This document shows positions 1 to 64,000 of a stretch of 64,000 nucleotides of DNA, piece by piece. The position numbers were made by a program, and so were the translations under genes. Position 1 is the stretch's first letter. Every line of letters begins with the position of its first letter. The DNA is from Methanothrix sp. (GTDB lineage: Archaea; Halobacteriota; Methanosarcinia; Methanotrichales; Methanotrichaceae): assembly GCA_017994055.1 (NCBI GenBank), contig JAGOLL010000001.1, positions 1 through 64,000 of the forward strand, written 5' to 3'. The notes under the pieces are model-generated. The model ran no database searches. It saw only the letters and a list, made by a program, of their open reading frames with translations, and was not told the DNA's origin.

Positions 1-416
1 GTCATTTTTATTTACCCTTGAAATCCTTCCCGGCTCGAATCCGATTGCATATTCTCTGAAATTCTCTCCGAAAAATGAGTTCCATCCCAGCTTTCTGAGC
101 ACAGAGTCCACAAAATTGCCTCCCTTCGATTGGCCTGATTATACGGTTTGGCCAAGTACTCTTCCGTATCTGACAACGTCTTGCATTTATGATACCGTCC
201 ATTCATTTAAGAATGGGACCTGAACAAATTGAACATCGCAAATCGCTTATTCCTCCAAATTTATCTGATTGCATTTAAGTTTTCTCGTCTCTCAACGTAT
301 ATAGATTATTATTTTTATTCTATGGCAGATCTAAAGGAATATTCTCCGGCTGAGGCTATTTAGCAAACGAGAGCAATTTTCCGGAAAACAGAGAAGGAAA
401 CAGAGCGAATAATTCA
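1..416. other. intergenic stretch with no supported gene
   Basis: Between the window edge and the end of the first acs gene I see no gene I can support. Two overlapping minus-strand reading frames of 64 codons each (about 8-206) cover the same bases in different frames. One carries a C-x-x-C pair, but neither matches a family I recognise and neither has a convincing ribosome binding site. A frameshifted remnant is possible. The rest is AT-rich spacer. Confidence 0.5.
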
Positions 417-430
417 AGAAAAAAAAAGAA
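417..430 (-). terminator. U-rich terminator of first acs gene
   Basis: Just past the stop codon of the first acs gene the plus strand has a run of nine A (419-427), giving a U9 tract in the minus-strand transcript. Archaeal termination commonly relies on such U tracts. There is no strong hairpin before it, unlike the other two acs genes. Confidence 0.5.
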
Positions 431-445
431 GTTGATATCCCGGCT

Positions 446-2431
446 TTACAGGTCAATGCGCGGGATATTCTCTACGGACTCCGGGTTGGCCAGAGCGGAC
501 AGGTCTCCGGTCTCCTTGCCCAGGGCCTTGGCCTTGATCACGCGGCGCATGATCTTGCCGGACCTGGTCTTGGGGACGTCCTTGACGAAGTAGACCTTGT
601 CGGGGTAGGCCACGGGGCCCAGAACCTTCCTGACGTGGGTGGAGATCTCCTTCTTCAGCTCCTCTGCCTCAGCCACGCCATCCTTGAGGATGACAAAGGC
701 CACGATCTTCTCTCCCTTGACCTCATCGGGCTGGCCGACCACGGCAGCCTCGGCGACCTTGGGGTGAGATACGGCAGCGGACTCGACCTCGGCGTTGGAG
801 ATTCTGTGTCCGGCAACCTTCAGCACATCATCGATTCTGCCCTGGATCCACCAGTAGCCATCCTTGTCTCGGGTGGCCTTGTCTCCAGCCAGATATGTGC
901 CGGGCTTGATCTGCCAGTACATGTCCCAGTACTCCTTCTTGTACCGAACTTCATCTCTGAAGAAGGCACGGAGCATGGATGGCCAGGGGGTCTTCTGGAC
1001 GATGTTGCCGCCGTAGCCCAGAGGCACGGTGTTGGCATCCTCGTCGAATATATCGGTGTTCATGCCGGGCAGGGGGAAGGTGACGGAGCCGGGCTTCTCG
1101 GGGGTCATGGCCAGCGGGGCGATGACGTGGCATCCGGTCTCAGTCTGCCACCAGGTATCGATGATTGGAGCCTGGTCTGCGCCGATGTTCTTCCTGAACC
1201 ACATGTAGGCTTCCGGATTGAGCGGCTCGCCCACGGAGGCAAGGATTCTGACCGTGGAGAGGTCGTACTTCTTCACAAAGGCCTCGCCGGTCTTCATGAA
1301 CATCCTGATGGCGGTGGGAGCAGTGTAGAATACGGAGACACCATACTGCTCAATTATGGACCACCAGCGGCCCAGATCGGGGAAGTCGGGAGAGCCCTCG
1401 TAGAGGATGCTGGAGGCGCCAAGGCACAGGGGGCCATAGACCACGTAGGAGTGTCCGGTGATCCATCCGCAGTCTGCGGTGCACCAGAAGACATCGTCAT
1501 CGTGGACATCAAGCACCCAGGAGGTGGTCTGAGCGGGGCAGACGGCATAGCCGCCGTGAGCGTGCTCGATACCCTTGGGCTTGCCAGTGGTTCCGGAGGT
1601 ATAGAGGATGAACAGCCTGTCCTCTGGATCCAGGGGCAGGGTCTCGCACTGGGCAGACTGGCCGGCCACGAAATCATTATAAAAGATATCGCGTCCCTCG
1701 GTCATGGGTACATCGACGCCGGTTCTCTTGACCACAACTACCTTCTGCACCGAGGGTGCGGTCTTGAGGGCCTCATCCACATTGGGCTTGAGGGGCAGGG
1801 GCTTGCCGCGCCTGTAGAAGCCGTCAGCGGTGACGACAACCTTGGCCTCGGCATCGTTTACACGGCTGTTCAGGCCGCCGGAGGAGAATCCGGAGAAGAC
1901 GATGGTGTGAATGGCACCGATCTTGGCGCAGGCCAGCATGGTGATGGGCAGCTCGGGAATCATGGGCAGGTAGGCCACGACTCTGTCTCCCTTCTCGACG
2001 CCCACACTCTTCAGAGCATTGGCCATCTTGTTGACCTCTCTGTAGAGCTCATAGTAGGTGATGGTCCTGGTGTCGCCCACGGGCTCGCCTATGAAATAGT
2101 AGGCTACCTTGTTCCGATTCGCGGACTTGGCATGCCTGTCCACGGCGTTGTAAGCCACATTGATCTTGCCGCCGGTGAACCACTTGAAGTAGGGCTTGCC
2201 GGAGTCATCCAGAACCTGGGTGTAGGGCTGGTACCAATCAGCATAAGTCTGGGCCATCTCGTCCCAGAAGTCAATGTAATTGTCGGATGCCCACTTGCGC
2301 ATCTCGGCCTCAGTCTTGAAGCCCTTCTTCTTCATCCACTGGAATGCATTGGAGTGCTCAACGATCCACTGCGGTGTATTGAAAATCCTGGTCTCTTCCT
2401 GCAGAGCAGCTGTCTTTGCTGTTTCAGCCAA
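446..2431 (-). CDS. acs: acetyl-CoA synthetase (AMP-forming), copy 1
   Basis: Activates acetate to acetyl-CoA using ATP and CoA with release of AMP and PPi, the first step of aceticlastic methanogenesis in Methanothrix. It has the usual length (661 aa). The ATP-binding motif [11 protein letters not shown] starts near residue 277, followed by DTWWQTETG, whose tryptophan limits the acyl pocket to acetate, the hinge and CoA motif [16 protein letters not shown], and the C-terminal [11 protein letters not shown] with the adenylation lysine near residue 626, a known acetylation site in the family. An ATG lies two codons further upstream (2437) but abuts the GGAGG ribosome site. The TTG at 2431 has the same GGAGG spacing as the starts of the other two copies, so I chose it. 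This copy is the most divergent of the three at the N-terminus. It has its own promoter and a leader of about 130 nt. Confidence 0.96.
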
Positions 2432-2579
2432 TTTCATACCTCCTTATGATAAATTGTCTCCTCGATCCAAGGTCAGGCCTATCTTGAAGAATCGTGAGTA
2501 TCCCTCTCTCTCGTCATGCCTTGACCACCACCCACAAAGCGCGGAAGGTTCGGGAAACATTGCCCCGAGACTTACTGGA

Positions 2580-2597
2580 TCATTTATAAAGTTATCG
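2580..2597 (-). promoter_or_regulatory. TATA promoter of acs copy 1
   Basis: On the minus strand this reads CGATAACTTTATAAATGA, with TTTATAAA as the TATA box. The same 18 bases occur before acs copy 2, and a 13-14/18 match occurs before copy 3. Transcription would begin about 25 nt downstream, near 2560, leaving a leader of about 130 nt before the TTG start. Confidence 0.6.
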
Positions 2598-2739
2598 CGA
2601 TAAAAATCTTCATGGTCTTTAATAATCATCAATTTTTGATATGATTGGTCGAATGAGGCATATATAAGGAAAATATCCGAATGGAAATTAGTAATAGTCT
2701 TTAATGGCCTTTTAAAGGCATTGACAGAGAATCGGCAGG

Positions 2740-2778
2740 AAAAAAGGTGTGCAATCCCGCTCACTTGATGAGCGGGAT
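2740..2778 (-). terminator. hairpin and U tract overlapping stop of acs copy 2
   Basis: A perfect inverted repeat with 10-bp arms (ATCCCGCTCA / TGAGCGGGAT, 5-nt loop, 2754-2778) covers the last codons and stop codon of acs copy 2. On the minus strand it is followed about 8 nt later by a U6 tract (A6 at 2740-2745). It looks like an intrinsic terminator whose stem is partly coding sequence. Copy 3 has the same arrangement. Confidence 0.6.
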
Positions 2779-4746
2779 GGCATCTACTGACTCGGGATTG
2801 GCCAGAGCGGATATGTCGCCCACCGGATTGCCCAGGGCTTTGGCCTTGATCACACGGCGCATGATCTTGCCCGATCTGGTCTTGGGCACATCATTGACGA
2901 AGTAGACCACCTCGGGGTAGGCCACCGGTCCCAGCACAGAGCGGACGTGCTTGGCCAGCACGGGCTTGAGATCCTCAGCAGCTTCGATGCCGGTCTTGAG
3001 GATGACGAAGGCGACGATTACCTCGCCCTTGACCTCATCGGGCTTGCCGATGACCGCCGCCTCGGCAACCTTGGGATGGGATACCAGGGCGCTCTCAACC
3101 TCGGCATTGGAGATCCTGTGTCCGGCAACCTTCAGCACATCATCGATCCTGCCCTGGATGGTGAAGTATCCGTCCTTATCCTTGGTGGCCTTATCGCCGG
3201 CCAGGTAGGTGCCGGGCCGGATGTCCCAGTAGGTGGACCAGTACTCCTTCTTGTACCGCACTTCATCCTTGTAGAAGGCGCGGAGCATGGATGGCCAGGG
3301 GGTATTGCTGACGATGTTGCCTCCGGAGCCTGGGGGCACGGGATTGGCATCCTCGTCCAGGATATCCACATTGAAGCCGGGCAGGGGGAATGTGGGGGAG
3401 CCGGGCTTGAGGGGAGTTATGGGCAAGGGCGATACCAGGAAGCATCCGGTTTCAGTCTGCCACCAGGTGTCCATGATGGGCAGTTTGCCGCCGCCGAAGT
3501 TGTTTCTGTACCAGATCCAGGCCTCGGGATTGATCGGCTCGCCCACAGATCCCAGAAGCCGCAGACATGAAATGTCATGTGACTTGGGCCACTGGTCTCC
3601 TGCCTTCATGAACATGCGGACTGCGGTTGGTGCGGTATAGAGAACTGACACTTTGTTCTCGCTGATGATCTTGAACCAGCGGCTGAAGTCGGGAAAGTCG
3701 GGAGAACCCTCGTATATCATGCTCGTGGCACCGAGACAGAGCGGCCCATAGACCACATAGGAATGGCCGGTGATCCATCCCACATCGGCAGTGCACCACC
3801 AGACATCGCTGTCCTTGATATCGAAGACCCAGGACAGGGTCTGGGCAGGAGTCACACAGTAGCCGCCATGGACGTGCTCGATACCCTTGGGCTTGCCGGT
3901 AGTTCCGGAGGTATAGAGGATGAACAGCCGGTCCTCAGCATCCATCTTCTCGCTCTCGCATACATCGGACTGCTTTTCCACCAGCTCGTGATACCAGATA
4001 TCTTTTCCTGCCTTCATGGGCACATCGATGCCTGCTCTCTTGACCACCACTATATTTTGCACGCTGGGCGTGTTGGCAGTGGCCTCATCCACATTGGGCT
4101 TGAGGGGGAGGGGTTTGCCGCGCCGGAAGAAGCCGTCTGTAGTGATTACTACCTTTGACTCGGCATCAAGGACCCTGCTGTTAAGACCGCCGGAGGAGAA
4201 TCCGGAGAATACCACGCTGTGAATGGCACCGATCTTGGCGCAGGCGAGCATGGCGATGGGAGTCTCGGGGATCATGGGCATGTAGATGCTGACTCTGTCG
4301 CCCTTGACCACACCCAGGCTCTTGAGGCCGTTTGCAAGCTTGTTCACTCTCTTGGCCAGATCGGCATAGGTGATCAGTTGGGTGGGCTGGTCCACGGGCT
4401 CTGGTACGAATATGTAAGCGACCTTGTCCTTCTTGGCCCCTGCCGCATGCCTGTCTACCGCATTGTAGGCCACATTGATCTTGCCGCCTACAAACCACTT
4501 GGCATAGGGTGGAATCCAACTCAGGGCCTGAGCATAGGGCTCAAACCAGTCTGCATAGGTCTTGGCCATCTCATCCCAGAACTGGATATAATTCTGGCCG
4601 GTCCAGGCACGCATCTCGCGCTCGCTCTTGAAGCCCTTCTTCTTCATCCAGGCCATAACATTGGAATTTTCGGCCAGATCCTTGGGCGGCTCGAATACTC
4701 TGGTCTCCTCATAAAGAACAGACGTTGTTGCTTTTTGCTCAGCCAA
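2761..4746 (-). CDS. acs: acetyl-CoA synthetase (AMP-forming), copy 2
   Basis: Second copy of the acetate-activating enzyme, 661 aa, with all family motifs: [11 protein letters not shown] near residue 278, [25 protein letters not shown] and [11 protein letters not shown]. The frame stays open for 46 more codons upstream (to 4884), but that part has no family similarity and lies in the leader. The TTG at 4746 sits 8 nt after GGAGG, exactly as in copy 3. Copies 2 and 3 share the N-terminal block [11 protein letters not shown] / [11 protein letters not shown], absent from copy 1, so they look like the more recent duplicates. Separate promoters and terminators suggest the three are transcribed individually. 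Confidence 0.96.
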
Positions 4747-5139
4747 TTTTGTAACCTCCTTTAAATCCCCACTTCTTCCCAAGGCCCCGCATCTGTCTGG
4801 ATGCCAGCCCGCAGCCTCGGAGCAGCCAACCAGCAGGGTCCATCTCTCATACTTGTGGCTAAAAACCCGGCCAGCGGAAGCCATCGGGAATACTGTAGCG
4901 ATCGATAATTAACCCGTTTTTTCATTTATAAAGTTATCGAGGTGAATTAAATCTATGATTGATTATTATCATTATTTTACTAGATATACGTTAATATCTG
5001 ATAATGAAGTTTTCATATTGCAGCCTAAATTAGCCTCAAAGCAGAAATTTCAATACCGCAGGATGCCACACTCTGTGAAAACGCTGCATAAAGGACAATC
5101 TATCAAATGGATTTGAAAGAAAAAGGAAAAAATTTATTC
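4747..5139 (-). other. acs copy 2 leader and upstream region, no gene
   Basis: This 393-bp stretch holds the leader of acs copy 2 (about 155 nt, from near 4903 to the start), its promoter at 4922-4939, an AT-rich segment upstream, and the 3' end signals of acs copy 3. No separate gene is apparent. The leader happens to lack stop codons in the acs frame, which makes the gene look longer than it is. Confidence 0.6.
4922..4939 (-). promoter_or_regulatory. TATA promoter of acs copy 2
   Basis: The minus strand reads CGATAACTTTATAAATGA, identical over 18 bases to the element before acs copy 1. Predicted initiation is near 4903, giving a leader of about 155 nt. Confidence 0.6.
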
Positions 5140-5160
5140 CCCGCTCACTTGATGAGCGGG
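5117..5160 (-). terminator. hairpin and U tract overlapping stop of acs copy 3
   Basis: An inverted repeat with 8-bp arms (CCCGCTCA / TGAGCGGG, 5-nt loop, 5140-5160) spans the final codons and stop codon of acs copy 3. On the minus strand it is followed by U-rich sequence (A-rich between 5117 and 5132 on the plus strand). Stem and loop are the same as in acs copy 2. Confidence 0.6.
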
Positions 5161-7136
5161 ATGGCATCTACTGCATCGGGATTGGCCAGTGCGGACAGGT
5201 CTCCGGTTGGATTGCCTAGAGCCTTGGCCTTGATCACACGACGCATGATCTTGCCCGATCTGGTCTTGGGCACATCCTTGACGAATAAAACCGTCTCTGG
5301 ATATGCTACTGGGCCCAATACAGAGCGGACATGCTTGGCCAGTTCCTTCTTCAGATCCTCGCTCTCCTCCTGTCCGGTTCTGAGGATGACGAAGGCCACA
5401 ATGACCTCTCCCTTGACCTCATCCGGCTTTCCGATGACCGCCGCCTCCGCAACCTTGGGATGGGACACGAGAGCAGACTCGACCTCGGCGTTGGAGATCC
5501 TGTGTCCGGCAATCTTCAACACATCATCGATCCTGCCCTGGATGAAGAAGTATCCGTCCTTATCTTTCATGGCCTTGTCGCCAGCCAGATAAGTGCCGGG
5601 CCGAATCTCCCAGTAGGTGGACCAGTACTCTTTCTGGTACCTCTCGGGATCTCTGTAGAAGGCCCTGAGCATGGATGGCCAGGGTGTGGCGCTGACTATG
5701 TTGCCTCCCGAGCCGAGCGGCACCGGATTGGCTTCCTCGTCCAGGATATCGATGTTAAATCCAGGCAGGGGGAAGGTCGCAGATCCGGGCTTGAGGGGAG
5801 TGATGGGCAGGGGAGAGACCAGGAATGTGCCTGTCTCAGTCTGCCACCAGGTGTCCATGATGGGAAGCTTGCCTGCACCGAAGGTGTTCCTGTACCAGAT
5901 CCAAGCCTCGGGATTGATGGGCTCGCCCACAGATCCCAGCAACCTCAGGCTGGAGACATCGTACTTCTTGGCCCAGGTGTCTCCTGCTTTCATCAGCATC
6001 CTCACTGCCGTGGGCGCGGTGTAGAAGACCGATACCTTGTTGTCCTGAATTATCTTATACCACCGACCCAGGTCCGGAAAGTCTGGAGAGCCCTCATACA
6101 TTATACTGGTACAGCCCAATGTGAGTGGCCCGTATACTATGTACGAGTGGCCAGTGATCCATCCGATATCGGCTGTGCACCACCAGACATCACTGTCCTT
6201 AATATCGAAGACCCAGTGCAGAGTCTGAGCCGGACCGACACAATATCCGCCGTGGACGTGCTCGATACCCTTGGGCTTGCCAGTAGTTCCCGAGGTGTAC
6301 AGGATGAACAGCCTTTCCTCGGTGTCCATCTTCTCGCACTCGCATTTGTCGGACTTTCCCGCCACCAGGTCGTCCCACCAAATGTCTTTGCCCTCCTTCA
6401 TGGCGACCTCTACGCCTGTCCTCTTGTATACCACTACCTTCTGCACAGATGGGGTATTTGCTGTGGCCTCGTCAACATTTGGCTTGAGGGCGAGAGGTTT
6501 GCCGCGCCTGTAGAAACCATCCACAGTCACAACCACTTTTGCCTCAGCATCCATGATTCTGCTGTTCAGGCCGCCGGCGGAAAATCCAGAGAACACAATG
6601 CAATGAATGGCGCCGATCTTGGCAATGGCGAGCATGGCAATGGGCAGCTGGGGGATCATGGGCATGTACAACATGACCCTATCGCCCTTGACCACACCCA
6701 GGCTCTTGAGGCCGTTGGCGAACTTGTTGACCTCCTTCTCGAGCATGGCATATGTGATCTTCTGAGTGGGCTGATCGGTGGGCTCAGGCACGAATATATA
6801 GGCTACCTTATCCTTCTTGGCCCCTTGGGCGTGCCTGTCCACACAGTTATGGGCCACATTGCACTTGCCGCCCACGAACCACTTGGCATACGGAGGCTTC
6901 CATTCCAGGGTTGACCCCCAGGGCTCGAACCAATCGGCATAGGTCTTGGCCATCTCTCCCCAGAACTGAATATAGTTGGCAGAGCACCAAAGGCGCATCT
7001 CCCGCTCGCTCTTGAATCCCTTCTCCTTCATCCATTTCATAACGTTGGAGTTCTCAGCCAGATCTTTGGGCGCCTCGAAAATCCTCGTCTCCTCTAGCAA
7101 GACAGATGTCTTTGCTGTCGCTTTTTGGTCAGCCAA
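5145..7136 (-). CDS. acs: acetyl-CoA synthetase (AMP-forming), copy 3
   Basis: Third acetyl-CoA synthetase, 663 aa, with intact [36 protein letters not shown] and [11 protein letters not shown] motifs, so all three copies should be catalytically competent. The start is a TTG placed 8 nt after GGAGG, as in copy 2. It is closest to copy 2. It is the promoter-distal member only in map order: it has its own TATA element (7284-7301), a leader of about 130 nt and its own terminator hairpin. Differential expression of the paralogs is an inference. Confidence 0.96.
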
Positions 7137-7283
7137 ATCTGTAACCTCCTTTAATCATTGATGTCTCTGCGATTCTATCCGGCTATCCTCTCAGTGGGCA
7201 CTTGGACAAATTTATTTGAAAAACCGGGGCCCTTATAGCCGGAAATAGGTCTCAGAACCATCAATCATGTTTGATTATTTTCT

Positions 7284-7301
7284 TCATTAATAAGGTTAAT
7301 G
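7284..7301 (-). promoter_or_regulatory. TATA promoter of acs copy 3
   Basis: The minus strand reads CATTAACCTTATTAATGA, a 13-14/18 match to the element before acs copies 1 and 2 in the equivalent place. The start codon is about 155 bp downstream, giving a leader of about 130 nt. A second TATA-like string (GGCTATAAGG) near 7230 is an alternative. Confidence 0.45.
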
Positions 7302-7467
7302 GTTGTGGGAGGTAGTAGCGCATCCTAATTCAAGATAAAAGATTGGGGCTCTGAATCCGGAGGAGATCTCTCCGCCCGGAGATCACGAAGTTATAATTTT
7401 GCTATAATTTTATTTATATAATTTTAAATTGACGTCATCGACTAAACGAAATCTCTATCGCGACTGG
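7302..7467. other. AT-rich spacer between e-MtaB gene and acs copy 3
   Basis: There is no gene. Near 7390-7430 the plus strand has three near-copies of TATAATTTT in a row, directly after the end of the methylthiotransferase gene, probably serving as its 3' end region. Confidence 0.4.
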
Positions 7468-8724
7468 CTATAGCTGAAGCTGGCCTGAGACATAGAACGG
7501 ATTGGATGCTGTGACCAGTACATCGATGAAAGATCCCAGTTTGGGATTTCCCTTCACAACCATGCCCAGATAATTATTCGCCCTGGCCTTCATTGTGCCG
7601 TCTCTCCCCGGCTCGGTGACGAGAGCAGAGAGCACCTCACCTACATATCGCTCATTTCTCCGGGCGGCGATCTCCAGCCATAAGCGGGTCATCTCTCGTG
7701 ATCTCTTCTTCTTTATACGGTCGGGCAAATCATACAGCTTTGCAGCCGCAGTGCCCGGCCGTGCCGAAAATCTGGTCAGGTTGACCTTATCCGGCTGCAA
7801 GCGCTCTATCAGAGCCATGCTCTCAGCAAAATCATCCTCCGTCTCACCGGGAAAGCCGATGATGACATCGGTGATCAGGGATAGGTCGGGAAAACAGGAT
7901 CTGAAGGCTTCTACCAGTTCCGGAATCTCTTGGGCATGATAGCCCCGGGCCATCTCCCTTAAGATCCGGTCTGAACCTGACTGAACCGGCAGATGCAAAA
8001 ACCGATAGACTTTGGGGCTGCAATAAGCCCCTATGACCTGCTCCTGGATGGTGAGAAGGCTGCGAGGATTCATCATCCCCACTCGCAGCATGAACTCTCC
8101 GGGAATTGCCGTCAGCATATTCAGGAGCCGGGCCAGATCGGTTTCCCGGTCAGAGCCATAGGATGCAGTATCCTGGGCCGTAATCTGAATCTCCACCCTG
8201 CCGAGAGAGATCTTCTTCTCCACCTGGGCTGCTATGTGATCCGGGCTGCGGCTCTTCAGGCTGCCACGAGCCTTTCTCACTATGCAGTAGCTACAGGCGC
8301 CGTTACATCCCTCTGCTATATTGACGATGGCGCAGAGATCCGTAGACGGCTCAGGCTCGGTATTGCCTAAAGATGCCCCGGAACGATTGGGTCGGGGGCG
8401 TAAGAGGTCAAAAAGCTCCTCGATCCTCCTGGCAGAAGATCTCTTCAGCGGACCGAGAAGCCCCCGGCAGGACAGGCCGGAAATGGATTCCGGCAATGCC
8501 GCCGGCAGGCAGCCTGCCACCACCAGTCTCGGCCCTTGCAGCAGACGGAGCCTGCGCAGGACCTTTCGTTCCGTCTTCTCTGTAACCGCGCAGGTGTTGA
8601 CCACGATAGCATCCGCCTCATCCAGGGAGGATTGGATGTGGCCCCTCTCCTGCAATGCTACTGCCAGCTCCTGGGAGTTGCCCATATTAGCGGTGCAGCC
8701 AAAGGTCTCGATGTAAAATCTCAT
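7468..8724 (-). CDS. tRNA N6-threonylcarbamoyladenosine(37) methylthiotransferase (e-MtaB type)
   Basis: Radical SAM enzyme that adds a methylthio group to t6A at position 37 of tRNAs reading ANN codons. At 418 aa it has family length. The N-terminal UPF0004 domain has the three auxiliary-cluster cysteines (C10, C45, C72), the radical SAM cluster is C140-x3-C144-x2-C147 (EGCNGACSYC), and a C-terminal TRAM-like tail binds tRNA. It is the archaeal/eukaryotic CDKAL1-type branch rather than MiaB. Its substrate nucleoside is made by Kae1, encoded in this window at 32.5 kb. It is transcribed as a single gene with about 215 bp of spacer on its 5' side. Confidence 0.92.
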   Translation of the reverse strand: MRFYIETFGCTANMGNSQELAVALQERGHIQSSLDEADAIVVNTCAVTEKTERKVLRRLRLLQGPRLVVAGCLPAALPESISGLSCRGLLGPLKRSSARRIEELFDLLRPRPNRSGASLGNTEPEPSTDLCAIVNIAEGCNGACSYCIVRKARGSLKSRSPDHIAAQVEKKISLGRVEIQITAQDTASYGSDRETDLARLLNMLTAIPGEFMLRVGMMNPRSLLTIQEQVIGAYCSPKVYRFLHLPVQSGSDRILREMARGYHAQEIPELVEAFRSCFPDLSLITDVIIGFPGETEDDFAESMALIERLQPDKVNLTRFSARPGTAAAKLYDLPDRIKKKRSREMTRLWLEIAARRNERYVGEVLSALVTEPGRDGTMKARANNYLGMVVKGNPKLGSFIDVLVTASNPFYVSGQLQL

Positions 8725-8940
8725 GCTTTCGCCAGTGCAATTTCGTCTCTTATCACCTGATATATTCCCACTATCGTGCCATTATGGCCGGGGACAAAAA
8801 GAATCCTCCGATGGCAGAGACAATGCCTAAGACAGCGATCAGGAACCCAGTTCTATCCTAAAATCATCGTCCATATTCTAGCAGCCAACTGGATGCGGAG
8901 ATAGATATGGTTTATGCTCCCTTGAAGGGCGGGCATGAGA

Positions 8941-10053
8941 TCAGCAGAATGCTGCCTCCAGCATCGTCTCCAGCCGCTCCAGCCTGGGCCCGGGGTTCCG
9001 ATTTTGGTGCTTCACCCAGTCCTGCAGCTTTCTCACCGCCCGGCCGGAGTCGATGATCTCGCTCGCCTTCTCCACGGCCTCTGGCAGATCCGCAGCTTGG
9101 CCGGCCATGCAGAGCAATGGGGCGGCATTGAGGCAGACTATCTCCCTTCTGCTGCCCATCTCTCCGCCGCATAAAAGCCGCAGCAGGCTTTGAGCCTCTT
9201 CTTTTCTGCCGCCCCTATGCAGAAGCTCCCCCTCTTCCGCCGTTCCTATTCCCAGATCCTGGGGCATCAGGGAATACTCGATGATGCTTGCATCCTCTGT
9301 TATCTCTGCTACATAGGATCGGCCCAATGAGGATAGCTCATCCATGCCCCGATTGCCGTCTTGGCTCCTGCCATGGACCACAAAGGCTCTCTTGTAGCCG
9401 ATCTCTTTCATGGCCTGAGCAATGGGCCTGAGCATCTCCCGGGAGTAGACTCCCCTCAGGGCATAGTCCGGGCGGGCGGGATTGGCCAAGGAGCCGGCCA
9501 CATTGAGAACTGTTCCGAATCTGATCTGGGATAGGATCCGGTAGAGGGCGGAAGGATGGACCCTGGGGCTCATGCCGTTGAATATGCCTATGCCCGCTCG
9601 CTCGATGCTTTTCTTCACCACTTCCACATCGCATTCCACATCCACGCCCAAGGCCTCCAGGATGTCCACCGCTCCGCACCGGGAGGTAATGGCTCGGGAG
9701 CCGTGCTTGGCCATATTTATGCCCTCTGCCGCCGCCACCAGTGAGGCGGCAGTGCTGATGTTGAATGTCTTGATGCCGTCCATACCCGTGCCGCAGTTTT
9801 CCACCAGGGGTCCGCAGACCTCCGGGCGAACCTTGACCGTATCTATGTCATAAATGGCCTCCCAGATCCCGGCGATCTCCCCTGCGCTGGCTCCTTTGGC
9901 GGTGATGGCCGCAAGAAATGCCCCCTGTTGCAGATCAGGCTGCTCATTATTCAGGATCTGCCGGAAAAGGAAGTTAGCCTCTTCTCGGCTCAGATCGCCT
10001 CCCCGGATCAGTCTGTCCACCCGGCTGCCGAAGTACCTCAGACTCTCCTCCAC
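8941..10053 (-). CDS. TrpD-like phosphoribosyltransferase of unknown substrate
   Basis: Member of the anthranilate phosphoribosyltransferase fold family (glycosyltransferase families 3/4), about 370 aa. It has the PRPP loop (CGTGMDG), NISTAASLVAAAEG, AKHGSRAITSRCG and the metal-binding DE pair (GMDELS). It differs from true TrpD: the loop is GTGMDG not GTGGDG, the segment that normally supplies the anthranilate-binding arginine is altered and longer (VHPSALYRILSQIRFGT), and there is an insert before the DE pair. No other tryptophan genes are nearby. It is the last gene of the cobT / dehydrogenase / trpD-like run. An ATG at 10089 overlaps the previous gene but has no ribosome site; the GTG at 10053 follows GGGGTGA by 5 nt, so I prefer it. 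Substrate unknown; a ligand-ribotide role linked to CobT is only an inference. Confidence 0.8.
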   Translation of the reverse strand: MEESLRYFGSRVDRLIRGGDLSREEANFLFRQILNNEQPDLQQGAFLAAITAKGASAGEIAGIWEAIYDIDTVKVRPEVCGPLVENCGTGMDGIKTFNISTAASLVAAAEGINMAKHGSRAITSRCGAVDILEALGVDVECDVEVVKKSIERAGIGIFNGMSPRVHPSALYRILSQIRFGTVLNVAGSLANPARPDYALRGVYSREMLRPIAQAMKEIGYKRAFVVHGRSQDGNRGMDELSSLGRSYVAEITEDASIIEYSLMPQDLGIGTAEEGELLHRGGRKEEAQSLLRLLCGGEMGSRREIVCLNAAPLLCMAGQAADLPEAVEKASEIIDSGRAVRKLQDWVKHQNRNPGPRLERLETMLEAAFC

Positions 10054-10079
10054 TCTATTCACCCCAATGCAATCCAATG

Positions 10080-11114
10080 TCAGAAGCATACTACCGATTT
10101 CATGCCTGCTCTCCGGAAAGAATGATCCAATGCTTGATCTATCTGAGACAGCGAAGCTCTCCTGGTGATGAGCCAGTCTGCCCTGATTTTGTGGGAGAGC
10201 AGTAGCTCGACAGCCAGGCTATTCTGAAGGCTAGTGCAGCCATAGGACCCGAAGACGGTGATTTCATGATAATGAATGCGGCGCAGGTCCAGCTGTTTTT
10301 GCTGGTGCCCCGGAGCAGGTCCGGAAAAGACGCAGGCCCTTCCGCCAGGAGAGAGCAGATGGAGAGATTCTTGGTCTATAGGCATCTGGGGGCTGGCGGA
10401 GATGATGACATCGGCACCCTGGCCTTCCGTCTCCGCTGCCAGGAGATCCTGCAGCGGCTCGTCAGCCGGATCGAATACAACAGCATCGGTATTCTCTCTC
10501 AAAAGACGGATTCTTTCCGGCAGCTTTTCTGCTACCATCACCTTTTCCGCGCCCCTAAAGCGGGCCAGGAGGGCATGCATGGCCCCGATGGGGCCGCCGC
10601 CTAAAATGAGGACAAAATCGTCCTGACTGATGCTGCAGTGGCTCTGGCCGTTCAGACAGCAGGCCAGAGGCTCGGAGAGGGCTAGAAGAGAGCAGTCGGC
10701 GTTTGCGGGCAATGGATTGCACCCGCAAGACAGGCTCTCTGCCGGCAGGGCCAAGAGCTCGGCAAATCCGCCCTGGGAGTTGAAGCCCATGATTCTGATA
10801 TCCCGGCAGAGGTTGTCCCTGCCCCTCCCGCAGGATCGGCATTTTCCGCAGGCGATGCCCGGCCAGATCTGGACCAGATCTCCCTCCGCCGGGCCAGTAC
10901 TGCATCCGTCCAACTCCCGTATCCTTCCCACTATCTCATGGCCCAGAATCCGGGGATAAACCAGATCCCTGTGGCCTTGATGGATTATCTTGATATCTGT
11001 GCCGCAGACAGCACAGGCCTTGATCTCCAGCAGGGCCCCGCCTTCTGGCGCTGCGGGATCGGGGATGCTTTGCAGCTCCAGCCGGCCGGGGGATAGGAGC
11101 CTAGCTGCCCTCAT
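10080..11114 (-). CDS. zinc-dependent medium-chain alcohol dehydrogenase family protein
   Basis: Zinc-containing medium-chain dehydrogenase/reductase, 344 aa. The catalytic zinc region starts at CAVCGTDIK and GHEIVG, the structural zinc site has four cysteines (CGKCRSCGRGRDNLC), and the Rossmann nucleotide loop is GGGPIGAMHALLA. The ATG overlaps the stop codon of cobT by four bases (ATGA), so the two are translationally coupled. The substrate cannot be read from sequence: it resembles sorbitol/threonine dehydrogenase-type members. Lying between cobT and a TrpD-like gene, it may act on a cofactor-related alcohol, but that is an inference. Confidence 0.8.
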   Translation of the reverse strand: MRAARLLSPGRLELQSIPDPAAPEGGALLEIKACAVCGTDIKIIHQGHRDLVYPRILGHEIVGRIRELDGCSTGPAEGDLVQIWPGIACGKCRSCGRGRDNLCRDIRIMGFNSQGGFAELLALPAESLSCGCNPLPANADCSLLALSEPLACCLNGQSHCSISQDDFVLILGGGPIGAMHALLARFRGAEKVMVAEKLPERIRLLRENTDAVVFDPADEPLQDLLAAETEGQGADVIISASPQMPIDQESLHLLSPGGRACVFSGPAPGHQQKQLDLRRIHYHEITVFGSYGCTSLQNSLAVELLLSHKIRADWLITRRASLSQIDQALDHSFRRAGMKSVVCF

Positions 11115-12151
11115 CTTTTAGGCAGCTCCACAGTCAAGAGCACCCTGTCCGTCTCCTCCACCAGCTGCTCTTGAGAGAGGCCATAGATCCCGGCCAGAAG
11201 TGATGCTCCTCCCATGCCCACTCCTTCCTTGACATAGCCCTGGGCATAGATCTGAACCGGTGGTATCTTGGATCTCTCCAGCCCCGGATCAGCATAATAG
11301 TAAGGCCTGCCTGCTGCCTCCACTATCTCTTTGAAGCCCGCCGTTCTGTCTTCTATGATGTATTTGGTGGTGGCAATGGAGACATCTCCGCCGATGTCCA
11401 GGGCCTTGGCCAGGGCCAGGACGGCGGCCATCTGGGTTCCGCCGGCCAGGACGGTACGGCAGCCATCCAGGCCCCGCATCAGGCCCAGAGCTGCCGGCAT
11501 CATTGGGTCGCCCACCTCCTGCACCGCCCGAAGGGGCTGGTCCTTGAGTTCTCCCTCCTTAATCCCTGCCCGGGAGAGCGCCTGGGCCACCACCTCCTCC
11601 TTGAGGGCGGTGGGATTGGACTGGAAGCTGCTGCTGACCCCGGCCTGATAGCCCAGGGCACGCAGCACGGCCAGAGCGGTGGTGGTTCCTCCTGCTATGG
11701 ACTCGCCAATGAAGACGCAGTCGGAGAGCCGGGAGAGCTTGCGCCCCAGAAGAGAGGCATTCTCGAAGATGGCGCGGGCGGCGGGCACTGCCGGCCCCAC
11801 TCGGATATCGCATCCCGCTTCTCCTCCCAGCTCGGCATAGGGCACAGCCGGCTTCTGCCGCAGGCCGGAGGCCACGAACATGCTGGGAACGCCGGTCAGG
11901 TTCAGGGCGGCTCGGGTCACAATGGCCGGGGTGGGTGAGCCTCCCGGTGCTTCGGGCAGCTCGGGCATGGTGATGATGCGATTGGTCTCCACCAGCTCGG
12001 CATCGGCTCCCGGGGTGTAGTCGGTCAGCTTCGGGCTGGTTCCAGCCGCTGAGAGTCCGGGAATCTTGCCGGTGTCGGTGTTGGATATGATGCAGAGAAA
12101 GAGGGGCCTTTTTGGAATAGGCTTGAAATCAGGGTAAATCCATTCTGGCAT
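11111..12151 (-). CDS. cobT: nicotinate-nucleotide-dimethylbenzimidazole phosphoribosyltransferase, archaeal CobT type
   Basis: Makes the alpha-riboside phosphate of the cobamide lower ligand from nicotinate mononucleotide, a step of corrinoid nucleotide-loop assembly. It is 346 aa, the archaeal length, with family blocks FIGESIAGGTTTALAVLRAL, VGDPMMPAALGL and the glycine-rich GGTQMAAVLALAKAL. An ATG ten codons upstream is open, but the ATG at 12151 follows AGGGTGA by a few bases. A TATA-like box (TTTAGTTAAATTAAG on the minus strand, about 12195-12210) precedes it. Corrinoid is required in this organism for methyltransferases and the CODH/ACS corrinoid protein. First gene of a three-gene operon. 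Confidence 0.9.
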   Translation of the reverse strand: MPEWIYPDFKPIPKRPLFLCIISNTDTGKIPGLSAAGTSPKLTDYTPGADAELVETNRIITMPELPEAPGGSPTPAIVTRAALNLTGVPSMFVASGLRQKPAVPYAELGGEAGCDIRVGPAVPAARAIFENASLLGRKLSRLSDCVFIGESIAGGTTTALAVLRALGYQAGVSSSFQSNPTALKEEVVAQALSRAGIKEGELKDQPLRAVQEVGDPMMPAALGLMRGLDGCRTVLAGGTQMAAVLALAKALDIGGDVSIATTKYIIEDRTAGFKEIVEAAGRPYYYADPGLERSKIPPVQIYAQGYVKEGVGMGGASLLAGIYGLSQEQLVEETDRVLLTVELPKR

Positions 12152-12338
12152 GATACTCACCCTGGCCTGCAGATATATCAAACCAACGCCAGTAAGCTTA
12201 ATTTAACTAAAATTGTCTTGATTAGCTGACAAACAGACTTTTGCCCTGGGCAGAGAACGTCGGATATCTGGCCAAAGGCAGGAAAGATGGCGAGCGTTAT
12301 GGCGCAAAGTTAAATCCATCCTGTAGGCAAGGATTGCA

Positions 12339-13388
12339 TTGATAGTATTGACTGAAGAGTTCATGGCCAAAGCGGCAATTGAGGCTGCACTATTCGCCTC
12401 GGGCCGAACCGTCAGCGTAAAGGAGCTTGCCGGTCTATCCAGCCGCCCCAATGAGCAGGCAGAGAGGCTGGCGGAGGAGCTGGCTGCAGAGTATGCCGCC
12501 CGCCAATCGGGACTGGAGATCAGGAGAATCGGGGATGGCTATTCCATGCAGGTTCGCTACGCACTGGCGGGGCGAATCATCTCTTTTGCCCCCAAGGAGA
12601 TCGCCGCCCCGTTGATCAGGACCCTGGCCATCATCGCCTACAAGCAGCCCATCAAGCAGAGCCATCTGGTGGAAATCCGGGGCAACAAGAGCTACGATCA
12701 TGTCAAAGAGCTGGAGAAGAGAGGGCTGATCAATGCCGAGAAGAGCGGCCATACCAAGCTGCTCTCCACCACCCGCGGCTTTGCCGATTACTTCGGCATC
12801 TCCTCCGATAGCCCCCAGGAGATCAGGAGGGCCCTGCTTCGGGATCGCAAGCTCTTAGGGGTAACGCCCATGTACGAGAGCCTGGCCTTGCGGCTGGGCC
12901 TGGATTATGTGCTGGTCAATCCCTACCAGCCGGAGGCCCTGGACCTGGAGCGGCTGAAAGAGATAGATCTCCTGGTGCTGGCACCGGGCTACAGGGAACG
13001 GGTGGGGAAGATCTACTCCGGTCCTATGCTGGAGGCAGGGGTCCGCAGCCTCACCCAGCTCAAGGTGAGCGCCGAGAGGATCTGCCTGGAGGCGGGAGCG
13101 GGAGATGTCGAGCCCCTGGCTGCGGAGATCGACTCGCTTTTGGCACGGTTCCGGCAGAGGGCGGCTGCCGCCAGGCCGGTGCACCCCCTCACTCCCATGA
13201 TCGAGGAGCTGGCCCAGGATCTGCATCTGAATACATCGGATGACGGCCTGACCGCTGCTCCTGAAACAGCGGGAATGGAGGCAGATATACTGGTGCCCGT
13301 GCACCAGAGCTATGATATGGATATACTGGAGCGCATTGTGCAGCGCTGCGAGAAGATGCTGAGCCGCTTGGCAGCCTCGGAAAGATAG
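12339..13388 (+). CDS. scpB: segregation and condensation protein B with C-terminal extension
   Basis: ScpB, kleisin-associated winged-helix protein that works with SMC and ScpA in chromosome condensation. The family part is residues 10-165, with the diagnostic RTLAIIAYKQPIKQSHLVEIRG and KGLI-like winged helix (ELEKRGLINAEK). The remaining ~180 residues form an extension with no family I recognise, so the protein is about twice the length of bacterial ScpB. The TTG start follows AGGA by 5 nt; an ATG at 12363 (MAKAAIEAALFASG) is an equally good fit to the family N-terminus. It is divergent from cobT. No scpA or smc lies in the window. Confidence 0.85.
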   Translation: MIVLTEEFMAKAAIEAALFASGRTVSVKELAGLSSRPNEQAERLAEELAAEYAARQSGLEIRRIGDGYSMQVRYALAGRIISFAPKEIAAPLIRTLAIIAYKQPIKQSHLVEIRGNKSYDHVKELEKRGLINAEKSGHTKLLSTTRGFADYFGISSDSPQEIRRALLRDRKLLGVTPMYESLALRLGLDYVLVNPYQPEALDLERLKEIDLLVLAPGYRERVGKIYSGPMLEAGVRSLTQLKVSAERICLEAGAGDVEPLAAEIDSLLARFRQRAAAARPVHPLTPMIEELAQDLHLNTSDDGLTAAPETAGMEADILVPVHQSYDMDILERIVQRCEKMLSRLAASER

Positions 13389-13503
13389 ATAAGAGCTCAA
13401 AGCAATACCCACGGTCAAGAAGGCGAGTCGTGCTTTATGCTTTCTTCTGGCGCAGTAGCGGTGATCAGCGGTTTGGGAAGGATAAGAAGCTGAGGCAGAG
13501 CAT

Positions 13504-13791
13504 ATGGGTGAAGAAACAGTCTATTACATTACCAAGGGCCCTATCAGAGGAGCTTGCGAGCATAAGCACCGAAATGTCGACTATGCCTATCACTGCTTGA
13601 GGCATGAGATAAGAGCCGCCGAAAAAGAGGGGGCCATCTCCGACAGAAGGATCCTGGCAGTGGATAGTGGTCTGGAGAGAGAGTTGGCCGAGCGCGAGAT
13701 CTGCGAATTGGACTATGCCAGAAGGACGGCTCTGAAAAAGACTGTACTCAAGCAGGAGCAGAGAAAATTGAATAATGGATTAGGTAGATGA
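13504..13791 (+). CDS. conserved small hypothetical protein
   Basis: 95 aa, strongly charged and likely helical in its second half (about 45-90), with no signal peptide, membrane segment or metal motif pattern beyond single Cys and His residues (GACEHKHRN, YHCLRHE). A weak GAGG site precedes the ATG. It lies between scpB and a dodecin gene on the same strand. I do not recognise the family. Confidence 0.55.
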   Translation: MGEETVYYITKGPIRGACEHKHRNVDYAYHCLRHEIRAAEKEGAISDRRILAVDSGLERELAEREICELDYARRTALKKTVLKQEQRKLNNGLGR

Positions 13792-13900
13792 GCCGAAAAG
13801 CCCGCCTTTCCTTTAAGTGGCCCCGCATGGCTGAGAGCTATCCGAATTTGCATTAATTCTATAAGGGCTGGAAAATTATATCAATCAATAGAGGAGCGTA

Positions 13901-14122
13901 TTGTATCAACCGGGAGATAATGAGATGTATTCAATAATAGAGATAGTTGGAAAGGATCCCATGGGATGGGAATATGCGGTTAAAAATGCCATAGATGAGG
14001 CCTCGGAGAACCTCAGAGATCTCCGGATTGCGGCGGTCAAGGAGTTGGACATAAAGATAGATAATGGTAAGATTTCGGAATACAGAGTCAAGATAGATCT
14101 GTCCTTTAAAGACGAGAAATGA
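13901..14122 (+). CDS. dodecin family flavin-binding protein
   Basis: Dodecins are about 65-70 aa proteins forming hollow dodecamers that store flavins. The sequence matches the family pattern: YSIIEIVGKDPMGWEYAVKN, then an ASENLRDLRIAAV helix, KELDIKIDNGK and a final RVKIDLSF strand. The conserved tryptophan that stacks on flavin is at GWEYA. A TTG start follows GAGGAG, giving 73 aa; an ATG at 13925 (65 aa) fits the family length best and may be the real start. In a methanogen the stored flavin could be FMN/FAD or F420-related, but this is not shown. Confidence 0.85.
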   Translation: MYQPGDNEMYSIIEIVGKDPMGWEYAVKNAIDEASENLRDLRIAAVKELDIKIDNGKISEYRVKIDLSFKDEK

Positions 14123-14206
14123 GGATATGCAAAAGCCTGTTTTGACCCGATCCCGGTTCTGCGAAGATCCTGGCCAGGCTATGAAATCCTGAGGGATCTC
14201 TGATTC

Positions 14207-14989
14207 TCAATACTTTTTCTGATGCAACGGGCAGTAATAGCTGGTCCTGCCTGCGATCTTGATCCTCCCCAGAGCAGTGCTATCCCATGGGCAGGTCCCT
14301 CCCGGACGGCGATGGGGCAGCAGGTAGGAGTCGGGGAGCTTTTCAAAATCGGCATTAGAGGCAAGGGATGTCATCAACACTTCCTGGATGGCGGAATAAA
14401 GAGCCTCCAGACGCTCCTGCTTTAGGCTGCGGGCCTGGGGGCAGATGCCGGACTGGAAGAGAGCCTCATCAGCATAGAGGTTGCCTAGGCCGGCTATCAG
14501 GCCCTGATCCAAAAGAGCCGGCTTGATTTTCCCCTTTCTGCCGCTCATGGCTGCCAGGAAAGCCTCTCTTTCCATCTGCAGGGCATCCGGACCGATGCCC
14601 CGCCGGGCCAGGAATTCCTGCGGACTTTCTGTCAGCCCCACCTCCCCGAAGATGCGGAGGTCGTCGAATGCCAGGGCTGTCCCGCCCTCAAAGTCGATCC
14701 GAAGACGGGTGTGGCGGGGCTCTGCGTCGCCCTTTTCCAGGAAAACCGGCCAGCCGGTCAGGCCCAGGTGGAGAGCAAGCCATAGTCCGGAGTCGATCTG
14801 CAAAAAGAGCCTCTTGCCGTGGCGAATGGCAGAGGACAGCTGCCTCCCGGACAGAGCGCCTTCCAGGTCCTGAGCGGAGACGGAATTGAGGATGCGCGAG
14901 TCTCTGACAGCTATGGCTCTGATCCTCTTATGCAGGGCTCCGGCCTGCAGCAGCCTTCGGGCCATCTCCACCTCGGGAAGCTCAGGCAC
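14207..14989 (-). CDS. mutM: formamidopyrimidine-DNA glycosylase with non-standard zinc finger
   Basis: Base-excision repair enzyme removing oxidised purines. It has the invariant N-terminus PELPEVE (catalytic Pro after Met removal, and Glu3), the central H2TH region (LLDQGLIAGLGNLYADEALF) and the C-terminal finger arginine in AGRTSYYC. The finger is unusual: the family's four cysteines are here C233, D236, C253 and H256 (CPWD and CPLH). Length 260 aa is slightly short. Fpg is rare in archaea and is usually explained by transfer from bacteria. The gene stands alone on the minus strand. Confidence 0.9.
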   Translation of the reverse strand: MPELPEVEMARRLLQAGALHKRIRAIAVRDSRILNSVSAQDLEGALSGRQLSSAIRHGKRLFLQIDSGLWLALHLGLTGWPVFLEKGDAEPRHTRLRIDFEGGTALAFDDLRIFGEVGLTESPQEFLARRGIGPDALQMEREAFLAAMSGRKGKIKPALLDQGLIAGLGNLYADEALFQSGICPQARSLKQERLEALYSAIQEVLMTSLASNADFEKLPDSYLLPHRRPGGTCPWDSTALGRIKIAGRTSYYCPLHQKKY

Positions 14990-15030
14990 GGATGATCGCC
15001 TTCAAATCTTTCCCGCCTTTCTCCCGGCAG

Positions 15031-15816
15031 CTAAATCCGGGCATCATGGAGAGCACTGCCGCAGGAGCAGGGCCTCTCGGCAGGAAGCATCTGCGCCGTC
15101 TGCTGCACAATCTCCAGGACCGCATCGTGGCATTTTTCCATCAGATCGGAGATGCCGGAGAGTGCCAGGCTGCCCTCTGTCGCCATTCCTGCGGCGGGAT
15201 TGGTGACCACACAGAGGGAGGCATAGCACAGCCCCGCCTCCCTGGCCAAGACCACCTCGGGATAGCCGGTCATTCCCACCACATCCCCAAACTGGCCCAT
15301 CATCCTGATCTGTGCCGGCGACTCCAGGTGAGGGCCCTGGGCGCAGACATAGATCCCTTCCGCTGCCTGCCGGCCTGCGGCATCTGCCGCCTGGATCAGA
15401 GCGGCGCGAAGATGGGGGCAGTAGGGCTGGCTCATGTCCACATGGACCGCCCGGTCGTCAAAGAAGGTATTGGAGCGGCAGGAGGTGAACTCCACGAAGT
15501 CGGAGGGGATGAAGATGCTGCCGGGAGGATGGCCGGCCATGCTGCCCACGCTGTTGATGGAGATGACCGCTCCGGCTCCCGATTTTTTAGCGGCGCAGAT
15601 TAGGGCCCGGTAGTTGACCCGATGGGGGGGAAGGTGGCTCTCTCCATGGCGGGGGAGGAAGGCCACCTTGATTGTCTTCATCCTGGTGCGTACGATGGGA
15701 ACCCTGCCATAGGGCGTATCCACCTCGTCCTTCAGGCCCTCCAGGGAGAAGCCCAGGCCGCCGATGACCGCCATATCGAAGTTCATAAGGGGAATTTTGG
15801 CTGGCTGATTAAACAC
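15031..15816 (-). CDS. mtnP: 5'-methylthioadenosine/methylthioinosine phosphorylase family protein
   Basis: Purine nucleoside phosphorylase of the MTAP branch: splits methylthioadenosine or methylthioinosine with phosphate to base plus 5-methylthioribose-1-phosphate. Family blocks are LPRHGESHLPPHRVNYRA, ISINSVGSM, GIYVCAQGPHLESPAQIRM, and the base-binding GMTGYPEVVLAREAGLCYASL followed by TNPAAG. The pair with mtnA, 24 bp upstream in the same operon, supports the assignment. In Methanocaldococcus the related enzyme prefers methylthioinosine, so the base here is open. Start uncertain: GTG at 15816 (261 aa) or ATG at 15786; neither has a clear ribosome site. Confidence 0.88.
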   Translation of the reverse strand: MFNQPAKIPLMNFDMAVIGGLGFSLEGLKDEVDTPYGRVPIVRTRMKTIKVAFLPRHGESHLPPHRVNYRALICAAKKSGAGAVISINSVGSMAGHPPGSIFIPSDFVEFTSCRSNTFFDDRAVHVDMSQPYCPHLRAALIQAADAAGRQAAEGIYVCAQGPHLESPAQIRMMGQFGDVVGMTGYPEVVLAREAGLCYASLCVVTNPAAGMATEGSLALSGISDLMEKCHDAVLEIVQQTAQMLPAERPCSCGSALHDARI

Positions 15817-15840
15817 TTATCGATGATGCCTTCTGCCCGC

Positions 15841-16857
15841 TCACACCAGCGGCATGAGCGGTGGTCGGAAGACCCCCTTCTCGGTGATGATGCCGCTCAC
15901 CAATTCCAGCGGCGTGGCATCAAAGGCGGGATTGTAGGCATTTATGCCCGTCGGCGCCAGCCGCTTTCCGTTCAGCATGCATATCTCCTCAGGATCGCGC
16001 TCTTCAATGGTGATATCCGCCTCCTCGTGGCCGGAATCGAATGTGGAAAGCGGCGCCGCCACATAGAAGGGTATGCCGTGATGCCTGGCCAGGACGGCGT
16101 GGCTGTAGGTTCCGATCTTGTTGAAGACGGCATCTTTGGTGATTCTGTCCGCCCCCACTATGACCCTGTCTATCCTGCCCTTTCTCATCAGGCTGCCGGA
16201 CATGCTATCGCAGATGAGTGTCACCGGTATCCCGTCCTCGGTCAGCTCCCAGGCAGTTAGGCGAGAGCCCTGATGCAGAGGCCGGGTCTCGCAAGCATAG
16301 ACGTGGATCTTCTTGCCTTCGGCAATAGCAGAGCGCACCACTCCCAAGGCCGTGCCCCAACCCACGCAGGCCAGCCTCCCGGCATTGCAGTGGGTGAGGA
16401 CATTGTCCCCATCCCGGAGCAGCCTGGCCCCGAATTTTCCCAGGAGCTGATTGACCCGAATATCCTCCGTCGCAATCTCCTCCGCCTCGGCAAGAGACTT
16501 CTCTCGGATCTCCTCCCGGCTCTCGCCACAGGCGGCAGCCTTCATGGCCCGGTCCACCCCCCAGGAGAGGTTGACCGCCGTGGGCCGGGCTGACCGGATC
16601 ATCCCGGCGGCAGTCTCCAGCTCGGCCATCATCTCCGGAGCGCTTGCCGCCCTGCACAGCTGGGCAGCCAAGGCTATTCCATAGGCACCGGCAGCTCCGA
16701 GCGCCGGTGCACCCCGGACCCGAAGAGACTTGACAGCTTCCAAGAGCTGCCTGATGCTGTTGATCTTCAGAGGATGCATCTCTTCCGGCAGAATGGTCTG
16801 ATCTATCAGCCATAGGCCTTGGTCCCACCAGATGGTCCTTGACCGGCTATCGTTCAT
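15841..16857 (-). CDS. mtnA: methylthioribose-1-phosphate isomerase
   Basis: Isomerises 5-methylthioribose-1-phosphate to the ribulose form in methylthioadenosine salvage. It belongs to the eIF2B/MtnA family, 338 aa. Signature blocks are LRVRGAPALGAAGAYGIALA, LTHCNAG (active-site Cys), ETRPLHQGSRLTAWEL, VGADRITKDAVFNKIGTY (catalytic Asp) and PFYVAAPLSTFD. The more distant archaeal ribose-1,5-bisphosphate isomerase is the alternative, but operon linkage to mtnP favours MtnA. A TATA box lies about 80 bp upstream. Confidence 0.9.
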   Translation of the reverse strand: MNDSRSRTIWWDQGLWLIDQTILPEEMHPLKINSIRQLLEAVKSLRVRGAPALGAAGAYGIALAAQLCRAASAPEMMAELETAAGMIRSARPTAVNLSWGVDRAMKAAACGESREEIREKSLAEAEEIATEDIRVNQLLGKFGARLLRDGDNVLTHCNAGRLACVGWGTALGVVRSAIAEGKKIHVYACETRPLHQGSRLTAWELTEDGIPVTLICDSMSGSLMRKGRIDRVIVGADRITKDAVFNKIGTYSHAVLARHHGIPFYVAAPLSTFDSGHEEADITIEERDPEEICMLNGKRLAPTGINAYNPAFDATPLELVSGIITEKGVFRPPLMPLV

Positions 16858-16935
16858 AGGGGAATCACTCTTAAGGACATAGGAATTGGGCCGGCATTAT
16901 TAATTTTCGCCTGCACCTGCACTTCCTGAAGAGAG

Positions 16936-16945
16936 CTTTTTATAG
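16936..16945 (-). promoter_or_regulatory. TATA box of mtnA-mtnP
   Basis: The minus strand reads CTATAAAAAG. Initiation about 25 nt downstream would give a leader of about 50 nt before the mtnA ATG at 16857. Confidence 0.45.
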
Positions 16946-17085
16946 TTAGAGCCCACTAAGAACATATTAATTTAAAGGGTTGATTGTGATATTTAATTGC
17001 ATATCTTACCGGCAGAATCTTTAATTCTCTGGAGAGGAGAGGGAGGTCATCGCCGGACAATGATGGAATTTGGAGACTGCAATCC

Positions 17086-20000
17086 GTGTCTGCCGTTATG
17101 AATAATACGGGCTTATACAACATTTTACGCCAGGCATTGTGCCTGATCATCCTGGCAGTTATCTGGATCATACCAGCATTGGCTGATGACAACGAACCTT
17201 TTATTCTCCTGCTCTTCTCCTATTCTCCCGACCACCCCTGGGTGCAGGAGGAGAAGGACGCTTTTATGATCAATTTCCAGCAAGACAATACTGACTCTCC
17301 GCCACCTCTGGTCGAGCATATGGATTGCGGGCTCTGGCCAGATGAGATTTATAAAAAGCGGATCCTGGATCTCTATAGCTACAAGTATTCCCGGCAGAGG
17401 CTCAACCGGTCTATAGACCTGGTCGTAGCCTTTGATATACCGGCCTGCACCCTGGCCCTGGCTCACAAAGATGAGCTTTTTCCTGACGCCTATCTTATCC
17501 TGGCCGGTATGACGGCCCCAGAATGCAGCCTTAGCCGCACCAATCCCAGAATCGAGAGGACCACCTTGATCCAGCTTAATGCAGATCTCTCCGGCACACT
17601 AGAGGCGATGCATAAGCTGCATCCTCAGGCGGGTGAGATTCTGGTGCTTCTGGATGATACCGCGGAGTGCCGCTGTTTGGCGGAAGAGCTGTCTGATCTG
17701 GCACCCGAGTTCAGCCGCCGATTCAATTTGTCCCTGGTCGAGATAGCCCCGGACAGAGGGAGCTTGAACCGTACAGCCGGCCAGGAAGCGGCTCATGAGA
17801 GTGGCATTCTCCTCCTCTGCGGCCTGTTCTCCGGGCAGGAGGCTGATTTTAATTGCAGTCAAGCGAAAAGCATAATCAGCTCCATCTCCAGGACTCCTGT
17901 TTACGGCCTCTGGGACTTCCAACTGGGGCAGGGGATTGTAGGAGGGAGCCTTGCCTCAGGCAGAGATCTGGGAGAGAGGGCGGCATCAGCTGCATCCGCG
18001 GCCAGGCGGGGAGAGGTACTGCCCCAAAACCAGAATGTTTCAGCCATTCTCAGATTTGACCGGGAGCAGATGACAATCCATAGCATAGGCGAACCTTCTC
18101 TGCCGAAAGACGCAATCGTCACCATATCCGGCCTGCCGATCCCGGAGAGGCATGAATCATTGATGCCTACCCTGGCCACTATGCTTCTCTCCATCGTTCT
18201 GGGCCTGGTCATAATCTCCGTCCTGAACATCAGGATGCGATCGGGAATAGAGCGGGAGCTGAAGGAGAGCGAGGGCAAGTACAGGGACCTCTCCCTTCAA
18301 CTGCCACAGACGGCATTCGAGATGGATGGAAAGGGCAATCTGTTTTTCATAAACCGTTTCGGCAGCCAGGCCCTAGGCTATACCCATGAGGACCTCCAGG
18401 CAGGTCTGAATGTGCTCCAGATTGTGTCTCAAGAGGATAGAACGAGGATCAATGAGGACATATGCCAGGCAATTCAGGGCAATCCCCAGGTCAGAGAGAT
18501 CGCTCTGGTCAGAAAGGATGCAAGTACATTTCCAGCCATTGCTTACATCATACCGGCGGAGAAGAGCGGCCGGATAGTTGGGCTGCGGGGAATATTCCTG
18601 GATATATCGGAACGCAAAAAGACTGAGATGGCCCTGCGGGAATCAGAGAGCAAGTTCAGGGTACTCACGGAGAAGTCTCTGGTGGGGGTTTATATCGTCC
18701 AGGATTGGATTTTCAAGTATGTCAATCCCAGATTTGCAGAGATCTTCGGATACAGCGTCCCGGAGATGATAGGCAAGATGGGACCAAGAGACCTGGAAGC
18801 AGCTCCCGGAGAGCTGGAGAAGATAGCTGATGGGCTGTCAAATGCGTCGGCGGGGGCGAGCGGATCCAGGAACGGTGCTGATTACTATGAGCTCAGAGGC
18901 GTCACCAAGAACGGGAATATCGTGGACGTACAGGTCTTCGGAGCCGTTGCCACATACGAATCCAGGGAGGCGGTGGTTGGAACTGCCCTGGATATAACGG
19001 CCAGAAAGCGGATAGAAGAGGATCTGAAGAGGGCCAGGGACGAGGCTGAGGCTGCGGCAAAAGCCAAGTCTGAGTTCCTGGCTAATATGAGCCATGAGAT
19101 CAGGACGCCCATGAATGTAGTCATTGGAATGACCAGCCTGGTCTTGGGCACCGAGCTTAGCCCGGAACAGAGGGAGTATCTGGTGACCATCAGGAAGAGC
19201 GGCGAGTCGCTACTCTCCATCATAAACGATATCCTAGACTTCTCCCGGATTGAGAGGGGGAAGATAGATCTGGAGAGGCGTCCCTTCAATCTGGAATCCT
19301 GCATCAGGGATGCTATGGGCCTTATATCCAGCCTGGCTCAGGACAAAGGCCTGGAGCTCTCTTATCGTGCCGAGGATGGTTTTTCTGAGACCATCGAGGC
19401 AGATGAGACCAGGGTGCGGCAGGTTCTGGTCAATCTGCTCTCCAATGCGGTGAAGTTCACCGAGAGGGGAGGAATAGAGGTCAGGTCTCAGGCATCGGAA
19501 AGAGGCGAGGGAAGATATGAGATTCACATTCAGGTCCGGGACAGCGGCATAGGCATATCTGAAGAGGCCATGGGCCGTCTCTTTAAGCCTTTCTCCCAGG
19601 CCGATGCCTCCACCTCCCGCAAATACGGCGGAAACGGCCTGGGCCTGGCCATAAGCAAGAGGCTGGTGGAGCTGATGGAGGGCAGGATCTGGGCCGAGAG
19701 CACTCCGGGAAAAGGCAGCACATTTCACTTTACATTCGTAGCCCATAGATCGCTCCAGCCGGCTAGAAAGCAGCAGGCTATCGTTCCAGCCGAGGAGCAA
19801 CCGGAGAAGATGGACAGCAGGTCCATACTACTGGCAGAGGACAATCCGGTCAACCAGAAGATGGCTTTGCTCATGCTCAAGAAGCTGGGATATGATGCAG
19901 ACAAAGCCGCCAACGGGAGGGAGGTGCTGGCTGCCCTGGAGGCGAAATCCTATGACCTGATATTGATGGACGTTCAGATGCCGGAGATGGACGGCCTCGA

Positions 20001-20181
20001 GGCTACCCAAGAGATAAGGAGGAGATGGCCGGATGACGGCCCCAAGATCGTGGCTCTCACCGCCCATGCCATAGCGGGAGACAGGGAGAAATGCCTCCAG
20101 GCGGGGATGGACGACTACCTCTGCAAGCCCATTGGCATCGATGATCTCAGGGAGGCTCTGGAGAAGGCTTTTCTGGATTGA
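17086..20181 (+). CDS. hybrid sensor histidine kinase with exported ABC-type sensor domain
   Basis: Membrane signalling kinase, 1031 aa. Order: N-terminal membrane/signal segment (about 12-33), an extracytoplasmic domain resembling the ABC substrate-binding family linked to sensor kinases (about 38-350), a second membrane helix (about 362-380), two PAS domains (about 395-510 and 520-640), a HisKA domain with phospho-acceptor H670 in NMSHEIRTPMN, a HATPase_c domain (NLLSNAVKF, DSGIGI, GGNGLGLA) and a C-terminal receiver with phospho-acceptor D962 in LILMDVQMPEMDG and lysine in CKPIG. The HATPase G2 box has Asn where Thr is usual. The GTG start sits 10 nt after GGAG; ATG 17098 is an alternative. 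No DNA-binding partner is adjacent, so the output is unknown. Such hybrid kinases in methanogens are generally regarded as bacterial acquisitions. Confidence 0.9.
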   Translation: MSAVMNNTGLYNILRQALCLIILAVIWIIPALADDNEPFILLLFSYSPDHPWVQEEKDAFMINFQQDNTDSPPPLVEHMDCGLWPDEIYKKRILDLYSYKYSRQRLNRSIDLVVAFDIPACTLALAHKDELFPDAYLILAGMTAPECSLSRTNPRIERTTLIQLNADLSGTLEAMHKLHPQAGEILVLLDDTAECRCLAEELSDLAPEFSRRFNLSLVEIAPDRGSLNRTAGQEAAHESGILLLCGLFSGQEADFNCSQAKSIISSISRTPVYGLWDFQLGQGIVGGSLASGRDLGERAASAASAARRGEVLPQNQNVSAILRFDREQMTIHSIGEPSLPKDAIVTISGLPIPERHESLMPTLATMLLSIVLGLVIISVLNIRMRSGIERELKESEGKYRDLSLQLPQTAFEMDGKGNLFFINRFGSQALGYTHEDLQAGLNVLQIVSQEDRTRINEDICQAIQGNPQVREIALVRKDASTFPAIAYIIPAEKSGRIVGLRGIFLDISERKKTEMALRESESKFRVLTEKSLVGVYIVQDWIFKYVNPRFAEIFGYSVPEMIGKMGPRDLEAAPGELEKIADGLSNASAGASGSRNGADYYELRGVTKNGNIVDVQVFGAVATYESREAVVGTALDITARKRIEEDLKRARDEAEAAAKAKSEFLANMSHEIRTPMNVVIGMTSLVLGTELSPEQREYLVTIRKSGESLLSIINDILDFSRIERGKIDLERRPFNLESCIRDAMGLISSLAQDKGLELSYRAEDGFSETIEADETRVRQVLVNLLSNAVKFTERGGIEVRSQASERGEGRYEIHIQVRDSGIGISEEAMGRLFKPFSQADASTSRKYGGNGLGLAISKRLVELMEGRIWAESTPGKGSTFHFTFVAHRSLQPARKQQAIVPAEEQPEKMDSRSILLAEDNPVNQKMALLMLKKLGYDADKAANGREVLAALEAKSYDLILMDVQMPEMDGLEATQEIRRRWPDDGPKIVALTAHAIAGDREKCLQAGMDDYLCKPIGIDDLREALEKAFLD

Positions 20182-20397
20182 GAGGAGGTCAGAGCAGCAT
20201 ATGATCGACTTTGGGCTCTCTTGAAAGATACTATAAATCTATTCCAGCCCTTTAAATTCCGTCAACGGCTTGAACCCGAAATTGAAGAAAAAGTTATTTA
20301 TCCTTTAAAGGCGATTACTTAAGATCTAAGGCCAGGCGAATTTTAGGCAATATGTTGCACCTCTTATCATGAAATCTGAGTAGAAGGCATCTAATCC

Positions 20398-22692
20398 ATG
20401 ACCGGATGGCAGAAACTTGGTATATGGATCGCAAATAATCCTGCAATAATAATAGCGGCAGCATTGCTCCTGACCATTGGCTCCATTCATTACGCCCAGA
20501 AGGTAGAAAGCCAGGGAATGACCACTGAGAGCATGGTGGAAAAAGACTCGCTTCTATATAAGATATTCAGTCACCTCTACGAGGAAAATTTCGGCACTGA
20601 CACCATAGTGATTTTAATGGAAGCAGACGACGTGGCCCAAGAAGAGGCTCTCCGAGCCGGCCTGCGTCTATCCGATCATATGAAGCAGGTTCACAATGTC
20701 ATCAGCGTGCAAAGCCTGGCCGATCTGGTGGTAGATGTCGAGTTCAAGAGCAGAGGCATAAGAGAGATACCATCCCAAACCAGGATAGATGAAATTCTAT
20801 CCACAGCCAGTCCCTATCAACTCAGCACAGTTATGGCCGATCGCAGCCATGCCCGGATGATTGTAGGCATGCCCACCACCCTTAACGATGCCCAGAGAAA
20901 TGAACTGCTTTCCGAGACGGATGAGGCCATAAAGTATGCAAAATTTCCACCAGACTACGGCACAACCATCACCGGAGATCCCGCCTTTCAGGCAGCAATA
21001 GTTGAAGAGATGAATAAGAGCAACGGGAAGGTATTTGCCCTGGCGGCATTGCTGATGGTCTTTGCCCTTCTCCTGGTCTTCCGACATGTCAGATGGTCGC
21101 TTCTTCCTATACCAATTGTACTTTTAGGAATAATCTGGACATTTGGAGCTATGGGCCTCCTGCATATACCCATGACCATGGTCTCTTTTGCTGCCTTTCC
21201 GGTGCTCATAGGAATCGGAATAGACTATGCCATTCAGTTTCATAACCGGATGCATGAGGAAAGCTCTGGTGGCCTCGGTCCCTTTGAGGCGGCGGTCAAT
21301 ACCGTAAACAATGTGGCCCTGCCGGTAATCATCGCCTTGCTGGTTACCGAGGCCGGCTTTCTCTCCCTGCTCAGCTCCCCTGTGCCCATGATCAAGGACT
21401 TCGGCAAGACCTGCATCATTGGCCTGGTCATGTGCTATCTATCCGCTCTCTTTGTCAACATGACCGTTCTCTATGCCGCGGAGAAAAGATGGCCCCGGAG
21501 CAAGGGTGGAAAAGATGTTGGGGAAGATACATCTTCCATCGGCAGCCACCTGGAGAAGACCGCCACTATTGTGGTGCAAAGATGGCGGGCGGTTCTGGTC
21601 GTGGCATTGGCCCTTGGCCTCATAGGAAATTTCACCGATACCATGGTCCAGGTTGAAGCTGATCAAAAGAATTTCATCCCTCAAGACCTTCCTCCTCTGG
21701 TAAATTTGGATCACATGAAGAGCATCTTTGGCGGAACGGACTCCATCAAATACATCGTCCAGGCGGAAGATATCACTAATCCTGAGATTCTCAAGTGGAT
21801 GGACGACTTTGCCGGCTACATGATCCGATCCAGAGACTCGGTTGTCAGCGCCACAAGCATAGCCACCTATATTAAAGGAGTTAACGGCGGCGAGATACCC
21901 GAGGATCAGGAAAAAGTTCGGCTCATAATAGCTTCTCTGCCTCAGGAGGTTCAGAGGGCCTATCTGAGCGGCCACAATACCGCCAACATCGATGTAAACA
22001 TCGGCAACTCACAAACCACCCTGGGAACGGAGGGAATTGCCAGGCTTGTTGTGGAGTTGGAGAAAGATATGAACTGGATGACGCCACCTCCTGATGTCTT
22101 CGTTGTGGATACCGGCGACATTGTGCTTAATAATTCAGTAAAAAGCGCATTAGCGGAAGGCAGGCTGGAGATGACCATCCTTGGATTGATATTGATATTT
22201 ATGCTACTTCTCATTATTTACCGGGATATGGTCAAAGCCCTCCTTGTGGTGCTGCCCATGCTGGTGGTGATCGGCTGGATGGGGCTGGTCATGTACTATG
22301 GCGGATTGAAGTATACTCCCCTCACGGCGACGCTGGGCGCTCTGGTGCTGGGAGTAGGCTCTGAGTATGCCATATTGATGATGGAGCGCTTTTATGAGGA
22401 GCTAAAAAATGTCGGCAATCCCCACGAGGCGATGAAGATCACTGTGAACCGCATAGGCTCGGCACTGCTGGCCTCGGGAATGACCGTATTTTGTGGATTT
22501 GCCGCTCTGGTGGCTTCGCCCTTCAATATAATCAGCAATTTCGGGCTGGTGACAGTCCTGTCGGTGGTCTTCGCCCTTCTCACCACCTTCACCGTTCTGG
22601 TGGTGCTCATGATCCGGGCGGAGATCAGGCGTGAGGCCACGGCGGGTGCCGGGTGGAAGAGACATAATAAGAGAAATTCTGCCGTTGGATAA
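20398..22692 (+). CDS. RND superfamily exporter (HAE3/MMPL-like)
   Basis: Twelve-helix RND permease, 764 aa, as two repeats: TM1 (about 13-30), an external loop (about 31-215), five helices (about 215-370), TM7 (about 395-412), a second loop (to about 585) and five more helices. The conserved sites GIGIDYAIQFHNR and GVGSEYAILMMERF, with acidic residues in the fourth helix of each half, match the HAE3 family. Single-membrane RND exporters of archaea move lipids or hydrophobic compounds; the substrate here is not known. The following exported gene is a likely partner. Confidence 0.85.
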   Translation: MTGWQKLGIWIANNPAIIIAAALLLTIGSIHYAQKVESQGMTTESMVEKDSLLYKIFSHLYEENFGTDTIVILMEADDVAQEEALRAGLRLSDHMKQVHNVISVQSLADLVVDVEFKSRGIREIPSQTRIDEILSTASPYQLSTVMADRSHARMIVGMPTTLNDAQRNELLSETDEAIKYAKFPPDYGTTITGDPAFQAAIVEEMNKSNGKVFALAALLMVFALLLVFRHVRWSLLPIPIVLLGIIWTFGAMGLLHIPMTMVSFAAFPVLIGIGIDYAIQFHNRMHEESSGGLGPFEAAVNTVNNVALPVIIALLVTEAGFLSLLSSPVPMIKDFGKTCIIGLVMCYLSALFVNMTVLYAAEKRWPRSKGGKDVGEDTSSIGSHLEKTATIVVQRWRAVLVVALALGLIGNFTDTMVQVEADQKNFIPQDLPPLVNLDHMKSIFGGTDSIKYIVQAEDITNPEILKWMDDFAGYMIRSRDSVVSATSIATYIKGVNGGEIPEDQEKVRLIIASLPQEVQRAYLSGHNTANIDVNIGNSQTTLGTEGIARLVVELEKDMNWMTPPPDVFVVDTGDIVLNNSVKSALAEGRLEMTILGLILIFMLLLIIYRDMVKALLVVLPMLVVIGWMGLVMYYGGLKYTPLTATLGALVLGVGSEYAILMMERFYEELKNVGNPHEAMKITVNRIGSALLASGMTVFCGFAALVASPFNIISNFGLVTVLSVVFALLTTFTVLVVLMIRAEIRREATAGAGWKRHNKRNSAVG

Positions 22693-22758
22693 TAGAAAAA
22701 ATTGCATTAGCGGATGAGAAACATCGAATCGGTATTGGCAGATCAGGGAGAAAGATCT

Positions 22759-23820
22759 ATGGAAATCAATTTGGTTAAATTGGCCGTATTTTTGGCGTTA
22801 TTGGCGCCGGCAATGCTGGCTGCAGCTTCCGGCCAGAGCACCTATATTCCTTATGAGCTGGGCGGAGACAATTACTACACCATGCAGGGTGGTCCCGATA
22901 TATCCGCCAGTATCTCCGGGACGGATGAGTTCGGGCGGGGAGATACAGTCACAGTCTACCTGGATCTGACCAACTATGGCCGGATCCTGGGCTTTAAAGA
23001 GGACCAGACTGCACAAAATCCCAAAGAATACGCACTGGCTGCATCAGAGCTGCAAAAGGAGTACTCCAAGCCTACCGCCCTGGGGATCACCGCCACCCTC
23101 AGCTCTCAAAGCCCCCAGATTGAGGTCAAGTCCGGGGACCAGGTGGTGGAGTCACTTAAGTCGGGAGACAAGACCAAAGAGCCGCTCCAGTTCAGCATAA
23201 AGATCGGAGAGCATGCTCCGGCGGGAGAGTATTCCCTTCAACTGAATCTTTCCTATGACTATCAGGACAATGTCCGGGTCTATGCCGCCAAGCTTCTCAC
23301 CGATGGAGGGGTCCAGAGTCTGGTCAACTATCGGGAGTCCTATGTCTATCAGAAGGCCAATCAGAGCGTGCCTATCATCATAACAGTGAAGAAAGAGGCA
23401 GACTTCGAGATTCTGAATGCCTCGGGAATCCTATCCGCCGGAACCAAGAAGGAAGAAGTCTCTGCCACCTACAGAAATATAGGCGAGGATCCCATCAGGG
23501 ATGCAGTGGCCAGGCTGTCCATATTCAAGCCCTTCTCCTCCACCGATGATCAGGCCTTTATCGGAAGCATGCAGCCGGGAGAGGAGAAGACGGTGGTCTT
23601 CAAGATCGATGTCGACTCCGATGCAACTCCCAAAGAGTATGGCATCAATAGCGAGATCAAGTATACCGATGTCTATGGAGATACAGTGATCTCGGAGAGC
23701 ATGAAGATACCGGTGACAGTCAAAGAGGCATCATCATCTCAGCTGCTGCCTGCGATCGTTCTCCTGGTCATAATTGGTGCTGTCGGAGGATACTGGTATA
23801 AGAAAAAGAAGAAGGCGTGA
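22759..23820 (+). CDS. exported, C-terminally anchored CARDB/S-layer-like protein
   Basis: 353 aa: a signal peptide (KLAVFLALLAPAMLAAASG), an extracellular part of beta-sandwich character (two domains, about 35-190 and 215-320, resembling the COG1361 S-layer/NEW3-type domains), and a C-terminal membrane anchor (PAIVLLVIIGAVGGYWY) with a lysine tail. An upstream ATG at 22714 is in frame, but the ATG at 22759 follows GGGAG by 8 nt and gives a clean signal peptide. It follows the RND exporter by about 65 bp; pairs of HAE3 exporters with COG1361 proteins recur in methanogens, so a periplasm-side adaptor role is plausible. Confidence 0.75.
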   Translation: MEINLVKLAVFLALLAPAMLAAASGQSTYIPYELGGDNYYTMQGGPDISASISGTDEFGRGDTVTVYLDLTNYGRILGFKEDQTAQNPKEYALAASELQKEYSKPTALGITATLSSQSPQIEVKSGDQVVESLKSGDKTKEPLQFSIKIGEHAPAGEYSLQLNLSYDYQDNVRVYAAKLLTDGGVQSLVNYRESYVYQKANQSVPIIITVKKEADFEILNASGILSAGTKKEEVSATYRNIGEDPIRDAVARLSIFKPFSSTDDQAFIGSMQPGEEKTVVFKIDVDSDATPKEYGINSEIKYTDVYGDTVISESMKIPVTVKEASSSQLLPAIVLLVIIGAVGGYWYKKKKKA

Positions 23821-23870
23821 GCTAAGACAGAACCTGAGCCAGGAGAGAAAGCAGAAAAGCAGAGGGTGAA

Positions 23871-24311
23871 ATGGGCAGAAACGGGGCAGGCGAGATTTCC
23901 CAATGGAGCGAGGATAATGAATTAGCCCTGGCAAGCTGGGAAGACCGGTTTTGGGCCTGGCTGATTGATATCATGCTCATTGGAATTCTCTGGCATAGAG
24001 TGATGATGGTTTTGAAGCTGGAGGCTCTGGGGTATGATGGAGCGCTGCTGCATTCCCTTATGCTCTTCATTTATTGGACGGCACTGGAGGGCTACCGAGG
24101 GCAATCGCTGGGAAAGATGGTCATGAATATAGCCGTCACCGGCAGATCGGGAGAGGATATCGGACTGGCTGACGCTGCTGTGGAAAGCTTTGGAAAGGCC
24201 TTTCTTTTGCCCATTGACTGCATGGCTGCCTGGCTCACCAGCCGAGAAAGCAAGCAGCGCTTGTTCAATAGAATTTCCGATACCTTTGTCGTCCGGCAAA
24301 TTGAGGAATGA
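23871..24311 (+). CDS. RDD family membrane protein
   Basis: 146 aa with the RDD signature RFWAWLIDIML near residues 26-36, two or three hydrophobic helices, and the later EGYRGQSLGKMVMNI block typical of the family. A strong ribosome site (GAGGGTGA) precedes the ATG. RDD proteins are often linked to transport; this one overlaps the next membrane gene by four bases and follows the RND exporter unit. Confidence 0.85.
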   Translation: MGRNGAGEISQWSEDNELALASWEDRFWAWLIDIMLIGILWHRVMMVLKLEALGYDGALLHSLMLFIYWTALEGYRGQSLGKMVMNIAVTGRSGEDIGLADAAVESFGKAFLLPIDCMAAWLTSRESKQRLFNRISDTFVVRQIEE

Positions 24312-25000
24312 TTAGAGAAGATTGCCGAAAGGGATTGATGATCATGAAACTTGCTGATTACATCGGCAGGTACTGGGCCGGCGCTGAGGCCATCTATGCC
24401 GTGATAATCGCCATGACCTTTACCAGCGTCCTCAGAGGCTATGATGCCATCGATGAGGCGGCATACTGGGAGATCATCTATCCTGCCCTCTTCTGCTGCA
24501 TGGCCTGGGGGATAGCAGACGGTTTATTCTATGCCTGGGAGAGAAGGTACAACATAAGAATGGAAAATAAGATAGTCGATCTCTCCAGGTCGGGACAAAA
24601 CAGAGATGATGCAATACCGCTCATAAGGGAACAGCTTGATGATACCATCCTCAGAAATATAAACTATGAAAAGAGGATGGAATTATACATGAATTTAATG
24701 AAGTATCTCGACGAAGTCGGAATAAAAAGGATACTATCCAAACGGGATGCCATTAGCATAATTTCCGCCACATTTGTTATCTCTACGGTAGCAGGCCTTG
24801 CTGTTGTTTCCCCTTTCTTTTTAGTGGAAAATTTGAAGACTGCCCTGAATATATCCAATATGCTCGGAATCTGCCTGCTTTTCATAATTGGATACCATAG
24901 AGCATATGAGAAGAGCGCATCCGCCAGGATGATCATGGGATTTGGCACCGCCGTCATTGGGATGGTAATTGCAGCTGTAACCATCCTGCTGGGCGGGTAG
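24308..25000 (+). CDS. integral membrane protein, VIT1-like topology
   Basis: 230 aa. Two membrane helices (about 30-50 and 59-79), a charged cytoplasmic helical hairpin (about 85-150), then three helices (about 155-175, 182-200, 207-228). The layout and sequences such as SATFVISTVAGLAVVSPFFL resemble the VIT1/CCC1 family and its uncharacterised archaeal relatives, but the metal-binding glutamates of ferritin-like VIT are not obvious. The ATG overlaps the RDD stop (ATGA), so the pair is coupled. Function not recognised with certainty. Confidence 0.65.
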   Translation: MIREDCRKGLMIMKLADYIGRYWAGAEAIYAVIIAMTFTSVLRGYDAIDEAAYWEIIYPALFCCMAWGIADGLFYAWERRYNIRMENKIVDLSRSGQNRDDAIPLIREQLDDTILRNINYEKRMELYMNLMKYLDEVGIKRILSKRDAISIISATFVISTVAGLAVVSPFFLVENLKTALNISNMLGICLLFIIGYHRAYEKSASARMIMGFGTAVIGMVIAAVTILLGG

Positions 25001-25226
25001 AAAAAAAGGTTATGGACATCCTGAGCCAAAAAAGGATGGCCTGAAATAGCCTCAATTAAGGACGGACTTGATTAAGGATAGACTCAATTGGGGCCTTAGG
25101 CGCTGAAAAGAAAGAAAAGCCTGAAGAGAAAGAGAAGGCAGCAGCCTTCCGCTGCGCCTCTTCAGAACGGCATCTTTGACGAAGGATCTTCAGACCATCC
25201 TATTAGCTGCTTTTTCTCTGCCACAT

Positions 25227-26717
25227 TCACCTTGCCAGTTCGTATATGTCCTGGGCGTAGATCTTGGTGACGTTGACCAGTTGGTCGATGTCGATGTACT
25301 CATTGGCCTGGTGCTCGACCTCCTCCTGGTCGGGCATCATGGGCCCGGAGGCCACGATATTGGGCATCTCCTTGGCATAGGTTCCCCCTCCAATGGCTAT
25401 GGCGCTGTCGTTTCTCCCGGTCTGCTCGGAATATACCCGGGTCAAGGTCGCTATCAAGGGCGAGTCCTTGGGGTAATAGAGCGGACCCTGAACCTGCTGG
25501 GAGACCACTGCTATGAAGCCGCTTTCCTCGATGCTCTGATTAAGCCGGCTCATCACCTCATCGAAGGCGAATGTGACGGGATAGCGGATGTTCAGGCCGA
25601 GGGTCATGCGCTTCATAGTGGCATTGACCAATCCCACATTGAGGGTGAGATTGCCGGAGGGCTCGTCCTCCATGGCCAGGCCGAGAGAGCTGCCGTCCGT
25701 CTCCATGTCGATCTTGGCATCGACAAATCGGATGGCTTCAGACATATCCGATTTGGCTAGATCCAATGTGGCCAGGAAAGCAAAGAGCTGCATTGCCGCA
25801 TTCTGCCCCTTGTAGGGAGTGCTGCCGTGGGCTGCTTTTCCCACCGAGGTTATGGAGAGATTTGCCGGGCCCACACTGGCCGTGAGATTGTAGCCGGCCC
25901 TTTTTGCGAACTGCTGGCATGCTTCGGCAACCTGATTTGGATGGGAGGCCATGATCTCTGCAACGGCCTTATCGGGGACTATGTTGTAGGCGGTTCCGCT
26001 CTGGATGCTTATGATCCGGATATCTCCAGTCTGTTCAACTGCCAGGTCTTTGACCAGATCGAGAGAGATGATGCCCTTCTCGGCATAGATGGCCGGGAAA
26101 TTGGCATCAGGGGTGAAGCCGGTCACGGGCGGCGTCTCCTGCTTGAGGTAATGCTCTACATCGGGGCCGCCCGTCTCCTCGCTGCAGCCGAAGATGACCC
26201 GCACCCTCTTGCTGAGGGAGAGATTGGCATCACGCACTGCTTTGAGGGCATAGAGAGAGGCCACGGCAGGGCCTTTGTCGTCTATGGCCCCCCGGCCGTA
26301 GATCCTGCCGTCGTGAATCTCGGCTCCGTAGGGGGGGTACTTCCAGCCCTCTCCCTCCGGTACCACATCCAGATGGGCCAGGACGGCCACATAATCATCT
26401 CCCTGGCCGTACTCGGCGTAGCCTATGTAGCCGTCCAGGTTCTTGGTGGCAAAGCCCAGATCCTCGGCCATCTGCAGGGCCTTGGCCAGAGCCTTGGCCG
26501 GGCCCTCCCCGAAGGGAGCGCCGGGCTGGGGATTGTCTCCGACGCTCTTGATCTTCACCAGCTCCTGGGTGGCGTTAACGATCCCCTCTCTGTCCTGCTC
26601 CACCAGGAGGTTCAGCTTTGCTGCTATGCTTTCGTTCTCCGATTGGCAGAGCGCTGGATGCACTGCCATCAATGCTATTGATAAAAAGGCTATCAGAAAA
26701 ACTTCCGGACTATTCAT
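25227..26717 (-). CDS. exported M20-family dipeptidase/amidohydrolase
   Basis: Zinc peptidase of the M20 PepV/Sapep type, 496 aa, with a clear signal peptide (FLIAFLSIALMAVHPALC, cleavage near residue 25). Metal and catalytic motifs: VLAHLDVVPEG (His, Asp), GRGAIDDKGP (bridging Asp), GCSEETGG (catalytic and metal Glu), FTPDANFP, and a C-terminal metal His in GGGTYAKEMPN where PepV relatives carry His nearby. It would hydrolyse dipeptides outside the cell. The exported form is odd for an organism that grows only on acetate; recovery of peptides or wall turnover is a guess. It is a single gene with a TATA-like box near 26785. Confidence 0.82.
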   Translation of the reverse strand: MNSPEVFLIAFLSIALMAVHPALCQSENESIAAKLNLLVEQDREGIVNATQELVKIKSVGDNPQPGAPFGEGPAKALAKALQMAEDLGFATKNLDGYIGYAEYGQGDDYVAVLAHLDVVPEGEGWKYPPYGAEIHDGRIYGRGAIDDKGPAVASLYALKAVRDANLSLSKRVRVIFGCSEETGGPDVEHYLKQETPPVTGFTPDANFPAIYAEKGIISLDLVKDLAVEQTGDIRIISIQSGTAYNIVPDKAVAEIMASHPNQVAEACQQFAKRAGYNLTASVGPANLSITSVGKAAHGSTPYKGQNAAMQLFAFLATLDLAKSDMSEAIRFVDAKIDMETDGSSLGLAMEDEPSGNLTLNVGLVNATMKRMTLGLNIRYPVTFAFDEVMSRLNQSIEESGFIAVVSQQVQGPLYYPKDSPLIATLTRVYSEQTGRNDSAIAIGGGTYAKEMPNIVASGPMMPDQEEVEHQANEYIDIDQLVNVTKIYAQDIYELAR

Positions 26718-26931
26718 TTCATCACCTGCTGGGATGAGCCACTGATGCTCTTGAAATATGATGCGTATTATACTTGATGGATTAAATAACTAATTCTATT
26801 TCGAGAGGGTGACACCTTGATCATGTGGCCATTCTCAGGTCTTCATTGATAAGCCGGCTCATTTTGCAACGCGTCTGCAAGCGAAAGGGCTGTTTTTTGA
26901 GGTAGTCATTCCGGCGCTCACTGGTATCATT

Positions 26932-28602
26932 TTAGGCTGGGATAATGAGGATATGTGGAGGTTCTGGAGCACGGGGGTAGGAAAGACTCAAGGAGTTACA
27001 TTCCAGGTCTTGCTTTCCTTTTGCATATACTTTCTCAAATGCCGCGAGATCTCCTTCAAGCTTCCATTGCATTGCAGCTTTATCGCTGCTGTCGAGGATG
27101 GCTCTGCACTTTGCATTGATCTGCTTGGATCCAGGACGACAGCTTGCACATTCGGGAGTCAATTTAGAGTAGTCTCCTTTGGACGACCAAATGCTTCTGC
27201 CCTGCAGGAAGCTATATTCGATGCTATTCCTCACAAACTTCTTAAAATCCTGGTAATTAATTTGGGGGTAATCGCTGGCGATGATGACAAATTGCTCGCT
27301 GAGATCTGTTCGCAGCACACCGGCATCATCCGAAGCAAGGACTATTGGCACGCCGCGCTTGAAGTATACCGGAAAGGGATGGTCTTCTCCGGTGACTCCC
27401 AGGATTATTTTGTTGCTAACGGGCATGATCTCTATAGCCACGCCATTTCTGGCCATCTCCTCTAAAACTTGATCGGAGTTGTGCTCCCACATTATGTCCA
27501 CCCCATGGCCGATTCTTGATGCCTGTCCAATCTCAACTGCCTCTTTGATATGGAAGCGCAGGTCGGTGGTGGGCACCAGCCCGAGAGTCAGCTCCCCGGC
27601 GTGAAGGGCAATGTTTACCCTGGGATAGACGCTGTGAAGGAATTCGACCATCTTCATCTGCAGAGAATAATTCTCTCTGGCAATATAATTGTCCTCAGGG
27701 CTCAGAAGAGTGACTCCTACAGCCAAGCCCGATCTGTTGGCTGCGTCAAAAGCCGCGGCAAGCTGGCCGAAGACCTTTTCTCTGGACATGGTCCTTGTAG
27801 CGGATATAATATATCGGACAGTCACATTTTTTCCTGGATCACCCTTATTCTCCAAGATGCTTAAAGAATTTCGTTCGGTGTCGATAATATAATTGCTTAA
27901 GCTCTGGGATACTGAAGGAAGGCCGTTGTCGATCAGCTTGCTATATAATATAGAAAAATTATCATCCCAGCCTGTTTTGCTGCCCAGATTAGCTGCTGCG
28001 GAGCCTGCTCCGGTCATGATCTCAATGTAGGACACATTCTCGCGGAAAGCATTGGAACGGAGATTTGCCAGTATTGAGCTGGTATTGCTTGTTGCTCCTC
28101 CGAAGACCCCAAAGGTGTTGAAGAAATGGTCGCTTTTGCTCTCATCAAGTAGCTCATCGTCCCTCATGGACCAAGCATCAACTATCTGGCCATAAAGTTT
28201 TGAATCGGAGTAGGAATTTTTGATTGGCTCTGAATTAGCCGATCCGCAGTATTTGGGAGAGACGGTATAGTTGTCCAGATTTATGCAGAGATTTTGAGCA
28301 CTTGCTTCGTCTATCAGATCCTCGGCATAAATGGCTCCTGTCAAATGATTATGGATATCCCCTCCTTTGGGCATGGCCAAGAAGAATGCCCTCAGCTCTC
28401 CGGGATTGTCTCTCAAGCCTTCGAATCGCTGTGCTATTAGCTCTTCATCCGACGGGGCCCGATCCGTTGAACATAGTCCATCCGCCAGGAAAATCAGGCC
28501 TGAAAACACAAGAAAGGCAGCCAAAAACACAGCTCCGATGGATTTTAGCCAGCTACATTGCACAAGATCGGTTAAAGCATTGAATTGAGTCTCTGGCTTC
28601 AA
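26932..28602 (-). CDS. exported or membrane-anchored adenosine deaminase-like protein
   Basis: 556 aa. A hydrophobic N-terminal segment (GAVFLAAFLVFSGLIFLA, about 24-41) suggests export or anchoring. The rest follows the adenosine deaminase/ADGF family: KGGDIHNHLTGAI (metal His-x-His), ALHAGE (catalytic region), SRIGHGVDI, IEIMPVSN, and VLASDDAGVL (metal Asp, where classical enzymes have TDDP). It would remove the amino group of adenosine or a relative outside the cytoplasm. There is an insertion between the first metal motif and the barrel (about 110-200). A TATA-like string (TTTAAATATTTT, about 28647-28660) lies 50 bp upstream. Homologues are mainly bacterial, so acquisition is likely. Confidence 0.8.
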   Translation of the reverse strand: MKPETQFNALTDLVQCSWLKSIGAVFLAAFLVFSGLIFLADGLCSTDRAPSDEELIAQRFEGLRDNPGELRAFFLAMPKGGDIHNHLTGAIYAEDLIDEASAQNLCINLDNYTVSPKYCGSANSEPIKNSYSDSKLYGQIVDAWSMRDDELLDESKSDHFFNTFGVFGGATSNTSSILANLRSNAFRENVSYIEIMTGAGSAAANLGSKTGWDDNFSILYSKLIDNGLPSVSQSLSNYIIDTERNSLSILENKGDPGKNVTVRYIISATRTMSREKVFGQLAAAFDAANRSGLAVGVTLLSPEDNYIARENYSLQMKMVEFLHSVYPRVNIALHAGELTLGLVPTTDLRFHIKEAVEIGQASRIGHGVDIMWEHNSDQVLEEMARNGVAIEIMPVSNKIILGVTGEDHPFPVYFKRGVPIVLASDDAGVLRTDLSEQFVIIASDYPQINYQDFKKFVRNSIEYSFLQGRSIWSSKGDYSKLTPECASCRPGSKQINAKCRAILDSSDKAAMQWKLEGDLAAFEKVYAKGKQDLECNSLSLSYPRAPEPPHILIIPA

Positions 28603-28644
28603 AATTCATCTCTCCCATGAGGACAACAATGAATGAATTAGATC

Positions 28645-28665
28645 ATTGGAAAATATTTAAAGTTA
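28645..28665 (-). promoter_or_regulatory. TATA-like promoter of the adenosine deaminase-like gene
   Basis: The minus strand reads TTAACTTTAAATATTTTCC. Initiation about 25 nt downstream would fall near 28620, close to the ATG at 28602, so the leader is short. The element is symmetric enough to serve the divergent side, but the MFS gene starts too far away. Confidence 0.4.
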
Positions 28666-28941
28666 ACCTGGAGGGTTCCCATTTAGCAGCTTTGGAGATA
28701 GGCACTGAGGCAGTATCGGATATTGGCAGTTTTCATTCTTAGGCACTGGCGCGGCCAGCTCGCAGGCGGGGAAAAGGATGGATAGTCCAGAACTCTGCCA
28801 ATTGGGCAGTTCGCCCAGCACCAAATTTCCCAGGCTGCCATGAATAGCCCGGAGCCTGGAAGAGACAGCAGTAGAGATGCAGCTATCTCTCCTCCTGGCC
28901 GCAAGATACAAATCAGCCGGAAGCATCTGCTCCGCCTCATC

Positions 28942-30405
28942 ATGGAAAATGATCCCGATAGCTGGCGCGGTTATGAGTGGACGGCCCTCTCCGTGACCAC
29001 AGTAGGCGCGCTTCTCGCTTCCATTCAGGGCTCGGCTCTGCTCATAGCCCTGCCGGATATCATGGCCCAGCTTCATGCCGGGTTCATGACCATAATGTGG
29101 GTAATACTGGGGTTCATGCTCATCACCACAGCGTTGGTGCCGGTGGTGGGAAGGCTGGCGGACATGTTCGGCAGAAAGAGACTCTATAACGCCGGATTTG
29201 CCATCTTCACACTGGGCTCACTCCTATCCGGCCTCTCTCAGCCCCAGTTCCAGGGATGGGATATGGTCTTCTACCGCATGATTCAGGGCGTGGGGGGAGC
29301 GCTGCTCTTCACCAACAGCGCGGCCATTGTGACCGACGCTTTTCGCAAAGGTAGAGTAGGCCTGGGCCTGGGGATCAACACCATCGCCTTTTCCGCCGGC
29401 TTCTTGATGGGGCCGGTAATAGGAGGAATCCTGACCGCTATCGACTGGAGACTGGTTTTCCTGATCAATGTGCCCCTGGGAATCGCAGGCACGATCTGGG
29501 GAGTGCTGCGCCTGCGCGAGCCGGTCTCCCTGCCCGAAAGGCAGCGCTTCGACTGGTCGGGAAGCGTCACCTTCTCCATAGGCTTGGGAGCCCTGCTCCT
29601 GGCCGCCTCGCTGGTGGCCTTCCCGCTCATCGATGTCTCCTATGTCTATCTCCTCTTCGCTCTGGGCCTGGCTGGCCTCGTGGCCTTCTATGTGGTGGAG
29701 AGGCGGGCAGAAGAGCCCATGATGGACTTTCGGCTCTTTCAGGAGAAGCTCTTCGCCTATGCCAGTGTGGTCAATGCCATCAACGGATTGGCCCGGGGAG
29801 CAGTGCTCTTTGTCCTGATTTTCTTTCTGCAGGGGCCCTACGGCCTTGATCCCCTCTGGGCGGGGATCATGATGGCCCCCTTCGGAGCGGCATTCATGCT
29901 GGTGGGGCCGGTTTCGGGTTATCTCTCGGATAAATACGGCTCCCGCGGACTGGCCACTGCTGGGCTGCTGGTCTCCGCCGTAGGGCTGGTGGGCCTGGCC
30001 ACGGTGGTGAGCAGCACGCCCTACTGGCTGCTGGCGCTCTACCAGGCCCTGATGGGAGGCGGCTCAGGGCTCTTTGCCTCGCCCAATACCAATGCCATCA
30101 TGTCTTCGGTGGCGCCGGAGAAAAGGGGCATTGCGGCAGGGATCAATTCCATGCTCATGAATACCGGGCAGATGCTGAGCATCGCCATAGTCTTTCCCCT
30201 GGTGCTCAGCCGCATTCCTGAGGAGGTCATGTTCCGGGTCTTCCTCTACGGTGGAGGCATGAGCGGAGCATCTTTAGATGTATTTCAGTCTGGAATGCAT
30301 GAGGCATTCCTGGCCAGCTTTGCGGTCACACTGCTGGCGGCGGCCATCTCTGCTTTGCGGCCGGCGCATGGCCTGGCTAGGGGGGCTGGCAGGGTGGCGG
30401 TTTAG
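28942..30405 (+). CDS. MFS drug exporter, DHA2 (EmrB/QacA) type
   Basis: Fourteen-helix proton-driven exporter, 487 aa from the ATG at 28942. Characteristic motif A is GRLADMFGRKR after helix 2, motif C-like glycine-rich sequence is in helix 5 (AFSAGFLMGPVIGGIL), and the usual LINVPLGI loop follows helix 6. An ATG at 28840 is in frame but adds 34 polar residues; neither start has a good ribosome site. It sits at the left edge of a region with decayed copies: its C-terminal sequence recurs in degraded form at 31525-31613. A perfect palindrome follows the stop. Substrate unknown. Confidence 0.85.
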   Translation: MENDPDSWRGYEWTALSVTTVGALLASIQGSALLIALPDIMAQLHAGFMTIMWVILGFMLITTALVPVVGRLADMFGRKRLYNAGFAIFTLGSLLSGLSQPQFQGWDMVFYRMIQGVGGALLFTNSAAIVTDAFRKGRVGLGLGINTIAFSAGFLMGPVIGGILTAIDWRLVFLINVPLGIAGTIWGVLRLREPVSLPERQRFDWSGSVTFSIGLGALLLAASLVAFPLIDVSYVYLLFALGLAGLVAFYVVERRAEEPMMDFRLFQEKLFAYASVVNAINGLARGAVLFVLIFFLQGPYGLDPLWAGIMMAPFGAAFMLVGPVSGYLSDKYGSRGLATAGLLVSAVGLVGLATVVSSTPYWLLALYQALMGGGSGLFASPNTNAIMSSVAPEKRGIAAGINSMLMNTGQMLSIAIVFPLVLSRIPEEVMFRVFLYGGGMSGASLDVFQSGMHEAFLASFAVTLLAAAISALRPAHGLARGAGRVAV

Positions 30406-30410
30406 GATGG

Positions 30411-30432
30411 GGATGCAATGAGCATTGCATCC
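30411..30432. repeat. perfect 10-bp inverted repeat after MFS gene
   Basis: GGATGCAATG-AG-CATTGCATCC, arms of 10 bp with a 2-nt centre, 5 bp after the MFS stop codon. It may be a transcript-end hairpin or a protein-binding site. No U tract follows it, so a simple intrinsic terminator is less likely. Confidence 0.6.
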
Positions 30433-30528
30433 ATGTCAATGTACAAAAAGTGAGGCTGGCGGGAGCTCATTATTGCGATATCTGAATAAGAGCAAAGCAT
30501 AAAGGCCATCCAACTCGTCTCATTTATC

Positions 30529-31011
30529 TTATTCATAATCGGGCTCGCTTTCCAGCACATCTGCAAGCGAAAGGGCGGTTATCTCCATCAGACCGCCTGC
30601 GATCTTTTCATCGGTCATGTCCTGGTCCGACTCGTAGAAAGGGCTGGGTTTTTCCTCTTTGCTCTCTAAATCCTCATCCATAGAAAAAACGCTTTCCACA
30701 TCATTGGTCACATGACGGCCTACGTTGGGCTTGAGGGCTTGCTTTTCCACCAGATCGACCTTGATCCCCAGCAGATCGCTGAGATAGTTCTCCAGAGCTA
30801 TAAACTTCAGCAGCCCCATTTTCGGGTCATCGATCTCAACCAGCAGATCGAGGTCGCTGCTCTTCCTGGCCTCGCCCCGGACATAGGAGCCGAAGATGCC
30901 CAGGGACCTGACCTTCCACTTCTCGGAGAGCTCTGGCTTATGCTGCTGCAGGAGAATCTTAATCTCGTTCAGGGAGCGAGGTCCAATCCGCCGTGAACTG
31001 TTGCGAGCCAT
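30529..31011 (-). CDS. MNT-type nucleotidyltransferase (MntA-like)
   Basis: 160 aa. Minimal nucleotidyltransferase domain with GIFGSYVRGEARKSSDLDLL (GS and D-x-D catalytic motifs) near residues 38-57 and VDLVEKQALKP, typical of the antitoxin-like MNT proteins usually paired with a HEPN toxin. No HEPN gene is adjacent. An acidic tail of about 55 residues (after VGRHVTNDVESVF) is unusual. A degraded copy of its central segment is found 0.4 kb upstream on the same strand. It could be an orphan antitoxin or the stabilised half of a former toxin-antitoxin pair. Confidence 0.8.
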   Translation of the reverse strand: MARNSSRRIGPRSLNEIKILLQQHKPELSEKWKVRSLGIFGSYVRGEARKSSDLDLLVEIDDPKMGLLKFIALENYLSDLLGIKVDLVEKQALKPNVGRHVTNDVESVFSMDEDLESKEEKPSPFYESDQDMTDEKIAGGLMEITALSLADVLESEPDYE

Positions 31012-31111
31012 ACAAATCCCTTTGTATCTGTTATCAATTCAATTCTTTAAGCATTCGGCTCAATCGAGGTTTAGGAGCGTTGATCCTCATAGCCGAGAAG
31101 AGGACCTTGAA

Positions 31112-31381
31112 ATGAAAGTGGAGACCATGACGGATTCGGATATATGCGCCCTCTGTGGAGGCAAGCTGCGAGAGGGGCTTACTGAACTGGTATTGAAGGC
31201 TGGAGATGACCTGGCAGTCATCAAGAGAGTCCCGGCTCTGGTTTGTAGCTGCTGCGGCGAGGCGTATCTCACGCCGGAGGTATCCGAGAAAATAGATCGA
31301 GCCATGGAAGAGTATCGAGCGAGGAGACTTCCGGCAAGGCCAATCGCGGCGGGTGAGATCGAACTCAAGATGAGTGCATGA
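31112..31381 (+). CDS. YgiT-type zinc finger protein (MqsA-like antitoxin family)
   Basis: 89 aa. Two C-x-x-C pairs (CALCGG and CSCCGEAYLTPEV) bind one zinc in the YgiT/MqsA N-terminal fold; the helix VSEKIDRAMEEYRARR follows. The DNA-binding HTH of full-length MqsA is absent. Such short proteins are normally encoded next to a DUF4258/MqsR-type toxin, but none is seen within 300 bp on either side. ATG 31112 follows GAGG; ATG 31127 is possible. It is divergent from the nucleotidyltransferase gene. Confidence 0.75.
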   Translation: MKVETMTDSDICALCGGKLREGLTELVLKAGDDLAVIKRVPALVCSCCGEAYLTPEVSEKIDRAMEEYRARRLPARPIAAGEIELKMSA

Positions 31382-31423
31382 TAGAAATGGTCTCCATGAC
31401 CCCTTGCTGTCTCCGGGAGGCCT

Positions 31424-31492
31424 TCATAAGTTTTCCACCTCTTCCAGCACATGACGGCCTGTGGCGGGCTTGAGGGCTTGCTTTTCCACCAG
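31424..31492 (-). pseudogene. fragment of a second MNT nucleotidyltransferase gene
   Basis: Read on the minus strand, this gives LVEKQALKPATGRHVLEEVE followed by N, L and a stop. It closely matches LVEKQALKPNVGRHVTNDVE of the intact gene at 30529-31011. Nothing upstream continues the gene, so only a C-terminal stub of about 22 codons remains. Confidence 0.7.
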
Positions 31493-31524
31493 TGAGCACA
31501 CGTCTCTGGGCAACTTGCACTGGG

Positions 31525-31613
31525 ATGCATGCGGCGTTCCTCTCCAGCTTTGCGACCACATTGTTTGCGGCTATAAATCTCCGCTTTTGGCCAGCGCACA
31601 ATTTAGCCAGAGA
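31525..31613 (+). pseudogene. C-terminal fragment of a second MFS exporter gene
   Basis: The plus strand encodes MHAAFLSSFATTLFAAINLR then FWPAHNLAR, matching MHEAFLASFAVTLLAAAISA then LRPAHGLAR at the end of the intact MFS protein (about 30298-30390). The rest of the gene is missing. Together with the neighbouring nucleotidyltransferase stub it marks a decayed, rearranged duplicate of this locus. Confidence 0.7.
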
Positions 31614-31664
31614 CTGCCAGGATAGTCGAGGAACCTCTTGCGCTGGCCACCACGCTTAATGATC

Positions 31665-32399
31665 TTATGGATTTAATTCTAATCTCACTTGAGTTACCAC
31701 CCTCCTGGGTGGGAACTCAAAAAATTCTGTGGTTCCTAATGGGTCAATCGAAACTAACCACTGGTTTTGTGCTATATTTTGATTGAGTCTAATGCGCCTT
31801 TGAGAACATAACTGAAATTCTTCGCTGCCGGATACGTTATAAAATACTTTTAATAAATATGTTGATCTAACGAAGTTAAAGTCGCTGGTATTAACAAAAA
31901 GAATTTTCTTGGGCACGCTGGCACCTGATGGAATTGTAAATGAGTACAGAGGGCTCTCAAATGCCGCTGGCAGATCGTTTCCTTCTTGAAGGAACCTAAG
32001 GTCCATATTATCAATATATGGGACAAATTCAAAAATGAGTCCTTCTTCCGTAACCAATTCGAGTTTAAGAGTTTCTATTGTCCCAATTTTGCTTCCAATA
32101 TTGGTGAAATTTAGTTGCGGGTAAATACTGGCACTATATTCTGTTCTACCAGATTCGCCATTACTCAAAAGCAGGTATCGAATATTTGAGCATTTTATGA
32201 TTGGCCCTCTAAAGTGATTATACCAAATGGCAATACCCGTGGCAAAAAGGGCAACGATTCCTGATAGGCCAGCAAAGCTAGCTAGAAATTGAGCCCAATA
32301 AGGCAAATCGCTATGCAAGGTAGCATTAATTGAGGGGATAGGAATTATGGGGCACATTATTGAGTCATTAAGAACGGTCGGATACATTAGATAGTCCAA
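31665..32399 (-). CDS. hypothetical single-pass membrane protein
   Basis: 244 aa, not recognised. One membrane helix (LASFAGLSGIVALFATGIAIWY, split here as about 38-59) is followed by about 185 residues rich in beta-forming and aromatic residues, with several Asn-x-Ser/Thr sites. The TTG start follows GGTGATGG by a few bases. It is more AT-rich than its neighbours, which together with the adjacent gene fragments suggests an acquired segment. Confidence 0.6.
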   Translation of the reverse strand: MDYLMYPTVLNDSIMCPIIPIPSINATLHSDLPYWAQFLASFAGLSGIVALFATGIAIWYNHFRGPIIKCSNIRYLLLSNGESGRTEYSASIYPQLNFTNIGSKIGTIETLKLELVTEEGLIFEFVPYIDNMDLRFLQEGNDLPAAFESPLYSFTIPSGASVPKKILFVNTSDFNFVRSTYLLKVFYNVSGSEEFQLCSQRRIRLNQNIAQNQWLVSIDPLGTTEFFEFPPRRVVTQVRLELNP

Positions 32400-32552
32400 T
32401 TGCCATCACCGCAAGAATTGCTACCAGCCTTCTTTCTTGATCTCCTCTTCTCCGGTTTTAAGGATATCCGTCTAATGCCTTGGTGGAGCTTTACCTCGTG
32501 GGCGCGGAGGAGAACACCTAATAGTCCTTACTCCATTGCGTAAGGATACGAT

Positions 32553-33527
32553 TTACGCCCACCTCACCATCACATCATCCGTCCGATACCCCGGCCTCAC
32601 CTTCGACTCCGCCAGCGGCGTCCTCACCCCGCTTTTCATCATTAAGAGCCCTGTATAGGCGATCATGGAGCCGTTGTCCCCCATGAACTTTCGGGCCGGG
32701 AGGAAGAACTTCGCCCCCCTCTCCTGGCACATGATCTCCAGCATCTCCCCCAGCCGCTTGTTGGCCCCCACTCCGCCCACGAGCATGGCCTCCTTCTTCT
32801 CCGCATGGGCCATGGCCCGCTCCGTAACCTCCACCAGCATGGCGAAGGCCGTCTCCTGCAGGCTGTAGCAGACATCGGCCAGGTCGTGCTTCTTCGCCGC
32901 CTCTGTGGCGGCGGTGGACAGGCCGGAGAAGGAGAGGTCCATCCCCTTCACCGTATAGGGCAGGGGGATATACTCCTTGGCGCCGCGCGCCAGCTCCTCC
33001 ACCTTGGGCCCGCCCGGATGGGGCAGCCCCACGGAGCGGGCGAACTTGTCGATGGCGTTGCCCACGCTGATGTCGAGCGTCTCGCCGAATATTCGATATC
33101 GCCCCTGGCGCAAGGCCAGCACCTGGGAGTTGGCCCCGCTGACATAGATCACCGCCGGATCACGGGCCCCGGACTGCCACTTGCCCACCTCGATGTGGGC
33201 CACGCAGTGGTTGACGCCCACGAGCGGCAGGCCGAAACGCAGGCTGAGGGCCCGCGCCGCCGTGGCCACCGTCCGCAGGCACGGCCCCAGCCCCGGCCCC
33301 TGGGAGAAGGCAATGCCGTCCATCTTCAGCCCCTCCTTCCGGGCGAAGCCTATCACATCCCCGACAACTTTCGGCATATGCTCGGCGTGATGCTGGGCCG
33401 CCTCGCGGGGATGGATGCCGCCTTTAGCAGGAACGTAGGTGGCGGCCTTCTCGTATAGAACCCATGCCTCATCCACTAATGCAGCGGAGAGATTCCAGGC
33501 TGTGCCCTCCAGTCCGAAGATGATCAT
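32553..33527 (-). CDS. kae1: tRNA threonylcarbamoyladenosine synthesis protein Kae1
   Basis: Catalytic ASKHA-fold subunit of the archaeal KEOPS complex, which transfers threonylcarbamoyl to A37 of ANN-reading tRNAs. It is 324 aa, with metal site HCVAHIE, nucleotide motifs SGANSQVL, GNAIDKFARS, HPGGPKVEELA and VGGVGANKRLGEML. In many euryarchaea Kae1 is fused to the kinase Bud32; here the protein stops after the Kae1 domain and no Bud32 gene follows. A longer start exists at 33599, but the ATG at 33527 gives the canonical N-terminus and lies one base after the purD stop, so the two are coupled. Confidence 0.93.
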   Translation of the reverse strand: MIIFGLEGTAWNLSAALVDEAWVLYEKAATYVPAKGGIHPREAAQHHAEHMPKVVGDVIGFARKEGLKMDGIAFSQGPGLGPCLRTVATAARALSLRFGLPLVGVNHCVAHIEVGKWQSGARDPAVIYVSGANSQVLALRQGRYRIFGETLDISVGNAIDKFARSVGLPHPGGPKVEELARGAKEYIPLPYTVKGMDLSFSGLSTAATEAAKKHDLADVCYSLQETAFAMLVEVTERAMAHAEKKEAMLVGGVGANKRLGEMLEIMCQERGAKFFLPARKFMGDNGSMIAYTGLLMMKSGVRTPLAESKVRPGYRTDDVMVRWA

Positions 33528-33528
33528 C

Positions 33529-34956
33529 CTAGACGTACCCCGCTCCGATGTCCTTCCGGTAGCGCATGCCGTTGAACCTGATCCGTTTGATATTGTCATA
33601 GGCCTTGGCCCTGGCCTGGGCCAGGCTCTCTCCCCGGCCTACCAGGGTGAGCACCCGCCCGCCAGTGGTGAAAAGCCGCTTCTTTCCAGAGGCGTCCTGG
33701 CCCAAGGCGGTGCCGTTGTGGTAGACCAGGACATCGTGATCCACCTTCTCCAGGCCGGATATGGGCATATTGGTGTAATGCTCTCCGGGATAGCCGGGCC
33801 GCTCCCCTCCTCCGGCAGCGCCGGAGGTGAGTGGCTTGATTGCTCTGCCGGATATGGCGCAGATCCCCAGGCAGTAATCCCTAGACCACTGCAAGGGCAC
33901 GCCTCCCAGATTCCCGTCCAGCAGGGCTTCCGAGAGTTGGTAGAAGTCCGTCTCCAGCCGGGGCAGAATCACCTGGGCCTCGGGATCGCCCAGCCGCACA
34001 TTGATCTCCAGAACCGACGGCTCCCGCTCCTGGGATATCATCAAGCCGAAGTAGATCACGCCGACGTAGCTGTGCCCCGTGGCCTCCCGGAAGCCGCGCA
34101 CGGTGGGAATGGCGATCTTCTTCATGATCTTCTCTGTCAGCTCTCCGTCCAGCCAGGGATGGGGCGAGAAGCCCCCCATGCCTCCGGTATTGGGATTGTT
34201 GTCCAGATTGGGATTGCCGGATAGCTTGTTAAAGAGCCGCACCGCCACCGCCTCCTCCGCCGAGAAGGCCTGCTTGTAGTCCAGAGCCGACTCCAGGGGC
34301 AGAACGCTCTTTCCATCGCTCAGAGCAAAGAACATCAGCTCCCGCCCCTCCAGCTTATCTTCTATCTCGATTCTATCCCCCGCCGCTCCGAAGAGCTTGG
34401 GGCTCTCCATGATCCTCTCTATGGTGGACAGAGCCTCCTCATCTCCGGCGCAGACTACCGAGCCCTTTCCCGCCGCCAGGCCATCCGCTTTTACCACCAG
34501 CCCCTGGCCGGGATTATCGGCGCAGAAGGCCCGCACATATTCTTTCGCCTCGGCGGGATCATCGAAGTTGCTGCAGGGCGGAACAGGCACGCCAAGGCCT
34601 TTCAGAAGATCCTTGGTGGTGCACTTGCTGTTCTCCAGGACCGCCGCCTCCTTCTTGGGACCCAAAATCCTCTGCCCCTCTTCTTGGAAGATATTGACTA
34701 TGCCCTCGGATAGATAGCCCTCCGGCCCCACGAAGGTCAGATCGATCTCATTTGCTTTGGCGAATGCCAGCAGCTCGGGAATGCTTTTCGGTGGCCTGCC
34801 CTCCACCTGGGCCAGGCGGCATTTGTCCATCATCTCGCTTCCCGCATTGCCGGGAGAGACGAACACCTTCTCCACAGCGCCGCTTCTGGCGAAGGCATGG
34901 GCTATGGCGTTTCCCCTGCCTCCCGCATCCACCACAAAGACTCTCTTGCCGGACAA
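33529..34956 (-). CDS. purD: phosphoribosylamine-glycine ligase
   Basis: GAR synthetase, second step of purine synthesis: joins glycine to phosphoribosylamine using ATP. ATP-grasp enzyme, 475 aa, a little longer than bacterial PurD (about 430). Landmarks: VFVVDAGGRGNAIAHAFARS at the N-terminus, the VSPGNAG motif, VVKADGLAAGKGSVV, the metal site LEINVRLGDPEAQVILP and the C-terminal TGGRVLTLVGRGESLAQAR. The TTG start at 34956 follows GGGA. It is the first gene of a purD-kae1 pair and divergent from glnA. Confidence 0.94.
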   Translation of the reverse strand: MSGKRVFVVDAGGRGNAIAHAFARSGAVEKVFVSPGNAGSEMMDKCRLAQVEGRPPKSIPELLAFAKANEIDLTFVGPEGYLSEGIVNIFQEEGQRILGPKKEAAVLENSKCTTKDLLKGLGVPVPPCSNFDDPAEAKEYVRAFCADNPGQGLVVKADGLAAGKGSVVCAGDEEALSTIERIMESPKLFGAAGDRIEIEDKLEGRELMFFALSDGKSVLPLESALDYKQAFSAEEAVAVRLFNKLSGNPNLDNNPNTGGMGGFSPHPWLDGELTEKIMKKIAIPTVRGFREATGHSYVGVIYFGLMISQEREPSVLEINVRLGDPEAQVILPRLETDFYQLSEALLDGNLGGVPLQWSRDYCLGICAISGRAIKPLTSGAAGGGERPGYPGEHYTNMPISGLEKVDHDVLVYHNGTALGQDASGKKRLFTTGGRVLTLVGRGESLAQARAKAYDNIKRIRFNGMRYRKDIGAGYV

Positions 34957-35059
34957 TCAAATCCCTATCCGAATCCCTATCAATAGCCTAACCCTAAATA
35001 AGCATAATTGCCGGCATTGCCCGGCCCGCCGGAATGGTCATTCCTCCCCATCGGTTAGC

Positions 35060-35069
35060 TATATAAAAG
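35060..35069 (+). promoter_or_regulatory. TATA box of glnA
   Basis: TATATAAAAG. Initiation would be near 35088, leaving a leader of about 70 nt to the ATG. I see no clear GGTA-N6-TACC NrpR-type operator in this stretch. Confidence 0.55.
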
Positions 35070-35158
35070 CGCAGGTAACAGCCAGTTCGCATTGCGATTC
35101 GCGCCCCGGCGCACGGGTCAGGATTGTTTTGCTGTCCCGCCCAGGAGATGGTATTGTC

Positions 35159-36484
35159 ATGTACTCACAGGAGCAGGTCCTTGAAATGATCAGGGAGAAG
35201 AACATAGAGTTCCTCCGGCTGCAATTCACGGATATTTCGGGCATAGTAAAAAACGTGGCCATTCCCACCACCCAGATCGGAAAAGCTCTCAAGAGCGGCA
35301 TATCCTTTGATGGCTCATCCATAGAGGGTTTTGCCAGGATTCAGGAGTCGGATATGGTCCTGCAACCGGACCTTTCCACATTCAGCGTCCTTCCCTGGAG
35401 CAACAAGGACGGCTCCAATGAGGCCAGGGTGATCTGCGATGTACACCTGCCCAGCGGCAAGCCCTTCCCAGGAGACCCCCGCCATGTTCTGCGCCGCCAG
35501 CTGGAACGGGCCAGGGAGATGGGCTTCAAGATGAATGTAGGCCCTGAACTGGAGTTTTTCCTTTTCGAGAAGCAGAACGGCGGCTCGGCCACGGTCCCCC
35601 ACGACTTCGGCGGCTACTTCGACCTCGGTCCGGTGGACCTGGCGGAGGGCGTCCGTCGCGAGATCGTCCGGGCCCTGATCCAGATGGGCTTCACCATCGA
35701 GGCCTCCCATCATGAGGTAGCCCGGGGCCAGCATGAGATAGACTTCGTTTATGACGACGCCCTGAAGAATGCAGACAAGGTGGTCACATTCAAGTATGTG
35801 ACCAAGACCATAGCCATGCAAAATGGCCTGCGGGCCACCTTCATGCCTAAGCCCATCTATGGCGCAGCCGGCACCGGCATGCATGCTAATATCTCCCTCT
35901 TCCGGGGTATAGAGAATGCATTCTTTGATCCGGAGACCAAATGGGGCATCAGCGACCTGGCCAGGTTCTTCGTGGGCGGACTGATTGAGCATGCTCCGGC
36001 CATCACCGCCATAGCCAATCCCCTCATCAACTCCTACAAGCGACTGGTCTCCGGATTTGAGGCCCCGGTTTACATCACCTGGTCCGGTCCCAACCGCTCC
36101 TCTCTCATAAGGATCCCCTCCGGCAGGGGCCTTTCCACGCGCATTGAATTCCGCTCCCCCGATCCCTCCTGCAATCCCTATCTGACCTTCTCTGTTATCC
36201 TGGCCGCCGGCCTGGACGGAATCAAACGGGGCATAGATCCGGGAGATCCGGTAGACCTCAATGTCTATCACCTCAGCCCGGGAGAGAGAAAAGCTATGGG
36301 CATAGCCACTCTGCCCGCCAACCTCAAGGAGGCTCTGGACTGCCTGGAGGCGGACAAGGTCATACGCGACGCCCTGGGCGAGCATGTATATGAGAATATC
36401 ATGCGCCTGGGACTCCTGGAATTGGAGGCCTACAACACCTTTGTCCACCCCTGGGAGGTCGAAAGGTACATCAATCAGTTTTAA
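35159..36484 (+). CDS. glnA: glutamine synthetase, type I
   Basis: Makes glutamine from glutamate, ammonia and ATP in the cytoplasm; dodecameric GSI family. It is 441 aa, the length of the GSI-alpha group, which is not adenylylated. Motifs: FTDISGIVKN, FDGSSIEGFARIQESDM, the metal/ammonia site GPELEFFLF, HHEVARGQHEIDF, AGTGMHANISLF and NRSSLIRIP. Longer in-frame starts run back to 34757 but lie within the divergent purD gene; the ATG at 35159 has AGGAGATGG just upstream and matches the family N-terminus. C-terminus VERYINQF is typical of regulator-sensitive GSI-alpha. Confidence 0.95.
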   Translation: MYSQEQVLEMIREKNIEFLRLQFTDISGIVKNVAIPTTQIGKALKSGISFDGSSIEGFARIQESDMVLQPDLSTFSVLPWSNKDGSNEARVICDVHLPSGKPFPGDPRHVLRRQLERAREMGFKMNVGPELEFFLFEKQNGGSATVPHDFGGYFDLGPVDLAEGVRREIVRALIQMGFTIEASHHEVARGQHEIDFVYDDALKNADKVVTFKYVTKTIAMQNGLRATFMPKPIYGAAGTGMHANISLFRGIENAFFDPETKWGISDLARFFVGGLIEHAPAITAIANPLINSYKRLVSGFEAPVYITWSGPNRSSLIRIPSGRGLSTRIEFRSPDPSCNPYLTFSVILAAGLDGIKRGIDPGDPVDLNVYHLSPGERKAMGIATLPANLKEALDCLEADKVIRDALGEHVYENIMRLGLLELEAYNTFVHPWEVERYINQF

Positions 36485-36524
36485 GGACGGGGGGGGCGCG
36501 GCTGCGCTCTTCTCCCTATATCTC

Positions 36525-36530
36525 TTTTTT
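36525..36530 (+). terminator. T-tract terminator of glnA
   Basis: A T6 run in a pyrimidine-rich stretch about 40 bp after the glnA stop codon, suitable as an archaeal U-tract terminator. Confidence 0.4.
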
Positions 36531-36630
36531 GTCTCATCCGTTTGCCATTTGCTTCCGTCTGGAATTGTCAGCTAAAAGATCATGGGCAAGAGAATGCAGC
36601 GGTGCTGTGATGGGGCCGGCCACCCGAAAT

Positions 36631-36639
36631 GTATATATC
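36631..36639 (+). promoter_or_regulatory. TATA box of tRNA-Lys / tRNA-Trp
   Basis: GTATATATC, centred 27 bp before the first base of tRNA-Lys, so transcription should start at or next to the mature 5' end. Confidence 0.55.
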
Positions 36640-36661
36640 TAGCATCGACCTTGCATGGTCC

Positions 36662-36735
36662 GGGCCGGTAGCTTAGTCAGGCAGAGCGAAAGGCTCTTAA
36701 CCTTTAGGTCGGGGGTTCAAATCCCTCTCGGCCCG
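36662..36735 (+). tRNA. tRNA-Lys (anticodon CTT)
   Basis: 74 nt. Acceptor GGGCCGG pairs with TCGGCCC (one G-U), anticodon arm AAAGG-CTCTTAA-CCTTT gives anticodon CTT, and the T loop is TTCAAAT. Discriminator G; CCA is not encoded. tRNA-Trp begins only 11 nt later, so the two are probably co-transcribed. Confidence 0.93.
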
Positions 36736-36746
36736 CTTAAAAAACC

Positions 36747-36951
36747 GGGGCTGTGGCCTAGCCAGGTAGGGCGACGGGCTCCAGCGGTATAATTTGATGA
36801 TGAGAAACGGGTCTACTGAGATCTCTCGACGGGGAGATTGTTGATGATCCGTTGGAGCACTGAAATGGGCTTTATCAGCCTGCCGTTTTCCGGCTGTGCT
36901 TTCAGTATCGGAGAGACCCGTCGATCGTGAGTTCGAATCTCACCAGCCCCA
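36747..36951 (+). tRNA. tRNA-Trp (anticodon CCA) with 131-nt intron
   Basis: Exons 36747-36784 and 36916-36951, joined after position 37. Acceptor GGGGCTG pairs with CAGCCCC, discriminator A, no encoded CCA; anticodon loop after splicing is CTCCAGA; T arm GTGAG-TTCGAAT-CTCAC. The splice sites form a bulge-helix-bulge: CTCC (positions 32-35) pairs with GGAG at the intron 3' end, bulges are A-G-C and A-G-A, and cutting after the second base of each bulge gives the junction G37/A38. The intron carries a box C/D guide RNA (separate entry). Confidence 0.93.
36795..36865 (+). ncRNA. box C/D guide RNA in tRNA-Trp intron
   Basis: Box C ATGATGA (36797-36803), D' CTGA (36816-36819), C' TGATGA (36842-36847), D CTGA (36860-36863). 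The guide before D (TTGGAGC) pairs with GCTCCA of the anticodon loop; the fifth base from D faces C34. The guide before D' (ACGGGTCT) pairs with AGACCCGT; the fifth base from D' faces C39. It therefore directs 2'-O-methylation of C34 and position 39 of its own tRNA, as known for euryarchaeal tRNA-Trp introns. A small hairpin (ATCTC/GAGAT) lies between D' and C'. Confidence 0.88.
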
Positions 36952-37010
36952 CCTTTTTCCTCTCGCCTTGCACAGCGCTTAAATATCCACCCTGCTCTCT
37001 AGGGGGACTT

Positions 37011-37328
37011 ATGATTTACAGGGATATCCTCACCATGTGCTGGTCCATCAAAGAGGTCAATCGAAACCTCAGCGACCGAAAGCCCACATCCGAATTCTCC
37101 ATCAAATATCTGAAAAATGCCTGCTCCGACCTGGCAGGGATGATGAGGGAGACGGGCAAGTCCATGCCCGAGGAGAATCTGGAGGTGGTGGACAGGAGTG
37201 GGGCGAAGAAGAGCTTTAAGCTCCAGGAAGTGGCCGAGATGCTATATGATCCCCGCAAGATTGTGGAGCTCAATCTGATAGACAATATCAGTCGATGGGC
37301 GGGGGCAAAGCTGCCTCACCCGGTTTGA
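37011..37328 (+). CDS. conserved hypothetical protein
   Basis: 105 aa from the ATG at 37011, which follows AGGGGGA; an open stretch further upstream runs into tRNA-Trp and is not coding. Soluble, mixed charge, predicted mainly helical: MIYRDILTMCWSIKEVNRNL, KNACSDLAGMMRETGKSM, then EVAEMLYDPRKIVELNLID. No motif recognised. A TATA-like CTTAAATATCC lies about 30 bp before the start, so its leader is very short. Confidence 0.65.
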   Translation: MIYRDILTMCWSIKEVNRNLSDRKPTSEFSIKYLKNACSDLAGMMRETGKSMPEENLEVVDRSGAKKSFKLQEVAEMLYDPRKIVELNLIDNISRWAGAKLPHPV

Positions 37329-37561
37329 CCAAAAAACCAGATTCCTTAATTCCAGCCCGCTCTTTCTTCTTTTGCGCCGGCTTTCGCCCTTTTATGCCTC
37401 AGGACTCATAGGGCTCATCATGAATTCAGAGCATATTTTATCATCATCGGCGAGGGCTTGGCGCGGGAAGAGTCCGGTCTGTTGCCTTCTAGCTTCCCAT
37501 ACTCTATCCTTAATTTAGCTATCGGGGCAAGGTTGATCTGAAGGCGAGAGGAATCTGATCT

Positions 37562-38416
37562 ATGCTTCGACTGGGCGTGCATGTCTCTGTGGCGGGAGGA
37601 ATTGACCAGGCCGTCTCTCGTGCTAAAGACAAGGGCTGTGACACATTTCAGATCTTCTCCTCCAATCCCCGGGGATGGAAGTCAAGCCCCATCCCCAGCC
37701 AATCGGCAGAGAGCTTCATCTTTAATCTCCGACGATCCGGCCTTGATCCAGCCGTGGGCCATATGCCATATCTGCCCAACCTGGCCTCATCCAGAGATGA
37801 AGTTTACCACAAATCCATACAGGCTTTGACTGCAGAGCTGGAACGATGCCGCATGCTGGGCCTCCACTATCTGGTAGCCCATCTGGGAAGCCATCTTGGA
37901 GCTGGAAAGCAAAGGGGCCAAGAGAGGATAGTCGCGGCTCTTCAGGCTGCTCTTGATGGCAGCGGGGGCATTACAATGCTGCTCCTGGAGAACAGCTCCG
38001 GGACCAGGAACAACATGGGCAGCACCTTTGAGGAGATTGCCGATATCCTTGATGCTCTGTCTGAAAAGAAAGCGCGGCTGGGCGTGTGCCTTGACACCTG
38101 CCATCTTCATGCAGCAGGCTATGACCTTCAGAGCAGCCAGGCTTTGGAGTCAACCCTGGACCAGTTCAAAGCGAGCATAGGGATGGAGCGCCTGCATCTC
38201 ATCCACCTCAATGACTGCCGGGGAGGCCTGGGAGCCCATCTGGACCGACATGAGCACATCGGCCTCGGTCAGATCGGAGAAGAGGGATTTCGAGCCATCC
38301 TCACCCATCCCATGCTCTCCTGCCGTCCCATGATCCTGGAGACGCCCCAGGATGAAAGGCGGGATGATAGGGGGAATCTCGAGGCGGCCCGTCGTCTGGT
38401 CTCAGGAGGAGAATAG
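37562..38416 (+). CDS. nfo: endonuclease IV (deoxyribonuclease IV)
   Basis: AP endonuclease of base-excision repair, TIM-barrel with three zinc ions, 284 aa. Zinc-ligand motifs are LGVHVSVAGG, VAHLGSHLG, LLLENSSG, CLDTCHLHAAGYD, HLNDCRGGLGAHLDRHEHIG and PMILETPQ. It could process AP sites made by the Fpg encoded at 14.2 kb. The start codon is the ATG after AGGAATCTGATCT. The 3' end overlaps the convergent receiver gene by 15 bp. Confidence 0.93.
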   Translation: MLRLGVHVSVAGGIDQAVSRAKDKGCDTFQIFSSNPRGWKSSPIPSQSAESFIFNLRRSGLDPAVGHMPYLPNLASSRDEVYHKSIQALTAELERCRMLGLHYLVAHLGSHLGAGKQRGQERIVAALQAALDGSGGITMLLLENSSGTRNNMGSTFEEIADILDALSEKKARLGVCLDTCHLHAAGYDLQSSQALESTLDQFKASIGMERLHLIHLNDCRGGLGAHLDRHEHIGLGQIGEEGFRAILTHPMLSCRPMILETPQDERRDDRGNLEAARRLVSGGE

Positions 38417-38794
38417 CTTTTTTATGACCAGCATCAGAGCCTCATCGGATATGGGCTTGACCAGGTAGCTGCTGGCGCCCAGGTCGTAGCTTTTCTGGAT
38501 ATCCTGGTCTTCATTGGACATGGTCAATATGACCACAGGTATCTCATGAAGGCTCTTATCCTTCTTGATCCGCCGGAGAAGCTCTATGCCGCTGATGTCG
38601 GGAAGATTGAGATCCAGAAGGATGAGCTGGGGCAGATCGGATTGGCTTTTTGCTTGCAGAAGGGCCAGGGCTTCTTTGCAATTGGCGGCAAGGATCAGGT
38701 CAGTTAGATGGTTATGCTTCAGGACCCGTCTGGTGACAGCTGCATCCACCAGATTGTCTTCCACCAACAGGATCCTGATTTTTTTACCGTCCAT
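38402..38794 (-). CDS. stand-alone receiver-domain response regulator
   Basis: 130 aa receiver only, of the Rcp1-like type: acidic pocket LVEDN, phospho-acceptor Asp in LILLDLNLPDISG, switch Thr/Ser in ILTMSNE and lysine in VKPIS. No output domain, so it probably passes phosphate or binds a partner. No kinase is adjacent; the hybrid kinase at 17 kb has its own receiver. Convergent with nfo, tails overlapping by 15 bp. Confidence 0.88.
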   Translation of the reverse strand: MDGKKIRILLVEDNLVDAAVTRRVLKHNHLTDLILAANCKEALALLQAKSQSDLPQLILLDLNLPDISGIELLRRIKKDKSLHEIPVVILTMSNEDQDIQKSYDLGASSYLVKPISDEALMLVIKKLFSS

Positions 38795-38926
38795 GCCACC
38801 ACCTGTGGCTTTCCGCCCGCCTCTGCCCTTTGGCCATTGATATCAGTGGATGGGTGTGGGCTACACACAAAAATAGTTTTCCCACTGGAGGAGCGCACTG
38901 GCGGAGCGCTCTCCAAGAGCCAATTT

Positions 38927-39856
38927 TTAGTATGGCGATTCCATGTCTATAAGCCGGTTCACCCTTCCGCTGCCAAGCAGAGCTACCCGGCTCAAAGGCA
39001 CATCCGCCTCCAGCTCATAGCCCAGGGCCCGGCCAACCGCACCGGCAAACTCCAGGATCTCCTCATGAGAGGGCATGGCCTCTCGGGTCAGGCGGTCGCG
39101 AGAGCGGCCCAGATGCATGTAGGCCTTGGCCTCCACAAAGTCAGGCTCGGCTTTTTCTATGAGCCGGGCATAGTCCTTCGGCCTTTGCATATTCAGGCCG
39201 CGGGCTAATGTCAGGCGGATGACGCTGCGGCAGCGGTGATCCTTAAGCTCCTCCAGAGACTGCAGCACCCTGGGCCAGAGGTCTGCGGCGGGCCGGCAGA
39301 CCCGGCGGTACATCTCTTCATCCGGGGCATTGATGCTCAGGTATAGTTGCGTGGGCCGGAGATCCGCCAGGACCTCGGGGCGGGTGGCATTGCTCACCAA
39401 GAATGAGGTCATTCCCCGACGGCGGATCTGGTCCAGCAGCTCTTTTAAGTAGGGGTATAAGGTGGGCTCGCCCATGAGGGATATCGCCACATGCTTAGGC
39501 TGCCGGGCCTCTGCCAGCCTTTCCGGATCGGTGGTTTTGGCCCCGCCGTAGCCGGAGAGAAACTTCATCTGGCCGGCGATGATGCCCTCCAGGAGCGCCG
39601 CCGGCTCCAGGGGCTCCTTCTCCGGCTGGGGGTGGTCTATGGGCCTCCAGCAGTGCAGGCAGAGGTGGTTACACTGCAATGTCGGCGTCATCTGCACGCA
39701 GCGGTGGCTGGATATGCCGTAGAAGTGGTGCTTGTAGCATTGGTCCCCGCCGCGCATGGCCCGGTTCAGCCAGAGGCAGGGCTTGACTGCGGCGGAGCCG
39801 ATAAGGTGGTAGCCCTGGCGGGCCAGGGTTTCTGAGGGATTATCTTGAGAGAGCAT
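38927..39856 (-). CDS. taw1: tRNA 4-demethylwyosine synthase
   Basis: Radical SAM enzyme that condenses pyruvate carbons with m1G37 of tRNA-Phe, first committed step of wyosine synthesis in archaea. 309 aa. The SAM cluster is C62-x3-C66-x2-C69 (QCNHLCLHCW); C27, C40 and C53 form the second cluster as in the methanogen enzyme. Other blocks: HVAISLMGEPTLYPYL, SFLVSNATRP, TQLYLSINAPD and FVEAKAYMHLGRSRDRL. Single gene on the minus strand. Confidence 0.93.
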   Translation of the reverse strand: MLSQDNPSETLARQGYHLIGSAAVKPCLWLNRAMRGGDQCYKHHFYGISSHRCVQMTPTLQCNHLCLHCWRPIDHPQPEKEPLEPAALLEGIIAGQMKFLSGYGGAKTTDPERLAEARQPKHVAISLMGEPTLYPYLKELLDQIRRRGMTSFLVSNATRPEVLADLRPTQLYLSINAPDEEMYRRVCRPAADLWPRVLQSLEELKDHRCRSVIRLTLARGLNMQRPKDYARLIEKAEPDFVEAKAYMHLGRSRDRLTREAMPSHEEILEFAGAVGRALGYELEADVPLSRVALLGSGRVNRLIDMESPY

Positions 39857-39938
39857 GACTGCAGGGAGATAGGTTGCAGGGATGATAAAAAGATAGGGTT
39901 AAGGTTCACGGCTATTTCATCCCACTCAAAGCAGGACT

Positions 39939-40127
39939 ATGAGCTTCTACTGCCTTATATCCTACCGCTCGGGCTGGATTCGGCCGGACTTTCTTCCTGA
40001 GTTCCAGGGCGGCAGGCTCTGGCCGGTCTATGAGCAGATGGGCTCGAACGATGCCTACGTCCATCAGCCGGACAGGGATCACAAGGAACTGTATGAAACG
40101 CTAGAAGATTTCACTTCTTGCTGCTAG
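39939..40127 (+). CDS. doubtful small ORF
   Basis: 62 codons with an ATG but a weak ribosome site and no recognisable motif. It lies in a 419-bp gap between taw1 and the YeiH-family gene. The composition (several Trp, Tyr and Pro, RSGWIRPDFLPEFQGG) does not look like a shadow of another gene, but a remnant is as likely as a real protein. The rest of the gap holds an AT-rich promoter region before 40276. Confidence 0.2.
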   Translation: MSFYCLISYRSGWIRPDFLPEFQGGRLWPVYEQMGSNDAYVHQPDRDHKELYETLEDFTSCC

Positions 40128-40275
40128 AAGCTCGGCATGGATCCTCTGGGAGCAGCAAAGGAAAAGCAGCACTGAGAAGCTGAAACATATGCTTCATCGT
40201 CGACTTTGTCCATGCTGAGACTAACATGATCATGATCCAAAAACTTTAATCTATTGTAATTACCAGGAGAGAAAC

Positions 40276-41289
40276 ATGAGCATTTCGGCCCGCATCTCCG
40301 CTATATCGGATGTGTTGATCGGCTTGATCCCAGCTCTTGTCATTGGTGGGGTTGCATGGGGTGTAGGGCGAACCTTTCCCATCCTGGGCGGGCCTGTTGT
40401 AGCGATCCTTATAGGATTGGTGGTAGGCCAGATCTTCGGGCAACGTAAGGAATGGGCAGCCGGGATCAAGTTCGCATCCAAGACAATTCTACAAACCTCC
40501 ATTGTGCTATTGGGCGCGGGAATGTCGCTCTCGCAAGTGGCCAAGATCGGCGGAGCGGGGCTGCCGGTAATGATCGGCACGCTGGTCTTATGCGTGGGTG
40601 CTGGCATTGTTTTCGGTAGAGCCATGCAGGTCGAGCGCCAGGCACGCATCCTGGTGACATATGGAACTGCCATCTGTGGTGCCTCCGCCATCGCAACAAT
40701 GAGCGCCGTCATCGGTGCATCCAGCCCTGCCATTGCAGTTTCAGTTACGGTCATTGTCCTCTATAATGTGCTGGCCGCAATACTTTTCCCGGCCTTGGGT
40801 CATCTTATGGGTCTAACTCAGGAAGCCTTCGGAATGTGGGCGGGCACAGCGGTGAATGATACTTCGTCAGTACTGGCGGCGGCCACAGTCTATGGTGCCA
40901 TCGCTGCATCTTATGCTGTGGTAGTGAAATTGACCCGAACGCTGTCCATCGTCCCCTTGGCCCTCTTCCAGACCTGGTTCCAGAACAGGCAACTGCCGCC
41001 TGAACAGCGAAAGACTATGGTTTGGTACCGGCTTATCCCGCCCTTCTTGGTGCTATTCATAGTAGCGGCGGGGATGCAATCCATCGGATTCATCCCTTAC
41101 TCCTGGACCGAACCCTTAAAGTTCCTGGCCCATTTCGGGATTACAATGGCTATGGCTGCTGTAGGCATGAGCAGTTCCCTAACTGCTGTAAAAGATGCGG
41201 GATGGCGCCCGTTGGCGCTTGGCGGAATTTTGTGGATCATTGTAGCCATCAGCAGCCTCGGATTGCAGTGGCTGACAGGGATTCTATGA
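40276..41289 (+). CDS. YeiH/UPF0324 family membrane transporter
   Basis: 337 aa, about ten membrane helices, with the family blocks GPVVAILIGLVVGQ, KTILQTSIVLLGAGMS, YGTAICGASAIATM, WAGTAVNDTSSVLAAATVYG and FGITMAMAAVGMSS. The family is annotated as putative sulfate or sulfonate exporters; substrate not proven. AGGAGAG precedes the ATG. The next ORF (pentapeptide-repeat protein) opens with an ATG overlapping this stop codon, so they may be co-transcribed. Confidence 0.85.
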   Translation: MSISARISAISDVLIGLIPALVIGGVAWGVGRTFPILGGPVVAILIGLVVGQIFGQRKEWAAGIKFASKTILQTSIVLLGAGMSLSQVAKIGGAGLPVMIGTLVLCVGAGIVFGRAMQVERQARILVTYGTAICGASAIATMSAVIGASSPAIAVSVTVIVLYNVLAAILFPALGHLMGLTQEAFGMWAGTAVNDTSSVLAAATVYGAIAASYAVVVKLTRTLSIVPLALFQTWFQNRQLPPEQRKTMVWYRLIPPFLVLFIVAAGMQSIGFIPYSWTEPLKFLAHFGITMAMAAVGMSSSLTAVKDAGWRPLALGGILWIIVAISSLGLQWLTGIL

Positions 41290-41363
41290 GAAAGGCTATC
41301 TATGCTAAGGCTATCGATTCGCAATTTCTGATACACAGCCTCGCAATAGGTAGACGTCCAGCA

Positions 41364-42896
41364 ATGCATTGGCCAGATTGCGCTCGCTGTCGTCTATGCT
41401 TCAGGATTGCCTGGCTCTCTGTTGCCTTATCTGTGTTTTTTGTGCTTTCGGCACTCTCCGCTTCCGGCGCAGAGGAGGCCGTCCCCGCCCAGGAGATCCT
41501 GGCTAAGCTCGCCGCCCACGAGCCGGTTTACTACGACGGCGTCCTCATATCCGGCGACCTCGATCTCTCCGCTCTGCCTGGGGCCGAGGTCCAGGAAACC
41601 TTAGCCCTGGTCAACTGCACCATCCCTGACGCCTCCTTCTCCGGAGTCACCTTCGCCCAGGACGTGGCCTTTTGGGGCACAGCTTTCGGCAATGCCAGCT
41701 TGGAGAAGGCCACCTTTTCGGGCCCAGCCGACTTCAGCAATGCCACATTCGGACCGGCAAGCTTCTCCGGCTGCTCCTTCCGCCAGCCTGCGTTCTTTAG
41801 TGGAACGCTCTTTAAAGATAATGTGAGCTTCGAGGATGCCGCCTTCGGCCTGGATGCCTTCTTCAATGCCGCTCGCTTCCGGGGCAGGGCAGACTTCAAT
41901 TACTCTAATTTCGATTCCTACTCCTACTTCCAGGCCACTCTATTCGAGGGCGATGCCCTATTCTCCGATGTGGACTTCTCGGGAGCGGTGGACTTCACCG
42001 CTGCGACCTTCTCCCGCCAGGCCAACTTCATCCGCTCCCGCCTGACCGAGCCCTATTTCGGCTATGCTAACTTCACCGGCCCGGCCCAGTTCGGCTTGGC
42101 CCGCTTCTCCGGCCTCTCCTCCTTCGGGGATGCCCTCTTCGTCGATGAGGCAGGCTTCAGCCTGGCCCGGTTTTCCGACGCCGCCTACTTTTCCGGCGCC
42201 ATATTCCAGGACCTGGCCCTCTTCGGCCTGACCAAGTTCGAGGACATAGTCACCTTCCAGGAGGCCCGCTTCCAGGGCGACCTCAACTTCAAAGGTGGCT
42301 CCATCTCCGCCCTGCTCCTGGATAAAGCAGTGCTGGCAGACGGCTCTCGCATCATACTAAACGACACCGACATCTCCCGCTTCCGGGCCCGCTGGGATGA
42401 GATCAAAGACAATGTGGCATGGGAGCCGGGGGCCTATCTGGCTTTGGTAGAGAACTATCGCCGCCTGGGCTGGTCCAGGGATGAGGACGACTGCTACTAC
42501 CAGTATCGAAGGCTCAGCCAGGCAGACAAGAGATGGGGCTGGTCCAAGATCATTGATATCCTGGCATGGCTCTCCTGCGGCTACGGGGTGCGTCCCAGCT
42601 ACGCCCTGGCCTGGTCTCTTCTCACCGTTCTCAGCTTCGGCCTGGTCTTCTGGTGGGGCGACGGCATCCGCCGCTCCTCTCGGCCCCTGAGCGGTCCGGC
42701 TGAGGAGGACAGCCTGCCGGAGCGGGCGACGCTCAGAAATGCGCTCTTCTTCAGCACCATGGTCTTTCTCTCCCAGGGGCCTATCGACTTTCTGCCCGTA
42801 GGCCGTCACAGGTATTATGTCATACTGGAGGGCATCGCTGGCTGGCTGCTTCTGGCTCTCTTCCTGGTGACACTGGGCCGGGTCATGATCCGCTGA
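41364..42896 (+). CDS. exported pentapeptide-repeat protein with C-terminal channel-like module, copy A
   Basis: About 510 aa. A signal peptide (WLSVALSVFFVLSALSASG) is followed by about 250 residues of pentapeptide repeats with Phe at the centre every five residues (for example ATFSGPADFSNATFGPASF), expected to fold as a right-handed square beta-helix outside the membrane. Then come a linker with DDCYYQYRR and WGWSKI, a helix (about 425-450), a re-entrant-like segment (ALFFSTMVFLSQGPIDFLPV) and a last helix (EGIAGWLLLALFLVTLG). The end resembles the two-helix potassium-channel module but lacks the T-V-G-Y-G filter. ATG 41364 gives a sensible signal peptide; ATG 41286 overlaps the previous stop and is possible. 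Copy B follows directly. Confidence 0.75.
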   Translation: MHWPDCARCRLCFRIAWLSVALSVFFVLSALSASGAEEAVPAQEILAKLAAHEPVYYDGVLISGDLDLSALPGAEVQETLALVNCTIPDASFSGVTFAQDVAFWGTAFGNASLEKATFSGPADFSNATFGPASFSGCSFRQPAFFSGTLFKDNVSFEDAAFGLDAFFNAARFRGRADFNYSNFDSYSYFQATLFEGDALFSDVDFSGAVDFTAATFSRQANFIRSRLTEPYFGYANFTGPAQFGLARFSGLSSFGDALFVDEAGFSLARFSDAAYFSGAIFQDLALFGLTKFEDIVTFQEARFQGDLNFKGGSISALLLDKAVLADGSRIILNDTDISRFRARWDEIKDNVAWEPGAYLALVENYRRLGWSRDEDDCYYQYRRLSQADKRWGWSKIIDILAWLSCGYGVRPSYALAWSLLTVLSFGLVFWWGDGIRRSSRPLSGPAEEDSLPERATLRNALFFSTMVFLSQGPIDFLPVGRHRYYVILEGIAGWLLLALFLVTLGRVMIR

Positions 42897-42945
42897 TCCG
42901 GCAATAGCAAAGTGATAAATCCTGAGACAGATCATAGCCGAAGCG

Positions 42946-44433
42946 GTGACTGAACACTGCCGTGCGCCCTGCCTTCTCCTGCCCCTTGTGCTCATGCTGG
43001 GCCTTTTCATGCATGCTGCGGCCGCAGATGAATCCGGAATCAATTCCCATCCAGCCAATATCTCTGAGATAGCAGCGCAGAATATCGTCTCCCAGATCCG
43101 GTCCGGCCAGCCCATCAGCTACAACAACATAACCGTCACCGGCCAGCTTGATCTCTCCCGGCTGGAGGGGCCGATCCGCCATCCTCTGACCATCACCAAC
43201 TCCCGCTTTCAGGGACCGGTGCTGATGGAAGGCGTGATATTCTCCCAGGGACTGGACCTGCGCGGCTCTATTTTCCAGAATAACGTCAGCTTTGCCCGGT
43301 CCAGGTTTCTGGGAGACGCCAAATTCTCCGGTGCCCGATTTACAAAACAGGCCGATTTTTCCGATGTCTATTTCGATAGCGTATCATCCTTCATCGCTAC
43401 TCATTTCTCCGGGGACTGTAGCTTCTCCAGCGCTGAGTTCCAGGGTGATGCCGCCTTCCTTGGCGCCTCTTTTGCCGCCGATGTGGACTATGATGATGCC
43501 AGCTTCACCAGATCGGGATCCTTCCGGGCCGCCAGATTCGAGGATGTGCGCTTTTTTGAGACCGATTTCTCCGGCCAGGTCACATTCCTCTCCGCCCTTT
43601 TCTCGGGAAATGCCACCTTTGCCGCTACCCGTTTCCAGAGCGATGTGGTCTTCCGCCAGGCCCGCTTTTTGATGGGCAGCACCTTCGGCCTCTCCAGCTT
43701 TGCCGGCCTCGCCGATTTCGGAGCGGTCCAGTTCAATCAGACCGCCTTCTTGGGCGGGGTCAAGTTCTCCGACCTGGCTTACTTCTCCGGGGCCCGCTTC
43801 GGAGGCGACCTCATCCTGGAGGGAGCCAGGCTCTACAGCATGCAGCTTGATGATGTCCTATTCTCCGATAGATCCCAAATCAACCTCAATAGCACCGATT
43901 TCACCAAGTTCGTGGTCCGATGGAGCAGCATCCGGGACAGAATGGTCTACAATGGAGCCGCTTACCTGGCTTTGGTCAAGAACTACAAGAGCCTGGAGTG
44001 GTTCGATGATGCCGACGACTGCTACTACCAGTATCGGAGAGTAGGTCAGGCCCGCTCTACTTGGGGCTGGTCCAAGATCTCGGATATCATCTCCTGGCTC
44101 TCCTGCGGCTACGGGGTGCGGGTGAGCTATACCGTATTCTGGTGCCTCTTCACCATCCTATTCTTCGGGGTGATCTTCTGGGCAGGCAGGGGCATGAATA
44201 AGTTCGAGATCGAGGGCATGGAGCTGCCCGGAGACCACCGGCTCCGTCCCAGCAAGAGGGTCTCCTTCACCGATGCTCTCTACTTCAGCATAGCCATGTT
44301 CACCACCTCCCAGGCTCCGGTCAATACCTATCCGGTGGGATTCTACAGGCACCTGGCCATGGCGGAAGGAATTTTGGGGTGGTTTTTCCTGGGGCTGTTC
44401 GTGGTGGTCCTCTCCGCGGTGCTCATCCGTTAG
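42946..44433 (+). CDS. exported pentapeptide-repeat protein with C-terminal channel-like module, copy B
   Basis: 495 aa, tandem paralog of copy A with the same order: signal peptide (CLLLPLVLMLGLFMHAAAA), pentapeptide repeats (about 75-300, such as RSRFLGDAKFSGARFTKQAD), DADDCYYQYRR and WGWSKISDIISWLSCGYGVR, helix, pore-like loop (ALYFSIAMFTTSQAPVNTYP) and final helix (GILGWFFLGLFVVVLSAVLI). The loop aligns with the channel sequence FTTVGYGDI-x-P, but SQAPVN replaces VGYGDI, so potassium selectivity is not expected. The GTG start lacks a good ribosome site; coupling to copy A (49 bp) is likely. Function unknown; a sensor-gated pore is an inference. Confidence 0.75.
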   Translation: MTEHCRAPCLLLPLVLMLGLFMHAAAADESGINSHPANISEIAAQNIVSQIRSGQPISYNNITVTGQLDLSRLEGPIRHPLTITNSRFQGPVLMEGVIFSQGLDLRGSIFQNNVSFARSRFLGDAKFSGARFTKQADFSDVYFDSVSSFIATHFSGDCSFSSAEFQGDAAFLGASFAADVDYDDASFTRSGSFRAARFEDVRFFETDFSGQVTFLSALFSGNATFAATRFQSDVVFRQARFLMGSTFGLSSFAGLADFGAVQFNQTAFLGGVKFSDLAYFSGARFGGDLILEGARLYSMQLDDVLFSDRSQINLNSTDFTKFVVRWSSIRDRMVYNGAAYLALVKNYKSLEWFDDADDCYYQYRRVGQARSTWGWSKISDIISWLSCGYGVRVSYTVFWCLFTILFFGVIFWAGRGMNKFEIEGMELPGDHRLRPSKRVSFTDALYFSIAMFTTSQAPVNTYPVGFYRHLAMAEGILGWFFLGLFVVVLSAVLIR

Positions 44434-44530
44434 AATGGAAAGGATATCCGTTAGAAAAAAGAAAGGATTCTCAAAGGATAGGTGGCCATCAGCGCAATGC
44501 TGGACCCACGAATTCCCGATCCGGAAAGCT

Positions 44531-44538
44531 TGATATAC
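44531..44538 (+). promoter_or_regulatory. TATA box of tRNA-Arg
   Basis: TGATATAC, centred about 30 bp before tRNA-Arg, in the expected place. Confidence 0.4.
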
Positions 44539-44565
44539 GTGTTGGCCCTAGGAAAGGGCGGAATT

Positions 44566-44640
44566 GGGCGCGTGGCCTAGTCAGGATAAGGCGGCAGCCT
44601 CCTAAGCTGTAGATCGGGGGTTCGAATCCCTCTGCGCCCG
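44566..44640 (+). tRNA. tRNA-Arg (anticodon CCT)
   Basis: 75 nt. Acceptor GGGCGCG pairs with TGCGCCC (one G-U); anticodon arm GCAGC-CTCCTAA-GCTGT gives anticodon CCT; T loop TTCGAAT. Discriminator G, CCA not encoded, no intron. Confidence 0.93.
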
Positions 44641-44644
44641 CTTG

Positions 44645-44651
44645 TTTTTTT
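44645..44651 (+). terminator. T7 terminator after tRNA-Arg
   Basis: T7 run five bases after the tRNA, followed by further T-rich sequence. Confidence 0.55.
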
Positions 44652-44692
44652 GATTTTCTTGCTTATGGCTAATTCGAGTTCAAGGCCGATTT

Positions 44693-45565
44693 TTAAGGCA
44701 CTATCTTGGATATGGCCAGCTCCAGGATATCCTCCGCCCCGCTCTTCTTGAGCTTGGGTATGAGCAGATTGACAGCAGAGCGGTCCACCACAGTCTCCAC
44801 GGCATAGTATTCCGTGTTGTAGAGCTTGGAGATGGTGGGATTTTTCAGGCTCGGCAGCATTTCCATGACGCTCTTCATGGAAGATTCCGGCACATTCATC
44901 TTTAAGAGAACCTTTTCCCTGGCCCGGATCACGGCAGAGAGGAGGGTCTCCACAGCAATGATGTCCTCATGCTTATGGGGATCGGCCCAGCTCTTCTTAT
45001 TGGCGATCAGCTCCGAGGTGGACTGTAGCATCACATCTATGATCTTCAGGCCGTTCTTCTTCAATGTGGAGCCGGTCTCGGTGAGATCCACCACCACATC
45101 GGTCAGCTCCGGGACCTTGGCCTCGGTGGCCCCGAAGGAGAACTGAATATCCACCGGTATTCCCAGATTGAGGAAGAATGCCTGGGTAAGCTGAGGATAC
45201 TCGGTGGAGACCCGGCTGCCCGGCTCTATATCGCGGGCGCTGTGGATATCCTGGCTCTCCGGCACGGCTACCACAAGCTTGACCATCCCCGGCCCCTGCT
45301 TGCCGTAGTTGAGATCAGCCACATGGGCCACCACCGCTCCGGACTCCATTATCCAGTCGGTGCCGGATATGCCCAGGTCAAAATATCCCTTGGCTACATA
45401 GCCAGGTATCTCCTGGGGCCGCAGGATCTTGACCTTGCCTATGCGGGGATCTGCAATGCGGGCATTGTACTCCCGTTCTGTTCTCTTGACCTCGAGGCCG
45501 GCCTGCTCGAAAAGCTGCAGCGTCTGGTTTTGCAGGCTGCCCTTGGGAATGGCTATGTCTATCAT
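44693..45565 (-). CDS. hisG: ATP phosphoribosyltransferase, long form
   Basis: First enzyme of histidine synthesis: joins ATP and PRPP. HisG long form with its own C-terminal regulatory ACT-like domain (290 aa). Blocks: IAIPKGSLQNQTL, YFDLGISGTDWI, RVSTEYPQLTQAFF, FSFGATEAKVPELTDVVVDL (PRPP loop TETGSTLKKNGL follows). The frame opens 28 codons earlier, but the ATG at 45565 gives the canonical N-terminus and follows GAGATCA. Stands alone; no other his genes nearby. Confidence 0.92.
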   Translation of the reverse strand: MIDIAIPKGSLQNQTLQLFEQAGLEVKRTEREYNARIADPRIGKVKILRPQEIPGYVAKGYFDLGISGTDWIMESGAVVAHVADLNYGKQGPGMVKLVVAVPESQDIHSARDIEPGSRVSTEYPQLTQAFFLNLGIPVDIQFSFGATEAKVPELTDVVVDLTETGSTLKKNGLKIIDVMLQSTSELIANKKSWADPHKHEDIIAVETLLSAVIRAREKVLLKMNVPESSMKSVMEMLPSLKNPTISKLYNTEYYAVETVVDRSAVNLLIPKLKKSGAEDILELAISKIVP

Positions 45566-45727
45566 TCTGATCTCTGGCTTTTCCAGAAGATATTTTTGTC
45601 TTTTGCTTGAGGCAGAAGGAGCTAATTTTTTTTTATTAAGGCCGAGCATATTGCCAATTATGATATGGAGATATAGGGATGCCCAAAGAACGAAAAAACT
45701 TTAAAAAGAATAGGATGTAATAAATAA

Positions 45728-45922
45728 TTACTGCTTTGTGACTTTATCAGCCTTGGGGCCTTTCTCGCCCTCAACTACCTCAAAGCTGACCTTATCGCCC
45801 TCAGTGATTGTGACATCCGGCATGAGGCCAGTTGCATGAACAAAATAATCCTTTCCGTCGTCGCCTGCAATGAATCCAAATCTCTTGGTTCTGTTAAAGA
45901 ATTTTACTGTTCCAGTTACCAT
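45728..45922 (-). CDS. cold-shock domain protein
   Basis: 64 aa single OB-fold nucleic-acid chaperone of the CspA family: TGTVKFFNRTKRFGFIAG (RNP1) and DYFVHAT (RNP2), ending KGPKADKVTKQ. The glycine of the usual KGFGFI is Arg here (KRFGFI). GAGG lies before the ATG and a TATA box 40 bp upstream gives a short leader. Such proteins are patchy in archaea. Confidence 0.92.
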   Translation of the reverse strand: MVTGTVKFFNRTKRFGFIAGDDGKDYFVHATGLMPDVTITEGDKVSFEVVEGEKGPKADKVTKQ

Positions 45923-45959
45923 TCTGATTCCTCAGTGCTATAACCTGATCATAGCCGTC

Positions 45960-45969
45960 TATTTAAATG
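45960..45969 (-). promoter_or_regulatory. TATA box of cold-shock gene
   Basis: The minus strand reads CATTTAAATA; predicted initiation near 45938, about 15 nt before the start codon. Confidence 0.5.
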
Positions 45970-46030
45970 TAGTGGCTGCTTGAGCTTGGCAATAGGCCAA
46001 TGGGCATATTCAAGGGCCCTTGCTCTGCTT

Positions 46031-47971
46031 CTATTCGCGAACCGATTCATCTCCACTCCGGCCGGATGAGCTCTTGGCCTTTTGAGCCGCTCCGGCAAGG
46101 ATCCTTCTCGCCCTCTCATCTGCTATGCATCCTTCAGCGCAATTCAGGCAGCGGTTGCACTTATTGCCATCGACGGCCATTGTGTCTGTTACAGATATGG
46201 CTCCCCGCGGGCAGTTCTTCTCGCAGATGCCGCATCCTGTACACATCTGAACTCGCAGTATGGTTCGGCAGACGGATTGAAGCAGCTCCTCCGCTTCCTC
46301 TCTTCCCGCTATGATCATGATCTGGCCGTTGGCAAAGACGGAAATCCTACCCGTATGCGTCTTCACCACTGCAGCACCCAGCTCTTCGGCGTTTTTTACC
46401 TCACCCAGGATGGGCAGAGCAGCGACCACCGAGGCAAATGGATGATTCTGCGGCGCGGAAAGCCTGGCTTCGATGGAATACTCCAGCCCGCAGGGCGATC
46501 TGCCTTTAACCGCCCTCAATTCCACCTCATCTATTCCGGCTGCGTCTAAGCTCAGATCTATGTTATGCTCTGCCGCCAGCTCTCTGATCTTGGGAGGATG
46601 CCTCTTCCAGCGCCAGAAGCCCCAATCCGCATATCTGTTGTCCAGATTGTTCTGCTTAGCCCAGCCATGGAGCCAGGCTGTCCAGCGCTGGTAGAGCATG
46701 GGATGGGTGACTTTGAGGGCGGCATACTCTGATTGCAGTGCTGCAGGGCAGAGCCAGCAGCCTATACGCTCCAGATCCTTCTGGTAAAGGGGATTGGGCT
46801 CTATGTCCTTCCAATACAGATAGAGCATGACCTCTATAGCCCGCCAGTTTCGGATGGGAGCGAGGGTGGTCTGGCCCGGAACATAGGGATTTCTCTCCAC
46901 AGGCCTTATGGTGGAGCGATTGAATGATTCATAGATCCGACGGCCTTCAATGGTCACGCAGCCTTTAGGATAGCTCTTTTTCAGGAAATCGGTCATTGGT
47001 CCCAGCTTATTGGTCTTGCAGCACCAGCGATAATCCTTGGCAGGGGGGCCGAAAATATTGACCTGCTGGAAGAAGCTGCTTTCGGCATCGATCTCCTTGA
47101 GCCTAAGTTTTCGAGCTTTAGCTATCTCTCGCACATATTCCACAGTCTCTGGAAACTCCAGGCCGGTGTTGATGAAGATGATCTCAGGACGGCTGATGAG
47201 CTTTTCTGCCAAGCAAAGGCAGGCCAGGCTATCCTTGCCACCGCTGAATGAGACATTGACTGCCAGCCGATTTCTGGAGAGGTAGCTCTTCATCTCCTTC
47301 AGGGCTGCCCTCTCCAGAGCCTGAAGATGATCGGCATTGGCCGCAACGGCATCCCGGATTGTAGGCCGCCTCTGGCTGAGGACAAAAGGGCTCTTGGTCA
47401 CATCCTTGATCCGAATGGAGACTCTGCCCTCCTCTCTCTGCCGAGCCACACCCACCCCGAAGAATTTCCCCATTCGCAGGACAAGGTTGTCGCCATCTTC
47501 AAGCCGATCTGGGCAGCTGATAATGGATTCCTCCGCCAGCCACTTGCCTTTGATGTGGCCCTTCAGAGCATTATCATTGCAGATGACCAGACCCTTCCTG
47601 GCCCGGTCGGCCAATAGAGCTGCTCCCCAGGACTCCAGATCCAGGCGAAAAGAGGCCATGGGCACATCAAACCACAGTGTAGCGATGTGTCTTCCATCCA
47701 GGATCACTTGGTCGCGACGGTCCATTCCTGCGATCTTATTGAGAAGGATAATTCTGCCATTTAAAAAATCCGAGCTGCCGTAGACCTCATCGAAAAGCTT
47801 TAAGAGGATCTCTCTTCCTCTATCTGAGCAGAGCCTGACGTCTCCTGGGGGAGAGAGTTGGATCCTGCGGGCGGTACTCTTGCAGACAGAGCATTCGTCG
47901 GAAAGCAGCGGCAGGTTGCATTGATCACACCAAAACAGCTCGCTCTTGCCTGGGGTGAATGTTTTGGGCAT
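46031..47971 (-). CDS. PAPS-reductase/PP-loop ATPase fused to zinc ribbon and 2[4Fe-4S] ferredoxin
   Basis: 646 aa multidomain protein. N-terminal zinc ribbon (CDQC, CSVC; residues 15-30), a middle region of possible RNA-binding (PUA-like) character (about 100-200), a PP-loop ATP pyrophosphatase domain with SFSGGKDSLACL (about 240-250), RWCCKTNKLGP and CWLCP as in PAPS reductases, and a C-terminal ferredoxin with CTGCGICEKNCP and CNRCLNCAEGC. Methanogens carry this family without assimilating sulfate, so a sulfur-transfer or RNA-thiolation role is more likely than PAPS reduction. Substrate unproven. Single gene. Confidence 0.82.
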   Translation of the reverse strand: MPKTFTPGKSELFWCDQCNLPLLSDECSVCKSTARRIQLSPPGDVRLCSDRGREILLKLFDEVYGSSDFLNGRIILLNKIAGMDRRDQVILDGRHIATLWFDVPMASFRLDLESWGAALLADRARKGLVICNDNALKGHIKGKWLAEESIISCPDRLEDGDNLVLRMGKFFGVGVARQREEGRVSIRIKDVTKSPFVLSQRRPTIRDAVAANADHLQALERAALKEMKSYLSRNRLAVNVSFSGGKDSLACLCLAEKLISRPEIIFINTGLEFPETVEYVREIAKARKLRLKEIDAESSFFQQVNIFGPPAKDYRWCCKTNKLGPMTDFLKKSYPKGCVTIEGRRIYESFNRSTIRPVERNPYVPGQTTLAPIRNWRAIEVMLYLYWKDIEPNPLYQKDLERIGCWLCPAALQSEYAALKVTHPMLYQRWTAWLHGWAKQNNLDNRYADWGFWRWKRHPPKIRELAAEHNIDLSLDAAGIDEVELRAVKGRSPCGLEYSIEARLSAPQNHPFASVVAALPILGEVKNAEELGAAVVKTHTGRISVFANGQIMIIAGREEAEELLQSVCRTILRVQMCTGCGICEKNCPRGAISVTDTMAVDGNKCNRCLNCAEGCIADERARRILAGAAQKAKSSSGRSGDESVRE

Positions 47972-48284
47972 GGGTCCCCTTTAGGTCCATCTGGCCGTAT
48001 TTAATTGCTTTCATCTCAAATTGAGGCGGGAAGAGGCTGGCGAATGGAACGCAATAGAATTTGGACATAGATGGATGATATCTTACAATCAATAGCTTTT
48101 AATATTGATATTATCTCTGAAAGAGAACAAAAATATAGCTCCGGCTGATCTGAGCTATCCCCTCCTCCGGAGCTTCTTTTTCGTCCTGATTCTACTGATC
48201 TTCAAGAGAATACTTCATAGATGGCGGACGCCTATGAGAGAGGAAATCGATTAGTTTATAAACCAATCTTCCTGCCAGATTAAT
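47972..48284. other. intergenic region with an ATCAAT inverted repeat
   Basis: No gene. It contains the promoter of the PAPS-reductase-like gene. Around 48097-48120 there is an inverted repeat ATCAAT / ATTGAT with an 11-nt AT-rich centre, a possible operator or TATA region for the minus-strand gene. Confidence 0.35.
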
Positions 48285-48719
48285 TCAGACCATCGGCCAT
48301 TTGGGCATATTTGGCCGGTCCATATACCAGAAGGTGTCATACCAAGCATCGACACCAAGGTGCATACTATCCCAGGGATAGCATTTGCTCTTGCATTCGA
48401 TCTTTTTTCCGTCCTCTATTGGAGGGCATATCGGATCAGGGCATTTGAACTCCGGGCAATTGGGCTCAGGGAATCCTAGCGGAGGGCAGATTAGAGGATT
48501 GCATTTAGCATCCTTTTTTACCGGTTTAGCTATCAGCGTGTTGTTGGCCTCGCTTCCAACTATCTCCAGCACCACATTATCCGCCGCAGAACTCTCAATT
48601 TTGGTATTATCTGCTTTGCTTCCCACAATATCCACGATTACAGAACCAGGTCCGCCGAATGCCTGGGCACTGCTTCCCAGAAGCATCAGCGATAAAGTCA
48701 ATACAATTAACAGCTTCAA
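48285..48719 (-). CDS. small secreted Cys-rich protein with D-I-V-G-S repeats, member 1
   Basis: 144 aa. Signal peptide (LIVLTLSLMLLGSSAQAF), then two repeats, IVDIVGSKADNTKI and VLEIVGSEANNTLI, about 24 residues apart, then a Pro/Cys-rich region with CPP, CPEFKC and CPDPIC and eight cysteines, and a tail with KCYPWDSM and several Trp/Tyr. No known domain recognised. TTG start after GGAGG. A TATA box lies about 75 bp upstream. It is a paralog of the next secreted protein (48890-49303) on the same strand. Probably cell-surface or sheath associated, by inference. Confidence 0.7.
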   Translation of the reverse strand: MKLLIVLTLSLMLLGSSAQAFGGPGSVIVDIVGSKADNTKIESSAADNVVLEIVGSEANNTLIAKPVKKDAKCNPLICPPLGFPEPNCPEFKCPDPICPPIEDGKKIECKSKCYPWDSMHLGVDAWYDTFWYMDRPNMPKWPMV

Positions 48720-48786
48720 CTTCCTTCCCCTCCATTGAACTTCAGGCTCGAATGGAATTGATTACATCTTATCATTTCAACCAAGG

Positions 48787-48799
48787 TTTTTATATAAAC
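48787..48799 (-). promoter_or_regulatory. TATA box of secreted repeat protein 1
   Basis: The minus strand reads GTTTATATAAAAA; initiation near 48768 would leave a leader of about 50 nt. Each of the two paralogs therefore has its own promoter. Confidence 0.5.
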
Positions 48800-48889
48800 T
48801 AAAAGTAGAAATATCTTTCGGATAGAAGCAATCCGAATTCAAGAATAATAACAAAAAATTAATTTGGAAGATATGTTCAATTAGAAATA

Positions 48890-49303
48890 TTACGCCCGAC
48901 TTCCCAGCACAAGAGGCTCGATCAGACCGCTCTTATGATCCGGGCTGCGTATGAACTGCCGGTTGTATCTGGTTGGAATATAAGAGCTCCAGGGATAGCA
49001 CAGCGGCCTGGTGAAATCATCCCAAGGCGTTGTATAGTGTTTCTCCTCGCCGCAAGGACCGCAATCCTTTCTATATTCTCTGCAACCGGGCTTTTTCCTT
49101 TGATCGGGATAAGCGATGTTAATATTGCTGACCGTGCTGCCCACAATGTCTACCCCTATCGCCGCTCCCTCCGGCACTATGATGCTGGTGTTGTTGGCCT
49201 TGCTTCCTATAATGTCCAGGCTGGTTTCAGGCGCGCCAGCAGCGGCATGCGCGATAGAAGCCCAAAGAATAAGCAAGCTGACCAGAACGAGTTGCTCTCT
49301 CAA
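48890..49303 (-). CDS. small secreted protein with D-I-x-G-S repeats, member 2
   Basis: 137 aa. Signal peptide (LVLVSLLILWASIAHAAAG), then repeats SLDIIGSKANNTSI and GVDIVGSTVSNINI about 27 residues apart, then CREYRKDCGPCGEEK and LCYPWSSYIPTRY. The repeats and the CYPW tail match its neighbour; the cysteine region is shorter. Start is a TTG after an AAAGGT site. Unknown function; no domain recognised outside the pair. Confidence 0.7.
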   Translation of the reverse strand: MREQLVLVSLLILWASIAHAAAGAPETSLDIIGSKANNTSIIVPEGAAIGVDIVGSTVSNINIAYPDQRKKPGCREYRKDCGPCGEEKHYTTPWDDFTRPLCYPWSSYIPTRYNRQFIRSPDHKSGLIEPLVLGSRA

Positions 49304-49402
49304 ACCTTTCGCCCCCTTTTATAATTAAGTCCAATAAAATGATTTTTAAGTAGAAAAACCTTTTGTTTGGAGCTTGGTGCGTTTGGAGCGGCGAAAAGCA
49401 TT

Positions 49403-49408
49403 AAATCA
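49403..49408 (+). promoter_or_regulatory. possible TATA element of Get3/ArsA gene
   Basis: TTAAAT centred about 25 bp before the ATG at 49431, which has no ribosome site. The combination suggests a leaderless transcript. Confidence 0.35.
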
Positions 49409-49430
49409 CCTTCAATCGGATTCTTCTCTC

Positions 49431-50333
49431 ATGAAATTGATTTATGTGGCAGGCAAAGGGGGAGTGGGAAAGAGCGTCTGCTCTGCTGCATCCGGCATCT
49501 GGCTGGCGGATCAGGGAAAAGAGACCCTGGTATTCTCCATGGACCCGGCTCATTCGCTATCGGACATATTCGATATCGATCTGGGAGGCAGCCCCAAGAA
49601 GATCAGAGAGCATCTTTATGCTTACGAGCCGGATCTGGGCCAGGAGGCAGGCGCTTTCTATCGCCGGTATAAGAGCATACTCTCCGCCCTCTTCGGCCTG
49701 TTCGAGGTGGAGGTGAGGCCGGATGATTTCGGCAGCATGCCCGGGGTCTCAGAGCTGATATTCATGGACAAATTAAACGATATCTATGTGGAGAAGAGAT
49801 ACGACTATGTGGTCATTGACTCTGCTCCCACCGCCATGGTCCTGCCGCTATTGCAGCTTCCTTCCATCACCACTGGATTCATCACCAGGGTCTTGGGCAT
49901 GAGGAATCGCTGGATGGGTGTGCTCGACCTTCTTGAGCCCGGCTTCGGCGAGCGCATACTCCTGGAGGTCAGGACCATGCGCCAGAAGGCAGAGACTATG
50001 AGAGGGGCGCTGCTTGATCCCAATACAGCAGCCATCACCGTGGTCACCATCCCGGAGAAGGCTGCGGTGGAGGAGAGCCGGAGGCTGATAGATACTGTTG
50101 AGTCGCATGGCGTCTCTGTCTCCACAATCGTCATCAACCACGTCATGCCCGACTGCGACTGCCGCTTCTGTAAAGACAAGAAGGCCTCTCAGATCTCTTA
50201 CATAGACCACCTGCGCCGCAGCTATAAGGACAAGGATATTGTCATCCTGCCGGACTACGGCGGGGAGGTCAAGGGCGAGGGCCTGATGAAGGTGGCCAGG
50301 GATCTCTGCAACCGGGAGAGGGTCCCAGTCTGA
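49431..50333 (+). CDS. Get3/ArsA family ATPase
   Basis: 300 aa deviant-Walker P-loop ATPase: MKLIYVAGKGGVGKS (signature lysine and P-loop), SMDPAHSLSDIFDIDL (switch I), VVIDSAPTAMVL (switch II), INHVMPDCDCRFC with a C-x-C-x2-C cluster near the place where Get3 has its C-x-x-C dimer zinc. Archaeal members bind tail-anchored membrane proteins; arsenite efflux is unlikely without ArsB or ArsD nearby. A longer TTG start at 49374 exists, but ATG 49431 gives the canonical N-terminus. Confidence 0.82.
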   Translation: MKLIYVAGKGGVGKSVCSAASGIWLADQGKETLVFSMDPAHSLSDIFDIDLGGSPKKIREHLYAYEPDLGQEAGAFYRRYKSILSALFGLFEVEVRPDDFGSMPGVSELIFMDKLNDIYVEKRYDYVVIDSAPTAMVLPLLQLPSITTGFITRVLGMRNRWMGVLDLLEPGFGERILLEVRTMRQKAETMRGALLDPNTAAITVVTIPEKAAVEESRRLIDTVESHGVSVSTIVINHVMPDCDCRFCKDKKASQISYIDHLRRSYKDKDIVILPDYGGEVKGEGLMKVARDLCNRERVPV

Positions 50334-50490
50334 AGTCCAAAAAAAGGTGGAATGGCGACAAGGTAGAGGATCGTGGAGAAAGCCGCCCTGGAAGAGCTAT
50401 TGATTCTGGCCGCGATGTGGAGCAGGATCAGTGAGATATGCCAGTAAGCCGGGCCGACCAGGTCTTAAATATCGGCAGGAGTATCTGGGC

Positions 50491-51201
50491 ATGATGGATC
50501 AAGGTATGATGGTCGATCCCGGTTGTTTGGATGGTAAAGATAAGAGAGATGCGGTGGTATCCTGGACGGGTGGAAAGGACGGATGCTATGCCTGCTATAA
50601 AGCTATGGCGGAAGGATATCTGATCACTCACCTCCTCAACTTCAGGAATGCCAAGAAGATCGGATCTCATGAGATCAATCCGATGGTAATTCAAGCCCAA
50701 TCCCAGGCCATCGGAATTCCTCTCATCCAGAGGAGCTTTCTCTCTTATGAGCAGGAGTTTAAAAATGTCGTCCTGGATCTCAGAGCCCAAGGAGTGAGGA
50801 TCGATGCAGCGGCATTCGGGCACATTGAGACTCATAAGATGCTGGTCGACAGAATTTGCAGGGATCTGGATATAAAGCTTATTTTGCCCCTCTGGAGGCA
50901 GAGATCAGAGAGCATATTGAGGCAGATCATAGATTCCGGATTTGAGGTGTTTATAGTCAGCATCAAGGATGGCTTGCTGGACAGGGAATGGCTGGGCCGG
51001 AGAATTGATGAGAATTTCTCAGAGGATCTGGCTGCTCTGGATGCATCCATAGATCCATGTGGCGAGAATGGGGAGTTTCACACTATCGTCACCGACGGCC
51101 CGATGTTCAAGAAGAAGATTGTAATATCGAAAAGCGAGCCGGTCTTGAGGGAAGGATACTGGTTCCTGAACATAAGCGGTTTTTCATTGCGAGGGAGATG
51201 A
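50491..51201 (+). CDS. Dph6-like ATP pyrophosphatase (diphthine-ammonia ligase family)
   Basis: 236 aa from the ATG at 50491 (AGGAG upstream). PP-loop VVSWTGGKDGCYACYKA, then the family end motif CGENGEFHTIVTDGPMF. The family includes Dph6, which amidates diphthine on elongation factor 2, and other archaeal MJ0570-type proteins; which one applies is not decided by sequence alone. Downstream of get3 with about 155 bp between. Confidence 0.78.
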   Translation: MMDQGMMVDPGCLDGKDKRDAVVSWTGGKDGCYACYKAMAEGYLITHLLNFRNAKKIGSHEINPMVIQAQSQAIGIPLIQRSFLSYEQEFKNVVLDLRAQGVRIDAAAFGHIETHKMLVDRICRDLDIKLILPLWRQRSESILRQIIDSGFEVFIVSIKDGLLDREWLGRRIDENFSEDLAALDASIDPCGENGEFHTIVTDGPMFKKKIVISKSEPVLREGYWFLNISGFSLRGR

Positions 51202-51575
51202 TGCTCTCATATCTCTAAAGGGCGGGAACGCCTCAAGCGTATCCAGAGGCATTAAACATATTCCCGTTTAAAAACTCGTCTTTTTTAGAGCTATGTATCA
51301 GGTTCTCTGTTTTTAGAAGAGCCATATGGGAAAAATCAACGGGTGAGACGTTCTCTGCCCACCCGTCGCATCGCTTTAATGGAGTGTTAGCTCAGTAATG
51401 GATCAAGAGCATATAAATGTTTCTATTAGATTTAAAAAATCAACTAATGATTAATCTTTTTAGCACTTATCAATAATTTTAAAGCCAATAGCTCAAGATA
51501 AATCATACAAAGAAAAGTTTTAATATAACATAAAACTACTCACAAGAACTAATTTATGAATAAGGAGGGATTAGG
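51202..51575. other. AT-rich intergenic region with a 7-bp hairpin
   Basis: No gene in 374 bp. It includes an inverted repeat ACGGGTG / CACCCGT (51339-51366, 14-nt loop), T-rich strings that could end the Dph6-like transcript (CTTTTTT near 51278), and a TATA-like AT-rich segment (about 51515-51535) before the secreted protein gene. Confidence 0.45.
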
Positions 51576-52577
51576 ATAAAAGAGTTATCTGCCATTGGAT
51601 CGGGGCTAATTTTGCTCCTGCTTATTACGGGAATTTCCTGGGCAGGGGAATTCGACTACAATCCAGGTCAAGAGGCGATAAAGTACAAGCATGAGATGAC
51701 GGACGATGTAACCGGGGAGGGATATGTAAAGGAATACAAGAGAATAAATACCAATAACCTCTCCCTATTCCAGTACTCACATGGCAGCGGCACTATTGAT
51801 CAGGCTGATATTTTAAATAGCGAGCAAAAAACAACTCACTCAAACTCCTACTGGATCTATAATTGGGAGAAAAGCGGTGGATACAACTTCAGAGAGAAAC
51901 CATCGGGTGCTAACAGCGTTATCTCCTACACTAGACAATATGACAATATCCAGTCTCCTACAAGATTTGCCTGGGGAACGGGCTATTACGCTGCAAATCC
52001 TATTGGCATAAATTCCTTGCTTAAAGATAAGACCGTAGGCAAGAGCTATCAGGAAGCTGCTTCAATGCATCGGCAGATAGAATATGCCCATGCAGTACAT
52101 GGAGATATTGCGGTGGATATCAATTGCACCGGAGCAACTGTTGATGCAGATGGCAAGGGCACACTCAACATGAGGATAGACGATGATGTGACTCAGGGTA
52201 CGCTGCATGTAGGCGAACTAGTCTCAAATCCCAAGTTGCTTAAATTCACACAATCTGGAGCTACACCTTTTGGCCATATAGCTGCAATAAAGGATCCCAT
52301 AATCGAGGTCGACAACGATTACATAGGAAACTTCCAGGTACAGAAGACCATGAAGCTGGAGATCACCAAGAGCAAGAGCTCCTGGGCTGAAGACTGGCTT
52401 CCCTGCTGCCATGGCGGCTTTTTCGACATGCTTTCATATAAATTCGATAAACAGTATGCCGGCCAGAAAGGGATATTCGACTGCACCTGCCGGAACACTT
52501 CCATCTCCACCATGAAGCCCAAGTGGAACACCAGCCAGGCCCAGTTCCCAACTGAAGATTATAGGTACGTGCCCTGA
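51576..52577 (+). CDS. secreted protein of unknown function, apparent ATA start
   Basis: 333 aa if translation begins at the ATA codon at 51576, which stands 6 nt after a strong GGAGGG site. This gives the signal peptide (M)KELSAIGSGLILLLLITG ending at SWAGEF. The first ATG/GTG/TTG in frame is the TTG at 51612, inside the hydrophobic core and without a ribosome site. The mature part is rich in Tyr, Asn and Thr, predicted beta-rich, with a late Cys group (WLPCCHGG, FDCTCR). Not recognised. It lies 36 bp before an ABC importer operon on the same strand and may share its transcript. Confidence 0.65.
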   Translation: MKELSAIGSGLILLLLITGISWAGEFDYNPGQEAIKYKHEMTDDVTGEGYVKEYKRINTNNLSLFQYSHGSGTIDQADILNSEQKTTHSNSYWIYNWEKSGGYNFREKPSGANSVISYTRQYDNIQSPTRFAWGTGYYAANPIGINSLLKDKTVGKSYQEAASMHRQIEYAHAVHGDIAVDINCTGATVDADGKGTLNMRIDDDVTQGTLHVGELVSNPKLLKFTQSGATPFGHIAAIKDPIIEVDNDYIGNFQVQKTMKLEITKSKSSWAEDWLPCCHGGFFDMLSYKFDKQYAGQKGIFDCTCRNTSISTMKPKWNTSQAQFPTEDYRYVP

Positions 52578-52613
52578 GCTGGAATCCATATCTCATTTTT
52601 AGGAGAATACGAC

Positions 52614-53669
52614 ATGAAATCTATCGCGCATATGATGTTTGTGCTGGGGCTGATAATATCCCTGGCTTTCAGTACTGCTATGGCTGCGGACAGCAATGGT
52701 AACAAGACCATTCAGATCACAGACGATCGGGGAAGGACCATCGACATTCCTTATCCCTGCCAGAGGATAGTCTTCTTGGTAGAAAATGCCATGAATACCA
52801 TGTATGCCGTGGGCGGAGCAGATCATATCGCCGGCATTGGCGATATCTGGATGCCGGAGCAGCGCGAGCCCCTCTTCCGGGCCATAGATCCCGGCTTTGA
52901 CCAGAAGGTCAGGATCTCCAAGGAGGGAGGAATGGTCAACCTGGAGACCCTGGCCAAGGCCAATCCCCAGCTTGTGGTTTTGTGGTCAGTGGACTGGGAC
53001 GATGATGTGACCCGCTCCATTGAAGAGAACCTTGCCGTTCCCACCTACGGCGTATTTATCGACAGCACAGCGGATCTGCACAGGCAGGCTGAGATCTTCG
53101 GCCGGATCATTGGAAATGAGAGCCGCGCTGCCAGGGTCGTGGACATCATGACCGAATATGAGAAGAAAGTCACCGATGTAACCTCTGCCATGGCCGATAC
53201 GGAAAAGCCCAAGGTCTACTGGATGTGGGGCGATATCCTGGGCACGGCTGGCCTTAACAGCACCGCCAATGAGCTGATAGAAAAGGCCGGCGGTGTGAAC
53301 GTCATGCAGTACTGGAGCAATGAGACTCGGAGCATGGAGCATCCCAATCTGAACCTGGAGTCTCTGGTGCAGCTGAATCCCGATGTGATCTACATGTGGT
53401 ACAACACCAATTTGGATCCAGAGGATGTGATCAGCGGCAAGGATTTCGAGGGCTGGAAGGAGATAAATGCGGTCAAGAACGGCAGGGTATTCGAGGTCCA
53501 GAATCCATTGATATTCGACTTCCATACGCCAAGGTATCCTCTGGCTCTGATGATCATGGCCAAGGAGATAAACCCGGACAAATTCCAGGACCTTGATCTG
53601 GACGCGGAGATCGACGGCATGTTCGTTGATCTTTACTCCGTGCATTATCCCGGTTTCGCGGCGGCATAG
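52614..53669 (+). CDS. ABC importer substrate-binding protein, iron-chelate/corrinoid type
   Basis: 351 aa exported periplasmic-binding protein of the FepB/BtuF class (PF01497 fold): signal peptide (MMFVLGLIISLAFSTAMA), ITDDRGRTIDIPYPCQRIV, then LETLAKANPQLVVLW and LESLVQLNPDVIYMW, the paired strand motif of the class. AGGAG precedes the ATG. First gene of a binding protein / permease / ATPase operon. The substrate may be ferric chelate or a corrinoid; the sequence does not decide. Confidence 0.88.
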   Translation: MKSIAHMMFVLGLIISLAFSTAMAADSNGNKTIQITDDRGRTIDIPYPCQRIVFLVENAMNTMYAVGGADHIAGIGDIWMPEQREPLFRAIDPGFDQKVRISKEGGMVNLETLAKANPQLVVLWSVDWDDDVTRSIEENLAVPTYGVFIDSTADLHRQAEIFGRIIGNESRAARVVDIMTEYEKKVTDVTSAMADTEKPKVYWMWGDILGTAGLNSTANELIEKAGGVNVMQYWSNETRSMEHPNLNLESLVQLNPDVIYMWYNTNLDPEDVISGKDFEGWKEINAVKNGRVFEVQNPLIFDFHTPRYPLALMIMAKEINPDKFQDLDLDAEIDGMFVDLYSVHYPGFAAA

Positions 53670-53695
53670 ATCTCGGGCGGGATAGGAAGAAGCTG

Positions 53696-54763
53696 ATGTA
53701 CAGCGGCCCCTGCAGATGGACGAGACTCTTGGGGAGGCTTCGCCTATCCCGGATTTTTATCGATAAGAGGGCCTTTCTTGCCGCTTTCGCTCTTCTGATG
53801 CCCCTGCCTGCTTTCTTGATCTCAATGAACATAGGGACCTACCCCCTATCCGGTCCTGAGCTGGCGGAGATCATCTTCTCCAGGCTCATGGGTCACAGCC
53901 ATAGCCTCCCCCCGGTCTATGATATAGTTGTATTCAGCATCCGTCTGCCTCGAATCCTGCTGGCCATGCTGGCAGGAGCCGCTTTATCCATATCGGGGGC
54001 GACCTTGCAGGGCATTTTCAGAAATCCCCTGGTCAGCCCCTTCATACTGGGGCTGTCCTCCGGTGCCGCCTTCGGCGCTGCTCTGGCCATGTCTGTATTT
54101 CCCTGGATGCCCCTTCAGATAGGAGCCTTCTCTTTCAGCCTGCTGGCAGTGGGCTCTTCCTATCTCATGGCCAGGCACAAAGGAGAGGTGCCGGTAATAT
54201 CTCTGGTTTTGGCTGGAGTAGTGGTATCATCGGTATTTGGGGCTTTGCTTGCCATCATTCAGATTGCTGTAGATGCCCGCTCCTTGCAGAGCATCGTCTA
54301 CTGGAATATGGGCACGCTGTCCACCGCCTCCTGGTCCAAGGTAGATCTGGCTGCACCGTGGGTCCTGATTGGCGGCTTGATCATCATTGCTCTGCGCTGG
54401 AGGCTGAATGTCCTGGCTATAGGAGAGGAGGAAGCCAGATCGGTGGGAATGAACCTGGAGAGGTACAAGGTCGTCTTCATCGTCACAGCCACCCTGGTGG
54501 CTTCTGCCGTGGTTGCTGTAGCTGGAATAATCGGCCTGGTGGGCCTGATCGTCCCCCACATGGTACGCATGGTCTTCGGGCCGGATCACCGGACTCTGAT
54601 TCCCCTCTCCCTCACCCTGGGGGCCTCCTTTCTGGTGCTGGTGGATGATGTGGCCCGAGCTGCCTTCAGCTTCGAGGTTCCGGTGGGAATCATCACCACC
54701 CTCCTTGGCGCTCCGGTCTTCATCTATCTTCTCAGAACAACCCGGGCCGGAGGTTGGGAATGA
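53696..54763 (+). CDS. ABC importer permease, FecCD/BtuC family
   Basis: 355 aa, about ten membrane helices, with family blocks RLPRILLAMLAGAALSISGA, GNPLVSP-like RNPLVSPFILGLSSGAAFGA, VGLIVPHMVRMVFGPDHR (coupling helix) and PVGIITTLLGAPVFIYLL. It forms a homodimer with the adjacent ATPase. The ATPase gene starts inside its stop codon. Confidence 0.9.
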   Translation: MYSGPCRWTRLLGRLRLSRIFIDKRAFLAAFALLMPLPAFLISMNIGTYPLSGPELAEIIFSRLMGHSHSLPPVYDIVVFSIRLPRILLAMLAGAALSISGATLQGIFRNPLVSPFILGLSSGAAFGAALAMSVFPWMPLQIGAFSFSLLAVGSSYLMARHKGEVPVISLVLAGVVVSSVFGALLAIIQIAVDARSLQSIVYWNMGTLSTASWSKVDLAAPWVLIGGLIIIALRWRLNVLAIGEEEARSVGMNLERYKVVFIVTATLVASAVVAVAGIIGLVGLIVPHMVRMVFGPDHRTLIPLSLTLGASFLVLVDDVARAAFSFEVPVGIITTLLGAPVFIYLLRTTRAGGWE

Positions 54764-55554
54764 TAGCCGGAGATGGCATAAGAATTGAAGATATAAGCAT
54801 GGCTTATGCCCGCAGCAAGGTTCTGGATAAAGTCTCTCTGACCATTGGCAAAGGATCGGTGGTTACAATAGTAGGACCAAATGGCTGCGGCAAGACCACG
54901 CTTCTCAAGATCATCAATAACCTGATCCAGCCGGATCATGGCAGGGTATTGGTGGACGGCTGCCCCGTCGGATCCCTGCCGGCCCACCGTCTGGCCAGAT
55001 TAATGGGCTACGTGCCGCAGGGCCATAAAATATCCTTTCCCTTCAAGGTTCGAGACGTGGTGATAACGGGACGGATGCCCTATATTCCTGCTTTCTCTTC
55101 TCCTAATAGAGAGGATCGAGAGATGACCGAGCAGGTCCTGGCTCTAACCGGAATAAGCGGCCTTGCCGATCTACCCTACACCCAGATCAGCGGCGGGGAG
55201 AGACAGCTGGTGATGATTGCCAGGGCCATGGTCCAGCAGCCTTCAGTGCTGCTACTGGATGAGCCCACCTCTTATCTCGACTTCAAGAACCAGATCTCAA
55301 CCCTGAAGATGATCAAAGAGATATCAAAGAGGCAAAAGGTGACCGTAATGATGACCCTGCATGATCCTAATCATGCCCTGATGTTCTCGGACGATGTAGC
55401 TCTCTTGAGGAAGCTCAACTGCGGCAGAGAGGGAAACCTCGTCGCCTTTGGGCCACCGGAGAAGGTTATGACCCCAAAAAATATCCTGGAGGCCTATGGG
55501 GTTGAGGTGGAAATAATGGAGATGAAGGGGCGAAAGATATTGATGCCCCTCTGA
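54760..55554 (+). CDS. ABC importer ATPase, FecE/BtuD type
   Basis: 264 aa. Walker A GPNGCGKTT, Q-loop (YVPQGHK), signature SGGERQL, Walker B VLLLDEPTSYLD, and switch His in TLHDPNHA. The ATG overlaps the permease stop (ATGA) with GGAGG 6 nt before it. Completes the importer with the two preceding genes. Confidence 0.92.
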   Translation: MIAGDGIRIEDISMAYARSKVLDKVSLTIGKGSVVTIVGPNGCGKTTLLKIINNLIQPDHGRVLVDGCPVGSLPAHRLARLMGYVPQGHKISFPFKVRDVVITGRMPYIPAFSSPNREDREMTEQVLALTGISGLADLPYTQISGGERQLVMIARAMVQQPSVLLLDEPTSYLDFKNQISTLKMIKEISKRQKVTVMMTLHDPNHALMFSDDVALLRKLNCGREGNLVAFGPPEKVMTPKNILEAYGVEVEIMEMKGRKILMPL

Positions 55555-55592
55555 TCCTAGCACCATAAGATCCGATTTGGCGGGCTCAATAT

Positions 55593-57032
55593 CTAATTTG
55601 ACTCCGGCTCGGATCTCTTCCTGTATCCCAGCTTTTCGGCCTTTTCCAGGGCAAAATGAGCCTCTGTGTCGCGATCAGACAATCTCAAGGCATTTGCTTT
55701 ATTGACCCAGGCCTGCAGGCATTGGATATCGATCTCAATGGCTCTGTCGAAGCTCTTCAGAGCCTGGCCATAATCCTCGCTGCCCATTACCAGTGCAATG
55801 CCCCGGTTGTTCCAGGGCTCCAAATATTGGGGATCTATCTCAATGGCTTTATCGTAAGCTGCTATAGCTTCATCGAACATCTCCAGCTCAGCCAGGGCCA
55901 GGCCAAGCCTGTTCCAGCACACAGCACATTCTGGATGCAGCTCTAATGACATCTTGAGAATTGAGACCTCTTCGCTGTAATTCCCCAGTTCATCCATTGC
56001 CAGGGCTTTATTATAATAGTATCCGATCTCCTGCGGATCAAGCTCTATGGCCTTGTCAAATAGCCTGAGGGAGGCATTATAGTCTCTCAATTCAAAATAG
56101 CAGAGAGCCTGCCCGTTCCAGGAACCAGATTCCTTCGGGTCCAGGGCAAGGCTTTGATTATAAGCTTGTATGGATTCATTGAGCTTGCCCGACAGCCTCA
56201 ATGCTGAGGCGTAGCTCTGCCATATTCCGGCATCATTCGGCACTATCTGGCAGGCCCTATCAAAAGCTTCACAGGATTCGAAGTGCATGCCCAGAGCAAA
56301 AAGCGCTTCACCTTTCTTGACCCAGGCAGGCGCGGATATCGGATTCAGATCCGTAACATTGTCATATGCTTGCAGAGCCGAGCTGTAGTCTCCCAAATGG
56401 GAGAGAATATAACCTAGGTTGAGCCAGGCATCCTCATTATAAGGATCGAGTTCAACTGTCTCTTTTAAGGCATCCAGAGACTCGCTGTACCTGCCAAGAT
56501 CGGCCAGAATCAGAGCCTTATATTGCCAGGCACCGGACAGATTTGCCTGCAGATTTAAGGCCTCATCTATCGCCAGAAGAGCATCCTGAAAATTTCCCAG
56601 ATTTGACAGAGCGATCCCCTTGCTGTACCAGGGTAGTGCTGCTCCGGGCTGCAGATTGATGGATTGCTCAAAAGCGGCAATCGAATCATTGTACAGGCCG
56701 AGACGGCCCAGAACAATTCCCTTGCTGTACCAGGACTCTGCCAGGTCCGAGTCCCTTTTGATCGATTCATCAAAGGCCAGGAGTGCATCTTGATAATTCA
56801 TCAGACCGCTTAAAGCCTTGCCTTTCTTCATCCAAGATGTAGCATTGGTGGCATCCAGCTCTATCGATCTCTCATAGCAGTCCAACGCGACCTGGTAGGA
56901 GCCTCTTTCCAAGAAGCCGTCGCCCATTAGCAGCCAATAATCGGCATTGTAATCCTTTCCGAAGGCAAATGAAGAACTCGATATTATGACCAGCAGAATC
57001 AAGGCAGTTGCTGCGTTAATGAGGACACCCAT
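55593..57032 (-). CDS. exported tetratricopeptide-repeat protein
   Basis: 479 aa: N-terminal signal/anchor (INAATALILLVIISSSSFAF) then about thirteen consecutive 34-residue TPR units (for example ALLAFDESIKRDSDLAESWY, AIAAYDKAIEIDPQYLEPWN) filling the protein to residue 465. TPR solenoids hold protein complexes; partner unknown. It lies 14 bp downstream of nikR on the same strand, so the two are probably co-transcribed. Such multi-TPR exported proteins are numerous in Methanothrix and relatives. Confidence 0.85.
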   Translation of the reverse strand: MGVLINAATALILLVIISSSSFAFGKDYNADYWLLMGDGFLERGSYQVALDCYERSIELDATNATSWMKKGKALSGLMNYQDALLAFDESIKRDSDLAESWYSKGIVLGRLGLYNDSIAAFEQSINLQPGAALPWYSKGIALSNLGNFQDALLAIDEALNLQANLSGAWQYKALILADLGRYSESLDALKETVELDPYNEDAWLNLGYILSHLGDYSSALQAYDNVTDLNPISAPAWVKKGEALFALGMHFESCEAFDRACQIVPNDAGIWQSYASALRLSGKLNESIQAYNQSLALDPKESGSWNGQALCYFELRDYNASLRLFDKAIELDPQEIGYYYNKALAMDELGNYSEEVSILKMSLELHPECAVCWNRLGLALAELEMFDEAIAAYDKAIEIDPQYLEPWNNRGIALVMGSEDYGQALKSFDRAIEIDIQCLQAWVNKANALRLSDRDTEAHFALEKAEKLGYRKRSEPESN

Positions 57033-57046
57033 TATATTTTCTTGTA

Positions 57047-57469
57047 TCAGAGCTCTTTTCCAATAGAAGTGGTGGTCAATTTCACATGCTTTGCGCCCTT
57101 TAAGGCCATCATTCTTTCCGCCGCCTTTCTCACCTCTTCGCCCTCGCCTCTGAGCACAACAACCTCCAGGCAGGAATCATGGTCCAAATGGACATGCAAA
57201 CTGGACTTTATGATGCTGCCGAAGTCATGTTGAATCTCGGTGAGACTGTCCTGCAGGCCTCTCTGAGCATGATTGTATAATATGGTGATGACCCCAACCC
57301 GCTCTCCATTCACATCGCTCATCCATTCAAAATTGATTATATAATTTCTTATGGCATCCCTGATCCCCTCAGAGCGGGAGGAATACCCGCGCTGCTGAAT
57401 GATTTCGTCGAATTTATTGAGCAGATTTTCCGGTAAAGAGATGCCTATTCTAGTCAGATCTTGTTCCAT
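57047..57469 (-). CDS. nikR: nickel-responsive transcriptional regulator NikR
   Basis: 140 aa. N-terminal ribbon-helix-helix DNA-binding domain ([32 protein letters not shown]) and C-terminal ACT-like nickel domain. The four high-affinity nickel ligands are intact with canonical spacing: H81, H92, H94, C100 ([16 protein letters not shown]). Divergent from a nickel/peptide-type ABC operon across 260 bp that contain two palindromes, so it very probably controls that operon and perhaps itself. Confidence 0.93.
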
Positions 57470-57492
57470 AAATCATCAATTACTGCTATTCA

Positions 57493-57507
57493 TATTACTT
57501 AGTAATA
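57493..57507. promoter_or_regulatory. palindrome near nikR start, candidate NikR operator
   Basis: TATTACT-T-AGTAATA, a perfect 7-1-7 palindrome 24 bp upstream of the nikR start codon. Ribbon-helix-helix tetramers such as NikR bind dyads; the location suits autoregulation. Confidence 0.45.
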
Positions 57508-57690
57508 AGCTTGTCGATTTGAAATCAGAATGGCGGTTTTAAGAACGATCAGCTCAGCGAACTATGATAGTTGGATCTTTAAAATGTACCTTAGAAGCCA
57601 TACAGATGATAAGAGATAGTTATATGGAGTGCTATTTGGTTAACTATTTTAGATCTAATAATATTAAATCAAACTAAGCACAAATTTCTT

Positions 57691-57710
57691 ATAATAATTA
57701 GTTTTATTAT
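57691..57710. promoter_or_regulatory. inverted repeat before the nickel operon, candidate NikR operator
   Basis: ATAATAA-N6-TTATTAT, 20 bp before the first gene of the ABC operon and about 25-30 bp after an AT-rich TATA-like string (TATTAAAT, near 57661). It would overlap the transcription start, a position for repression. Arms differ from the palindrome near nikR, although both share a central TTAGT. Confidence 0.45.
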
Positions 57711-57729
57711 TGCATCAAAGGTGGGAAAT

Positions 57730-59316
57730 ATGATACGCTATTTATATAGGGTAGCCTTTGCGCTGATCCTTGGTGTCTTGATGCTGAGCTTGGCCGGCAT
57801 GGCCGCTGAGCAATCAGGGGAGACGGTTCTAAAGATCGGAACACCAAATGTGGTCAAGTCGGCAAGCATGCTGGGAGACAGCAGCATGGGGGTCTTTGCC
57901 CATCTGTCCAATCCTACATTGATGAAGATGGCAGCAGATGGAACTCTGGAGGGACTTGCCGCCCAGAGCTATGAGGTCTCTGAGGATGGCAAGACCTGGA
58001 AGTTCTCCATCAAAGACGACCTATACTGGAGCGATGGAAAGAAGCTCACTGCGGAGGATGTCCAGTTCACATTCGACTACCTGGCAGAGAACTATCCTGC
58101 CGCGGGCTGGATGAAGAGCACTGTGGAGGACATCACCATCCGGGAGGACAATGCCGTCGTCTTCAATCTCAATAAGCCCTACTCCCGTCTGAACCTGGAG
58201 TTCGCCACCTATCCCATACTGGCCAAGCATATCTGGGAGGCGATAAAAGAGCCCATGCAATATACCAATGAAGGGGAGATGGTCGGATTTGGTCCCTTTT
58301 ATATCGCCAAGACCGATCTGGGCTCAGGAGTGATCTACTTCCAGAAGAATCCTTATTGGAAAGGAGAGGCTCCCAACTTTGATTCCATTGAGATTCATAC
58401 CTTTTCCAATATGGATGTCCTCTCTCTGGCTTTGGAGAAGGGAGAGGTCGATGCCTACTATAAGTATGCAGGCACATATCCATATCCAAGCATCGAAAAG
58501 CTAAAAGATACCGGCAACTTCGAGTTTGTAGAAAAAGACAATATCGGACTGATCTTCCTGGGAATGAACCTGAAGAGAGAGCCCATGTCGGATATCAACT
58601 TCAGAAGGGCCCTATCCTTTGCCCTAGACTACAGCGAGATGCTCAAGCTCGATGCTCTGGGATACGGCCAGATCCCCAATGCCGGATTTGTGCCACCCAG
58701 CATGATGGGCTTCAAGGAGACGGACAGGCTCGAGCATAACCTCTCCCGGGCTAAAGCCATCCTGGAGGAGGCAGGCTATTCCGACTCCGATGGAAACGGC
58801 TTCCTGGAGGGCAAGGACGGAAAGGAGATCAATCTGATAGTTCTCACCAGAACCGACTACCAGCGGATTACAGAGCTTTTGGTTGACTATCTGAAATCCC
58901 TGGGAATCCGGAGCGAGATAAAGAGCGTGGACTCCAGCACCTGGATAAAACAAAAGGATGACGGGGAATACGATCTGACCATAACCAGAAGCACACCCTG
59001 GGGTATGCTAATGCATGCCAATTGGGGTACAGGCTATTTCGACTCGCGAAGGACCGGCGAAGGGGTATTGCATGTCCTTGAAGATCAGGAATTCCACAAG
59101 CTCTGCGACGACATTCTTGCCGCAACCAGCGAGGCGCAGCTCCCGGATTATGCCCATGAGTTGCAGGACTACTATGCGGAAAACCTGCCTGGAATTGCGC
59201 TCTACTGGAATAAGGTTGAGACACCCTACAACAAGGCACTCGAAGGCTGGTACTCCGATCCGCTCTACGGCATATTCAATGTGGACAATTTTCTCTCGGT
59301 GGAGAGGAAATTATGA
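57730..59316 (+). CDS. nickel/peptide-type ABC substrate-binding protein
   Basis: 528 aa, family 5 extracellular solute-binding protein (NikA/OppA fold). Signal peptide (FALILGVLMLSLAGMAA) without a lipobox cysteine. Family blocks: LAAQSYEVSEDGKTWKFSIK, YWSDGKKLTAEDVQFTFDY, NFRRALSFALDYSEM. Nickel is inferred from the divergent nikR gene rather than from binding residues. ATG 57730 follows GGTGGG; GTG 57721 is also open. First gene of a six-gene operon. Confidence 0.85.
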   Translation: MIRYLYRVAFALILGVLMLSLAGMAAEQSGETVLKIGTPNVVKSASMLGDSSMGVFAHLSNPTLMKMAADGTLEGLAAQSYEVSEDGKTWKFSIKDDLYWSDGKKLTAEDVQFTFDYLAENYPAAGWMKSTVEDITIREDNAVVFNLNKPYSRLNLEFATYPILAKHIWEAIKEPMQYTNEGEMVGFGPFYIAKTDLGSGVIYFQKNPYWKGEAPNFDSIEIHTFSNMDVLSLALEKGEVDAYYKYAGTYPYPSIEKLKDTGNFEFVEKDNIGLIFLGMNLKREPMSDINFRRALSFALDYSEMLKLDALGYGQIPNAGFVPPSMMGFKETDRLEHNLSRAKAILEEAGYSDSDGNGFLEGKDGKEINLIVLTRTDYQRITELLVDYLKSLGIRSEIKSVDSSTWIKQKDDGEYDLTITRSTPWGMLMHANWGTGYFDSRRTGEGVLHVLEDQEFHKLCDDILAATSEAQLPDYAHELQDYYAENLPGIALYWNKVETPYNKALEGWYSDPLYGIFNVDNFLSVERKL

Positions 59317-60116
59317 GCATCTGGAGGGATCAATGGAGGGATTTCATAAGAGAAGGCAGCTATGTGCAGCATCTCAGGGATGAGAAGATCTCCAACGACC
59401 AGTTCTGGAGAAGCTATGCCGTCTATGATCGGGCTTTAATGCATTCCGGATATCCGGGGGAGATCCTGAGCAAGATCTCCTCTTTTATCTCTCCGGGATC
59501 AATCCTTCTGGACATCGGAGCTGGAACAGGAGCCTTTGCCATTCCTCTCTCCCGGCAGACCTCCCGTACAATTGCCATTGACCCTTCTGCATATCAATTA
59601 AAGATCCTGATGCAGAAAGCCAGAGAGATGGGACTGAAAAATATCATCACAATTGAGAAGGAATGGAAGGATGTGCAGGGCAGCGATATCTTCGAATCCA
59701 GCCGCAAGCCTTTGAGGGGCCATGACATCGACTATTCTCTGGCGGCTAACAGCCTCTTCGATGAAGATATCCAAGGCTTCCTGGAAAAGATGATCGAAGT
59801 AACTCGAAAGGGAATCTTTATCGTCTTTCGAGCCGATCAGCCGGACTCATTAAATGAATTCGCATATGGTCCCAGGCCCTATGCCGACTACCTCTGCCTC
59901 TATCACATCCTGAAAGAGATTGGTCACCAGTTTGATATTATTTTATTTTCTAGAAATTATATCTTGCCATTGGATATAATTTTAATGCAACACCGGTTCT
60001 CCAGGAAGAGCCCCGAAGAGATTATAGATCATCTTGAGATGGAGGGGCGGCTGGGAGAAGGTGGAAAATGGGCCTCATTCTCCACAAGAGACGCACTTAT
60101 CTATAAGATCTTGTAG
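59313..60116 (+). CDS. SAM-dependent methyltransferase within nickel ABC operon
   Basis: 267 aa class I methyltransferase: motif I LLDIGAGTGAFAIPLSRQ near residues 68-85, the acidic end of strand 2 in TIAIDPSAYQLKIL, and a motif IV-like DYSLAANSLFDE. About 65 residues precede the fold (DQWRDFIREGSYVQHL). The ATG overlaps the stop of the binding-protein gene (GGAGAGG ribosome site), so it is translated with the importer. Substrate unknown. A link to a nickel-chelating small molecule or to cofactor handling is an inference from position only. Confidence 0.8.
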   Translation: MSIWRDQWRDFIREGSYVQHLRDEKISNDQFWRSYAVYDRALMHSGYPGEILSKISSFISPGSILLDIGAGTGAFAIPLSRQTSRTIAIDPSAYQLKILMQKAREMGLKNIITIEKEWKDVQGSDIFESSRKPLRGHDIDYSLAANSLFDEDIQGFLEKMIEVTRKGIFIVFRADQPDSLNEFAYGPRPYADYLCLYHILKEIGHQFDIILFSRNYILPLDIILMQHRFSRKSPEEIIDHLEMEGRLGEGGKWASFSTRDALIYKIL

Positions 60117-60130
60117 AGGAGGTTGAGAGT

Positions 60131-61075
60131 ATATCCCTTTCCGGAAAAAAGGCTCTCAGGTATATCGTTGCATTATTTCTCATCTTCTCCCTGAACTTTG
60201 CCATTCCCAGAAGTATGCCCGGAGATCCTCTTACCAATCTCCTGGGAGAGGATGTCATACTGACAGACAGCTATGTTCAGGAGCTGAGAGCGAAGATGGA
60301 GCTGGACAAATCTTGGCCAGAGCAATACCTGGAATACTGGATGGACATCTTGAGACTGGATCTGGGATATTCCTTCCATCTGCATAGGTTTGTATCGGAT
60401 ATCATATTCGAGCGCATGAAATGGACGCTATTATTGGCCGTACCGGCTCTTATCCTGGGAGCTATATTGGGCGCGCTCACGGGCGCCCGGGCGGGCTGGA
60501 AGAGCGGCAGGCATATTCTGAAGATGGAGCGCGCCTTTTTTCTGGCCATTTACTGCACTCCGCCCTACTTTCTCTCTTTGATAGTCCTCTATCTGCTATC
60601 CTTCAAAGCGGGGCTATTTCCCCTCAAGGGATTCTATTCCACTGGATCGGCAGTGGACATCGCCCATCATCTGTTTCTGCCCATGACCATGATGACGCTC
60701 TTCTCCCTCTCCAGGAACTATATGATCATGAGAGGAAGCGTGCTGCAGGAGAAGAGCAGCCTTTATGCCGCCTTCGCCCGGGCCAAAGGATTGTACGATG
60801 AGGAGATCTTATTTCGGCATGTCTTTAAAAATGCCCTTCTGCCCATTATCACCCTCCTGGCCTTGGACTTCGGCTTTATACTGAGCGGAGCGCTCTTCAT
60901 TGAGATCGTCTTTTCCATGAACGGCATGGGCAGCCTCATTTATGATGCCCTTCTCTCCAGGGATTATCCCATCTTGCAGGGATCGTTTCTGATAATAACC
61001 ATAATGGTCATCTCTGCCAATATGCTGGCCGATCTTCTATACAGCTGTCTGGATCCGAGGGTAAGGTGGCAGTAA
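60131..61075 (+). CDS. nikB: nickel/peptide-type ABC permease NikB-like, apparent ATA start
   Basis: 314 aa if read from the ATA at 60131, the usual NikB/DppB length. That start lies 8 nt after GGAGG and supplies the first membrane helix (LRYIVALFLIFSLNFAI) followed by the family motif SMPGDPL. The first standard start in frame is the ATG at 60215, inside that motif, which would delete the helix. Later: six helices in all, with the ATPase-contact loop AFARAKGLYDEEILFRHVFK. The downstream permease gene overlaps its end by 10 bp. Confidence 0.82.
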   Translation: MSLSGKKALRYIVALFLIFSLNFAIPRSMPGDPLTNLLGEDVILTDSYVQELRAKMELDKSWPEQYLEYWMDILRLDLGYSFHLHRFVSDIIFERMKWTLLLAVPALILGAILGALTGARAGWKSGRHILKMERAFFLAIYCTPPYFLSLIVLYLLSFKAGLFPLKGFYSTGSAVDIAHHLFLPMTMMTLFSLSRNYMIMRGSVLQEKSSLYAAFARAKGLYDEEILFRHVFKNALLPIITLLALDFGFILSGALFIEIVFSMNGMGSLIYDALLSRDYPILQGSFLIITIMVISANMLADLLYSCLDPRVRWQ

Positions 61076-62016
61076 AATTGTCCGAAATCAACCTAGGTCT
61101 GGATACGGATGCCATTCCCACAGTCATTCACGAGGCCGTTGAAAGCAGATGCGAAAATGGTGGAGAAGACAGTACCACTCTTGACAGACTCACCAAAAGA
61201 GCATTTTGGGGGGCCAAAGCGAGTGGACTGGGATTGGCTTTATTTTCATCCTTCTTGGCCATGGCCGCTCTGTCCCACCTCCTGGCCCCCTACGATCCCT
61301 GGATCAGATTCGAGCCCTATCTTTTGCCCGGCGAGGAGCATCTTCTGGGAACAAACGACCTGGGCCAGGACATACTATCCGAGCTGATCTACGGCACCAG
61401 GGTCTCTCTTATAGTGGGCTTCGGAGCAGCGCTGATGGCCACGATCATAGGAACGGCGGTCGGCCTTTTCTCCGGCTACTTAAAGGGCACAGTTGATGAG
61501 ATCCTCATGGGGCTCACGGATATTTTTCTAATGATACCGCAGATTCCCTTAATCATCGTTTTAGCTGCGTTCTTGAGGCCCAGCTTCTGGCTGGTGGCAT
61601 TGCTCATGGGCAGCCTGTGGTGGACCTCTACTGCCAGGGTGGTGCGCTCTAAAGCATTGCAGGTCAGTGAGATGGGATATGTGAGAGCCAAGAGAGCACT
61701 GGGCTTTTCCAGCCTGCACATAATGCTCTCCGATGTGCTGCCCAATATATGCCATGTGGTGATGCCCAAGTTTCTGCTCTCGATTGCCTCCGCTATGATA
61801 GCTGAGGCCTCCATATCCTTCCTCGGCCTGGGAGATCCTGCCAGCAAGAGCTGGGGGATGATGATCAACTTCGCCTTTAGCCGGGGTGGTTTCATAAACG
61901 GTTACTGGTGGTGGTACCTGGCACCCGGACTGTGCATCACGCTCTTTGTGATGTCAGTGGTTCTGATGGGCCATTTTCTGGAAGAAAAGGAGATGTCGAT
62001 ATTGAGGTTGGAATGA
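61066..62016 (+). CDS. nikC: nickel/peptide-type ABC permease NikC-like
   Basis: 316 aa. Cytoplasmic N-terminus of about 55 residues, then six helices with the family blocks HLLGTNDLGQDILSELIYGT, FLMIPQIPLIIVLAAFL and YVRAKRALGFSSLHIMLSDV (ATPase-contact loop). GTG start after GAGGGT, overlapping nikB by 10 bp. Forms the heterodimeric pore with NikB. Confidence 0.87.
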   Translation: MAVKLSEINLGLDTDAIPTVIHEAVESRCENGGEDSTTLDRLTKRAFWGAKASGLGLALFSSFLAMAALSHLLAPYDPWIRFEPYLLPGEEHLLGTNDLGQDILSELIYGTRVSLIVGFGAALMATIIGTAVGLFSGYLKGTVDEILMGLTDIFLMIPQIPLIIVLAAFLRPSFWLVALLMGSLWWTSTARVVRSKALQVSEMGYVRAKRALGFSSLHIMLSDVLPNICHVVMPKFLLSIASAMIAEASISFLGLGDPASKSWGMMINFAFSRGGFINGYWWWYLAPGLCITLFVMSVVLMGHFLEEKEMSILRLE

Positions 62017-62990
62017 GCCGCCTGGGTGCAACTCCAATTGATGAGCCCCTCCTGAGGATCGAGGGGCTCTCTGTGACCTTTGATACCTCAATGGGGCGGG
62101 TCAGAGCAGCACAGGATGTCTGCCTGGATCTTTTTAAAGGAGAGGCCCTGGCCCTTGTGGGTGAGACGGGCTGCGGCAAGTCGGTTGTTGCCAACTCCAT
62201 ATTACAGCTTCTTCCAGGCAATGCCTCGGTGCGAGGAAGTGTCACCTTCTCCGGAAGAGATCTCCTCTCTTTGAGCGAGAGAGAGATGGCGGAGATAAGG
62301 GGCAGAGAGATTGCCATAGTATTTCAAAATCCCTCCTTGGCCTTAAATCAGATTATAAAGGCAGAAGAGCAGATAGCAGAGCCTCTTCAGATTCACAGGC
62401 ACCTGCCGCGAAGCCTATCGATCCAGATGGCCAAGGATATGCTTCGCCGCTTGGGACTTGGTATGGGGGGTGTGGCGGAGAGTTACCCATTTCAGCTCTC
62501 CGGAGGCATGAATCAGAGGGTGATGATAGCAGCAGCTATGATCCTCTCTCCCAGGATCATAATAGCTGATGAGCCGAGCAAAGGGTTGGACCGATTGCTG
62601 GCAAGGCAGATAGCTGAAGAGCTGGGTGGGCTCAGGGACAAAATGGGTGCCTCACTCCTTCTCATCACCCATGATCTCTTGCTGGCAAGAGATATCTCGG
62701 ACAGGATATCGGTGATGTACTGCGGCGAGGTTGTGGAGACGGGAGAGAGCCAGGCGGTCTTTGACCATCCCCTTCATCCCTACACAAAAGCACTCTTGGA
62801 CTGTCTTCCTCAAAGAGGCTTTCATCCCATACCCGGCGTTTCGCCGTCTATGATCGATCCGCCTGGAGGCTGCAAGTTTTATCCCCGCTGCCGCTACAAA
62901 CATGATAAATGCATGCAGAAGCCGGATATGACTAGGAAAAGGTGCCGCCATGGGGGGATGGATAGGGAGGTGAGATGCTGGCTATATTGA
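62013..62990 (+). CDS. nikD: nickel/peptide-type ABC ATPase NikD-like
   Basis: 325 aa. Walker A GETGCGKSV, signature LSGGMNQRV, Walker B IIIADEPSKGLD and switch His in LLITHDLLLA. The C-terminal oligopeptide-transporter extension with CKFYPRCRYKHDKC is present (four-cysteine-type motif found in iron-sulfur-containing members). The signature is LSGGMNQRV and Walker B ends EPSKGLD rather than EPTTALD. ATG overlaps the nikC stop (ATGA). Confidence 0.88.
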   Translation: MSRLGATPIDEPLLRIEGLSVTFDTSMGRVRAAQDVCLDLFKGEALALVGETGCGKSVVANSILQLLPGNASVRGSVTFSGRDLLSLSEREMAEIRGREIAIVFQNPSLALNQIIKAEEQIAEPLQIHRHLPRSLSIQMAKDMLRRLGLGMGGVAESYPFQLSGGMNQRVMIAAAMILSPRIIIADEPSKGLDRLLARQIAEELGGLRDKMGASLLLITHDLLLARDISDRISVMYCGEVVETGESQAVFDHPLHPYTKALLDCLPQRGFHPIPGVSPSMIDPPGGCKFYPRCRYKHDKCMQKPDMTRKRCRHGGMDREVRCWLY

Positions 62991-63712
62991 AGGCCAAAAG
63001 TCTCGGCATGAATTATGGATCCGGACTGATAATCAAAAAGCGGCATAGTATATTTCAAGACATCTCCCTGGAGATTGAAGAAGGCCGCACACTGGGCTTG
63101 ATGGGGCCCTCAGGCGTGGGCAAGACAACGCTGGGAATGATCCTGGCCGGCCTGGAGAGGCCTTCTTCAGGATGCGTTCTCTATCGTGGGGAGGATATCT
63201 GGAAGCTAAAGGGCATTGACTATCTGGCTTATAGGAGAGGAGTGCAGATGGTCTTTCAGGATTCGGAGGGATCTTTTAATCCCAGGAAGAGCATTGAGCA
63301 ATCGATTCATGAGGTTTTGCGCCATATGAATATCCCCCGGATAGAGTGGAAGGATAAAGCCCGCCAGGCCCTGGAAATGGTCGGCCTTCCCGAGGAGCTG
63401 CTCTGTCGCTATCCAAGGCAGATCTCGGGAGGCCAGAGCCAGAGGGCCGCCCTGAGCCGGGTATTGCTCTTGAATCCAAAGGTGATCATACTTGATGAGC
63501 CAACCTCTGCCCTGGACATATCAGTCCAGGCTCAGATCCTCGGCCTGCTCAAGGATCTGCAGAAAAATCTGGGACTGGCCTACCTTCTCATATCCCATCA
63601 GCCAGAGGTGATAGATTTCATGGCTCACAATAAAGCCATTCTGGAATCAGGAGAGATCCGCCACGAGATTATCTTGCCGCGATATGATAGTGCAAGGCCC
63701 GATCCCCTATGA
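62975..63712 (+). CDS. nikE: nickel/peptide-type ABC ATPase NikE-like
   Basis: 245 aa, short for the class: it lacks the C-terminal extension seen in NikD. Walker A GPSGVGKTT, signature ISGGQSQRA, Walker B VIILDEPTSALD, switch His in LLISHQPEV. The ATG follows a near-perfect ribosome site (GGAGGTGAG) and overlaps nikD by 16 bp. Last gene of the operon. Confidence 0.88.
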   Translation: MLAILKAKSLGMNYGSGLIIKKRHSIFQDISLEIEEGRTLGLMGPSGVGKTTLGMILAGLERPSSGCVLYRGEDIWKLKGIDYLAYRRGVQMVFQDSEGSFNPRKSIEQSIHEVLRHMNIPRIEWKDKARQALEMVGLPEELLCRYPRQISGGQSQRAALSRVLLLNPKVIILDEPTSALDISVQAQILGLLKDLQKNLGLAYLLISHQPEVIDFMAHNKAILESGEIRHEIILPRYDSARPDPL

Positions 63713-64000
63713 GCTTTCAATAAGGCATGCATCTTTTTAGGTCCAAGGACGTAGTGTGCCGAAATGCTATGGGAGCGTGCCTTATTAAAGTTGGAGGGTT
63801 ATGGATCGGACCTGCAATTACTGCTTATAATTCATAATATAAATCATTTTCGTAATACTAAATTTTAAAATATTTTTCGAAAAAACGCTCAAAATTCAAT
63901 TCTATTTTGCAGTGCTGAACTGCTGCCCCACTCAGGGATATGCAGCAAAGAATGAGAGGATTCTCCTTGTCGAATGGGGAGAGTGGGATGGCAGAAGATG
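63713..64000. other. AT-rich end of window, possible next gene start
   Basis: About 270 bp of AT-rich spacer after nikE with several TATA-like strings (about 63835-63885). At 63988 an ATG follows GGGGAG by 8 nt, which could open a plus-strand gene continuing past the window, but only four codons are visible. Confidence 0.3.

Follow-up and report, generated by a model that had tools for sequence, protein, structure and literature searches.

A methyltransferase gene built into a NikR-linked nickel-type importer operon of Methanothrix, a candidate modifier of an imported nickel chelate

Why should the operon of a nickel-type ABC importer contain the gene of a SAM-dependent methyltransferase (MT)? 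This question is raised by the window analysed here, i.e. the whole 64,000-nucleotide stretch of Methanothrix DNA, in which nikR is read on the minus strand and nikA, MT, nikB, nikC, nikD and nikE are read divergently from it on the plus strand, with 7/7 genes present. The regulator gene (57047..57469) encodes a nickel-responsive RHH repressor (NikR_C 9.9e-33, RHH_1) and scored 219.6 bits against NCBIfam NF002169 (cut-off 111), so that a bona fide nikR adjoins the operon. The nikA-like gene (57730..59316) encodes a substrate-binding protein of SBP family 5 with a signal peptide (SBP_bac_5 1e-71) and is followed by MT (59313..60116), assigned to the class I SAM-dependent small-molecule methyltransferases by Methyltransf_25 (1.3e-7), AlphaFold2 and Foldseek. 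Then come two permease genes, nikB-like (60131..61075; BPD_transp_1 3.3e-31) and nikC-like (61066..62016; BPD_transp_1 1.9e-23), and two ATPase genes, nikD-like (62013..62990; ABC_tran 1.1e-23, oligo_HPY 9.7e-18) and nikE-like (62975..63712; ABC_tran 4e-31; TIGR02769 nikE 9.5e-69, below its cut-off).

Alignment with relatives was used to set the starts of nikA and nikB. The initial annotation had begun nikA at GTG 57721; the conserved start is ATG 57730. It had also described the start and stop codons of MT as overlapping those of both neighbours, which holds on the nikA side (ATGA, 59313-59316) but not on the nikB side, where the two genes are ∼14 nt apart. At the conserved nikB start position the assembly has ATA (60131) versus ATG in 10/10 relatives compared, which is explained by an assembly error or by the use of a rare start codon. 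The nikD gene most likely starts at ATG 62013, where its start and the stop of nikC share the letters ATGA. A block at approximately 57684..57700 on the plus strand, CACAAATTTCTTATAAT, lies ∼45 bp 5' of the nikA ATG and is kept in most of 13 aligned upstream regions; it is the probable archaeal TATA element of the nikA-MT operon.

Whether the operon imports nickel was considered from both its subunits and its surroundings. A five-subunit SBP5/Opp-type gene set is present in one operon, and the locus resembles E. coli NikABCDE-NikR in combining an SBP5 binding protein, two BPD permeases, two oligopeptide-type ATPases and an adjacent NikR. It differs from the E. coli system, which has no methyltransferase gene, in the MT gene between nikA and nikB, and also in that its subunits score below the NCBIfam equivalogue cut-offs (bits/cut-off: NikA 140/393, NikB 167/447, NikC 153/358, NikD 199/319, NikE 232/333). 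Moreover, R97, R137, Y402 and H416 of the E. coli NikA site are not conserved in the NikA encoded here, and only W100 and W398 align; because these nickel-site residues are missing, the cargo of NikA could be another chelate. The protein has its own conserved signature (TPWGMLMHANWGTGYFDSRR; TPWG-x-x-MHA-x-x-GTGYFDSRR), part of which also occurs in the proteins of Dehalococcoidia and NaphS2. Its sequence and fold searches matched chitin-, peptide- and nickel-binding proteins alike (the NikA model is a moderate one, pLDDT 75.9), and it shows CntA-like similarity at 104 bits. Nickel as the metal is moderately supported by the adjacent NikR, by CbiM-type Ni/Co importers nearby, by CooC and by a palindrome upstream of nikA, and we consider it likely that the operon imports nickel.

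The palindrome, TATTACTTAGTAATA (57493..57507), lies in the nikR/nikA intergenic region and is a candidate NikR operator. As TATTACTNAGTAATA it has a single exact copy in the 2.38 Mb assembly, at this position, and exact copies occur in four nikR intergenic regions, i.e. that of the window, the nikR/nikA regions of two other genomes (G016 and G002) and the nikR/MT region of a third (G004). An exact copy also precedes a PBP2-FecCD operon (G020), and copies with one mismatch are found upstream of CbiMNQO (G013), upstream of nikR paralogues and, in the genome of the window, upstream of a PBP2-FecCD operon just 3' of nikE. TATTACTNAGTAATA is a candidate NikR operator that would be common to nikMNQO and FecCD operons; for approximate matches in ten genomes the enrichment was only mild, at 20 versus 9 control sites.

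A close orthologue of MT was found in 13 Methanotrichaceae genomes (51-67% identity, plus the window itself), and in 12 genomes of this family, members of two other genera (g5 and g11) included, MT lies exactly between nikA and nikB. The initial annotation's central observation of a methyltransferase inside a NikR-linked nik-type operon was thereby confirmed, its proposal to look for the same gene order elsewhere was borne out, and the confinement of MT to one species, which it had named beforehand as evidence against its reading, is not the case. The association has also decayed in places. In G019 the NikA-NikB pair is kept with a 199-nt remnant of MT, and in G015 MT contains two stops; nikABC is kept in both despite the decay, so MT is dispensable in these two genomes, where paralogues perhaps cover its loss. 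In a further genome (G001) nikA is broken and is followed by a truncated MT. CbiM and CbiQ genes lie directly 3' of nikE in one member of the family (G024, locus L035).

We then looked at the wider MT family. Among the matches listed, relatives at 20-38% identity, from other methanogens, Dehalococcoidia and deltaproteobacteria, adjoin other NikABCDE sets and Peripla_BP_2-FecCD-ABC importers. The arrangements include NikR-MT-NikABCDE in Methanosarcinaceae (L069), MT-NikABCDE in Dehalococcoidia (L073), NikABCD-MT in NaphS2 (L074) and an MT-family gene beside a NikABCDE operon in Desulfobacteraceae (L124), and in Methanolobus and many Methanomicrobiales the family occurs with FecCD. When 20 regions were picked from the match list regardless of context and scored for same-strand importer genes at a distance of up to four ORFs, such genes were near 15/21 family members versus 12/365 background ORFs (∼3%), a comparison that ignores kinship. 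On named contigs an importer context was found for 21/47 family members versus 1/26 non-family genes (Fisher p=1.6e-4, kinship again ignored). When the Nik label was mapped on a tree of 107 family members, 12 changes were required, at least 8 of them forced by well supported branches, which indicates that the association of MT with Nik has been gained or lost repeatedly. About a third of the family members have no importer gene nearby.

These results bear directly on the possibility that MT is a chance insertion, unrelated to nickel, in one lineage of peptide importers. The scores of NikA-E below the NCBIfam cut-offs and the loss of MT in two relatives are what such hitch-hiking could produce; repeated independent association, purifying selection on MT and its retention beside nikR in G004 (see below) are not, and a chance or lineage-specific insertion was rejected by the recurrence tests, i.e. 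the importer counts and the tree. We regard it as very improbable. That MT is coupled to metal-chelate import is highly probable, given the conserved slot, the many recurrences, the retention beside nikR in G004 and a second, unrelated SAM methyltransferase in the corresponding slot of a paralogous nik operon. Many members of the MT family, on the other hand, adjoin Fec-type importers, whose link to nickel is a candidate one.

The FecCD context might point to another cargo. The importers might bring in metal tetrapyrroles such as corrinoid or F430, with MT methylating the macrocycle in salvage or modification. Many MT relatives adjoin BtuC/FecC-like permeases, CooC-like genes adjoin MT in FecCD operons, a flavin reductase gene was found nearby among the MT-linked loci, and some SBP5 proteins bind heme. 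The best NCBIfam matches of MT, namely CpaM, CbiT and UbiG, point the same way but are all weak, with CpaM at 32 bits (cut-off 180) and CbiT at 28 bits (cut-off 78) falling so far short that MT belongs to no specific NCBIfam family. The window operon is, moreover, tied to NikR, and its relatives to CbiM-type Ni/Co importers, which move free ions. A tetrapyrrole cargo is improbable, with a small-molecule nickel ligand remaining the preferred reading.

What kind of enzyme is MT? The 267-residue protein was predicted by AlphaFold2, with 72 family members in the alignment, at pLDDT 94.9 and pTM 0.91; it has a Rossmann fold with an intact D-x-G-x-G motif, as in class I SAM-dependent methyltransferases. 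The Foldseek matches (TTHA0223, YcgJ, TmtA, OxaG, HvrF and BioC) are generic small-molecule methyltransferases, and a PDB sequence search gave only weak generic matches. The D-x-G-x-G SAM motif, N110 and W118 are invariant in the family and W8 and W32 nearly so; no Cys or His occupies an invariant or near-invariant column of alignments A1 or A3, and MT itself is for this reason unlikely to bind nickel.

The initial annotation had raised the possibility of nickelophore synthesis by enzymes of the nicotianamine or staphylopine type and had suggested structural comparison with nicotianamine synthase (NAS) and CntL. In that scheme MT would make or finish a methylated nickelophore, which the cell would secrete and take back through NikABCDE, and in its favour are the occurrence of a SAM enzyme within an operon under nickel control, the CntA-like character of NikA and G004, where MT has no importer of its own but another nik operon is present, as a synthesis gene would allow. 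The comparison did not support it: only ordinary methyltransferases were matched by fold, which is not that of an aminopropyl transferase or NAS, and MT has no match to PF03059 or to a staphylopine enzyme, so it was rejected as a NAS or CntL-type enzyme. Neither this genome nor any of the 25 same-genus genomes searched contains NAS (PF03059), and no biosynthetic or export gene besides MT was found in the operon or its orthologues. We consider chelator synthesis unlikely; the other role that the initial annotation had named for MT, modification of a nickel chelate that has been imported, is a candidate that fits better than synthesis of the nicotianamine or staphylopine type.

A second Methanotrichaceae nik operon also has an enzyme at this point. 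In the order NikA - TrmO_N - NikB - NikC - NikDE, often with NikR next, a second, unrelated METHYLTRANSFERASE is found in MT's slot, namely TrmO_N (PF01980), a beta-barrel SAM methyltransferase with no relationship to MT. NikA-TrmO_N operons were located at L163, L177, L204, L205, L221, L249-L261, L273, L274 and L276, and the one at L273 (G000:C4) belongs to the window's own genome. Genus g5 and G022 have a CooC-like ATPase gene between those of NikA and TrmO; its homologue at L081 matches, almost from end to end, the accessory protein CooC of CO dehydrogenase (3kje) at 4e-18. The presence of TrmO raises the possibility of a regulatory or RNA role, in which MT and the TrmO-like protein would modify RNA or protein and so tune nickel-dependent gene expression. 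E. coli TrmO methylates tRNA, and the archaeal YaeB has been suggested to target another RNA or protein (PMC4132733). Against this, archaeal TrmO-type proteins are without the C-terminal domain that is proposed to bind tRNA, and no tRNA product of TrmO was found in archaea (PMC4132733). The fold of MT, with its N-terminal Trp-rich cap, is like that of small-molecule enzymes, and a regulatory role would leave the link to two importer types unexplained; we find it quite improbable.

G004 also bears on the coupling to import: in this near-complete Methanothrix genome (two contigs, 99% complete) nikBCDE is gone and NikR-MT is kept. Of its nikA only two short pieces are left, corresponding to residues 38-52 and 512-529, and among the other NikA proteins the best reaches 28% identity. 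MT is intact beside nikR, with dN/dS ∼0.12 versus L032, i.e. under purifying selection. That MT has outlived nikABCDE argues against strict coupling to import, although the sister NikA-TrmO importer of G004 (L276) could supply the same ligand to MT. Genes for CbiM, CbiQ and an ATPase (CbiO), i.e. an ECF nickel/cobalt importer, lie ∼3.6 kb 3' of MT in this genome, after three DUF4198 genes.

The reading we prefer is a NikR-controlled nickel-chelate importer with an MT that methylates a small-molecule ligand, to which we give a probability of a little under one half (about 0.45). The SBP5-type, NikABCDE-like importer would take up nickel as a complex with a small organic ligand, and the dedicated, cytosolic MT would methylate that ligand with SAM after uptake; methylation would weaken coordination, releasing Ni2+ for CODH/ACS and F430, and would stop the methylated ligand from re-binding metal. 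That the methyl acceptor of MT is a small-molecule ligand seems to us an evenly balanced proposition. Action after import, as opposed to biosynthesis, is favoured because there is no other synthesis gene or exporter, NAS is absent and the partners (CooC and flavin reductase) are cytosolic; taken as a claim of its own we put it below even odds. In anaerobes the MT family may serve several metal-chelate importers, some of the Nik type (SBP5) and others of the Fec/Btu type (FecCD), and the TrmO-fold methyltransferase may do the job of MT in the sister nik operon. A broader and more speculative possibility is methylation-assisted metal uptake in anaerobic archaea and some bacteria, with two unrelated SAM methyltransferase folds, in places together with a CooC-type nickel-insertion ATPase and flavin reductase, processing the ligand from SBP5- and FecCD-type importers; if true, archaea would here have their first nickel uptake system that processes a ligand. 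If a conserved enzyme is tied to nickel import, a small-molecule nickel ligand new to these organisms would be implied, and the MT-linked operons give specific genes to test. By the same logic a function might be proposed for the TrmO-type proteins of archaea, no tRNA product having been found for them (PMC4132733).

Several known systems share parts of this arrangement. The staphylopine system Cnt (cntKLM-cntABCDF) likewise has an SBP5 metal-chelate importer and SAM-using chemistry in one locus, but the window operon has no CntL- or CntM-like genes, its enzyme being an ordinary class I methyltransferase in another slot. In some methanogens nickel chelation is linked to another SAM user, the archaeal NAS-type synthase, to which MT has no match. 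The ECF importers NikMNQO/CbiMNQO provide NikR-regulated nickel uptake in methanogens (PMC10617489), and adjoin MT in G004 and follow nikE in L035; they are of another transporter class, and no methyltransferase is reported with them in the open-access papers searched. The NikA-MT-NikB gene order was likewise not found in the open-access literature searched, and neither were a methyltransferase built into such an operon, its repeated occurrence with different importers or the second methyltransferase fold in the slot; the subunits are of known kinds. A further parallel is DUF364 (PF04016), a cytosolic Rossmann-like enzyme beside metal importers for which action on a metal ligand has been proposed (PMC2954201); it belongs to another family and has no SAM-binding motif, whereas the D-x-G-x-G of MT is intact. 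DUF364 was also considered as a neighbour gene of FecCD, and the one case checked proved to be an SPFH/Band 7 protein.

The nikA-nikB gap is also occupied in a second nik operon of the Methanotrichaceae, where it holds a SAM methyltransferase of the TrmO_N type, unrelated to the methyltransferase (MT) of the NikR-linked operon; this arrangement was present in the window's own genome (contig G000:C4, locus L273) and at loci L163, L177, L204, L205, L221, L249-L261, L274 and L276. A CooC-like nickel-insertion ATPase adjoins either NikA and TrmO or else MT and FecCD importers (L252, L255, L257-L259, L262 and L277; L071, L081, L088, L099-L101, L109 and L117). A flavin-reductase-like protein, which could have a role in reductive metal release, was found adjoining NikA or placed between CooC and TrmO (L208 and L038, both with PF01613, and probably L277).

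Downstream of nikE, just past the window end, lies a PBP2-FecCD-ABC importer (L297; G000:C117:64378 and about 64.8-68.3 kb). The G000 assembly breaks its permease gene across two reading frames, and the candidate NikR palindrome recurs at this importer with one mismatch. On the other side, a BtuCD-like FecCD permease and ATPase pair (window 53696-55554) lies shortly upstream of the nik genes, with no adjoining MT-family gene seen.

In the Fec-type operons of Methanothrix, an SPFH/Band 7 protein lies between MT and FecCD (L054, and probably L067 and others). An MT-NikABCDE set of genome G022 is adjoined by a Radical SAM/SPASM protein (L049:3844-4875), possibly the maturase of a peptide or chelator. 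Single Methanothrix genomes also have large expansions of MT paralogues and of SBP5 (NikA-type substrate-binding) proteins (G019, G022, L044, L048 and L060), with about 24 NikA-like matches in each of G019 and G022.
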